Shown here: positions 1-41,219 of the stretch, one piece after another | Layout: each line of letters starts with the position of its first letter | Numbering within the stretch: the first letter of the stretch is position 1 | Assembly (NCBI GenBank): GCA_016180645.1 | Contig: JACPAV010000029.1 | Coordinates: forward strand, 1-41,219 | Origin: Nitrospirota bacterium | GTDB lineage: Bacteria; JACPQY01 | DNA length: 41,219 nt | Direction of reading: 5' to 3' | The notes under the pieces: model-generated | Databases searched by the model: none | Told to the model about the DNA's origin: nothing | What the model saw: the letters and a program-made list of their open reading frames with translations, nothing else | Position numbers and translations under genes: made by a program

Positions 1-153
1 TCTCTGAAAGCGGCTGCCTTGTCAACCTATACGTTTCTCCTTTTTCTTCTTCCTCCCGGTCGTTTGAATCAGGGTCTCATCTATCTCTTCGCCGTCAAAG
101 CTCGACATGATTCAATTCGAATCCACTGAGGTCCCAATTACGCGTGCGGCCTT

Positions 154-999
154 CTACGAGGCCAGTAGGGGAGCGGAACTCTCCTTGGAACTAACCCCCT
201 GATCCAACATGTCTCGCGGATGAAAAGCTTGCCGCTTCTTCCACACCCAGTAGACCGCCTCCACCATCCGGTGCGCCACCGCCCCCTTGGCCACGTTGCC
301 TCCCTTAGCCGCCTTCACCCGCTCATACACCAGGCTCCAAGGCTTATGAGAGGTCTTGGCGGGGATCGCGTCCTCCATGAAGATGTGCCGAAGATACGCA
401 TTTCCCTGTTTGGTCATCCGACCGTACCGATACTTCTCCGGCCCGCCCGTCCCATGCACACTCGGACAAATCCCGCAGTACGACACCAGCTTGCCGGGAC
501 GGGGAAATCGCTCCACGTCGTCGATCTCGTAGCGAATCAAGATCGCACTCCACCATCCGATCCCGGGGATGGTCTGGAGAAGCGTGGCGATCGTGTCCTC
601 CTTCGCCCTCTTCTTTGCCCTCGCCTCAATCTCCACCATCAGCTCATTCAACACGGCGACCACCTTGAGGGCCCTCTCGATCACCCCCCGGTATCCCTCG
701 GAGAAAAGAGAAAGCCTTTCCTCCAACCCTTTTCGGCCCGAGACCCCAAACAAGTCCGATCCCTCGAAGATCATCCCGTGCTTGCCCAACCCGTCAAGAA
801 AATCACTCATCGCCTCCCACCCCCAGCAGGCCTCCATCGCCACCGTCGAACATCCTCCAAGGGCCTGGCTCATCTCAATCAAACCCTCGAACGTGTGCTT
901 GAACGATCGGTTCAGAATCTCCTCTCCTTCTTGACTCATCACGCAAACCTGCGAAAATCTCTTGTGCAGGTCAAGACCTGCAACGTTTCCGTTTTGCAT
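154..999 (-). CDS. IS110-family transposase, internally deleted and probably inactive
   Basis: IS110 transposases are DEDD enzymes with an N-terminal RuvC-like domain and a C-terminal Tnp_20 domain that move elements with a bridge RNA. This 281-residue frame has the N-terminal GLDLHK motif (Asp10), a plausible Glu56 in VAMEACWGWE, and the C-terminal block QTIPGIGWW...YCGICP...GRMTKQGNAYLR. Around residues 70-75 it jumps from the first beta-sheet region straight to HGMIFEGSDLFGVSGRKGLE, which in full-length relatives follows the K-x-D-x-x-D-A motif and a long helical linker. Both second-half catalytic aspartates are therefore absent, and the usual SSGG serine region reads GTGG. Relatives are about 330-400 residues. 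A good ribosome site (AAAGGAGG) precedes the ATG. Only about 110 bases separate the start from the next gene, so a complete left end with a bridge RNA is doubtful. The flanks 1-153 and 1000-1109 hold no other gene I can support. It may survive as a non-autonomous relic. Confidence 0.85.
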   Translation of the reverse strand: MQNGNVAGLDLHKRFSQVCVMSQEGEEILNRSFKHTFEGLIEMSQALGGCSTVAMEACWGWEAMSDFLDGLGKHGMIFEGSDLFGVSGRKGLEERLSLFSEGYRGVIERALKVVAVLNELMVEIEARAKKRAKEDTIATLLQTIPGIGWWSAILIRYEIDDVERFPRPGKLVSYCGICPSVHGTGGPEKYRYGRMTKQGNAYLRHIFMEDAIPAKTSHKPWSLVYERVKAAKGGNVAKGAVAHRMVEAVYWVWKKRQAFHPRDMLDQGVSSKESSAPLLAS

Positions 1000-1109
1000 C
1001 GCTGCCTCCTTTCAAAGTGGGACCATACAATTACGCATCATGACCAACACAAACCTTTCAAAGAATGGCAAAAGTCGAGCTAAGTCGGAGGGTGCCCCGA
1101 ACCCTACGG

Positions 1110-1700
1110 TCAGCCGGCCAAATACTTGATCAGAAGAAAACCGCCGACGAGGAGGACCGTGAAGACGATGGTGAGCAAGTTGAGGTACTTGTCGATGAAC
1201 GACTTGATCGGAGGCCCGAACTTGTAAATCAACGCCCCGACGAGGAAGAACCGCGCGGGGCGGCCGACAGCGGAGGCCGCAAGGAGCACCCAGAGCGGCA
1301 CGTAGGCATGATAGACGCCCGCGGCCACGGTGAAGACCTTGTAAGGAATGGGAGTGAACGCCGCAATGAAAATCCACCAGAAGGCCTGTGCTCGGTAGTA
1401 GCCGCCGACCTGTTCAAAGGTGGCCTGGAGGTGGTAGAAATCGATGATCCGCCTTCCCACCGTTTCGAAAAGGAAATACCCGATGAAATAGCCTGCGATT
1501 CCGCCGAGCACCGAGCCGGCGGAACTGATCGAGGCGTAGATGAACGAGCGCCGCGGTTTGCTGAGCCCGAGAGCGATCTGAAGCACGTCCGGCGGAATGG
1601 GGAAGAAACTGGATTCGGCGACGGCGATCAGAAAAAGAGCCCACGATCCCGCGGGATGCTCGGCCCAGGAAAGGACCCACCGGTAGAGTTTGAAGAGAAT
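1110..1700 (-). CDS. VTT/DedA-like (YqaA-type) membrane protein, apparent AUU start
   Basis: A polytopic inner-membrane protein of the SNARE-associated/VTT family (YqaA branch), often linked to lipid scrambling or flipping in the DedA superfamily. The frame reads LYRWVLSWAEHPAGSW, then the signature AESSFFPIPPDVLQIAL, GSVLGGIAGYFIGYFLFE, and the conserved FTPIPYKVFTVAAGV block, ending in a hydrophobic helix. The first canonical start (GTG at 1586) would remove the family signature FFPIPPD, so it cannot be the real start. Between the in-frame TAG at 1742-1740 and that GTG there is no ATG, GTG or TTG. The ATT at 1700-1698 matches where homologues begin and is taken here. It is the last gene of the minus-strand SDR-moeA-surE-pcm operon. 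Family assignment is firm and the start is uncertain. Confidence 0.8.
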   Translation of the reverse strand: MLFKLYRWVLSWAEHPAGSWALFLIAVAESSFFPIPPDVLQIALGLSKPRRSFIYASISSAGSVLGGIAGYFIGYFLFETVGRRIIDFYHLQATFEQVGGYYRAQAFWWIFIAAFTPIPYKVFTVAAGVYHAYVPLWVLLAASAVGRPARFFLVGALIYKFGPPIKSFIDKYLNLLTIVFTVLLVGGFLLIKYLAG

Positions 1701-1739
1701 ACCCCGGTCGGTCGGGAGGGAAACGTTTTCGATAGGGGG

Positions 1740-1847
1740 CTAGGACTTCTTTTGGCGGGCGTATGTGCGGCCCACCCAGAGAGAGAATCCCCCCCAGACC
1801 AGAAGGAAGAAAAGAGTTACAATCAGGAGTCGCGTTGTTTGATCCAC
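1740..1847 (-). CDS. small single-pass membrane peptide, 35 aa
   Basis: A GTG-started 35-codon frame lies directly behind the stop of the 67-residue gene (TAA then GTG) and ends at TAG 1742-1740. It reads MDQTTRLLIVTLFFLLVWGG and continues to a basic tail ending RQKKS. One clear transmembrane segment (about residues 7-25) is followed by a positively charged end, giving an N-out/C-in small membrane protein by the positive-inside rule. It is in the same frame as the downstream VTT gene, separated only by the TAG. Size and layout recall accessory peptides of membrane complexes, but I recognise no family. Position in a compact operon with no spare bases is the main support. Confidence 0.45.
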   Translation of the reverse strand: MDQTTRLLIVTLFFLLVWGGFSLWVGRTYARQKKS

Positions 1848-2051
1848 TTACCTGAGTTTATCGTCTTCCAGATCTTTGGTCAACCAGAAGCCCAGGAGGA
1901 GCGCGGCAATTCCGAAACTCACGCCGAGGAAATCTCTCAAGGGTAGGCCTTCACCGAAGACCCAATCCGCCGCAAAGGCTGAGGTGATGCCGAGTCCCGC
2001 AATCTTAGAGACCTCCACGACGTATTCGAGCTGCTTCTGGGAAATTGTCAC
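1848..2051 (-). CDS. small membrane protein, 67 aa, unknown
   Basis: A 67-residue protein starting at GTG 2051, one base after the pcm stop (TGA C GTG), which suggests translational coupling. It has a short polar N-terminus (MTISQKQLEYVVEVSK), two hydrophobic stretches (about residues 16-30 and 40-57) and an acidic-basic tail (KDLEDDKLR). Two membrane helices with both ends cytoplasmic are likely. I do not recognise the family; it resembles short uncharacterised two-helix proteins found next to envelope genes. It sits between pcm and the 35-residue peptide. Confidence 0.6.
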   Translation of the reverse strand: MTISQKQLEYVVEVSKIAGLGITSAFAADWVFGEGLPLRDFLGVSFGIAALLLGFWLTKDLEDDKLR

Positions 2052-2052
2052 G

Positions 2053-2709
2053 TCACATTTTCCATCCGTGTTCTCCGATCAGTCTTACGAAACGGCAGCC
2101 GCCGAGATCTTCCTGGCCGGTCCCGCCGTCCTCGATGCGTTGCACGAGCGTGAGTCTCTGTTCGTGGTCGTCGCCGAGGGGTAGGATCATTTTCCCGCCT
2201 CGATTGATCTGCTCGACGAGGGGCGGAGGGACCACCGGGCTTGAGGCGGACACGATGATGGCATCGAACGGCCCCTCCGTTCGCCACCCATGCGTGCCGT
2301 CGCCGGCCCGGATCGCGATGTTCGTGTAGCCGAGTTCCTCCAGCCGTTTTCGGGCGCGAATCGCATGATCGTGAATCCGTTCGATGGAAAACACCTTTTC
2401 GCAGAGTTCGGCGAGGATGGCCGTCATGTAGCCCGATCCCGTGCCGATTTCCAGGACTTTCTCCTTGCCCGCGAGTTGGAGCGCTTCCACCATCGCGGCC
2501 ACGATGAAGGGCTGAGAGATGGTCTGGCCTTCCCCGATCGGGAGCGGCTTGTCGTCGTACGCGTCCATCTGGAGGCCCTCCGGAACGAAACGGTGGCGTT
2601 GAACTCGCATGAAGGCGGCGAGTACGCGGGGATCTCGGATGCCCCGGCCGACGAGCTGCTTGTCGATCATCTGTTTACGGAGCCGGGGGTAGTCCGAAAC
2701 GCGTTTCAT
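2053..2709 (-). CDS. pcm: protein-L-isoaspartate O-methyltransferase
   Basis: Repairs isoaspartyl residues in damaged proteins by S-adenosylmethionine-dependent carboxyl methylation in the cytoplasm. The 218-residue protein has the family's GEGQTISQPFIVA block (about residues 59-71), SAM motif I VLEIGTGSGY (85-94), RAGDGTHGW and the C-terminal GGKMILPLG...QRLTLVQR segment, and matches the usual length of about 210. The start is ATG 2709, which overlaps the surE stop (ATGA). An upstream extension of the frame is just read-through of surE on another frame. The surE-pcm pairing is a classic conserved stress-repair operon. Confidence 0.95.
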   Translation of the reverse strand: MKRVSDYPRLRKQMIDKQLVGRGIRDPRVLAAFMRVQRHRFVPEGLQMDAYDDKPLPIGEGQTISQPFIVAAMVEALQLAGKEKVLEIGTGSGYMTAILAELCEKVFSIERIHDHAIRARKRLEELGYTNIAIRAGDGTHGWRTEGPFDAIIVSASSPVVPPPLVEQINRGGKMILPLGDDHEQRLTLVQRIEDGGTGQEDLGGCRFVRLIGEHGWKM

Positions 2710-3470
2710 TCCAGGTCCCACTTCTTGAGGCGCGGAATCAGTGCGTGGCAGGTCAGATCGAAATGGAGCGGGGTGACGGAAATGAAGCCGCGCCGGACGG
2801 CGTGGAAGTCCGTGCCCGGCAAATCCTTGAACTGGAGCTCCACTCCGCCTATCGAATAAAACCGGCTGGAGTTGCCGGAAGGAACGGCGGCGGGGGCCAC
2901 GGGGCGGACATCCAGCGGATACACACGTCGGCCCAGCTTTGTCCAACGGGCTCGATGAACCTCATCGGACGTGCCGCTCGGGGCATTGACATTGAAGAAG
3001 GTTCGCGGAGGGAACTTCTTGTTGGCCAGCCGCCGGGCGAATTTCACCGCGAACGCGGCCGCCGCCTCATAGCGTGGATTCATCCAATCGACGCAAGAGA
3101 CGGCGAAGCTCTTGGCGCCGCAAAGGGAGGCTTCCATGGCCGCGGCGACGGTCCCCGAGTAGCTGGTGTCCTCTCCCATATTGGCTCCGCGATTGATACC
3201 GGAGATGACCAAGTCCGGCTTTGGCTCCAGAATCTGTTTCAATGCGAGGTGGACGCAGTCCGTAGGTGTTCCTTCCACGACGAAGCGGTTCGGGGCAGGT
3301 TCATGAACCTCGATCGGTTTCATGATCGTGAGCGTGTGGCTCGTCGTGCTCCATTCTTTGGAGGGGGCGACGACGATGACGTCGAAGAACTCTTCCAAAG
3401 CCCGGGTCAGCAGTTGAATTCCCGGTGCTTCCGCGCCGTCGTCATTCGTCACCAAAACGCGAGGCTTCAT
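2706..3470 (-). CDS. surE: 5'/3'-nucleotidase SurE
   Basis: A metal-dependent survival protein that dephosphorylates nucleoside monophosphates and short polyphosphates. The 254-residue sequence carries the metal-binding TNDDG (8-12), GTPTDC (68-72), SGINRGAN (90-97) and YSGTVAAAMEA (104-114), all in expected order and at the normal length. The Ser loop usually GSGHS reads STTSHT. It overlaps pcm by four bases and follows the moeA-like gene by about 60 bases, so it is likely cotranscribed. Confidence 0.95.
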   Translation of the reverse strand: MKPRVLVTNDDGAEAPGIQLLTRALEEFFDVIVVAPSKEWSTTSHTLTIMKPIEVHEPAPNRFVVEGTPTDCVHLALKQILEPKPDLVISGINRGANMGEDTSYSGTVAAAMEASLCGAKSFAVSCVDWMNPRYEAAAAFAVKFARRLANKKFPPRTFFNVNAPSGTSDEVHRARWTKLGRRVYPLDVRPVAPAAVPSGNSSRFYSIGGVELQFKDLPGTDFHAVRRGFISVTPLHFDLTCHALIPRLKKWDLE

Positions 3471-3533
3471 TTCAGAAAAGTTATAGCCCGAGTGCCCGAT
3501 GAATTCTACGACGGGAGGGGCGGCTCGGCGGGG

Positions 3534-4781
3534 TCAGAACAGGAGGACGTCGACTTCGTCGCCGATATCCTTCTTGTCGACGTCTTCCTCCAGCACGATC
3601 AGGGAATTCGCGCGCGCGAGGGCGTGGTGGTAGGCGGGTCCGGATTGGCCGGAGGGGATCGTGTAGAAAGCTCGGTTCTCCACCCAGGTGAAGGCGCGGA
3701 TGAACTTCGCCACGCCACGGGCATCGGCAATCGACTCCTGGAGCAGCGCGCCCACGGGCAGCCGGAACAGGTCTTTGGCTCCCAGCCACTGGAGGAGGGC
3801 GGGCCGCACGAAGACTTCGAAATCGGCGAGTGCACCGGCCGAGTCGCCGGGAAGAATGAAAACCGGCTTCTTGCGCAGGAAGCCGAACAGGAGCCCCTCG
3901 CCGGGCTTGGTGCGCGTCCCGCGAATGACCAACTCTCCGGACGAGTCCAGAAGCATCTGCAGCTCACCGGATTTGTGAAGCTCGGGCGCGCCGAGCACGA
4001 TGAGAAGATCGGATTTTTTCAGGCCGCCGGCGATCCGCTTGCGAATCGTCCGGATGGACGAACCGCACGTGCCGAGATAAATCGGCTCAATTCCCAGCTC
4101 CAAGAGCGACGTGATGACCAGGGGGCCCGAGGCGTTGTAAATTTTCCCCGGTCGGATTTTTTCGCCGGCATCGGCCCACTCTTCACCGAGGATAAGAACA
4201 CCGACGGTGGGAAGCGCGTTGACGCGGATCTTCTCGATGCCGACGGCCGCCGCGAGGCCGATCGATCGGGGATTCAGAAAACTGCCTTCCTTCACCATGA
4301 GGTCGCCTTTCTTGAGATCCGACCCTTCCACCATCAGATGATCGCCGGGATTGACTCGACGGAAGACCTGGAGCTTGGAGCCGTCCACCTTGCCGTTGTG
4401 TCGGGGGGAGGACGCGTTTTCGAGTGGGACCACCGCATTCGCGCCCTTGGGCAGCGGGCAACCCTTCCACACGCGAACCGTTTCCCGCGCGCGGAGCGTT
4501 TTCTTCGAAGCGCGACCCCGGCCCGGCTGGTCGATTATTTTCATGACGACGGCGGAATCGGACGCTGCTGTGGAGGTATCCTCCGCGCGGATGGCAAAGC
4601 CGTCGACTTGGGCCGAATCGAACAAAGGGAGAGCCGCGGGGGAGACGAGCGCCTCAGGCGTGACCCGGTCCAAGCAGTACGGCAATTCGAGGGCCTCGGT
4701 CTTCCGCGCCGGTTTGAGGCGCTTGAGAATGAGCGACTGCGCCGTGCGGTAGTCGACGATGAGATGCTTCTCTGGGGTCAT
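3534..4781 (-). CDS. MoeA-like molybdopterin molybdenumtransferase, divergent
   Basis: MoeA inserts molybdate into adenylylated molybdopterin to finish the molybdenum cofactor. The 415-residue protein has the N-terminal block LPLFDSAQVDGFAIRAEDT with Asp60 of the DGYA motif, a linker domain, a MoCF-binding-type domain (VLILGEEW...RPGKIYNASG) and a C-terminal domain ending EVDVLLF. Key active-site words are altered: SGGVS becomes LGAPELHKSGE, MKPGKP becomes TKPGEG and LPGNPVS becomes LPGDSAG. It may be a MoeA paralogue with changed chemistry. The start is ATG 4781 with AAAGGA eight bases upstream, and the frame continues upstream only into the neighbouring SDR gene. No other moa/mob genes are in view. 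Confidence 0.8.
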   Translation of the reverse strand: MTPEKHLIVDYRTAQSLILKRLKPARKTEALELPYCLDRVTPEALVSPAALPLFDSAQVDGFAIRAEDTSTAASDSAVVMKIIDQPGRGRASKKTLRARETVRVWKGCPLPKGANAVVPLENASSPRHNGKVDGSKLQVFRRVNPGDHLMVEGSDLKKGDLMVKEGSFLNPRSIGLAAAVGIEKIRVNALPTVGVLILGEEWADAGEKIRPGKIYNASGPLVITSLLELGIEPIYLGTCGSSIRTIRKRIAGGLKKSDLLIVLGAPELHKSGELQMLLDSSGELVIRGTRTKPGEGLLFGFLRKKPVFILPGDSAGALADFEVFVRPALLQWLGAKDLFRLPVGALLQESIADARGVAKFIRAFTWVENRAFYTIPSGQSGPAYHHALARANSLIVLEEDVDKKDIGDEVDVLLF

Positions 4782-4801
4782 GGCTTTTCCTTTCGGCCGG
4801 A

Positions 4802-5608
4802 TTATTTCTTTTCGGGTTCGGGGTCTGGAATCGGCCACATGTCACCCCAGTGGGCGTGCCCTCCATCGATGCACAGGGTGGCTCCTGTGTAGTAGTCGCC
4901 TGCGGGCGAGGCCAGATACGCCACCGCCCAGGCAACCTCTTCGGACGTTCCCAACCTTTTTATTGGAACGCGCCGCCACGAATCTTTGATAAGTTCGCTG
5001 GAGTACACTTCGAGTCCGCTGCTATCGATGATGCCAGGGGCCACGGAGTTGACGAGGATCTTGAACTGGGCCCATTCAACGGCAAGACTCTTGGTAAGAT
5101 TTACAACGGCGGCCCGGGCGGCTCCGGTGTGGGCAAGTGCTGGAAATCCCTTCCACATACAAGCGACGATATTGATGACCTTGCCGCCACCGTGGTCTAC
5201 CATCCACTTTTTCGCCACTGTTTGTGTCATGTACCATGTGCCGTTCAGGTTTGTGTTGATAACGGCGTTCCAACCCTTCGGTGAGTATGCGATTGCCGGC
5301 GAAGGGAATTGGCCGCCTGCATTGTTGACAAGTATATCGATCTTTCCGGCTTTTTCAAGTGCAAAATCGACAAGTGCCTCAACTTGGGGCACTTCGCGGA
5401 TGTCGCATATGAATGAATCTGCTGTTATTCCAATATCTTGTATTGATTTGAGCCCTTTTCTCAGCTTCTCGTCTTTCCGACCGCATATGATGATTCTCGC
5501 CCCCAAACTGCCCAGTTCTTTGGCAATGGCCAGTCCGATCCCCGATCCGCCTCCCGAAACCAAGGCGACCTTGTCCTTCAGCAAGTCTTCTCGAAAGATT
5601 TTCGACAT
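4802..5608 (-). CDS. SDR oxidoreductase, trans-2-enoyl-CoA reductase (PECR)-like
   Basis: A Rossmann-fold NAD(P)H-dependent oxidoreductase of 268 residues. It has GGGSGIG (19-25), NNAGGQFPSPA (95-105), KGWNAVINTNLNGTWYM and a C-terminal GATLCIDGGHA. The catalytic Tyr of classical SDRs (YxxxK) is replaced by the sequence TGAARAAVVNLTKS, the same pattern as peroxisomal trans-2-enoyl-CoA and 2,4-dienoyl-CoA reductases, which protonate substrate differently. A role in fatty acyl-CoA metabolism is therefore likelier than a sugar or steroid alcohol role (inference). Codon use is visibly more AT-rich than its neighbours, hinting at recent transfer. It is the first gene of the operon leading to moeA-like, surE and pcm. 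Confidence 0.88.
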   Translation of the reverse strand: MSKIFREDLLKDKVALVSGGGSGIGLAIAKELGSLGARIIICGRKDEKLRKGLKSIQDIGITADSFICDIREVPQVEALVDFALEKAGKIDILVNNAGGQFPSPAIAYSPKGWNAVINTNLNGTWYMTQTVAKKWMVDHGGGKVINIVACMWKGFPALAHTGAARAAVVNLTKSLAVEWAQFKILVNSVAPGIIDSSGLEVYSSELIKDSWRRVPIKRLGTSEEVAWAVAYLASPAGDYYTGATLCIDGGHAHWGDMWPIPDPEPEKK

Positions 5609-5626
5609 GGGGTTATAGGGGCACGA

Positions 5627-5654
5627 AGGATACTCGCATTTTCGGGAAATTCAA
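5627..5654 (-). promoter_or_regulatory. candidate sigma70-type promoter for the SDR operon
   Basis: On the minus strand, TTGAAT (5654-5649), a 16-base gap and TATCCT (5632-5627) lie just upstream of the SDR ATG at 5608. An A/T-rich run immediately upstream could act as an UP element. This is pattern matching only. Confidence 0.3.
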
Positions 5655-5690
5655 GAAAAAAAATATGGACAGGTGGTGTGGGGTCAACAG

Positions 5691-5757
5691 CATGTCACCC
5701 TGAATTTGATTCAGGGTCACCATGCTTGAGGTGCTGAAACGGGTTCAGCACGACATG
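5691..5757. repeat. double-hairpin palindromic element with outer stem
   Basis: Outer arms CATGTC (5691-5696) and GACATG (5752-5757) enclose two hairpins: CCCTGAAT/ATTCAGGG (5698-5705, 5709-5716) and GTGCTGAA/TTCAGCAC (5731-5738, 5744-5751). The whole 67 bases can fold into a three-way junction. It occupies most of the gap between the SDR operon and the large lipoprotein gene. It has the same architecture (outer stem plus two arms) as the elements at 24771, 27662, 34184 and 39106, but different sequence. Confidence 0.75.
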
Positions 5758-5774
5758 TGAAAACTTGGCAATCG

Positions 5775-7619
5775 CTACTGAGGGAGGAAAGTAGCCGCTC
5801 CGATGAGCGACGACAGATCGCCGAAGAAGGCCGCCATCGCTTTGTTCAGCGAGTAGTTCGACGCCGGAATGGCGCGACTGAGCGGAACGGGATTTTTTTC
5901 CGGGTCGGAACCGACGAACGCCTTGTCGGCGGTCGCGCATAGTTCAGATGTGATCGGGGCGAGATCCACGAAGAGCGATCCGTTCATCGTGGGATCCTGC
6001 CAGTACGCGTATGGCGTGGGAATCGGCGTGGAGATGAGCGTGGTGGCCAGCACGGTTCTCGCCGGCGTGATGCAGTCCTCCGCCAGCGGTTCAATCGGCG
6101 TTTTCAATCGTGCCGAGACCTCGGCATCCGGTGTGAAGAGTCCTGCCGCCGCACCATAGATCTGCGAACTGAAGTGCCCGCCCGGTTTGCAGGTGTGGCA
6201 GTAGACTTCCGCATCATTGGAGTCGACTTCCTGGCGGATGGCTTTCTTGTCCGCGTTGGCGGGAAGTTCGCCCTCGATGAGGAAGATCGGATGCGGGTCG
6301 CCCAAAGCCGTTCCCTCGCCGCCGGGAGGATTGTATGCGCCCCAGACGGGCCCCATCTCGCGCAGAGGTTTCGAGGTGGAGCGATTGCCGGTGAAAAGCT
6401 TGGAGAGGTCGACCGCCATTGTACTCGGGAACGGCGAGAGACCGAGGGGGACGATCGAGTTGAGTTCGGCCAGGTTGAGGAGGTTGGTGGAGCCCTGGAT
6501 GCTCTCGCGAACGCGACGGATCACGCGAATGGCGTTTCCGGGAATAGGGTCGCCCAAGATGGTGAGCAGCAGGCCGGCGGTGCTACCGAAATCCCCGCGT
6601 GAAAGTTCGGCCGGGTAGTTCGTGATTTTCGTGCCGAGGATTTCGAGCGGCGGCTCTGCGCGGACAATGCCGACCCATATCTCATCCCCAAAATCGAGCT
6701 TGCGGTTGCCGTTCTTGTCGACGTAGCCGAGTACGTCGTCCCTCGCGTCCGCGCCCTCGGCTCCGGAGAGAAATTCTTCCAGCCCGGAGGCCAGCAGATC
6801 GAGTCCGCCGGTGAGGAGTCCGGGGGCCTCCACGAGGTGGCCCGCGCGGGAGGCGCTGAATCCGAGGAAAGTTTTCGAGGTGGTCATGACGAGCCCGAGG
6901 TAACGCACCACGCCGATGAGATCGGTTTGCGGAATGATATCCAGCGTGTCCTGGAGCGCGTACAGATCCGTCGTGATGTCGTGAGCCGAGATGAAAGCAA
7001 CCATTCCCTGCATCAGGCGCAATGTTCCGCCGAGCAGCTTGGCATAGGCCGGCGTGAAGTCCGTGCCGATCCAGGCGGTGGATTCGAGTCCGGTGGCGAT
7101 CGGGACCCCTTCCGGGCCGGTGAGGTAGTGGCATCCCCCCTTCGCCGCGGTTTCGAGGGCGGAGGCCGCAGGATCGATGTATTCGGAGAAGAAGGGATCG
7201 ATCATGTTGTTGATGATCGCGTCGGGATTGCCGCGTTCCGATACCGGAGGGCCGCTCGACCGGCGTGAGACTGCGTGGGAAGAGACCTTTGCGCGGGATG
7301 GTAAAGCCGCAGGCGGCATCATCCCCGTGATCGGCTCCGTCAGCCCTCCCAGATCGGTGATCGACGTGAAAATGTCCGACCCGAATCCGTGGAGCACCGC
7401 CAGCCCGAAACCGTACTCGGCGATGCAGCGCCCCTCATCCGTGGAGGCCGTGAGCCGGGCCTGATCGAACTCGACGACAGCGGGGCGGTAGTATCCCTTC
7501 TTCAGGAATTCCTGCGCCTTGACCAGATGGTCCGTCGCCGGTTCCGACGTGCAGGCACAGGCCAGGAGCAGCCCAACTATAGAGGCTAAGCCTCTATAGT
7601 GACTTCCGGTATCCGTCAT
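5775..7619 (-). CDS. large putative lipoprotein, 614 aa, unknown function
   Basis: The start is ATG 7619, overlapping the esterase stop (ATGA). A short leader with a hydrophobic core ends in LLLACAC, a lipobox, so the mature protein is probably membrane-anchored in the envelope. Residues after the lipobox (HLVKAQEFLKKGYYRPAVVEFDQA) look like one TPR-type helix pair, and DKNGNRKLDFGDE resembles an EF-hand/dockerin calcium loop. The rest is mainly helical with no recognised catalytic motif; several Cys near the C-terminus (CHTC, CITP, ELCATA) could form disulfides or bind metal. The signal-peptide codons contain a perfect 25-base palindrome found again near 37.1 kb. I do not recognise a family. 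Confidence 0.7.
   Translation of the reverse strand: MTDTGSHYRGLASIVGLLLACACTSEPATDHLVKAQEFLKKGYYRPAVVEFDQARLTASTDEGRCIAEYGFGLAVLHGFGSDIFTSITDLGGLTEPITGMMPPAALPSRAKVSSHAVSRRSSGPPVSERGNPDAIINNMIDPFFSEYIDPAASALETAAKGGCHYLTGPEGVPIATGLESTAWIGTDFTPAYAKLLGGTLRLMQGMVAFISAHDITTDLYALQDTLDIIPQTDLIGVVRYLGLVMTTSKTFLGFSASRAGHLVEAPGLLTGGLDLLASGLEEFLSGAEGADARDDVLGYVDKNGNRKLDFGDEIWVGIVRAEPPLEILGTKITNYPAELSRGDFGSTAGLLLTILGDPIPGNAIRVIRRVRESIQGSTNLLNLAELNSIVPLGLSPFPSTMAVDLSKLFTGNRSTSKPLREMGPVWGAYNPPGGEGTALGDPHPIFLIEGELPANADKKAIRQEVDSNDAEVYCHTCKPGGHFSSQIYGAAAGLFTPDAEVSARLKTPIEPLAEDCITPARTVLATTLISTPIPTPYAYWQDPTMNGSLFVDLAPITSELCATADKAFVGSDPEKNPVPLSRAIPASNYSLNKAMAAFFGDLSSLIGAATFLPQ
7576..7600. repeat. 25-bp perfect palindrome inside a signal-peptide coding region
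   Basis: ACTATAGAGGCT and its exact reverse complement flank a single central base. The minus-strand gene reads through it as HYRGLASIV, part of the leader of the 614-residue lipoprotein. Two diverged copies of the same 24-base arm occur at 37102-37125 and 37139-37162. Confidence 0.9.
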
Positions 7620-8569
7620 TTCTTGCCACTCCATTTATCGAGTGTGCGATCCATGGCTTCCACAGCCTTCTTGGTCCACTCCGTGTTGAAAACCACGTCG
7701 AAGGCGTGTGTCGCCCCTTCGATCAGCAGCAGCTCGCTGCTCACGCCAGCCGCCGTCAGCGCCTCGTGCATCCGGATCGATTGCCCGTGCGGAAGCAAGT
7801 CGGCTTTCCCGTGAATCAGGAGGAACGGCGGGGAATCGGCGGAAACATAGGTGACCGGAGAAACCCGGGCCAGATCCTCGCGCGTAGGATTCGGGCCGAG
7901 GAACGCCTCCGCCATGCCTTTCACCGTGGCGACTTGATCCACGAAAAGATTGAAATCGAACACTCCGTAGAAGGGAATAGCGCCGGCGACGGCGAGGTCC
8001 TCATTGGGGAAGCTTGAGCATGCAGGATCGAAGCGGGATTCTTTGGCGGTGACGGCGACCATTCCCGTGAGGTGTCCGCCCGCGCTTCCGCCGGTGACGT
8101 AAAACTTTTTCTTGTCCAGCCCGAGCTGGGGGGACATTCCCTTGAGCCACCGGATCGCGCATTTGCAGTCCTGTTCGAGTCCCGGCGACTTGTTTATTGG
8201 GGCGAGTTCGTAATCGATGTCGAACATGGCGTAGTCGCGGCAAGCGAGGTGTTCCCCGAATGACACGGCGTTGAGCATCCGACGGCTCCCCGCGACCCAT
8301 CCGCCTCCATGAATGAAGAGAACGATGGGGTGCGGTCCCGCGCCCTCCGGAAGGTAGAGATCGCCTTTCAACCCCTTCTCGGGATGGAAGACGACATTCA
8401 GAACGCGGCGAAACGATTTCCCCGGCGGATCGTATTTCCTTTGGGAGAACACATCCACGCAGGGGATTAGGTCACCGGATGTCTCTGAGATTGCAGTTTC
8501 CGCGAGAGATGCTTCAGCGGACAGGAAGAGAGTCAGCACTGTCGCGGGGATGACGCGCCAAGCACGCAT
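7616..8569 (-). CDS. secreted alpha/beta-hydrolase, BD-FAE/HSL-like esterase
   Basis: A 317-residue serine hydrolase. An N-terminal signal peptide (to about residue 24, SAEASLAET) indicates export. The oxyanion-hole HGGGW (87-91), nucleophile elbow GGSAGG with Ser162, acid Asp257 (HGKADLLPHGQS) and His288 (GATHAFD) form a complete triad, typical of acetyl/carboxyl esterases that deacylate small esters or polysaccharide acetyl groups. It overlaps the downstream lipoprotein by four bases, so the two are likely coexpressed. The substrate is not predictable. Confidence 0.88.
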   Translation of the reverse strand: MRAWRVIPATVLTLFLSAEASLAETAISETSGDLIPCVDVFSQRKYDPPGKSFRRVLNVVFHPEKGLKGDLYLPEGAGPHPIVLFIHGGGWVAGSRRMLNAVSFGEHLACRDYAMFDIDYELAPINKSPGLEQDCKCAIRWLKGMSPQLGLDKKKFYVTGGSAGGHLTGMVAVTAKESRFDPACSSFPNEDLAVAGAIPFYGVFDFNLFVDQVATVKGMAEAFLGPNPTREDLARVSPVTYVSADSPPFLLIHGKADLLPHGQSIRMHEALTAAGVSSELLLIEGATHAFDVVFNTEWTKKAVEAMDRTLDKWSGKK

Positions 8570-8610
8570 TCGTTCTATCTATCGTTTTTCACGCCTGACG
8601 GCAACCGAAG

Positions 8611-8766
8611 CTACTCCACCCGCCGCCGGATCGCTTCGAGGACGAAAGATCGGTGCATGATCCCTAGGACCCTCACTTCGTTGCCCACAACCCGGTACAC
8701 TATTCTGTAGTCTCCAACTCGGAGTCTTCGGTGCCCCATCAGACTTCCCCAATGCTTCTCATTCAA
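8611..8766 (-). pseudogene. RelE/ParE-type toxin remnant (C-terminal half)
   Basis: About 50 residues read GSLMGHRRLRVGDYRIVYRV and end in VRVLGIMHRSFVLEAI, the C-terminal strand pair of RelE/ParE toxins. The N-terminal helices are missing: further upstream the frame is unrelated and overlaps the Cys-rich lipoprotein. A TTG at 8766 could start it but yields only half a domain. No antitoxin gene is adjacent. This is probably a decayed toxin-antitoxin module. Confidence 0.6.
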
Positions 8767-9040
8767 CGATGCTCTTGGGACATTCCTTGTAGAAGGCCTC
8801 ACCGCACCGACCCGAACAGTAGTCCTCAAATTCCGGCAAGACATTTGGCATGCAATCCACGTATTCTGAGTCAGGGCATGTACAAGCGGCAACATCTCTC
8901 GATTCGATCTCCTTCTCTCCGGTGCCACTGCCACATCCGGAGGCGATGTGAACAAGGCAAAGGACCCCAATTATTGCGAGTCTGGATTTTGCTGCGGATG
9001 AAGATGAGCAGACATTGGGGCGCGGCGCGGGCGTCGACAC
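8759..9040 (-). CDS. small cysteine-rich lipoprotein, unknown
   Basis: A 93-residue frame starting at GTG 9040. A basic n-region (KSR), hydrophobic core (LAIIGVLCLVHIAS) and lipobox IASGC are clear. The mature part has eight further Cys in pairs (ACTCPD, DCMP, YCSGRC, ECPK), suggesting disulfides or a metal site. It ends inside the RelE-like remnant. No family recognised. Confidence 0.55.
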   Translation of the reverse strand: MSTPAPRPNVCSSSSAAKSRLAIIGVLCLVHIASGCGSGTGEKEIESRDVAACTCPDSEYVDCMPNVLPEFEDYCSGRCGEAFYKECPKSIVE

Positions 9041-9049
9041 TTCCGCTGG

Positions 9050-9445
9050 TCAGTCGACTTCGGTGATTTCGGGGTCGCGGAGGTCGCGGCCGACGAGGAC
9101 TTTCGTCTTGCCATTGCGGTTCCGGACCGAGATGTCCCATTCCTGCATGGCGCCGGCTCCGATGATCATCTCCCGCTTGATGTCCGGAGAAATGATGGCC
9201 CTCGAACTGATCATTCTCTTCCCGATTTCAATCACCAGAACGGTTTCGCCCGAGATGATCACGCCTCCCCGCCGGCCTGCCGTGCCCAATCGCTTGGCCT
9301 TCTTGTAAGGGAGAGTCGCCCGGCCGGATGGAACGACGTCGCGCCGGATGATCGTGAAGAAGGAACCTGTATCGAAGAAGGCCTCCACGCGCTTTTTCTT
9401 CATGTCCGTGGAGGTAAGTATGACGGGCAGGATCGGCTTGCTCAT
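9050..9445 (-). CDS. retropepsin-like aspartic protease domain protein
   Basis: A 131-residue single-domain protein of clan AA. It has the active-site word EAFFDTGSFFTIIRRD with Asp25-Thr-Gly-Ser and the second conserved block MIIGAGAMQEWDISV, matching the ILG-hhxxW pattern of retroviral-type proteases. Such proteins work as homodimers. No transmembrane segment or signal is visible, so it appears cytoplasmic. The start is ATG 9445. The substrate is unknown and the neighbours give no hint. Confidence 0.75.
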   Translation of the reverse strand: MSKPILPVILTSTDMKKKRVEAFFDTGSFFTIIRRDVVPSGRATLPYKKAKRLGTAGRRGGVIISGETVLVIEIGKRMISSRAIISPDIKREMIIGAGAMQEWDISVRNRNGKTKVLVGRDLRDPEITEVD

Positions 9446-9491
9446 GGGATGAATTGTATCGCTTGCCCTTGGATTGGTAAAGACGAGCGGT

Positions 9492-10445
9492 TCAGACCGC
9501 GATGCCCCAGAGGCGCTTGGCGGCGAGGCCGATGAGGTAGGTGATGGAAACGGCGCCGGCGATGAGGGCGAGATTCGTCGCCACGCGCTTTCTGAGGTTC
9601 ATGCCGGAGAGAAAAGCCAGGAGGAGTGATACCACAATGATCAAGCCCGCCGAGCTGATGAGAGAGGCCGTGACCGAGCGCGATCCGAAGAGGACGGGCA
9701 GGACGGGGACCAGTGATCCCAGCAGGTAGCTGAGGCCGACCAGGACGGCGGTTCCGAGCGGACGCGCGCCGGTTCCCATCGGGTGCGCCGAACCGGAGAG
9801 AAACTTCGCTTTGCCCGCTTCGATGTCCTTCATTTCCTTCTCGGAGCTGGTGGCGACAAAAGCGCCCGCGGCCATGGAGAGCGCCCCCGCCACCGCCACG
9901 CTGGAACTCGCCATCAGCACGAGACTCGCGTGTTGGAACGCCGCGAAGAAACCGCTGACCGCGCCGGTGATTTCCACCAAGCCGTCGTTGAATCCGAGAA
10001 AGATACTCCGGACCTTTTCCGGGTCGATCTTGCGCTCGGTGAATTGAGAGACGATGGCGTCCTCGTGCTCGAATTCATCGCGAAGAACTTCTTTCACGGT
10101 TTCTCCCAGCGGTTCATCTTTGTAGCGTTCCCAGAGGGAGAGATATTTCCGGATGCCGTAGATTTCGATGGCTTCCAGGACGAGGTGAACCGCCGTCGGT
10201 CCGAAGAGGCGGCAGGTCCAGACGATCAAGCGCAGTTTCAGTCGCCGCATCGGATTGAGCGATTTCAGATCGAGCTTGAAAAACTTCTGCCAGAGGGCGA
10301 GATGACCCTGCTCGATCGGGATCAGGTCGCCGAGGATCTTCTTGAGATGGCCCTCGTTCGTCTTGTGGAGTTCGGTGTAAAGGGTGAGATCGAAGAGCTC
10401 GTCGAGAACGAGATCGCGGCCGATGGCGGTTTCAGCGGTGTTCAC
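9492..10445 (-). CDS. ferritin-like domain fused to VIT1/CCC1-type iron/manganese transporter
   Basis: 317 residues starting at GTG 10445. The N-terminal part (about 1-140) is helical with repeated E/H-rich patterns (ELFDLTLYTELHKTNEGHLKK, IPIEQGHLALWQ, EFEHEDAIVSQF), as in rubrerythrin-like diiron domains. From about residue 145 the VIT signature FLGFNDGLVEITGAVSGFF is followed by five hydrophobic segments. The combination matches bacterial MbfA/VIT-type exporters in which the ferritin-like domain senses or delivers Fe2+. It likely detoxifies iron or manganese across the inner membrane. Confidence 0.85.
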   Translation of the reverse strand: MNTAETAIGRDLVLDELFDLTLYTELHKTNEGHLKKILGDLIPIEQGHLALWQKFFKLDLKSLNPMRRLKLRLIVWTCRLFGPTAVHLVLEAIEIYGIRKYLSLWERYKDEPLGETVKEVLRDEFEHEDAIVSQFTERKIDPEKVRSIFLGFNDGLVEITGAVSGFFAAFQHASLVLMASSSVAVAGALSMAAGAFVATSSEKEMKDIEAGKAKFLSGSAHPMGTGARPLGTAVLVGLSYLLGSLVPVLPVLFGSRSVTASLISSAGLIIVVSLLLAFLSGMNLRKRVATNLALIAGAVSITYLIGLAAKRLWGIAV

Positions 10446-10460
10446 GGAATACCGAAGGGC

Positions 10461-11825
10461 TCAATCCTGCCCGGCGAAACGCAGGATGGCATCCGAGAGG
10501 ACGCGCACGCCGAACGTGAGTGCTTCGATGGGAATTCGTTCGTCGTGCCCGTGGAAGAGTTGATTGAACGAAAAATCCTTCGGGAGCTTCATCGGGGAAA
10601 ATCCGTAGGTCGTTATGCCGAGACGGGAGAAGTGCCGCGCGTCCGTCATGCCGGGAATCATGTAGGGCACGGGGATCCCCTCGGGATGATGTTTCCGCAC
10701 CGAATCGGCAAGCGTGGCGAAGAGCGGTGTGTTCGAGGGCATCGTGATCCCTTCGCCAGTGATGATCGGCTCGATGTCGAGGTCTTCCTTCGCGATGGCC
10801 CGGAACTCTTCAATGAATTGGCCGATGGTGTGGCCCGGGAGCACGCGCCCATCCACCTCGGCTTCGGCTTCATCGGGGATGACGTTTGTTTTCATTCCGG
10901 CTTTCAGCACCGTCACGGATGCGCTGTGGGCGTAACCGGCCTGCATGGCTTTGCGCTGGGCCTTCGGGACGAGATTCCTTGCGAGAAAGGGTCCGAACGT
11001 CGGATCGGCGAAGAGGCTGAAGGCGATCGAGAGCGGGAATCCATGCGCTGAGGCCACGGTCTTGAGGAATTGCTGAAAGACGGGAACTTGGTGTGACGGG
11101 AACGGCGTGGAGTTGAGCCGTTCAATAACGCGGGCGAGTTTCACCACGGCCTGATTGTCATGCGGCATCGAACCGTGGCCGGGATCGCCCTTTGTGCGGA
11201 TCTTCATCCAACAGATGCCACGCTCAGCCACCTGGATCGGGTAGAAGATGCGCTGGCCGAGGTAAAGAGTGAATCCGCCCACTTCGCTGAGAGAGTATTC
11301 GGCTTCGATTTGTTTCGGGTGTTTGTCGACGAGAAATCCGGCGCCGAAGAGTCCACCGACTTCTTCATCAGCGCTGGCGGCGAAAATGATGTCGCGGGAG
11401 AGCTGGACTTTGTGGCGCCGCAGAATTTGCATGAGCGAGATGCACATCGCGGCCATGCCTTTCATGTCGAGGGCGCCGCGACCCCACACGCAGCCCTCGT
11501 GGATTTCGCCGGAGAAGGGAGGATGCTTCCAGTGGCGCGCCGAAGCGGGAACCACGTCCAGATGGGCGTTGAGAAGAATGGGCTTTTCCTTGCCGCCGGT
11601 GGAATATCGCGCGATCACGTTGCCGCGCCGCGGCGCGGATTCAACGTAGAACGGATCGTAGCCCTCTTTGCGGAGAGTCTCCTCTATCCAATGCGCCGGT
11701 TCATCCTCATTCCCCGGCGGATTGACGCTCTCGAACCGGATCAGCCTTTGAAGATGTTGGACGGTTTCCTGCTCGATCGCTTTCCAGTCAAGCTTTTCCA
11801 CGAGGTCGGTTGAGGGCGTGCCCAT
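10461..11825 (-). CDS. M20 family metallopeptidase/deacylase
   Basis: 454 residues with the M20 dizinc motifs: NAHLDVVPAS (His88), GRGALDMKG (Asp120), SADEEVGG (Glu154/155), and a dimerisation domain around KIRTKGDPGHGSMP. It resembles carboxypeptidase/succinyl-diaminopimelate-desuccinylase-like enzymes, with no signal peptide. The start is ATG 11825. Substrate not resolvable; the length suggests a general M20/M25/M40 peptidase rather than DapE or ArgE. Confidence 0.88.
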   Translation of the reverse strand: MGTPSTDLVEKLDWKAIEQETVQHLQRLIRFESVNPPGNEDEPAHWIEETLRKEGYDPFYVESAPRRGNVIARYSTGGKEKPILLNAHLDVVPASARHWKHPPFSGEIHEGCVWGRGALDMKGMAAMCISLMQILRRHKVQLSRDIIFAASADEEVGGLFGAGFLVDKHPKQIEAEYSLSEVGGFTLYLGQRIFYPIQVAERGICWMKIRTKGDPGHGSMPHDNQAVVKLARVIERLNSTPFPSHQVPVFQQFLKTVASAHGFPLSIAFSLFADPTFGPFLARNLVPKAQRKAMQAGYAHSASVTVLKAGMKTNVIPDEAEAEVDGRVLPGHTIGQFIEEFRAIAKEDLDIEPIITGEGITMPSNTPLFATLADSVRKHHPEGIPVPYMIPGMTDARHFSRLGITTYGFSPMKLPKDFSFNQLFHGHDERIPIEALTFGVRVLSDAILRFAGQD

Positions 11826-11891
11826 CCCCTTCTTCTAGGTACCGACTTGCCCCTTGTCAAGACGGCGGCCTGAAAGGACGTACTTCAGGCC

Positions 11892-12083
11892 GTGGTCAAG
11901 AACCTGGAGGGCAGTTTCACCGGCGAGACCGGCGCCCTTACCACGGTGCGCGACACCGACGTGGCCGCAGCGGTGGCGGAGTTCACCAAAGAACAAATCC
12001 TCGGCAATGTGACCATGGCCGACTTCACCCAGTTCGACCGCCTCCGGCAGTTGGCGGTCCAGACCCTTGCCGGCGGCGCTTAG
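11892..12083 (+). pseudogene. flagellin C-terminal (D0) domain remnant
   Basis: A 63-codon frame contains TTVRDTDVAAAVAEFTKEQI, then LGNVTMADFTQFDRLRQLAVQTL. This matches the flagellin C-terminal helix pattern (R-D-x-D-x-A-x-x-x-A-x-x-T-x-x-Q-I-L, then the terminal coiled helix) that packs in the filament core. There is no N-terminal D0/D1 region, an in-frame TGA sits just upstream, and no flagellar genes are nearby. GGCCTGAA/TTCAGGCC arms (11867-11874, 11884-11891) immediately precede it. It lies in the 320-base gap between divergent genes; the rest of that gap shows nothing else. Confidence 0.6.
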
Positions 12084-12145
12084 TCGTTGTCTCCGTTTGG
12101 CAATACTCATGCCCGGGAGTTAGACCCGTGGTATCCTTGCACGCC

Positions 12146-13039
12146 ATGATGAGAAAGATCGGAACAATCCTACGGCGATTGTCGGTCACGGCGGTGTGCT
12201 TGATCGGATGCGCCGGCGGCGAAAATCCCGGGGATCCGGCGCCGCTCAAGGTGATGACGTTCAACGTGCTGTGTTCGTTCTGCAATGCGGATTACGATCC
12301 ATGGGCCGACCGGCTTCAATACTTCGCGGATATTTTTCAGCGACACGATCCGGATCTCATCGGGCTCCAGGAACTCGTGCTCGCTAAGGAAGTGGAAGAG
12401 ATTCTTGCCGTCGCTCCCGGCTACGAGGCGATCTACTTCCACAATGAGCAGGCGCTAAAGGACTACCCGGACGCCGCGATCCTCTATCGCACCGCGCGCT
12501 TCGAAGTGAGCGAAACGGGCAGCTTCTGGCTCAGTCCAACCCCCGATGAGCCGTGGTCCCTCGGTTTCGCCAAGGGCGGCCAACTTTTCCGCCTGGTCAT
12601 CTGGGCGCGACTGAAACAGATATCGGACGGCCGCGAGCTGTATTTCGTCACCACGCATTTCGACAACAACTCGCCGAGCCAGGACCTGAGCGCGCCGCTC
12701 CTTCTTGAACGGATCGCGCCGCTGGCGGCGAAACATCCAACCGTTGTGACGGGGGATTTCAACTCGCAGACCTTCGATCCGGCCTACAAGACGCTGGTTG
12801 AGGGAGTGAGCGGAACCGGTTTCCGTTTCATCAACGCCTTCGACATTGCCGCGCAGTGGTCCATTGACACCAATCTCTCCCCCGTTCCGGCCTACGACGT
12901 GCCCGGACGGATCGACCATATTTTTCTTGCCGGGGCGAATTGGAGATGCAAGGATTGGACCGTGGATCTGAACGCGTACGGGCCGAACCAGCGATTTCCT
13001 TCCGACCATTTCCCCATCGCCGCAACGCTGGAGTGGTGA
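12146..13039 (+). CDS. endonuclease/exonuclease/phosphatase-family lipoprotein
   Basis: 297 residues from ATG 12146. A leader with lipobox LIGC (Cys22) precedes an EEP domain: VMTFNVLC (37-44), GLQELV with metal-binding Glu (73-78), TGDFNSQTFD, GRIDHIFL and the C-terminal SDHFPIAATLEW. All catalytic signatures of the DNase I/exonuclease III/phosphatase fold are present. Envelope anchoring suggests an extracellular nuclease, phosphodiesterase or sphingomyelinase-like role. The longer upstream frame covers the flagellin-remnant region in another frame and is not the gene. Confidence 0.88.
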   Translation: MMRKIGTILRRLSVTAVCLIGCAGGENPGDPAPLKVMTFNVLCSFCNADYDPWADRLQYFADIFQRHDPDLIGLQELVLAKEVEEILAVAPGYEAIYFHNEQALKDYPDAAILYRTARFEVSETGSFWLSPTPDEPWSLGFAKGGQLFRLVIWARLKQISDGRELYFVTTHFDNNSPSQDLSAPLLLERIAPLAAKHPTVVTGDFNSQTFDPAYKTLVEGVSGTGFRFINAFDIAAQWSIDTNLSPVPAYDVPGRIDHIFLAGANWRCKDWTVDLNAYGPNQRFPSDHFPIAATLEW

Positions 13040-13416
13040 GGGTGGCAAGGATTTTTGCATGTGTGGGAGCGGCATTTGGATTTCTGAGCGTGGCGGCGGG
13101 AGCGTTCGGGGCGCACACGCTGAAGGGAAGGCTTGCGCCCGAGATGCTGGAGATTTTCGAGAAGGCCGCCCGCTATCAGATGTATCACTCACTCGCCTTG
13201 CTCGCCGTCGCCTGGGCCGCGACTCAGTTCCCGCATCGACTCGTGGCCCTTTCAGGCTGGATGTTTATCGCCGGTACGATTCTCTTCTCCGGGAGCCTCT
13301 ACGTGCTCGTTGCCACAGGCGCGAAGACTTGGGGAGCGGTCACTCCCATCGGCGGAGTGCTCCTGCTGGCGGGCTGGGCGACCCTGGCGCTTGGGGTGGG
13401 TTTGAACCGTAGTTGA
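13036..13416 (+). CDS. DUF423 membrane protein
   Basis: 126 residues with four hydrophobic helices. The start GTG 13036 overlaps the upstream stop (GTGA); a second GTG at 13042 is an alternative. Signature residues include the N-terminal GAFGAHTLKGRL, KAARYQMYHSLALLA and WMFIAGTILFSGSLY, then TPIGGVLLLAGWATL, which identify the YgdD/DUF423 inner-membrane family of unknown function. It is likely cotranscribed with the EEP lipoprotein. Confidence 0.9.
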   Translation: MRVARIFACVGAAFGFLSVAAGAFGAHTLKGRLAPEMLEIFEKAARYQMYHSLALLAVAWAATQFPHRLVALSGWMFIAGTILFSGSLYVLVATGAKTWGAVTPIGGVLLLAGWATLALGVGLNRS

Positions 13417-13441
13417 CATCAAAACGGTAAGCGTGGAGAAT
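13413..13441 (+). promoter_or_regulatory. candidate sigma70-type promoter upstream of tRNA-Val
   Basis: Consensus TTGACA (13413-13418), a 17-base spacer and GAGAAT (13436-13441, four of six matches). It overlaps the DUF423 stop and could drive the leader 13445-13585 and the tRNA. Confidence 0.35.
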
Positions 13442-13554
13442 AATCAAATATGCAATCCGTCGTGAGTTTCGAGCCCGCCGTGCCGCTCCTCTGACAGCGG
13501 CCATGAATTTCTCTGTGTTGGAATCCTTTCGTGTTTGATCTGAGACCCTGACCT

Positions 13555-13581
13555 CCGGGATGCTGCGGTCCGGGATTTTTT
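13555..13581 (+). terminator. possible weak intrinsic terminator before tRNA-Val
   Basis: CCGGG (13555-13559) can pair with TCCGG (13569-13573), followed by GA and six T (13576-13581). The stem is short with one wobble pair. It may instead be part of a leader processed off the tRNA. The leader also holds a GCCGC/GCGGC hairpin at 13482-13501; apart from these, 13442-13585 shows nothing else. Confidence 0.3.
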
Positions 13582-13585
13582 CTTG

Positions 13586-13659
13586 GGGCGATTAGCTCAG
13601 TTGGCTAGAGCACTTGCTCGACACGCAAGGGGTCAGAGGTTCAAGTCCTCTATCGCCCA
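13586..13659 (+). tRNA. tRNA-Val (GAC), unusual C33
   Basis: A complete 74-base cloverleaf: acceptor GGGCGAT/ATCGCCC with discriminator A, D-arm GCTC/GAGC, anticodon stem CTTGC/GCAAG with loop TCGACAC, variable GGGTC and T-arm AGAGG/CCTCT with loop TTCAAGT. The loop gives anticodon GAC (valine). The 3' CCA is not encoded. Position 33 is C instead of the nearly universal U. A strong hairpin (13656-13672) begins at the 3' end. Confidence 0.92.
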
Positions 13660-13693
13660 CGCTGAGCGTGGGCAATGGTCCGCTCAGCGGACC
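13656..13693. repeat. two adjacent GC-rich hairpins after the tRNA
   Basis: CCCACGCT/AGCGTGGG (13656-13672) and GGTCCGCT/AGCGGACC (13677-13693). Both are perfect 8-base stems around a single base. The first overlaps the tRNA 3' end and could compete with acceptor-stem folding or guide 3' processing. No T-run follows, so they are not typical terminators. Confidence 0.75.
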
Positions 13694-13701
13694 GCCCACC
13701 C

Positions 13702-13737
13702 ATTTGAGATCTCAAATCTCAAATTTCAAATCTCAGA
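13702..13737. repeat. heptamer tandem array and palindrome abutting the thrS start
   Basis: ATTTGAGATCTCAAAT (13702-13717) is a perfect 16-base palindrome. From 13710 to 13737 there are four 7-base units: TCTCAAA, TCTCAAA, TTTCAAA, TCTCAGA. The thrS ATG is at 13741 and no Shine-Dalgarno sequence fits in between, so the array replaces the normal ribosome-binding region. Confidence 0.8.
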
Positions 13738-13740
13738 TTG

Positions 13741-15504
13741 ATGGCCGGCCCATCGAAGAAGCCGGTTTGGGAGGGCGATGTGCAGGGCGGGTCGCAAGTC
13801 GATACCCTCCGCCACAGCACGGCCCACGCCATGGCCCAAGCCGTCCTTTCGATCTTTCCAGAGGCGAAGCTGGGAATCGGACCGACCATCGAGAACGGCT
13901 TCTACTATGATCTCGATCTCCCGCGCGCATTGACGGATGACGACCTCGCGAACATCGAATCGCGCATGAAAGAAATCATCTCGCGCGACCACCCCATCGT
14001 CCGCAAGGAATGGTCGAGGAAGGATGCCGTCGCCTTCTTCCAATCCCGGGGCCAGGACTATAAAGTCGAGATCATCCAGGATCTGCCGGACGATACCGTC
14101 TCCGTCTACGAGCAGGGCGAATTTACCGATCTTTGCCGGGGACCGCACATGGCCCGGACGGGCGAGATCAAGGCGTTCAAACTCCTGAGCGTGGCAGGGG
14201 CTTATTGGCGGGGCGACGAAAAGCGCAAGATGCTCCAACGCATTTATGGCACGGCTTTTCTCACTCAGAAGGAGCTCGACCACCACCTGCACGTGCTCGA
14301 AGAGGCCAAGAAGCGCGACCACCGGAAGCTCGGCAAGGAACTGAACCTGTACAGCATCCACGAGGAAGTTGGCGCGGGATTGATCCACTGGCATCCGGCG
14401 GGAGCGATGGTGCGGATGATCATCGAAGATTTCTGGCAGAAGTTTCACCTGCGCCGTGGCTACCAATTTGCCTATACGGCCCACATTGCGAGCGAGGAAA
14501 TCTACCGCCTCAGCGGCCACCTCGAAGCCTTCGCGGAAAATATGTACGCGCCGATCGAGATCGAGGGAAAACCGTATCGCGTCAAACCGATGAACTGCCC
14601 CGGCCATATCATGATTTACCGGACGTCCAAACGCTCCTACCGCGAACTGCCGCTCCGCCTGGCCGAATTGGGAACGGTCTATCGGTTTGAGAAATCGGGC
14701 GTCCTCCACGGCCTCATGCGCGTGCGCGGCTTTACCATCGACGATTCGCACATCTTTGTCGCGCCCGAGCAACTTCAGGATGAAGTCATTGCCGTTTACA
14801 ACCTCATCATGGAGTTCCTGCGGACGTTCGGATTCGAGCAGTTCGTCGTTACGCTCTCCACCAAGCCCGAGAAGGCCGTGGGCAAGCCGGAGTTGTGGGA
14901 ACAGGCGGAAAGCGCGCTGAAAGCCGTGCTCGAAAAAACCGGCGCGAAATGGGTGCTCGATGAAGGCGGCGGCGCTTTTTACGGGCCGAAAATTAGTGTG
15001 GAGGTGAAGGACGCCTTGGGCCGCTCATGGCAATGCTCCACGGTCCAGGTCGATTTCAACCTGCCGGAGCGGTTCGGCTTGGAATATGACGGAGCCGATG
15101 GCGCCCTGCACCGGCCGATCATGGTTCACCGCGCTCTCATGGGATCGGTGGAACGATTTTTCGGCGTGCTCGTGGAGCACTACGCCGGGGCGTTTCCGGT
15201 GTGGCTCGCGCCCGTGCAAGTCAGTGTCATCACCGTTCACCCCGACAATGAAAAATACGCGTCCGGCATTCTCCAGTCCCTGCGCGAGGCCGATGTAAGG
15301 GCCGAGAGCGCGTTCTCGGGCGACACGCTGGGCTACAAGATCCGACATGCCCAGCTCTTGAAAATTCCATACATGGCCGTTATCGGCAAAAAAGAAGAGG
15401 AGCGGCAGGTCGTGCGACTCCGCGAACGCGGCGGAAAGGATCTTGGGGAGATCGCCGCCGTCGAGCTCGTGGAGCGCATCCGTTCCGCCGTTCCCAAACA
15501 CTAA
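13741..15504 (+). CDS. thrS: threonyl-tRNA synthetase lacking the TGS domain
   Basis: Class II synthetase charging tRNA-Thr. At 587 residues it is about 50 shorter than the common bacterial form: the N-terminal TGS domain is absent and the protein opens almost at the editing domain with HSTAH (25-29) and CRGPH (Cys132 onward), the pair that hydrolyses Ser-tRNA-Thr. The catalytic core follows (MNCPGH zinc ligand, YRFEKSGVLHGLMRVRGF motif 2, GALHRPIMVHRALMGSVERF motif 3), and then the anticodon-binding domain. The start is ATG 13741 (a TTG lies just upstream). It is the first gene of the conserved thrS-infC-rpmI-rplT-pheS-pheT-ihfA run. Confidence 0.97.
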   Translation: MAGPSKKPVWEGDVQGGSQVDTLRHSTAHAMAQAVLSIFPEAKLGIGPTIENGFYYDLDLPRALTDDDLANIESRMKEIISRDHPIVRKEWSRKDAVAFFQSRGQDYKVEIIQDLPDDTVSVYEQGEFTDLCRGPHMARTGEIKAFKLLSVAGAYWRGDEKRKMLQRIYGTAFLTQKELDHHLHVLEEAKKRDHRKLGKELNLYSIHEEVGAGLIHWHPAGAMVRMIIEDFWQKFHLRRGYQFAYTAHIASEEIYRLSGHLEAFAENMYAPIEIEGKPYRVKPMNCPGHIMIYRTSKRSYRELPLRLAELGTVYRFEKSGVLHGLMRVRGFTIDDSHIFVAPEQLQDEVIAVYNLIMEFLRTFGFEQFVVTLSTKPEKAVGKPELWEQAESALKAVLEKTGAKWVLDEGGGAFYGPKISVEVKDALGRSWQCSTVQVDFNLPERFGLEYDGADGALHRPIMVHRALMGSVERFFGVLVEHYAGAFPVWLAPVQVSVITVHPDNEKYASGILQSLREADVRAESAFSGDTLGYKIRHAQLLKIPYMAVIGKKEEERQVVRLRERGGKDLGEIAAVELVERIRSAVPKH

Positions 15505-15519
15505 AAAAGGAGGTCCACC

Positions 15520-16095
15520 ATCCAATCCAAAGAACCGCGTGCCAATCGGCACATCCGTGCCAGCCTCGTCCGGGTGATCGATGAAACCGGCAAGCAACTC
15601 GGAATTCTCGCGCTGTCCGACGCGCTCCGAGAGGCGGACAACAGGGGTTACGATTTAGTGGAGGTCGCGCCGGGGGTCCATCCGCCCGTCTGCCGCATCA
15701 TGGATTACGGTCGATATCGGTATCAACTCAAGCAGAAAGAGAAGGAGCAGCTGCGCCATCAGCGGCATCTCACGCTGAAAGAAATGAAATTCGGTCTGAA
15801 GATCGGAGCGCACGATCTGGATATCAAGGTCGGCCACGTCAGGCGGTTCCTCATGGCTGGCCATAAGACCAAGATTACGGTATATTTCCGCGGCCGGGAG
15901 ATCATTCGCCCCGAGTTCGGGTTTGACATGGTGAACCGGGTCATCCAGAAGGTGCATGACATCAGCATTGTGGACAGCCCGCCCAAACAGGAGGGGAAGC
16001 AGATCAATCTGGTGCTGGCGCCGCATATTCGTGAAGTGCGGAAAGAAGTGGCGAAGCCGGCCGGACAGACCCCTTCGCCCGAACCGGCCGCCTGA
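15520..16095 (+). CDS. infC: translation initiation factor IF-3 with AUC start codon
   Basis: IF3 binds the 30S subunit, prevents premature 50S joining and rejects non-canonical start codons. A near-perfect AGGAGGT (15508-15514) lies five bases before ATC at 15520, and the frame from there reads [20 protein letters not shown], matching the IF3 N-terminus. No ATG, GTG or TTG is available before conserved residues. An AUU/AUC start is the classic device by which IF3 limits its own synthesis. The 191-residue protein has [10 protein letters not shown] (55-64), the linker helix, and the C-domain [20 protein letters not shown]. Residue 92 is Gly in [10 protein letters not shown], where E. coli has Arg99. 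The tail [13 protein letters not shown] is a short low-complexity extension. Confidence 0.95.
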
Positions 16096-16126
16096 TCTTC
16101 CGCGGGCAAAGAAACAGGAGGACTTC

Positions 16127-16324
16127 ATGCCGAAAATGAAAACGCACCGGGGCGCGAAAAAGCGCCTGCGGGCGACGGGAAGCGGTCGACTGAAACGCGA
16201 CCACGCGTACACGAGCCACATCTTCAGCGGGAAGACCCGCAAATCGAAACGGCACCATCGCAAATCCGCCTTGGTTTCGGAGCGCGATTTCTCCCGCGTC
16301 CGCAAGCTCTTGCCCTACGCCTGA
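16127..16324 (+). CDS. rpmI: ribosomal protein L35
   Basis: 65 residues: [20 protein letters not shown], then [24 protein letters not shown] and the terminal RKLLPYA. Highly basic with the family's N-terminal [13 protein letters not shown] signature. AGGAGGA lies four bases upstream of the ATG. Located between infC and rplT as in most bacteria, where L20 usually represses the pair; no specific L20-binding structure was verified here. Confidence 0.97.
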
Positions 16325-16375
16325 CTTTCTGATAGGCAAGACCCGTCAAACGCTGAGTTCTAAAGGAGATTTTCC

Positions 16376-16762
16376 ATGCCGAGAGCGAGAGGTGGATACA
16401 AAACGCGGAGACGCCGCAAGAAGATCCTGGCGCGCGCCAAGGGTTTCTGGGGACGGCGGAACCGTATCTACAAGGCGGCCAAGGAGACGGTCCACCGGGC
16501 GTGGCGGTATGAATACCGGTCTCGCCGTCTCAAGAAGCGTGACTTTCGCGCGCTCTGGATTCAGCGGATCAACGCCGGCGCCCGTGAACAGCACCTTACG
16601 TACAGCCAGCTCGTGAGCGGACTGAGAAAGAAAGGCATCGCCGTCAATCGGAAGATGCTGTCGGAGCTTGCGGTGAACGATCCGGTCGGCTTCACGAAGC
16701 TGGCCGAGTCGGCCCGGCAAGCCCTCCAACTGCCGAATCCCGCCCCCGCCGGACAGGCCTGA
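16376..16762 (+). CDS. rplT: ribosomal protein L20
   Basis: 128 residues with the long basic N-terminal extension MPRARGGYKTRRRRKKILA, the AKGFWGRRNRIYKAAKETVH core and INAGAREQHLTYSQLVSGLR. It has a short extra C-terminal tail (LPNPAPAGQA) beyond the typical 117-120 residues. AAAGGAG precedes the ATG. Assembles 23S rRNA and normally acts as translational repressor of its operon. Confidence 0.97.
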   Translation: MPRARGGYKTRRRRKKILARAKGFWGRRNRIYKAAKETVHRAWRYEYRSRRLKKRDFRALWIQRINAGAREQHLTYSQLVSGLRKKGIAVNRKMLSELAVNDPVGFTKLAESARQALQLPNPAPAGQA

Positions 16763-16785
16763 CCGGTCTGCCCCCCTCTCCCTCG

Positions 16786-17792
<1,007 letters not shown>

Positions 17793-17796
<4 letters not shown>

Positions 17797-19883
17797 AAGT
17801 CCTCTGGAGCTGGCTCAAAGAAGTGTCCGGGCTTGAGATCGAGCCGGAGGAGGCGGCTCGCCGCCTGACCCTGGCGGGGCTTGAAGTCGACAGCGTCCTC
17901 CCCATCGACGAGGAGAAACAAAGCGATGCGCTCCTGGACGTCAATGTAACCCCGAACAGGCCCGACTGTCTTTCGGTGGCGGGTCTGGGCCGGGAGCTGA
18001 GGGTTCTGTTCGGACGGGGCAGGCCGGCCACGACACCGGTGAAACTGAAAGAAGGCTCCGTCCGGACCGCCGGCCGGGCCTCCGTCAAGATTGCCTGCCC
18101 GCGGGAATGTCCGAGGTACACCGGCCGGGTGATCCTGAATGTCAGCATCGGTCCATCCTCCCCGCTCATCGCCTACCGCCTGCAGAAGATGGGGCTTCGT
18201 CCCATCAATAATGTTGTGGACGTGACGAACTACATCCTTCTGGAGATGGGCCAGCCTCTTCACGCCTTCGATCTGGCGCTGATCGAAGGAGGAAAGATCA
18301 TCGTGCGGAGGCAGGGCGGTCCCGGCAACTTTATTACGCTCGACGGCCAACAGCGTGAGTTGGCGGATGGGGACGTGTTGATCTGTGATGCGGAACGGCC
18401 CGTGGCGCTGGGCGGCATCATGGGCGGGATGAATACGGAGATCCGAGCCACCACCCGGGATGTTTTCCTGGAGAGCGCGTACTTCGATCCGGCCACCATT
18501 CGTCGAACGGCGAAGCGGCTGAAGATCCTCACGGAATCCTCCTTCCGATTCGAGCGCGGAGTCGATGTGGAAGGGGTTCCGGTCGCTCTCGATCGGGCGG
18601 CGGCGCTCCTCCAGGAAAATGCCGGCGGAGAGATTTGTCCGGGAGCGCTGGATGTGTACCCCAAGCCGATCAAGCGCAAACGGCTTCGTTTCGACGTCGC
18701 CGCCGTGGAGCGGCACACCGGCGTCAAGCTACAGGCGAAACCCTGTGAGAAAATGTTCGGTCAGCTCGGCATGAAGGTCCGCCGGCGATCCCCAAACACG
18801 CTGGACGTCACCCCTCCTCCCTGGCGGGTGGACCTGGACAAGGAAATCGACCTTGTGGAGGAGGCGATCCGAATCTGTGGATACGAGCACATTCCCTCGG
18901 AGCTCCCCCCCACGCGGGTAAGATCCGCAGGTCCCGGCGTCGATCGGGCCTTGGAGCGTGAGATCCGTCAGAGGCTCGCGGCCTCCGGGTTTCAGGAAAT
19001 CATCACGCCCTCCTTTTCTTCGCGGCACACTCTGGAAGTGCTCGCCGGGCGCACGGCGCCCCCGGACATGGAGCCCATCGAAATTCTCAATCCGCTCAGC
19101 GAAGAGCAGGGATACGTCCGTCCCTCGCTCCTGCCCTCGCTCATCGGGGTGATGGCCTACAACCTTCGCCACGGCCGGAAATCGGTGAAGCTGTTTGAAA
19201 TCGGCTCCGTCTACTTATATAAGAAATCGAATCGAATGGTTGAAGAATCGCCCATAGCGTGCGCAGGACTCGCCCATGTGGGCGGGGCCCCGCGCGAATC
19301 GTTTCTCGAACTCAAGGGCGGAATCGAAACGCTCCTCGACGGGCTGGGTGTCCCTTCGGTTGCCTTCCGCGACAAACCGTCCGAACTCTATGCGCCGGAG
19401 GAGAGCATCGGGGTGTTTTCGAGCGACACGCTATTGGGATCGATGGGACTCATCCGGAAGAACGTGCTAGGCGCGCTGGACCTCGATGCGGAGGCTTGGG
19501 TGGCGGAGTTGGACGTGAGGGCGCTCCTCGGCGCCTGGCATCCTGTTCGCCACATCGCTTCGTTCTCAAGGTTCCCGTCCGTCGTCCGTGACCTTGCCTT
19601 GGTGGTGGATGAGCATGTGACGTGCGACGGTCTGCTGGCGGAGATCCGGGGGCAGTCGGTTCCTTTCTTGGAGAGCATCGAGCCCTACGATGAATACCGG
19701 GGATCCCAGGTGGCGCCGGGCAAGAAGAGCCTGGCGCTCCGGCTTACGTTTTCCCGTCAGGATCGGACGTTCACCGACGAGGAAATCCATCAGGCCCTGG
19801 GCCTTTTGGCGGAGGCCCTGAAATCGAAGGGCGCGGGTTTACGTGAAACCAATTCCGGGCTATACACGGGAAGCCGTGAATAG
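17793..19883 (+). CDS. pheT: phenylalanyl-tRNA synthetase beta subunit lacking the tRNA-binding OB-fold insert
   Basis: The start is TTG 17793 overlapping the pheS TGA (TTGA), giving 696 residues against about 800 in most bacteria. The N-terminus MKVLWSWLKEVSGLEIEPEE is standard, but after GLEVDSV (about residue 35) the sequence goes directly to ALLDVNVTPNRPDCLSV (46-62). The roughly 110-residue EMAP/OB-fold (tRNA_bind, B2) domain usually placed there is missing. The B3/B4 editing region (NNVVDVTNYILLEMGQPLHA), B5 and the class II-like core are intact, and the C-terminal FDX-ACB domain (SFSRFPSVVRDLALVVDE to GLYTGSRE) is present. The deletion is clean and in frame. Confidence 0.95.
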
Positions 19884-19936
19884 TGTTCCGGGGCGAAGCC
19901 GCCCGGGAACTTGAGGCTGCTAAAGGAGGTGAATTC

Positions 19937-20230
19937 GTGGGAAATACGTTGACCAAGGCGGACCTGATCGAGGGCATCCACCAGACCGTCGGGATTCCGC
20001 GGAGCGAGTCCGGGCGGATTGTGGAAAGGACGCTGGATGTGATCAAGAAATCGCTGGAAACCGGCGAGAAGGTGAAGATTTCCGGTTTTGGAAGTTTCGA
20101 GGTCCGGCACAAGAAGGCCCGGAAGGGACGCAACCCCAAGACCGCGGAAACCATCATCCTGCCGCCGCATCGCGTGGTGGTATTCAAGGCCAGCCACGTC
20201 CTCCGCAAATCGCTGAATCGTGCCTCCTAA
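19937..20230 (+). CDS. ihfA: integration host factor alpha subunit
   Basis: 97 residues from GTG 19937, chosen because AAAGGAGGTG lies just upstream; the frame itself opens further back. It reads NTLTKADLIEGIHQ, the core GEKVKISGFGSFEVRHKKAR and the DNA-intercalating arm KGRNPKTAETIILPPHRVVVF. IHF alpha bends DNA as a heterodimer with IHF beta. The position behind pheT, with a MerR-type gene following, is the usual proteobacterial arrangement. Confidence 0.93.
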   Translation: MGNTLTKADLIEGIHQTVGIPRSESGRIVERTLDVIKKSLETGEKVKISGFGSFEVRHKKARKGRNPKTAETIILPPHRVVVFKASHVLRKSLNRAS

Positions 20231-20570
20231 GCGGCTACCGGACAAGGTTTACTACAGGATCGGTGAAATCAGCCGGTACACAGGACTGGAGCCTTACGTG
20301 TTGAGATACTGGGAAACGGAGTTCGAGCAATTGGCGCCGCAGAAGAGCGGAAGCCGGCAAAGGCTCTATCGGCGCCCGGACGTGGATTTGATCCTCCACA
20401 TCAAGGAACTTCTCTACGAACAGGGCTACACGATCGAGGGAGCCAAGAAATCGCTGCACCGTCGCGCGAAGCCGGTGGGCACCGACCATCTTCCGGAGTC
20501 CGTTCGCGAAGGCCTTCGCACGATCCGGAGAGAACTGACCTCCATCATTGAAATCTTGAAAGAATCATAG
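20220..20570 (+). CDS. MerR-family transcriptional regulator
   Basis: 116 residues from GTG 20220, overlapping ihfA by 11 bases. The N-terminal winged helix reads [20 protein letters not shown], then WETEF and [20 protein letters not shown]; the C-terminal part is a short coiled-coil dimerisation helix ([19 protein letters not shown]). No effector-binding Cys is present. This short MerR type regularly follows ihfA in delta- and gammaproteobacteria. Targets unknown. Confidence 0.88.
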
Positions 20571-20584
20571 AAGGATGGAACAAT

Positions 20585-20602
20585 CCCGCCGAAAACGGCG
20601 GG
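20585..20602 (+). promoter_or_regulatory. hairpin in the gap leader
   Basis: CCCGCCG and CGGCGGG close an AAAA loop 24 bases upstream of the gap ATG and just before its GGAGGAG ribosome site. There is no T-run, so it is not a standard terminator; it may stabilise the message or attenuate read-through from merR. Confidence 0.5.
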
Positions 20603-20625
20603 AGGGTTCGGAGGAGTCACACATC

Positions 20626-21639
20626 ATGGGAAAGACAAAGATCGGTATCAACGGGTTTGGCCGGATCGGCCGGTGCGTGGTGCGGGTCCTCACCGCCCAG
20701 AAGCGCGAACTGGAGGTCGTGGCGATCAACGATCTGTACGATACCGCGACCCTCGCCCACCTGCTCAAATACGATTCGATTCACGGACGGTTTCCGGGAG
20801 ACATTCGCGCGGAGGGAAAGGCCCTCGTATTCAACGACCAGAAAGCCGTGATTACGGCGGAAAGAGACCCCGCGAAAATTCCATGGAAGGATCTGGGCGC
20901 GGACATTGTGCTGGAGAGCACCGGCCTGTTCACCGAGCGCGAAAAGGCAGAGGCGCACCTGAAAGCCGGCGCGAAAAAGGTCATCATCTCGGCCCCGGCG
21001 AAAAATCCGGACGCAACGTTTGTCATGGGCGTGAACCACAAAACGTTCGATCCCAAGAAACATCACGTCGTATCCAACGCCTCCTGCACCACGAACTGTC
21101 TCGCGCCCGTGGCTTGGACGCTCCTCAAAAATTTCGGAATCGTTCGGGGCCTTATGACCACCGTCCATTCCTACACCAACGACCAGCGTCTGCTGGATCT
21201 TCCGCACAAGGATCTTCGGCGGGCACGCGCGGCCGCCGCCTCGATGATTCCCACGAGCACAGGGGCCGCCAAGGCCATCCACCTCGTGATTCCGGAGTTG
21301 TCGGGGAAGCTGGACGGTCTGTCCATCCGGGTCCCGACCCAGAACGTTTCGGTGGTGGACCTCGTCGTCGAGACGGAGAAAGACACCTCCGTGGAGCAGG
21401 TGAACGCGGCGATGAAGGCCGCTTCCGAGAAGGATCTGAAGGGCATCATGGGCTTCGAGACCGAACCGCTTGTTTCCGTCGATTTCAACGGGGATGCGCG
21501 ATCGGCCGTGGTGGATGCCGGATCCACCGCCGTGATCGGCAAGCGGATGGTGAAAGTGCTCGCGTGGTACGACAACGAGTGGGGATTCTCTAACCGGATG
21601 ACGGATCTGACCGAATATGTCGCTCATCAAATATCTTGA
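20626..21639 (+). CDS. gap: glyceraldehyde-3-phosphate dehydrogenase
   Basis: 337 residues, type I NAD-dependent GAPDH. The Rossmann motif [14 protein letters not shown] (Asp favouring NAD), catalytic Cys154 in [38 protein letters not shown] region and [12 protein letters not shown] are all present. The start ATG 20626 follows GGAGGAG. It converts GAP to 1,3-bisphosphoglycerate, which the next gene product uses. Its 3' end overlaps pgk by 23 bases. Confidence 0.97.
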
Positions 21640-22858
21640 CGAAATCGACCTGAAGGCGAACCGCGTCCTCCTGCGCGCGGACCTCAACGTTCCCGTCGAT
21701 TCGAGCGGACGGGTCACAGACGATACGCGCATCACCGCCGCGCTGGACAGCATCCGCTACATCCTGAATCGGCGTTGCAAGCTGACGATTTGTTCGCATC
21801 GTGGGAGGCCGAAGGATGGGCCGGACCCGAAACTGAGCCTGATGCCGGCGGCCGAAATGCTGTCCCGCCTCTTGGGCACGGAGGTCATCCTCTCGGATGA
21901 ACCCGGGGGGGCGGCGGCGCTCCAGCAAGCCATGGCGCTCAAGCCCGACCAAGTCCTGCTCTTGGAGAATTTGAGATTCCATCCGGGCGAAAAGAAAAAC
22001 GATCCGAAGTTTGTCGATTCGCTCGCCAAGTTCGGCGAGATATTTGTGAACGATGCCTTCGGAGTCGTCCACCGACCCCATGCCTCCGTGGTAGGCATCC
22101 CCAAAGTGGTGAAGAAATCGGTGGGAGGCTTTCTTCTCAAGCGCGAACTTTTCAAGCTCAGCCGTCTTCTCCAGGAGCCGGACCGCCCGTATCTCGCCGT
22201 TCTGGGCGGCGCGAAGGTGTCCGACAAGATCGGGCTAATCTACAACCTGGCGGACAAAGTGGACACGATCATCGTTGGCGGCGCCATGGCCTACACGTTC
22301 CTCAAGGCCCAGGGCATTTCCGTGGGGAAGTCGCTGGTGGAGGCCGACAAGCTGGCCGTGGCCGAGGAGATCATCCACCACTGCCGCCAACTGGGCGTCA
22401 ATGTCCTTTTCCCGGTGGATCATCTGGTCACGGCGAAGATCGAGGACGAGGAGAAGGCCGAAGTGACGCGCGGCGCGGATATTCCGAACGGAATGACGGG
22501 TGTGGATATCGGACCCAAGTCGATCGACCTCTTCTGCCGGCATATCGCACGGGCGCGGACGATTTTTTGGAACGGTCCCATGGGCATTTTTGAAACGCAG
22601 GCGTACTCCAAGGGGACGATCACCCTGGCGCGCCGGATCGCAGAGTGCATGGCCTACACGGTGGGCGGCGGTGGCGACACCCTGGCGGGCGTCCGTCAGG
22701 CGGGCGTCATGGCGTGGTTCACGCACTTGTCCACGGGAGGCGGCGCGGCGATGGAGTTTCTCGAAGGGGCCGCCCTTCCGGGGCTGGTGGCGCTTGCCGA
22801 TGCGGCGAAAAGGGATTCGGAAACCGACGGACCGGCGGCCACCGCCCGGGCGAACTGA
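21617..22858 (+). CDS. pgk: phosphoglycerate kinase
   Basis: 413 residues: [57 protein letters not shown] and the nucleotide loop [10 protein letters not shown] cover both lobes. A short non-conserved tail ([15 protein letters not shown]) precedes the TGA. The homologous TpiA N-terminus begins one base after that stop, in the +1 frame. Confidence 0.97.
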
Positions 22859-22859
22859 A

Positions 22860-23630
22860 ATTAAGAAGCGAACTCCCCTCATCTCGGGAAACTGGAAAAT
22901 GGTTCCGACCCTTCAGGAAGGTCTCGCATTGGCCGAGCATCTCAAGAAAGAACTTCCCGCCCAGGGAAAAACCCGCGTGACCGTACATCCCCCCTTCCCG
23001 GGGCTGAAACCGGTGGGACAGATCCTTGCCGGCAGCCGCATCGGGCTTGGGGCGCAGGATATGCACTGGGAGGAGAAGGGCGCCTACACCGGTGAAGTAT
23101 CGGCGCCGATGTTGATGGAGGTGGGATGCCAGTATGTCATCATCGGCCACTCGGAACGTCGCCAGTTTTTCGGGGAAACCAATGAGACGGCCTCGAAAAA
23201 GGTTGCCTCCGCGGTGAAGCATGGGCTTTGTCCCATCCTGTGCGTCGGGGAGACCTTGGAGGAACGCAAGAAAGGGAATACTCTGGCCAAAGTGGAGTCC
23301 CAGGTACGAGAAGGATTGGCCGGCATTGCCCAAGCGGGGCCGGTCGTGCGCTTCGTCATGGCCTATGAGCCTGTCTGGGCCATCGGAACGGGCGTGACTC
23401 CGAAACCGGAGGAAGCGCAGGAAGTCCACGGCTTGATTCGACGCACGCTCCAGAGCCTGATGGGAGCGGCCGCCGAGACCGTTCCCATTCAATACGGCGG
23501 GAGCGTGACGCCGGAGAATGCGGGGCCATTTCTCGGACAGGCGGACATCGATGGAGCACTGGTAGGGGGCGCCAGTTTGAAAGCGGAGAGTTTTCTGAAA
23601 ATTATTATGACAGCGGAGGCACTGACATGA
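22860..23630 (+). CDS. tpiA: triosephosphate isomerase, start codon not canonical at homologous N-terminus
   Basis: The frame from ATT 22860 reads IKKRTPLISGNWKM with catalytic Lys13, then IIGHSERRQFFGE (His), MAYEPVWAIGTG (Glu), IQYGGSVTPENA and GALVGGASLKAESF: a complete 256-residue TIM barrel. ATT lies one base after the pgk TGA. The only nearby in-frame canonical start is ATG 22800, which would add 20 residues ([20 protein letters not shown]) overlapping pgk in another frame. A +1 frameshift at AAC-TGA could also join PGK to TPI. The stop overlaps the secG ATG. Confidence 0.92.
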   Translation: MKKRTPLISGNWKMVPTLQEGLALAEHLKKELPAQGKTRVTVHPPFPGLKPVGQILAGSRIGLGAQDMHWEEKGAYTGEVSAPMLMEVGCQYVIIGHSERRQFFGETNETASKKVASAVKHGLCPILCVGETLEERKKGNTLAKVESQVREGLAGIAQAGPVVRFVMAYEPVWAIGTGVTPKPEEAQEVHGLIRRTLQSLMGAAAETVPIQYGGSVTPENAGPFLGQADIDGALVGGASLKAESFLKIIMTAEALT

Positions 23631-24079
23631 CGGCCATCTTGATTACGATCCACATTCTCAGCGCGCTGGTGCTGGTTCTGAGCATTCTCCTTCAGCCCGG
23701 CCGAAGCTCCGGGTTCAGCGTGACCTTCAGTGAGACGGCCACGGCGATCTTCGGCGGAAAGGGAGCCACCAGCTTTCTGGAGAAGGTTACCGCCGGCGCG
23801 GCGGCCGTGTTCATTCTCACTTCCGTGACGCTGGCGATCCGAATGGGTCGGGGCGGGGGCGGCAGCGTGATGCAAGACGTGAAGACTCCGCCTCCCGTTA
23901 CGGCCCCCGAGGCCTTGCCAGTACCCACTTCACCTTCGGCGGTGAATCCGCCCGCAGCAGCACCGCCGTCGGCTACCCCCGAGGCATCGCCGCCCGCCGT
24001 GGAAGGATCCCAGGCGCCGGCAGCTCCAGCGCCACCCGCCCAAGCCCCCGTCGCCCCACCGCCATCGGCACCGCGGTAG
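23627..24079 (+). CDS. secG: preprotein translocase subunit SecG with Pro/Ala-rich tail
   Basis: 150 residues. Two membrane helices (about 3-22 and 52-72) flank the conserved loop LLQPGRSSGFSVTFSETATAIFGGKGATSFLEK typical of SecG. A roughly 75-residue tail made almost entirely of Pro, Ala, Ser and Thr follows, longer than the core family. SecG assists SecYE protein export. ATGA overlap with tpiA indicates coupling, as in the common tpiA-secG pair. Confidence 0.9.
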   Translation: MTAILITIHILSALVLVLSILLQPGRSSGFSVTFSETATAIFGGKGATSFLEKVTAGAAAVFILTSVTLAIRMGRGGGGSVMQDVKTPPPVTAPEALPVPTSPSAVNPPAAAPPSATPEASPPAVEGSQAPAAPAPPAQAPVAPPPSAPR

Positions 24080-24096
24080 GAGGCGGTCCCCGCGTC

Positions 24097-24753
24097 GTTG
24101 ACACGATTGTCTTCGACCTGGACGGGACTCTCATCGATTCGCGGGAGGACATTGCCATCGCCGTGAACCACACGCTCGAGCATTTCGGCTACCGTAAGCT
24201 CGACCACGAAACAATCTACACCTTCATCGGGCGCGGTGCTGGCCCACTGCTCCAGGACAGTCTGAAAGCCATCGGCATCGACTTGGAGAACGTGAATCCG
24301 GCCATGTTTGAGACCGGCCGCTCGATCTTTATCCAGTTCTATTCGGATCACCTCCTGGATCACACCCGCCTCTACGAAGGGGTCTTGGACGTGCTGACGC
24401 ATTTTCAGAAGAAGAAGCTGGCCGTCCTGTCCAACAAGCCGGAAGTCCTTTCAAAGAAGATTCTTGAGGGGCTGAACATCGCCGGCTATTTCCAGCAAAT
24501 CTTTGGAGGCGAAAGTCTGCCGTACAAGAAACCGGACCCCAAAGCTCTGCTGGAGGCCATGGAACGAATCGGTGCGGTTCCGGCCTCCACCGCCTTTGTC
24601 GGGGACAGCACGATCGACTTGGAAACGGGCGCCGGCGCCGGCGTCTTCACCTGCGGAGTAACCTACGGTCTCGGCCACCCCGAAGACATCCGCGCACGCT
24701 GCCCGGACGTCCTCCTTGAAAAAATAACCGATCTGCCACAGTATCTCGCCTGA
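24097..24753 (+). CDS. HAD phosphatase, phosphoglycolate phosphatase-like; start uncertain
   Basis: A Gph-type HAD hydrolase of about 218 residues: nucleophile motif TIVFDLDGTLIDS, helical cap, motif II LAVLSNKPE, motif III Lys in PYKKPDPKALLE and motif IV FVGDSTIDLETGAGAG. The first canonical in-frame start (GTG 24163) would remove the catalytic DLDGT. The frame is open far back into secG without ATG, GTG or TTG. AGGAGG at 24078-24083 points to initiation near GTC 24094, GTT 24097 or ATT 24106; I place it at GTT for family length only. Likely substrate 2-phosphoglycolate or another phosphate ester. Confidence 0.75.
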   Translation, partial: VDTIVFDLDGTLIDSREDIAIAVNHTLEHFGYRKLDHETIYTFIGRGAGPLLQDSLKAIGIDLENVNPAMFETGRSIFIQFYSDHLLDHTRLYEGVLDVLTHFQKKKLAVLSNKPEVLSKKILEGLNIAGYFQQIFGGESLPYKKPDPKALLEAMERIGAVPASTAFVGDSTIDLETGAGAGVFTCGVTYGLGHPEDIRARCPDVLLEKITDLPQYLA

Positions 24754-24770
24754 TGCGTTCGGACATCTGC

Positions 24771-24829
24771 GTAGGGGAGGGTCTTCAGACCCTCCCGCAA
24801 AGAGGGAGCATCCAAGGATGCTCCGCTAC
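24771..24829. repeat. twin-hairpin element, copy A
   Basis: Outer GTAGGGGAG (from 24771) and CTCCGCTAC (to 24829) enclose two hairpins: GGGAGGGTCTTCAGACCCTCCC-type and GGGAGCATCCAAGGATGCTCC-type, separated by GCAAAGA. It lies 20 bases before trxB and would be in its leader. One outer base pair is altered relative to other copies. Confidence 0.88.
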
Positions 24830-24849
24830 GAGGAGGCACACCTACACCT

Positions 24850-25779
24850 ATGGACACGGAGCGTAAAGTCCTAATTCTTGGGTCCGGGTGCGCCGGGCTG
24901 ACGGCGGCGATCTACACGGCCCGGGCAAATCTCAAGCCGCTGGTGATCGAAGGGCTTCAGCCGGGCGGCCAACTGGCGACCACGACCGAAGTGGAGAACT
25001 TCCCCGGCTTCGAGCACGGCGTCCAGGGTCCCGACTTGATGACCACAATGCGGGCGCAGGCCAAACGCTTCGGAACCGAGATCGTGATGGACGAGATCAC
25101 CGCAGTGGATCTCAAGGCCCGACCGTTTCGAGTGATCGGCGGCGAGGGCGAAACACGGTGCGAGAGTCTTATCATTGCCACCGGCGCCTCGGCCAAGATG
25201 ATCGGACTGGACAAAGAAAAGAAGCTGATCGGTCGGGGCGTGTCCACCTGTGCCACCTGCGATGGCGCGTTCTTCAAGAACAAGCCCATCGTGGTGGTTG
25301 GGGGGGGGGATTCGGCGATGGAAGAGGCGATCTTCCTGACGCGGTTCGGCAGCTCGGTCGTTGTGGTCCATCGCCGGGACAAACTCCGCGCATCGAAAAT
25401 CATGCAGGATCGGGCATCGAAAAATCCCAAGATCACATTCGCCTGGAACAGCGTGGTGGAGGACATTAAGGACCAAGGCGGCAAGGTTGGCGGGGTGGTG
25501 CTTCGAAATATCGTCACGAAAGAACTGACGGAGACACCTTGCGAGGGCCTCTTCGTCGCCATCGGTCACAAGCCGAACTCCGAGCTGTTCAAAGGTGTCC
25601 TCGACATGGATGAAGTCGGCTACCTCAAGACGGTGAATGGCACGAGCGCGACGAAAATTCCCGGTGTCTTCGCGGCGGGCGACGTGGTCGACCGCCGCTA
25701 CCGTCAAGCCGTGACCGCCGCCGGCATGGGCTGCATGTCCGCCATCGACGCCGAACGTTATCTGGAGTCGCTTGAATAG
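24850..25779 (+). CDS. trxB: thioredoxin reductase
   Basis: 309 residues, low-molecular-weight TrxR. FAD motif GSGCAG (11-16; Cys replaces the usual Pro), redox-active CATC (134-137), NADPH motif GGGDSAMEEA with HRRDKLRAS, and the C-terminal FAD-binding GVFAAGDVVDRRYRQAVTAA. It passes electrons from NADPH to thioredoxin. It ends overlapping the next gene (TTGAATAG). Confidence 0.96.
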   Translation: MDTERKVLILGSGCAGLTAAIYTARANLKPLVIEGLQPGGQLATTTEVENFPGFEHGVQGPDLMTTMRAQAKRFGTEIVMDEITAVDLKARPFRVIGGEGETRCESLIIATGASAKMIGLDKEKKLIGRGVSTCATCDGAFFKNKPIVVVGGGDSAMEEAIFLTRFGSSVVVVHRRDKLRASKIMQDRASKNPKITFAWNSVVEDIKDQGGKVGGVVLRNIVTKELTETPCEGLFVAIGHKPNSELFKGVLDMDEVGYLKTVNGTSATKIPGVFAAGDVVDRRYRQAVTAAGMGCMSAIDAERYLESLE

Positions 25780-26620
25780 GCTCTTGCCCCGAGTTGTTTA
25801 CCTGGGGCCTGACGGAAGTTTTTCATCGATTGCCGCGCGGCGTCTGTTTCGTGACGGGGCCGCGTATCGTCCGGTCTCCCGCATCCGGATCGCCTTTCGG
25901 AAATACTATGACGGCGATGCGGACTTCGTGGTGGCTCCCATCGAAAGCTCCCAAGGCGGTACGATTCATGAAACCATTTCCGAACTGTGCCGAGGGTCCA
26001 TCGGCTCCTCCGAATCGCGCATCGTTTGCGAAGTCGATCTTCATGTCCGTCTGGCGCTCCTGGCCAGGGGAACCGCCAAGAGCATCCGGATCGTCTATTC
26101 GCATCCGCAGGGGATTTACCGGGCGCAGGAATGGCTGGATCGGCACGCGCGAGACGTGAAAGTGGTCGAGGTTTCAAGCACGGCTCTTGCCGCGAAGAAA
26201 GCCGCGCAGAATGTCCGCTCCGCAGCGCTGGCCAGCCGGGATACGGCGGCGATGTTCCGGCTGAAAGTCTTGAATCCTTCCATCGGACGGCCGGCCCCAA
26301 CGACGTTCGTATTGGTGGGACGGAGTCCATTGCGGGGCGGGAGTGACAAGTCCCGCAAGTTCCGGACGTCGATGGTGTTTACGCTCAAACACCGACCTCA
26401 ATCTCTGGCCCGCGCCCTGATGATTCCGGGGAAACGACATCTAAACCTCACGCGCGTCCTCTCCATTCCGATTCCGGAGGCGCCCGGCGAGTACATGTTT
26501 CTCGCGGAAATGCAGGGGCGCCAGGGCGATCCGGCGGTGGATGCCTCGCTCCGCGACCTGACCCGGGCTTCCACAACGCTGAAGGTTCTGGGCTCCTATC
26601 CGTTCGTCCAGTTGGCATGA
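25772..26620 (+). CDS. prephenate dehydratase-like protein with ACT domain, atypical
   Basis: 282 residues starting at TTG 25772. The layout follows monofunctional prephenate dehydratase: VVYLGPDGSFSSIAARRLF, VAPIESSQGGTIHETI, SHPQGIYRAQEWL, ALASRDTAAMF, then an ACT domain with HLNLTRVLSIPIPEAPGEYM. However, the catalytic Thr-Arg-Phe motif reads PTTFVLVG and the phenylalanine-sensing ESRP reads LSIP. The dehydratase activity or its feedback control may therefore differ. It converts prephenate to phenylpyruvate if functional. It overlaps trxB and the following lipoprotein gene. Confidence 0.78.
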   Translation: MNRLLPRVVYLGPDGSFSSIAARRLFRDGAAYRPVSRIRIAFRKYYDGDADFVVAPIESSQGGTIHETISELCRGSIGSSESRIVCEVDLHVRLALLARGTAKSIRIVYSHPQGIYRAQEWLDRHARDVKVVEVSSTALAAKKAAQNVRSAALASRDTAAMFRLKVLNPSIGRPAPTTFVLVGRSPLRGGSDKSRKFRTSMVFTLKHRPQSLARALMIPGKRHLNLTRVLSIPIPEAPGEYMFLAEMQGRQGDPAVDASLRDLTRASTTLKVLGSYPFVQLA

Positions 26621-27558
26621 ACCGACTCCGAAGAATAATTGGAATCGCTTGGTTGAGCGCGACGGTTCTCTCCGGTTGCGGCGGCGGTGATTCCGAAGAG
26701 GCGGAAATATCCCTCCCGGTCGCGGCGCGGCCACTGATCGAGGGAGTGTTCAAGAGTTCTGAGGGGATCGCCTTCGATTCCAAAGGCCGACTTCTCGTCA
26801 CGGCAGACAAGGCGCTGTGGGAAATCAAGCCGGAGGGCACGACAAACAAGATTGTGAGCCTCAAGGGGCCGATCGGGATAGCCCATGACGGCTCCGGCTC
26901 CATCCTCGTGGCGGAAAGCGGCGATACCTTCGGCGGGCCGGAGCCACGGGCGAAGGACGGCGCGGTTTTAAGGGTGAGCGAGGAGGGTGCGGTCTCGACG
27001 CTGACCACCGATATCCCCGACCCGAATTTCATTCTTGTGCGGAAGGACGGCAGCCTGTTGGTATCGGACGACATGGGCGATGTGATCTATTCGGTCCCGA
27101 AGGATGGAGGGACGGCATCTGTTTTCCTCAAGGGACTTGCTGCGCCGAATGGAATGGTCTTCTCGCTCGACGCCTCAGAGCTGTTTGTCGCTCAAAGTTT
27201 TTCCGAGGCGGGGAGCCTCGCGCCGGATTCGCGCGTGTGGCGGGTGCCGATGGCCTCTTCCGATTCTCCGGGCGCTCCGGCCCTGCTGGCGAAGTTGCCG
27301 GACTTGGCGACGAATGACGGTTTGGCGATGGATGAGAAAGGGCGAGTATACGTGGCCGCCAATATTATTGGGAAGATTTATCGGATCGATCCGAAATCGC
27401 CCGACCCCGTGGTCGTGGCCTCCGGCATCCAAGGCGTCGCCAGCCTCGCCTTCGGGCGCGGCAAGGGCTTCAGCGAAACCTCACTTTTTGTCACCCAGCT
27501 CTTCGGCGGCGGCGTCTACGAACTCCCGCTCGGTGTGAAGAGCGCGTCGATTCCCTAA
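26617..27558 (+). CDS. SMP-30/NHL-type beta-propeller lipoprotein
   Basis: 313 residues. Signal peptide with lipobox VLSGC, then repeated propeller blades: EGIAFDSKGRLLVTADKALWEI, GPIGIAHDGSGSILVAES, NFILVRKDGSLLVSDDMGD, APNGMVFSLDASELFVAQS, NDGLAMDEKGRVYVAAN and VASLAFGRG. This is the gluconolactonase/SMP-30-like fold, usually lactonase or ligand binding in the envelope. The start overlaps the upstream stop (ATGA). The stop lies at the left edge of an inverted-repeat element. Confidence 0.8.
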   Translation: MNRLRRIIGIAWLSATVLSGCGGGDSEEAEISLPVAARPLIEGVFKSSEGIAFDSKGRLLVTADKALWEIKPEGTTNKIVSLKGPIGIAHDGSGSILVAESGDTFGGPEPRAKDGAVLRVSEEGAVSTLTTDIPDPNFILVRKDGSLLVSDDMGDVIYSVPKDGGTASVFLKGLAAPNGMVFSLDASELFVAQSFSEAGSLAPDSRVWRVPMASSDSPGAPALLAKLPDLATNDGLAMDEKGRVYVAANIIGKIYRIDPKSPDPVVVASGIQGVASLAFGRGKGFSETSLFVTQLFGGGVYELPLGVKSASIP

Positions 27559-27781
27559 GGGATTGCGAGAAAACAAAGTTCACATGTTGGGCCGGCATCC
27601 GGCCTTCGCAGCCGCTTGGGCGGAGCGGGCAGCCGCCCCCTACGAAGGATCTCCTATCTTGGTAGGGGAGCAGCTTTAGCTGCTCCCTCTTCTCTTGGGA
27701 GGACCTAAAGGTCCTCCCCTACCCGATCGGTCTTGGCCGCCCTCTTCGTGCGATTGAGTAGCTTGTTTCCTCGCAATCCCT
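27558..27781. repeat. 224-bp MITE-like element with 19-bp terminal inverted repeats
   Basis: Left arm 27558-27576 (AGGGATTGCGAGAAAACAA) and right arm 27763-27781 match as inverted repeats at 18 of 19 bases. Inside are a GGCCGG/CCGGCC hairpin (27590-27604), a GGGCGG/CCGCCC hairpin ending CCCCCTAC near 27642, and the twin-hairpin copy at 27662-27722. It fills the whole gap between two convergent genes and has no coding capacity. It could also act as a bidirectional terminator. Confidence 0.7.
27662..27722. repeat. twin-hairpin element, copy B
   Basis: GTAGGGGAG and CTCCCCTAC arms enclose GGAGCAGCTTTAGCTGCTCC and GGGAGGACCTAAAGGTCCTCCC hairpins with a pyrimidine-rich linker. It carries the same two stems as copy C at 34184. 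Confidence 0.9.
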
Positions 27782-27796
27782 GATCGGCTGGGTGGC

Positions 27797-30700
27797 TCAG
27801 TCGCAGTTCTTGCCGTCGCGGCGGCGGATTTCGGGTGCGGTGTTGGGCGGGGTCCAGCCGTTGGAATCTACATCCAAGTAAAGCGGGCCGGTGACGGCGA
27901 AGGCGATCGCGCCGGGATAGACCGGATCGAGGGTGTTGGCAGATTCCAGTCCTTCTTCCACCCTTGTCTCGATGTTGTACCAGGCGTCGGCGGAAGGCGA
28001 GACCGTCACGTCACAATCGAATCGCTTCGTGCCTGTGGCCGATTGCGCGCACTGGCTCATTTCTTTCGATTTCGACGTGTAGAGGGTCTTGCCATTTTCA
28101 TTGATTCGGAAATCCAACTTGCCCATCCAAGTGGGGGCATGGATCTCGAATTGGAGTCGCGCGAACTTGGCCTTAAGTGTATCCCCGATCCCCTTGGAGA
28201 CATCGATGAACTGGCCATGCACGAGTCTGACCCTGATAAAAGGCCCTCCCGAAACGATGTAATTCCGGCAGGGCTCCTTTCCAGCCTCCACGCCCTCGCA
28301 GGTGAGCCGCTTGATCAACTCTTCGTCCGTGAACAGTTTGGGCGCGTTGACCGAGACCGGTACGCCGACGTAGGTACGGCCATATCCCGGCTCGCCGTTG
28401 AGCCGGTGGTGGGAATCGCTGACGGCCACTCCAACGGTTTTTCCCCCAAAGTTCAGTTGGCCGTACCAGATGGTGAGCTCGCTCAGCCAGTTGTCCTTGC
28501 CTTTTCCGTTGATGATCTCCATGAGTTCGTAGTTGTCCGAGTAGAGAGGGTCGGCAGCCGTGTGGGTCGCGGGATCGTAGCCCCGCCAGCAGAAGTAGCC
28601 GTCATCGCCGCCGTGATTGATCTGGATGACCTTGGCGAGAAGTTTCTCGCGGGCGTACTTGAAGATCGATGCGGGCGTTCCGTCGATCAGGCCGGGCGTG
28701 CGTGAGGGGGCCCACCAAATCGGCGCGCCCTTGTTGATGCCGCCGCCCAGCAGAACGGGAAAAGGATTGAAGTGGCCGCTGAACGGCTTGACCTTGCCGT
28801 CCGCATCGGTCACGCCCGCGGTCGAGATTTCCACGCTGTTGAACGCCACGACCTTGTCCTGGAGCCCAAGTTCCTGGATGAGCGGGCGATAGTCCGTCAC
28901 GATGTCGTGGTCGCTCGAAGCGAAGGACCATAGTCCCTCAGCCAGATTGGTGATGATGGAATCCTCCGCTCGCGCTTCGCCGTGATTGCTCGGCCCGGCG
29001 TGTCGGTGTGAATCGATGGAGACGTAGGCGACTTTTCCGGAGATGTCCTTGAGATCTACCGCACGCCTGAGCACGAAGTTGAGGTCTCGCTTTTCTCCCG
29101 CCGCGAAGGTGACGGGAATCGTGTGGATGTCGTACTCGAATCCGAGCGAGGCGGTCACCCGGTACTTGCCGGGTTCGATCTGCCCTTCGAACTGGCCGTC
29201 GCTCGTCCATATGACTTTCTTGGTGTTCCGGTAGGGCGTTTGCACCCAGAGTCGCGCGAGCTGCCGGGCCTCTTCATCCGAAGGATCCGGCATCTTGTCG
29301 TACAGAAACGAAATCTTTCCGGGGAGCAGCGTTCCCGAACTGTCTTTGATTGTTCCATTGAAGGATGTCGTCTCTCCCACCGTGAGTTCCTGTCCCACGC
29401 TCCCCTCCGCGGGCAGACTGACTTTGACTTCGGCGCCCTTCGCGTAGCCGTCCGCGATCCTCGACATGAATGGGTAGCCGGAAGGATACATGATGTTCTC
29501 CCCCTCGCTCTCGCCCGTGGCCGAGAGCGTCCATTCGCCCGCCGGGAGTCTCATGGAGTACGAGCCCCCCGAACGCGTTACGGCCATCGAATCGTAATTT
29601 CCCGAACCGTCGAGGGCGTGAACACGGGCGCCTTCGACGGACGCGCCGGTGTCGGTTTTCACATTACCGGAAATGGTTCCGATTCCCTCGATGCCGCTGA
29701 GGTCCAGCCGCGCGCCGTTCAACTCCGCCACGTCCCGCCCAACCGCCAGGTATCGGACGAAGCTTGTTTCCTGTCCGGGGTCCAGCTCGATTTCGGCTTC
29801 GTAGGCGCCGAAAATCATGAAGTCTCCGGTGAGACCCGGACCCGCGAGAAGCGCGATCGTCTGATCGTCCGGCAAAAAGAGGCCGTAGGCGACTTCGTGA
29901 CGTTCCCCCACGGCGCCGAGCATCTTGGTGGAATTCTGGGGGGTCTCAACCCCGGTCGTCAGGAGAAGGCCGAGATTGACGGCGTCGGTGATCTCCTTCC
30001 GGTTGAATCCGACACCGAGCATGTAGGGATCGGCGGCGTGATCGCTGAAGATAATGGCGTCGCCCGCCGTCTTGCGCAGCGTTTCATTCGAGCCGAAGGT
30101 GGCGAGAGCGCGGCGGATGGCGAGCCGATCCGGGGCTGAGAGGAGCGAGCTGACTGTGGTGAGGAATTCGGCCACGTCCAACGGCCTCGGCCAGTGTTCG
30201 TCGCTGTCGTTCTTTACAAACGTTTCGATTCGAATGGCATTCGATGAAGGACCCAGCGTGTATCGGGTACGGATTTTGAGGCCGTTGTCCCGACCCAGAT
30301 CAAGAGCAGCGATCACCGAGCTTGCCGTCCCCCCCCCGGCTCCCGCGAGGGCGGCGCCGAATTCGACCGTGCCATCTCGACCTTCCGCCTCGATGACGGC
30401 GGGTTTCTCGAATCCTCCCGGATCGACCACCGTGACCGTGTCCACGTCTTGCAGCCGCATCAGCCCGAAAATCGGGGAATACTCCTTGATCATGTCCTGC
30501 CCCGGCTCGCCGCCGGATCGGATGAGATCCGCATCGATGATCGCGCCGCCGTTGTGGATGTACCCGTCCGACGGCTGCTCATTGTGAATGACGAACGCGA
30601 CTTTATCGTTGTAAATTCTGTAGTCTCCCAGCTCCGATTCCCCCGCGGGGCCTTTGATCAGCGCCGCCTCGTCCGTGATCTTCCCCGCGCGCGTTTCACC

Positions 30701-30820
30701 TTCTACGAGCAACGCCGTGGTATCGAGAACCGGGGTCTTCTTTTTCTCCTGGGATTGACAAGCAAACGACAACGATACGATGCAGAACAAGACCGCTGCG
30801 GCTTTCACGATGGACACCAT
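27797..30820 (-). CDS. CehA/McbA-like PHP-domain lipoprotein with carboxypeptidase-regulatory-like domains, 1007 aa
   Basis: A signal peptide with lipobox SFAC near residue 21 indicates envelope anchoring. Residues about 30-370 form a beta-rich domain; about 380-590 hold two regulatory-like Ig folds (GTISGNVKTDTGASVEGARV, TSFNGTIKDSSGTLLPGKI). The PHP region follows with metal-binding words DSHRHAGPSNHGEA, FASSDHDIVTDY, FNSVEIS, QINHGG and VAVSDSHHR. CehA/McbA members hydrolyse aryl carbamates, but many are of unknown substrate. A C-terminal beta domain with Cys pairs ends at CD. The ATG 30820 has GGAGGA upstream. It is the last gene of the five-gene minus-strand operon. Confidence 0.78.
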   Translation of the reverse strand: MVSIVKAAAVLFCIVSLSFACQSQEKKKTPVLDTTALLVEGETRAGKITDEAALIKGPAGESELGDYRIYNDKVAFVIHNEQPSDGYIHNGGAIIDADLIRSGGEPGQDMIKEYSPIFGLMRLQDVDTVTVVDPGGFEKPAVIEAEGRDGTVEFGAALAGAGGGTASSVIAALDLGRDNGLKIRTRYTLGPSSNAIRIETFVKNDSDEHWPRPLDVAEFLTTVSSLLSAPDRLAIRRALATFGSNETLRKTAGDAIIFSDHAADPYMLGVGFNRKEITDAVNLGLLLTTGVETPQNSTKMLGAVGERHEVAYGLFLPDDQTIALLAGPGLTGDFMIFGAYEAEIELDPGQETSFVRYLAVGRDVAELNGARLDLSGIEGIGTISGNVKTDTGASVEGARVHALDGSGNYDSMAVTRSGGSYSMRLPAGEWTLSATGESEGENIMYPSGYPFMSRIADGYAKGAEVKVSLPAEGSVGQELTVGETTSFNGTIKDSSGTLLPGKISFLYDKMPDPSDEEARQLARLWVQTPYRNTKKVIWTSDGQFEGQIEPGKYRVTASLGFEYDIHTIPVTFAAGEKRDLNFVLRRAVDLKDISGKVAYVSIDSHRHAGPSNHGEARAEDSIITNLAEGLWSFASSDHDIVTDYRPLIQELGLQDKVVAFNSVEISTAGVTDADGKVKPFSGHFNPFPVLLGGGINKGAPIWWAPSRTPGLIDGTPASIFKYAREKLLAKVIQINHGGDDGYFCWRGYDPATHTAADPLYSDNYELMEIINGKGKDNWLSELTIWYGQLNFGGKTVGVAVSDSHHRLNGEPGYGRTYVGVPVSVNAPKLFTDEELIKRLTCEGVEAGKEPCRNYIVSGGPFIRVRLVHGQFIDVSKGIGDTLKAKFARLQFEIHAPTWMGKLDFRINENGKTLYTSKSKEMSQCAQSATGTKRFDCDVTVSPSADAWYNIETRVEEGLESANTLDPVYPGAIAFAVTGPLYLDVDSNGWTPPNTAPEIRRRDGKNCD

Positions 30821-30842
30821 GTTAGTCCTCCGCCGCGAAAAA

Positions 30843-32534
30843 TCAATTCAGGCACGCAAAGGCTTCGGAGGGGAGGAGGAAACGGGCACCGGAGGATTCG
30901 AGAGATGGAAGGGTTTGCGCGAGGCCTTCATACGTGTTGCCCCAAACGGAGGCGCTGAGGAATGTGATGGGATCGCCGCGGGCCGAAGACCCGTTGAGGA
31001 CGGCGTTGATGCGGTCGGCGAAGGTGGCGGGCGTGTCTTCGTACTGGCTGGCCACGGCCAGTGCCCACTTGCCGTCGCCGTACTGAAAGCTTTTCGAGCC
31101 GGGGAATTCGACATAACCGACGAGGAAACCTTTATTGGCCGTGCCGGCTTCAACGGCGGCGATGGTCTTCCATGTCGGATCACTCGCCGTCAGGAGCGGA
31201 ACGTCCAGGAACCACGTGGATGTCAGGCCGAGCCGTCCTGCGGTTTCAAAGCTTTTCCTCATGAACTCCTCCGCGGACCGATGATACGCCGGGAGGGCGT
31301 AGCCGATTCCCATCATCGAAACCCATTCGTCATTCGGGGTTACGCCGCTGAGATAGTAATCCATGGCGGCGGGCCCCAGCGCGAGGAGCGAGAGGCCGAT
31401 GCTCCAACCGACGGGCAGGGCTCCGCGCAACGGGCTCTCCCAGTAGTCGGGGCGGACATACCGGTTGAAAGGGATGGACACGTTGTCCGCATCACTGATG
31501 GCGACAACAAATCGGGCCTTGCCCGAGGAGCAGATCGAGCCGGAACCTCCGACCGCAGCGTGTGGCACGGAAGGCGGTTGGGACGGAACCACAGCCGAGT
31601 GAACGGAGAGATTGCTCGTCGTATCGGAAGGCACCAGGAACAAGCCGGCTTCGGAGATGGCCTTCACCGCCAGAAACTCCTCCACGCCATTGAGGGCGAT
31701 GTAGCCGTAGATGGGGGTGACCGCGGGCAGGAGATTAAAGAGGGACCGCACCTTTTCCCACTGTTCCATGAGGGGCCGCGCGTATGCGGTCATCACTCCC
31801 TGCTGGATTAGAAAATCGCGAAGACGGAATTCCGTCGGCGTGAGATCGGCGAGGCGCGGGAAAGTTTGCCCCCTAAGTCGCCGCTCGACCTCGGCGAGCG
31901 CTTCGCTTTCTGATTTGAACATGCCCCTCAGATCGACCCTCTCCGCGCTCGGGAGGTATGCGGCGGCCGTGTCCTCGATGGAATCGAACAGAATCACACC
32001 GGGATCAACGGCGGCCATCGCATGAGCGATGTGAAGGCTCCAGGGTTCCTTCGCCGAAACCAGGTAGACCCGCCTCACGCTGGAACCGAACAGGGACAAC
32101 GCCCCACTGAGATCGATCGAATCTTCCCATTTCACCCCGTATCGGTCTCGATAGACGTTCATCCAGAAGCGAGCGCTCATGCCATCCTCGTCGGTTTCCC
32201 ACGGTCGATCGCCTTCCTTGCCGCCGCCGATCAGATAGAGACGGACCTCATCGCGATTGATCGTTCCTTGGAGGGTCGAAGCCAGAATGTTTCGCTCCAA
32301 GTTCTCGTCCGCCAGCGTGACGGGATAGATTTTCCCCAGAGGTGGTCGGCGATTGAGATACATCTGATCGAAAGCCGAGAGGCCGGAGGAGAGTGGGCTG
32401 TTGTTGTCGCACCCGGCGACAGTGAGCATCAGGCAGCAAGCGGTGAGGGCGAGGCGCGTGATCCCGTGATCCCGTGATCCCGTGATCCCGATCAGGTCCG
32501 TTTTCGGGCTTCTTTCTGATTCCCTCGGGTTCAC
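30843..32534 (-). CDS. GxGYxYP-type putative glycoside hydrolase lipoprotein
   Basis: 563 residues from GTG 32534. The leader (SLIG-like ITGSRDHGITRLALTACC, lipobox TVAGC) is built from octamer and heptamer DNA repeats shared with the next gene. The body has AISDADNVSIPFNRYV, resembling the VSDGDN motif, and MMGIGYALPAYH, resembling the family's GxGYxYP word, with ASTLQGTINRDEVRLYLIGG near the N-terminus. These proteins resemble polysaccharide-active hydrolases, but activity is unproven. It lies 22 bases upstream of the PHP lipoprotein and behind the cytochrome gene. Confidence 0.65.
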   Translation of the reverse strand: MNPRESERSPKTDLIGITGSRDHGITRLALTACCLMLTVAGCDNNSPLSSGLSAFDQMYLNRRPPLGKIYPVTLADENLERNILASTLQGTINRDEVRLYLIGGGKEGDRPWETDEDGMSARFWMNVYRDRYGVKWEDSIDLSGALSLFGSSVRRVYLVSAKEPWSLHIAHAMAAVDPGVILFDSIEDTAAAYLPSAERVDLRGMFKSESEALAEVERRLRGQTFPRLADLTPTEFRLRDFLIQQGVMTAYARPLMEQWEKVRSLFNLLPAVTPIYGYIALNGVEEFLAVKAISEAGLFLVPSDTTSNLSVHSAVVPSQPPSVPHAAVGGSGSICSSGKARFVVAISDADNVSIPFNRYVRPDYWESPLRGALPVGWSIGLSLLALGPAAMDYYLSGVTPNDEWVSMMGIGYALPAYHRSAEEFMRKSFETAGRLGLTSTWFLDVPLLTASDPTWKTIAAVEAGTANKGFLVGYVEFPGSKSFQYGDGKWALAVASQYEDTPATFADRINAVLNGSSARGDPITFLSASVWGNTYEGLAQTLPSLESSGARFLLPSEAFACLN

Positions 32535-32559
32535 GGGTTCACGATTTACGGGCTCACGA
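32454..32559. repeat. 106-bp composite repeat, copy 1 (octamer arrays in inverted orientation)
   Basis: CGTGATCC occurs four times in tandem (32457-32488). After a spacer, inverse-type units (GGTTCACG twice, ATTTACG, GGCTCACG) run to 32559. The segment spans the start and leader codons of the GxGYxYP-type gene. It aligns over its full 106 bases with copy 2, about 950 bases away in the same orientation. A degenerate heptamer array follows at 32421-32448. Confidence 0.88.
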
Positions 32560-32561
32560 CC

Positions 32562-33515
32562 TCACGGCCAGAAGGCCGTCGTCGGATTGTGCCCCGAGAC
32601 GTGGCAGTTGTAGCACATGGCGTTCGACAAGGTCTGGTCATTTTCATAGCCGTGACACACCGAACAGTTTGAGGGCATTGCGCTGCTGCGCTTGGATTGA
32701 ATGAACATCAAGTGCAGTTCGTGGAGTCCCTGGCCGCTTGCGGCCTCCGGCGTCTTTGTGGCGAAGGAGTGACAATCTGTGCAGGTCGCAATCGTCCCGT
32801 GGCGCGGATCCTGGAAGGAGTGGCAGCCGACGCACCCCGGTGCGATGAATTGGACCTTGGCGCCGCTCTTGCGCGGTTTGTCGGCAGGATAGCCCTTCTC
32901 GAACACATCGGTGTGACGCGTCCGAGTTTGAGTCAGCATTTCGTATGGTCTGCCGGGTCCATCATACGTTCCTCCCGTACCGAGGTCCGGGTGGGCCGAG
33001 CTGCGTACCTGATTCGGCAGCCAGAGGTGGCAGGACGAGGCGCAATCGCCCTTCGACTCGGTGACACCCGGCGGGTAAGCATCGAGTGAATGTCGGCTGC
33101 CGGTTGAGGTGACCGGATGGCAAGTGAAGCAGGTGTCGGGTTCCAGCGTGAAGGCCGGGTGCCGGCCGCGACGCGGCCAATCGAGAACATACTCCTCCAA
33201 TCCCGTGAAAGGTGACGTTCGGGCGAGCAGCCCCTTCGATGAAGTACCGAGCCATTCTCTCGGACCATCCGCATCGCTGCCGCGGGCAGCCGTGAGAGCG
33301 GCATAATCGTGACACGTCGAGCATTCGACGCCCACGCGGGGCTTGTCCTCGTCGGCGCAGCCGGCGAGGGTGAACAGTAAGCAGTAAGCAGTGAGCAGCA
33401 AGCGCGTGATCCCGTGATCCCGTGAGCCCGTGAGCCCGATCAGACTCGTTTTCAGGCCGTTCTCTGATTCCGTCTGGTTCACGGGTTCACGATTCACGGG
33501 CTCACGATTTGCCAT
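32562..33515 (-). CDS. seven-heme c-type cytochrome lipoprotein
   Basis: 317 residues from ATG 33515, next to the upstream TGA. The leader, partly encoded by DNA repeats, ends in lipobox TLAGC (Cys53). Six CX2CH heme sites (Cys65, 129, 228, 245, 284, 301) and one CX3CH site (CASSCH, Cys158) follow. Many extra His (RHP, SRH, RHTD, LHELHL, SGHN) can supply distal ligands. It should sit on the periplasmic or outer face and carry electrons. Its partners are probably the GMC oxidoreductase and small Tat subunit encoded just upstream. Confidence 0.9.
   Translation of the reverse strand: MANREPVNREPVNQTESENGLKTSLIGLTGSRDHGITRLLLTAYCLLFTLAGCADEDKPRVGVECSTCHDYAALTAARGSDADGPREWLGTSSKGLLARTSPFTGLEEYVLDWPRRGRHPAFTLEPDTCFTCHPVTSTGSRHSLDAYPPGVTESKGDCASSCHLWLPNQVRSSAHPDLGTGGTYDGPGRPYEMLTQTRTRHTDVFEKGYPADKPRKSGAKVQFIAPGCVGCHSFQDPRHGTIATCTDCHSFATKTPEAASGQGLHELHLMFIQSKRSSAMPSNCSVCHGYENDQTLSNAMCYNCHVSGHNPTTAFWP
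33402..33507. repeat. 106-bp composite repeat, copy 2, with heptamer array next to it
   Basis: CGTGATCC twice, then CGTGAGCC twice, a spacer, and inverse units GGTTCACG, GGTTCACG, ATTCACG, GGCTCACG. Directly adjoining at 33376-33403 is a 7-base array: AGTAAGC, AGTAAGC, AGTGAGC, AGCAAGC. On the minus strand the heptamers encode the hydrophobic core LLLTAYCLL of the cytochrome leader and the octamers encode GSRDHGITR. Confidence 0.9.
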
Positions 33516-34148
33516 TCACGGCATATTCCCGTCCGGCGTCATCTCCTCACCGAGCGGTTCGCGGAGGCTGAAGTCCGGATGGTTGATGTAGCCGAGGTTG
33601 TTTCCGGGAAAGCCCAGTGCGGCATAGGCGACGGGACTGGTGTAGTACACTCCCCGGATGAACTTGAACAGGTAGCCGAGGAGAGGCAACGTGGCCTCGA
33701 TGGATTTCGTGACTTCGGTGCGTTCCTCAAGGCCTAGCGTCTTGTACTCGGCTCCGTATTTCTTCTTGGCCTGGTCATCCAGGAATGTGACGATCAGGGG
33801 GGCGGCGGCCGCCAGAGGCAGCATGGGGTCGTAGAGCTGTTCGAGCGGGCAGACTTCGGCTGCGCCCGGCAGACCGCGGGGGTCCTCCTTTGCGCTCGGA
33901 ATGACGGTGTCCGCCAGGGCGAGAAGCGTCTCCTCCTCGTGGTTCGTCGGTTTCTGGCACGAACCGAAGAACACGTTCGGCTCATCCTCCGATCTTTTCG
34001 CGCAGGCGCCGACCAGCGGAAGCAGCATGGCTTGGCCGACGGCGAGCAGGAAACTGCGGCGGTCAGGAGAGACCGCCGTGCTTGCATCCTTGTTGCGCGG
34101 CCCGGATGGCCGCATGACGCGGCAAGTGCGGCGGTCCCAGGTCAACAT
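33516..34148 (-). CDS. gluconate 2-dehydrogenase subunit 3-like, Tat-exported small subunit
   Basis: 210 residues. The twin-arginine motif DRRSFLLAVGQAMLLPLVGAC combines a Tat signal with a lipobox-like LVGAC. The mature part has EEETLLALADTVIPSAKEDPRGLPGAA, the hallmark of the gamma/small subunit of flavoprotein dehydrogenases (gluconate 2-DH, FAD-glucose DH, fructose DH), and ends with SLREPLGEEMTPDGNMP. Small subunits of this type escort the flavoprotein through Tat and sit on its surface. ATG 34148 is used; ATG 34115 is an alternative. Immediately followed by the cytochrome gene. Confidence 0.82.
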   Translation of the reverse strand: MLTWDRRTCRVMRPSGPRNKDASTAVSPDRRSFLLAVGQAMLLPLVGACAKRSEDEPNVFFGSCQKPTNHEEETLLALADTVIPSAKEDPRGLPGAAEVCPLEQLYDPMLPLAAAAPLIVTFLDDQAKKKYGAEYKTLGLEERTEVTKSIEATLPLLGYLFKFIRGVYYTSPVAYAALGFPGNNLGYINHPDFSLREPLGEEMTPDGNMP

Positions 34149-34183
34149 CTTCGATAGGTGCCGAGGACTGAGGACGGAGATGA

Positions 34184-34242
34184 GTAGGGGAGCAGCTTTA
34201 GCTGCTCCCTCATCTTGGGAGGACCTAAAGGTCCTCCCCTAC
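34184..34242. repeat. twin-hairpin element, copy C
   Basis: GTAGGGGAGC and CTCCCCTAC arms with the same two stems as copy B (GCAGCTTTAGCTGC and GGACCTAAAGGTCC) and linker TCATCTT instead of the longer B linker. It separates the GMC gene from its small subunit gene, so it lies inside the probable operon. Confidence 0.9.
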
Positions 34243-34254
34243 GAAGCGTTTCCC

Positions 34255-35703
34255 TCATAGTTTGTGGTTCAGTACGATGTACTCGGCAATCCGCTCCGCG
34301 TTCGCGGCGATCGTCAGGGAGGAATTGACGCCCGTTCCGCAAGGGACGCTTCCCCCGTCCGTCACAAAAAGTCCCTTGTAGCCGAACACCTCGCCGTTCG
34401 GGTCGCACACGGCCGTCTCCGGCGAATACCCGATCCGACAGGCGGACAGCAGATGGGCGGCGCCCCGCTCGAAGCCGCGGGGCGCTGCGTTCAAGACCTC
34501 GGCGTTGCCCGCGCGGGCGATTTCTTCCGCCACGCCCCTCGCCTTGTCCATGAAGGCCTGGAAGATGGGCGTAACCGGAAGGTCGACGATGGCTTTGCCT
34601 GTGTTGTCGATTCGCACCGTTCCTTCACCTTTGACCAGCCCGGTGAGCACGCAGGGGACCAGGCGGTTTCGGTACACGTCGTAGGCGAAGTGCTTGCTGT
34701 CGATCCCCCAAGCGAGTTCGGGGCTGCCGCCCGCGCGTCGGAGGTCCAGTCCGCCGAAGATGCCGGGTGGGATGGAGCCGGTGTGCATTTGGATGAGGTG
34801 TGAATTCCACCAGCCGAAGGTTTGCATCACGGCGTTGTTGCGCCCGCGCCAGATCGCCATGTTGTCGTAATAGGGCTTGGGCAGGAGCCACAGCCACGCA
34901 AGGTCGCCGTTGCTCGAGAAGTTCTGGCCGACTTGATCGGACAGCTTGTCGAGACCGGAGTTCGAGCGGAGGAGGAGGGCGGCGTCTTCAATGGCGTTGC
35001 AGGCGATGCACACGAGCGGGGCGTCGATTGCCTGAAGGCTTCCGTAGGGGTCGCGGTATTCCACGCGGTAGCCGCGGTCGGCGGTATTGATCCGCGTGGC
35101 CTTGCAATTCACGCGGAACTCAACGCCGAGGGCCTCGGCGGCCGGAATGTAGTTCAGGGTCAGACTTCTCTTGGCGTCGTAGATGCAACCGGCCTCGCAA
35201 TAGCCGCACTGCACGCAGTTCACATAGGGAAACCTCCCGCGGTCCACCTTCTTTCCGGCCGCTTGGATGAGTCGGGCAAAAAAGGTTCCACCGGCAGGCA
35301 CTTCATCCCATCGGGCCTGCGTGATGGACATCATCGACTCGACTTTCTCATAGTAGGGATTCATGACGGAACGAGTGATCTCGTCCGGCCACGGCTTGTA
35401 GCCGGTCTCGTCCACGAATTCGAAGACCTCTTTCGGCGAGCGGAGCATCATGCCCGAGAACATGACCGATCCGCCGCCGAGGGTGCGCGCATAGCGGAAG
35501 AGCGCCTCGAAGTCGGAGGAAGGAATCACATTGTAGAGGGTTTGGAGGTACCGCGGGTCCCAGCTTTGGCGGAAATCCTTGGCCGTGTTCCGAGCCCCCC
35601 ATTCCAGGACGACCACTTTTCGCCCTGCCTCGGCAAGCCGGAGCGCCGTGATCGAACCGCCAAACCCGGAACCGATGATGACCGCGTCGGGTGATCCTCC
35701 CAT
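34255..35703 (-). CDS. GMC-type FAD oxidoreductase with CX2CX2CX3C cluster motif
   Basis: 482 residues from ATG 35703; the longer upstream frame is on the strand opposite the glycosyltransferase and lacks homology. FAD motif IIGSGFGGSITALRLAEAG (10-27), GGGSVMFSGMM, NCVQCGYCEAGC with Cys163/166/169/173, and the C-terminal LFVTDGGSVPCGTGVNSSLTIAANAERIA. The four-Cys pattern suggests an iron-sulfur cluster, as in FAD-glucose dehydrogenases. There is no signal peptide, consistent with Tat hitch-hiking on the subunit-3 partner. It probably oxidises a sugar, polyol or alcohol and reduces the seven-heme cytochrome (inference). Confidence 0.85.
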   Translation of the reverse strand: MGGSPDAVIIGSGFGGSITALRLAEAGRKVVVLEWGARNTAKDFRQSWDPRYLQTLYNVIPSSDFEALFRYARTLGGGSVMFSGMMLRSPKEVFEFVDETGYKPWPDEITRSVMNPYYEKVESMMSITQARWDEVPAGGTFFARLIQAAGKKVDRGRFPYVNCVQCGYCEAGCIYDAKRSLTLNYIPAAEALGVEFRVNCKATRINTADRGYRVEYRDPYGSLQAIDAPLVCIACNAIEDAALLLRSNSGLDKLSDQVGQNFSSNGDLAWLWLLPKPYYDNMAIWRGRNNAVMQTFGWWNSHLIQMHTGSIPPGIFGGLDLRRAGGSPELAWGIDSKHFAYDVYRNRLVPCVLTGLVKGEGTVRIDNTGKAIVDLPVTPIFQAFMDKARGVAEEIARAGNAEVLNAAPRGFERGAAHLLSACRIGYSPETAVCDPNGEVFGYKGLFVTDGGSVPCGTGVNSSLTIAANAERIAEYIVLNHKL

Positions 35704-35810
35704 GGCATCTGCAATACAACATGGTTCCGATCCACGCAAGGATTGGGGGGTGTGGTCGAAGCCCTCGGCTTCAGGTTGGTCTGGAAACTGCCGATGGAGA
35801 CGATAGAGCC

Positions 35811-37124
35811 ATGGTGTACCCGGATGCCGCGATGGCGGCGGTCGAAATGCAAGCCCTCCATGATGCGCATATGGAGGCGGTATACCGGAGCGCAGGCGAC
35901 CCCCGGGAGTGGGCACGAGCGATGGAACAGCTCGGCCGGGAATCGGCGAATCGCCAGGGGGAGGGGGGGAGCAGGCTGACCCCTTTGGAGCGGCTGTACC
36001 TCTACTGCCACCTTGAGATTTCGACCGATCCCGTGCGAGCGGCATCGCTCCAACCGGTCCTTCGAAAGTACCTCGATGCATGGCCCGACGATTTCTTCCT
36101 CCTCTACGCGGAAACCGAACTCAGCAATCTTCTCGGCGTAGACTCCCCCCATCGAGACCGGCTCGTCCACGCGGTCGTCTCGGATCGAACGGCTCCGCCG
36201 GTTCCCTTTGACCACCAACTCTCGCGCTCGTCGAACCCGGTCCTTTCTGTTTGCGTGTCCACGTGGAATCGCGTCGATTCAATCCGAAGACTCCTCGATA
36301 GCGTCCGACTCCATACACACGTGCCTTTCGAAATTCTCGTGGTCGACAACGGCAGCACGGATGGCACCCTCCCGTACCTGGCCTCGATGCGGAATGGGTT
36401 TCCGGAGTTGGGCGTGATTCTGTCACGCGGGCATCGATCGACCCTCGATGCGTACCGGCTGGCGTTCGGCCTCGTGCGCGGTTCCATCATCGGGGCCTTG
36501 GCGGACGACACCGAGGTCACGCCCGGCTGGGCGGAAGCGCTCGTCGCTGCGCTTCAATCGGATTCTCGAATCGGGACGGCCTTCCCGCTTGTATTGGAAT
36601 CGGACGGTGCAGTGGACCGGCTCGGCTCGTGTGTCCCCTATTCGAGCCGGAAACACCCGTGGGTCGGAAAACACGGCCCGCTGCCATACCGTCAAGGCGT
36701 GCCCCCGGATCAGGCGAATCTTCCAGGAGGCCCATTCGATTCCGAAGGCGGGGCCTATCCGTTCCTGCGGAGAAACGTGCTTGCCCGATTGAACATCTTC
36801 GATCCGCGGTACGTTCATGTGTGGGACAACGATCTCGCCCTTGAATCCCGTTCGAAAGGATTGCGAAACGTTACGTGTCCTGGGAGCCGGATTATCGATC
36901 ACCGGGTGATACACGAGGGTCCGCGCGTGGACGGAGCGGAAGTCGGCGGCTCGTTCGGCCTGAAGCTCTTTCATGATCCCGATTCGGCCCTGGCTGCCTT
37001 GCGGGCCCCCGACTCGATTGTTATGCGATACTTCAGGGATGACCTCCTGCTACAGTGCAAATGGTGGGCCTTCCGGATCCGGCCATGCAATAGGCAGGCG
37101 TCTATCGAGGTTAAGCCTCTATAG
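35811..37124 (+). CDS. GT2-family glycosyltransferase with N-terminal extension
   Basis: 437 residues from ATG 35811 (ATG 35832 is an alternative). Residues 1-140 are helical and not recognised. The GT-A domain starts at VLSVCVSTWNRVDSIRRLLD, then ILVVDNGSTDGTLPYL and GALADDTEVTPGW (DDT in place of DxD), later GGAYPFLRRNVLARLNIFDPRY and HVWDNDLALESRSKG. It transfers a sugar from a nucleotide donor. The last codons (IEVKPL) are encoded by the 24-base repeat arm at 37102. It is divergent from the GMC gene, with about 107 bases between starts. Confidence 0.8.
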   Translation: MVYPDAAMAAVEMQALHDAHMEAVYRSAGDPREWARAMEQLGRESANRQGEGGSRLTPLERLYLYCHLEISTDPVRAASLQPVLRKYLDAWPDDFFLLYAETELSNLLGVDSPHRDRLVHAVVSDRTAPPVPFDHQLSRSSNPVLSVCVSTWNRVDSIRRLLDSVRLHTHVPFEILVVDNGSTDGTLPYLASMRNGFPELGVILSRGHRSTLDAYRLAFGLVRGSIIGALADDTEVTPGWAEALVAALQSDSRIGTAFPLVLESDGAVDRLGSCVPYSSRKHPWVGKHGPLPYRQGVPPDQANLPGGPFDSEGGAYPFLRRNVLARLNIFDPRYVHVWDNDLALESRSKGLRNVTCPGSRIIDHRVIHEGPRVDGAEVGGSFGLKLFHDPDSALAALRAPDSIVMRYFRDDLLLQCKWWAFRIRPCNRQASIEVKPL

Positions 37125-37162
37125 TGATCCGGCGGGTAACTATAGAGGCTTGGCCTCGATAG
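37102..37162. repeat. inverted pair of 24-bp repeat arms
   Basis: Arms 37102-37125 and 37139-37162 are inverted copies (22 of 24 matches) around a 13-base loop. The first forms the end of the glycosyltransferase gene. Both contain the CTATAGAGGCT word of the palindrome at 7576-7600. Confidence 0.9.
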
Positions 37163-37175
37163 GGCGGGAGGCGGC

Positions 37176-39014
37176 GTGAAGCCTCTGCTGGTTTACGACG
37201 GCGATTGCGGCTTCTGCCGACACTGGATCGCGCGGTGGAGGCATTTCACGCAGGATCACATTGAGTACGCGCCCTACCAGCAGGTGGCTGAACGATTTCC
37301 GAACATCCCGAAGTGCGACTTTGAGACATCCGTTCGCCTGATCGAGCCCGACGGCAGAACCTTCGGCGGCGCGGAAGCTGTCTTTCGCGCGCTGGCTCAC
37401 TCACCTGGAAAGGGGTGGCCCCTCCGGGCCTATCAGGGCGTTCCCGGTGTGGCGGCTGCATCGGAGGCTGTCTACGCATTCGTCGCCGCCCACCGCCCAT
37501 TCTTCAGCAGGCTCACGCGCATTCTCTGGGGCCGGATGGAGCAGCCGGCATCGTACCATTGGACCCGATGGGTGTTTCTCCGGCTTCTCGGGATCGTCTA
37601 CCTGATCGCATTCCTCTCACTGGCTGATCAGGTGCTCGGCCTCATGGGGCGCGAGGGCATCCTGCCCGCGGAACGATATCTTGAAGCGGTGCGGAGCCAC
37701 TATGGCGGGGCACGGTTTGACCTTGTCCCCACCCTATTCTGGATCTGGCCGAACGATGCGTTCCTGCGCTTTCTGTGCTGGGGTGGATCGGGTCTCTCCG
37801 CGCTTCTCATCATCGGCGTGGCGCCTGCGACGGTCCTCCTTCCACTCTGGGTCTTCTATCTCTCGCTCGTTTCAGTCGGCGGTGATTTCTTGTCGTTCCA
37901 ATGGGACAACCTGCTTCTCGAAACCGGTTTTCTGGCCATCTTGTTCGCCCCCGGTGGGTGGCGGCCAAAACCGGGGCGCGAGCACGCGCCTTCACGCTGG
38001 GTACTTTTCCTCCTCCGATGGCTCCTCTTTCGGCTCATGTTCTCTTCGGGGATCGTGAAGCTCATGAGCGGAGATTCGACATGGCGCGATCTCACGGCCC
38101 TCCATTTCCACTACGAGACGCAGCCGCTTCCCACGTGGACGAGCTGGCTCGCCCACCAGATTCCCTCGGGCTTCCAGAAGTTCTCCGTTTTTTCGATGTT
38201 CGTCGTCGAAATGGGCGCGCCGTTCCTGGTTTTTCTTCCGAGACGCCCGAGGCTGCTCGCGTTTCTCGCGTTCTCGTCGCTCCAAATCCTCATCTGCGCC
38301 ACCGGGAACTACACGTTCTTCAATCTCCTGTCGTTTGCACTGGCCGTTCTTCTGCTGGACGATGCCCGGCTTGACCGCTTCGTTCCTCGCCGGTGGAAGG
38401 AGAACTTCCAGAAGGGGACGAGCGCGGCGGCTTCGCTCAGGCCGAGCCTGATGAATCGGATGGTCCTGATCGCGGCCTCCATGGCCATCCTCGTGCTGAG
38501 TGGAAGTCTGGTCTGGAGTCTCTTCGAGCGACCGCGGCGAATACCGGCGTCGATTCGGTCGCTCTACGGAATCACGGCGCCCTTTCGATCCATCAACGGC
38601 TATGGCCTCTTTGCCGTGATGACCACACAGCGCGACGAAATCATCATCGAGGGAAGCGACGACCAGGAGTCGTGGAAAGAATATGAGTTCAAATGGAAGC
38701 CGGGTGACGTTCACCATCGACCGGACTTCGTCCAGCCTCACCAGCCCCGCTTGGATTGGCAGATGTGGTTTGCGGCGCTCTCAACCTACGATCGAGAGCC
38801 GTGGTTCGCGAATTTCATGTTCCGGCTGCTTCAGGGGTCGCCGGAGGTCCTTGAGCTTCTGGGCAAGAATCCGTTCCCCGATCGCCCACCTGCCTTCGTG
38901 AGGGCCACCTTGTATCGCTATCGGTTCACAACCCCCGACGATCATCACCGCACGGGCGACTGGTGGCACCGCGAATACATGGGCACGTACTCGCCGGTCC
39001 TATCGCTTCGTTGA
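37176..39014 (+). CDS. DCC thiol-oxidoreductase-like domain fused to lipase maturation factor (LMF) membrane domain
   Basis: 612 residues from GTG 37176. Residues 1-110 carry the DCC/DUF393 signature LLVYDGDCGFCRHW and the tail VFRALAHSPGKGWPLRAYQGVPGVAAASEAVY of that family. From about 125 on, multiple membrane helices follow with LMF words: FLSFQWDNLLLETGFLAILFAP, RLMFSSGIVKLMSGDSTWRDL, TALHFHYETQPLPTWTSW, GNYTFFNLLSFA. The C-terminal soluble part has the WFANFMFRLLQGSPEVLELLG block near the end. In animals LMF1 is needed for folding of dimeric lipases. A thiol-redox and folding role for exported enzymes is plausible but not shown. Confidence 0.85.
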   Translation: MKPLLVYDGDCGFCRHWIARWRHFTQDHIEYAPYQQVAERFPNIPKCDFETSVRLIEPDGRTFGGAEAVFRALAHSPGKGWPLRAYQGVPGVAAASEAVYAFVAAHRPFFSRLTRILWGRMEQPASYHWTRWVFLRLLGIVYLIAFLSLADQVLGLMGREGILPAERYLEAVRSHYGGARFDLVPTLFWIWPNDAFLRFLCWGGSGLSALLIIGVAPATVLLPLWVFYLSLVSVGGDFLSFQWDNLLLETGFLAILFAPGGWRPKPGREHAPSRWVLFLLRWLLFRLMFSSGIVKLMSGDSTWRDLTALHFHYETQPLPTWTSWLAHQIPSGFQKFSVFSMFVVEMGAPFLVFLPRRPRLLAFLAFSSLQILICATGNYTFFNLLSFALAVLLLDDARLDRFVPRRWKENFQKGTSAAASLRPSLMNRMVLIAASMAILVLSGSLVWSLFERPRRIPASIRSLYGITAPFRSINGYGLFAVMTTQRDEIIIEGSDDQESWKEYEFKWKPGDVHHRPDFVQPHQPRLDWQMWFAALSTYDREPWFANFMFRLLQGSPEVLELLGKNPFPDRPPAFVRATLYRYRFTTPDDHHRTGDWWHREYMGTYSPVLSLR

Positions 39015-39057
39015 AGCACGCCAGGGAACAGCGCACCGGCCGCCGTCCATCCTTTGT

Positions 39058-39181
39058 AGACACTAAGAGGCGGCCGCCCCTTAGCGTCTAACAGAATGCG
39101 GATTCGTAGGGGAGCATCTTCAGATGCTCCCTCTTGTCGGGAGGGTCTGAAGACCCTCCCCTACGCATTCTGTTAGACGCT
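39058..39181. repeat. nested inverted repeats containing twin-hairpin element, copy D
   Basis: Twin-hairpin copy D spans 39106-39164 (GTAGGGGAGCATCTTCAGATGCTCCC-type and GGGAGGGTCTGAAGACCCTCCC-type stems). It is enclosed by perfect 17-base arms 39083-39099 and 39165-39181 (AGCGTCTAACAGAATGC). The left arm can alternatively pair with AGACACTAAG at 39058-39067 (9 of 10), giving two mutually exclusive folds. The 219-base gap 39015-39233 holds nothing else. Confidence 0.88.
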
Positions 39182-39233
39182 CTTGGTGTATAGTATGGGT
39201 GACGGCTTGGTGGAAACGGGCTGGCGGCCTCGG

Positions 39234-39704
39234 CTACGATTCGTTTTGGACGTCGCCGAGGTACCAGGTGCCGCCGAGGAGTTTCCACGTCTCGTGGCTC
39301 TTCACGTTGGAGGTGGTGCCGTCGGTTTTCTTGTGGGTCCATTCCACAAGAAGCTTGGCCTGCGTGGGATCGTCCTTGGAGATTTCGGCTGATAGGATCC
39401 TCGCGGCGGTCGGCCGGCCGGTCAGCTGAAACGCTACTTTCAACGCTTGAAACGTCATCTGAAGAATGGTGTCGCGCAGCTTGGGATCGAGGTTGGGGTC
39501 GGGGAGGTTGAACTCGCCGCTCTTTGGATCGCCCGCGATGATTTTCTGGTGGTACTCGTCGGCCCGCTGCTTCAGCGAGGCCACGCGGGGATTCTCGCAG
39601 GCGGCGGTGGCAAGTAGTGAGTAGTGAATGGTGAGTAGCAGGAGCAGGAATCGAAGCGGGTCCCCTCTCACATTACTCCTCGCGCCTCTCGACTTGCCAC
39701 TCAC
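39234..39704 (-). CDS. small lipoprotein, 156 aa, repeat-encoded leader
   Basis: The start is GTG 39704. A long leader (SGKSRGARSNVRGDPLRFLLLLLTIHYSLL) ends in lipobox TAAC. The mature domain (about 120 residues) has SLKQRADEYHQKIIAGDPK, a middle helix and C-terminal strands SHETWKLLGGTWYLGD, resembling small NTF2/DUF4878-like lipoproteins, though I cannot name it. Both its start codon and its hydrophobic core lie in 7-base tandem arrays (39691-39718 and 39612-39639). It is directly downstream of the acyl-CoA dehydrogenase. Confidence 0.65.
   Translation of the reverse strand: MSGKSRGARSNVRGDPLRFLLLLLTIHYSLLATAACENPRVASLKQRADEYHQKIIAGDPKSGEFNLPDPNLDPKLRDTILQMTFQALKVAFQLTGRPTAARILSAEISKDDPTQAKLLVEWTHKKTDGTTSNVKSHETWKLLGGTWYLGDVQNES
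39612..39639. repeat. heptamer array in a lipoprotein leader
   Basis: Four 7-base units AAGTAGT, GAGTAGT, GAATGGT, GAGTAGC; the minus strand reads them as LLTIHYSLL. A second 7-base array (GACTTGC, CACTCAC, GACTTAC, GACTTGC) at 39691-39718 contains the GTG start codon of the same gene. Confidence 0.75.
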
Positions 39705-39723
39705 GACTTACGACTTGCGATTC

Positions 39724-41013
39724 CTACCCTTGCGAGCTCGGCAGACCCAAAAGGCGTTTCGCGATCACGATCCGCTGAACCTGCCCCGTTCCCTCGAAAA
39801 TGTCGAAAATCTTGATGTCGCGGAAAAACTTTTCGGCCAGATAATCCTGTCGCACTCCCGCATCGGCCATGATCTCCAATCCCATCCGTGTGACTTCCAG
39901 CGAGATCGGGGCGCATGAGGCCTTCGCAGTGGAAGCCTCCACGTTGTTCGGCTTTCCGTGGTCCGCCATCCAACTCGCTTTCCAGCAGAGGAGGCGGCCG
40001 ACGTCGAGCCGCCGGCGCATGTGGTTCAGCTTCTCCTGGATTTTCCTGTAGCGGGGGAGGGGCCGGCCCGTCATGTAATTCTCTTTCACGAAATCGCGGG
40101 CATGTTCGTAGGCGGCACGACCCACCCCGATGGCCAGGATGCCCACTCCGGGGCGCGTGAGATCGAAGAATCCCATCGCGCCTTTGAAGCCGGCCTTCCC
40201 TTGATAGTACCCCTCGCCGCCGAGCAGGTTTTCCTCCGGCACGCGGCAATCCTCAAGGACGAGGCTCGCCGTTTCGGATGACCGGATGCCCATCTTCTTC
40301 TCGATCTTGCCGACTCGAAATCCGGGCCGGCCCTTCTCGACCATGAACGCGCGGTGGCCTTCGCGGCCCTTCGTTTTATCGATCGTGGCGAAAACCACTG
40401 TCCACTCCGCGCGCGCTCCGTTCGTGATGAAAACTTTTTCGCCGTTCAGGATCCATTCCTTCCCGTCCTTCCGGCACGTCGTCTTGATGGCAGCGACGTC
40501 CGATCCCGCTCCGGCTTCGGTGAGGCCGAAGGCGCCCCACTTGGGCGTCGTCTGATCTTCATAGGTCGCCAGGAAACGCTTCTTCTGTTCGTCCGTGCCC
40601 ATCGACATGATCGGAGGCGTGGCCAAGCCGGGACCCGGAAACGACGCGGCCATCCCGTGGTCCCAGTACGCTGCCTCTTCGAGAATGATCATCCGGAGAC
40701 GGGCGGCGTTCTTCACCTTCTTCTCGACGCCAGGATGGCTGGTCGTACCCGTAGCGCCAGGGACGGCAGCGGAGGGTGCTTTGGGCTTCTCTCCATCCTT
40801 ATCTTCAGGCTTCAGAAACTCGCGCGACATCGCGGCGCCCAACCCCATGTCCATGAACTCCTTGAAAAAAGGATGATCGGGCGGGGGGGGGGCTTCGTTT
40901 CGATCGCATTCGATGCCGATCGGCCGGAGCTTTTCCTTCCCCAGCCACTTGATCATCTCCCGCGACGTCTCCATCGCCGGGTCGAGCGTCAAATCGATCA
41001 TGGCCGGGATCAT
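39724..41013 (-). CDS. acyl-CoA dehydrogenase
   Basis: 429 residues from ATG 41013 (a TTG at 41037 and ATG 41001 are alternatives). The core has AAYWDHGMAASFPGPGL, LTEAGAGSDVAAIKTTCRKD (FAD/substrate binding), WILNGEKVFITNGARAEWTVV, LVLEDCRVPEENLLGG and the catalytic Glu in IFDIFEGTGQVQRIVIAKRLL. A low-complexity insert (KPEDKDGEKPKAPSAAVPGA) lies between the first helices. It oxidises acyl-CoA thioesters to enoyl-CoA, passing electrons to ETF. The remaining 206 bases to the window end show no gene I can support. Confidence 0.93.
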   Translation of the reverse strand: MIPAMIDLTLDPAMETSREMIKWLGKEKLRPIGIECDRNEAPPPPDHPFFKEFMDMGLGAAMSREFLKPEDKDGEKPKAPSAAVPGATGTTSHPGVEKKVKNAARLRMIILEEAAYWDHGMAASFPGPGLATPPIMSMGTDEQKKRFLATYEDQTTPKWGAFGLTEAGAGSDVAAIKTTCRKDGKEWILNGEKVFITNGARAEWTVVFATIDKTKGREGHRAFMVEKGRPGFRVGKIEKKMGIRSSETASLVLEDCRVPEENLLGGEGYYQGKAGFKGAMGFFDLTRPGVGILAIGVGRAAYEHARDFVKENYMTGRPLPRYRKIQEKLNHMRRRLDVGRLLCWKASWMADHGKPNNVEASTAKASCAPISLEVTRMGLEIMADAGVRQDYLAEKFFRDIKIFDIFEGTGQVQRIVIAKRLLGLPSSQG

Positions 41014-41219
41014 GTCCCACCCGATCCGCCTAGTCAACCGAGCGGTTGTTTGCTACGACTCACGGCGGATTTCAATGAGCCGCCTTTTCGTTCCACAAAT
41101 CATGTGAGGGAGACTGGGGACAGTCGTCATGGCCGAATGGCCACCCGCGAACGATGAAAATGGGGCGCGCCCTCTTGAGGTGGGTCGCGCCATGCCCACT
41201 AGATATTGCGCTCCGGCCC

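Follow-up and report, generated by a model that had tools for sequence, protein, structure and literature searches.

A leader segment of short tandem repeats is duplicated between neighbouring lipoprotein genes of a Nitrospirota bacterium

The window, that is, the whole stretch of 41,219 nucleotides analysed here, is one entire contig (G000:C29) of a Nitrospirota genome of 4.72 Mb in 65 contigs. Two neighbouring genes of an operon on its minus strand encode lipoproteins: a GxGYxYP protein of 563 aa (30843..32534; Pfam PF14323, PF20958 and PF16216), with a GTG start and its cysteine at residue 42, and a cytochrome c7-type protein of 317 aa (32562..33515; Pfam PF14522), whose ATG follows the upstream gene's stop codon without a gap (TGAATG). 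A repeat search of the window identified a direct repeat of 157 nt, with one copy in the GxGYxYP gene (copy 1, 32403–32559) and one in the cytochrome gene (copy 2, 33351–33507), both on the minus strand, 82% identical and with starts 948 nt apart. In a local alignment, the similarity runs from a first octamer arm through a 39-nt spacer, a second octamer arm and a heptamer stretch to the lipobox Cys codon, and both copies hold the entire leader including the lipobox. The original prediction had described 106-base segments that align about 950 bases apart, each spanning the 5′ coding end of a separate lipoprotein gene, with octamer arms that are mutually inverted and can form a hairpin. Each of these points was borne out: the 106 bases are the middle of the 157-nt repeat, the two genes are distinct by their Pfam families and the arms pair strongly, as described below.

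A single unit, CGTGANCC, makes up both arms, in opposite orientations. On the coding strand, the left arm reads CGTGAGCC CGTRAAT CGTGAACC CGTGAACC, with a single 7-base unit among 8-base units, and is followed after the spacer by a right arm of about four units of GGGATCAC or GGGCTCAC. In copy 1, Tandem Repeats Finder reported a plus-strand array, (CGTGATCC)4.2, with 100% matches (32457..32490), which on the minus strand reads GITGSRDHGIT, and a facing repeat at 32526–32558; the full facing arm lies on the minus strand (32526..32566; CGTGAGCC CGTAAAT CGTGAACC CGTGAACC) and supplies the GTG start at 32534. The same program found the arms of copy 2 as a plus-strand array of 4.8 units (33401..33438, of which 33405..33438 is the octamer array) and a facing repeat at 33476–33506, within a minus-strand arm coding NREPVNREPVN (33476..33509), together with a plus-strand heptamer array of CAGTAAG (33375..33403) whose minus strand codes the hydrophobic core LLTAYCLL ahead of the lipobox. 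This clean heptamer array of the cytochrome gene has a degenerate counterpart in the GxGYxYP gene, where a minus-strand match coding RLALTACCLMLTVAGC (32409..32456) was placed by alignment to copy 2, with the heptamer register read by eye. Since the octamers code the polar N-terminal stretch (NREPVN...GSRDHGITR) and the heptamers the greasy core (LLTAYCLLFTLAGC, LALTACCLMLTVAGC), the signal-peptide core and lipobox are derived from heptamers rather than octamers. By our own rule, the features of a lipoprotein signal peptide (Sec/SPII), namely a charged n-region, a hydrophobic core and a lipobox, are present in both RLALTACCLMLTVAGC and RLLLTAYCLLFTLAGC. A third lipoprotein-like leader of the window (LLLLLTIHYSLLATAAC; gene 39234–39704, minus strand) also holds a heptamer array (39613..39638, plus strand; Tandem Repeats Finder). 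Folding each copy as single-stranded DNA gave energies of −33.8 and −32.1 kcal/mol (z = −6.1 and −6.3), values that no shuffle equals, and DNA hairpins of two further elements gave z = −5.0 and −3.4.

Among 18 two-armed elements, the spacers are alike in the window pair alone (score 20, compared with 14 for the best of 20 shuffles), while those of the other 16 are unrelated; spacers range from 13 to 68 nt. Chance is thereby excluded as the origin of the window repeat, given this unique spacer match and the excess of arrays over shuffled sequence reported below. Had the element been captured twice independently, the two spacers would differ; either one leader was therefore copied from the other or both derive from a common segment. 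Together with the alignment through the lipobox Cys, this identifies the leader pair as a local copy, made via local duplication or conversion, and the neighbouring lipoprotein genes share a predicted export signal because tandem-repeat DNA was copied between gene starts.

A search of the whole 4.7-Mb genome identified approximately 32 octamer elements which, by our reading, comprise about 11 in genes, where they sit in frame, 6 in the leaders of proteins predicted to be exported and about 15 in intergenic DNA or at gene ends. We therefore rejected the octamer as a leader specific to lipoproteins, since most copies are located elsewhere; this distribution, and the fact that the octamer part alone is not hydrophobic, also count against the capture of repeat DNA as leaders proposed below. 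The earlier view of a mobile repeat exapted as a signal peptide survives in its second half: repeat DNA is used as a predicted signal peptide, but a mobile element is not indicated, as the spacer is not conserved and no target-site duplication was seen. The heptamer CAGTAAG was discarded as the main family, being found at only 2 places in the genome. Confinement of the octamer element to this genome was also ruled out, with 16 matches in the sister genus and 0 in controls. A strict two-arm pattern matched one stretch among 84,980 species (one genome each; the genome of the window is possibly absent from this set), in the sister MAG Nitrospirae bacterium NC_groundwater_665.

Arrays were also found in frame inside conserved enzymes. 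The Ppx/GppA exopolyphosphatase carries two octamer elements, one heptamer array and one REP-like hairpin, all of them in frame and all located in alignment gaps relative to the solved exopolyphosphatase 2j4r. MnmA (L047:3919-5013) has one octamer arm, MnmE (L094:13322-14740) has a heptamer array immediately after its DTAGLR motif, which we take to be the switch II region of GTPases, and in MnmG (L093:3621-5618) an insert of about 35 residues that contains an array separates EPEG from IYPNGISTS. The arrays in Ppx, MnmA, MnmE and MnmG match loops that are absent from solved homologues. The last three are tRNA-modification enzymes, each with an in-frame array insert. Within a GMC oxidoreductase gene (L042:4052-4167), a G+C-rich hairpin (CCCTCCCCC...GGGGGAGGG) sits within the spacer between the arms of an octamer element.

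Other repeat families share the window. REP-like hairpins (GTAGGGGAGC...GCTCCC / GGGAGGACC...GGTCCTCCCCTAC) lie at 27662–27722, 34184–34242 and 39106–39164, and at 24768–24831; the read-through peptide of this family matches about 90 genomic places, many of them at the ends of contigs, and Ppx holds one copy in frame. A palindrome family (CTATAGAGGCTAAGCCTCTATAG) is found at 7577–7602, 37102–37127 and 37140–37165, with two copies facing each other. An intergenic heptamer array of AAATCTC (13709–13739) is one of many intergenic members of its family, which within genes reads SQISNLK, the stop-free strand.

We counted arrays in 1.18 Mb of the same genome (contigs C2–C5 and the window), using a home-made gene caller for starts and a home-made rule rather than SignalP for signal peptides. 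Arrays with a lag of 7 (n = 56) or 8 (n = 13) were far in excess of the approximately one each expected from a dinucleotide-model shuffle, and other lags from 4 to 13 gave at most four arrays each. Arrays are depleted in genes (42/69, compared with a coding density of 85%; p = 8e-7). Those within genes are concentrated near the start, with 20 of the 42 in the first 60 codons, compared with 15% expected (p = 7e-7), a count that over-extended gene starts would inflate. Signal-peptide DNA makes up 1.9% of coding sequence and holds 9/42 in-gene arrays (p = 8e-8), or 6/39 without the window contig (p = 8e-5). The same fixed procedure applied to 0.77 Mb of the sister genus (G001) placed 7/23 in-gene arrays in signal-peptide DNA, compared with 2.2% (p = 4e-7), although three of these seven come from the orthologous operon. 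Because a greasy array may itself trip the signal-peptide rule, we transplanted array peptides into random genes as a control. The resulting false-call rate was 7–10%, and the observed proportion of 9/20 remained well above it (9.7%; p = 5e-5), which led us to reject circular signal-peptide calls as the source of the excess; without the three window arrays the signal is weaker (6/17 compared with ~10%). By position in the first 60 codons, by overlap with signal-peptide DNA and after the transplant control, arrays are thus non-randomly placed relative to starts.

The orientation of in-gene arrays is also informative. As placed, 5/42 have a stop in any frame, whereas 23/42 have stops in all frames when turned round. 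With unit lengths of 7 or 8, which are not multiples of 3, a stop-free array gives one cyclic peptide in all frames; and with stops mostly on the opposite strand, in-gene arrays survive in the open orientation and can be adopted as leaders. One further leader of octamers followed by a heptamer core (GLTGSRAHGLTCILLFTVHCSLFTSSC) was seen at G000:C2:94745-94876 (L234:1114-2241), in a gene that the caller missed and that has no Pfam match.

The operon of the window leaders is syntenic in the sister genus, and the orthologues of both window genes have array leaders there too, made of other units: facing GAATCGN-type heptamers, then GTTCACT/TTACTGC-type heptamers. Arrays of different units likewise occupy the same place in both genera in the GMC oxidoreductase and at two sites of an agmatine-deiminase-like enzyme (named by eye), whereas roughly ten further array sites are not common to both. 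Three array-led genes, encoding LolA (family by Pfam), an adjoining 1230-residue lipoprotein and the C3:91764 product, have sister-genus orthologues with ordinary, array-free leaders. In LolA the array stands for the second half of the signal peptide and the length is almost unchanged, so overwriting rather than insertion is possible. A search for MnmE in the sister genus returned weak matches to another GTPase alone. Type IV prepilin-like leaders (before GFTLIE/GFTLVE/GFTLME) hold heptamer arrays in both genera (G000:C5:36145-36859; G001:C33:70967, 71411).

Beyond these genera, TTACTGN arrays were present in 8/386 sampled genomes and TTCACTN arrays in 25/386, and those inspected were mostly intergenic or in doubtful frames. 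Predicted signal peptides built of arrays were nevertheless found in unrelated genomes for several members of clear export families, namely an OstA-like protein, an fn3 lipoprotein, ATP synthase subunit b and, in G095, both a TonB receptor and an SLT transglycosylase, as examples rather than as a controlled count.

Several known systems resemble these elements in part. Rickettsia palindromic elements (RPEs) are palindromic DNAs of ~100–150 bp, with several families per genome, that lie in frame within unrelated protein genes and are described as coding a conserved peptide (PMC10969869). The elements studied here are similarly palindromic, with a long hairpin possible (z about −6 for both window copies), and lie in frame within genes in loops absent from homologues (Ppx, two elements). 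However, they share their arms alone, the spacers being unrelated except in the window pair, their arms are arrays of 7/8-mers and there is no link to Rickettsia; because homology does not extend along the whole of the copies, we rejected the idea of a whole-length RPE-like copy and did not place them in an RPE family, despite similar behaviour. Closer in layout are the Gmet_I1–I4 and Gmet_H4 repeats of Geobacter metallireducens, in which three to five tandem 7- or 8-base units are paired on opposite strands at variable distance, in tens of copies, some in genes (PMC2700814). Tandem 7/8-mers are also paired on opposite strands here, with spacers of the range given above, but the Geobacter consensus sequences (GTTGCTYN, TCTCCGTS and MTYCTGA) differ from CGTGANCC and those arrays are interpreted as sites for regulators or as RNAs, rather than as signal peptides or inserts in proteins (PMC2700814). 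The TAACTGA repeats of Beggiatoaceae are dispersed tandem heptamers with stops on one strand, as here, but are almost all intergenic, upstream of starts and unpaired (PMC4679880). Lastly, MITEs and REP/BIME sequences are likewise small, dispersed, non-autonomous inverted-repeat DNA, but the octamer elements lack conserved ends or a conserved spacer, and neither target duplication (flanks by eye) nor a linked transposase was seen, so we did not classify them as MITEs.

Taken as a whole, the leader is probably repeat DNA that was captured as coding sequence, and this leader, all 157 nt of it, was then copied between adjacent genes of the operon. We propose that 7- and 8-base arrays build up between genes and at tolerant in-gene places in this bacterial family. 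Provided that the start is charged, the core greasy and a cleavage site present, signal peptides tolerate nearly any sequence, and with such loose demands arrays would often be accepted there. At this locus, the start codon and the polar n-region would come from octamers, and the core, which continues into the lipobox, from a heptamer array (CTGCTTA, translated as LLTAYCL), before local duplication or gene conversion copied the leader to the neighbouring gene.

It is unlikely that the paired inverted arrays are primarily regulatory, as a protein-binding site or as an mRNA hairpin that hides the GxGYxYP start for translational coupling, with an incidental coding role. The minus-strand RNA does fold at −63.2 and −61.4 kcal/mol (z = −4.5 and −5.4) with the GxGYxYP GTG within the stem, 27 nt past the cytochrome stop, and since the paired opposite-strand octamer and heptamer arrays of like layout in G. 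metallireducens were proposed as global regulator sites (PMC2700814), such a role keeps some weight here. Against it, about one-third of octamer elements lie deep within unrelated genes, and the unit differs between genera at the same site, which is unexpected for a conserved binding site unless the protein changed too. A phase-variable contingency locus, in which slippage of non-triplet units between start and body toggles the lipoproteins on and off, is more doubtful still: the 32457–32490 array lies between start and mature protein and is perfect over its 4.2 units, as recent slippage would give, but arrays generally have just about four units, most of them imperfect, and similar arrays lie in MnmA, MnmE, MnmG and Ppx, which are poor candidates for switching. 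Least probable is that starts were mis-called and the arrays are untranslated intergenic DNA, for although GTG 32534 lacks a clear adjacent Shine–Dalgarno sequence (by eye) and the cytochrome gene has one TTG after the array, 14 codons ahead of the Cys, a list of in-frame starts in the GxGYxYP gene gave GTG 32534 as the only one with a usable signal peptide (the sole candidate 3′ of the array being an ATG six codons ahead of the Cys), an array replaces half of the LolA signal peptide and arrays traverse conserved enzymes in frame. We infer that the leaders are translated from the starts given above and would export their proteins.

Capture of repeat DNA followed by local copying thus remains our preferred account of the window leaders, and the best reading of the wider pattern is that 7/8-mer arrays, being indifferent to frame, repeatedly serve as raw material for signal peptides. 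Short tandem arrays dispersed through genomes and selfish palindromes lying in frame were already known; for signal peptides built of tandem repeats, our literature searches returned no paper, which is weak evidence of novelty. More tentatively, and as a proposal that could well prove too broad, such arrays may be a general, recurrent source of new bacterial signal peptides, as (TTACTGC)n and (GTTCACT)n are greasy in any register and may replace leaders, as in LolA, or give way to other arrays at a given gene start from one genus to another. Repeated capture of arrays as signal peptides, seen in two genera in the controlled count and in unrelated genomes in single cases, would offer proteins a simple route to gain or renew export signals, and the origin of new signal peptides becomes a testable question. 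That one gene start can carry different types of array in the two genera also calls for a mechanism by which arrays spread.
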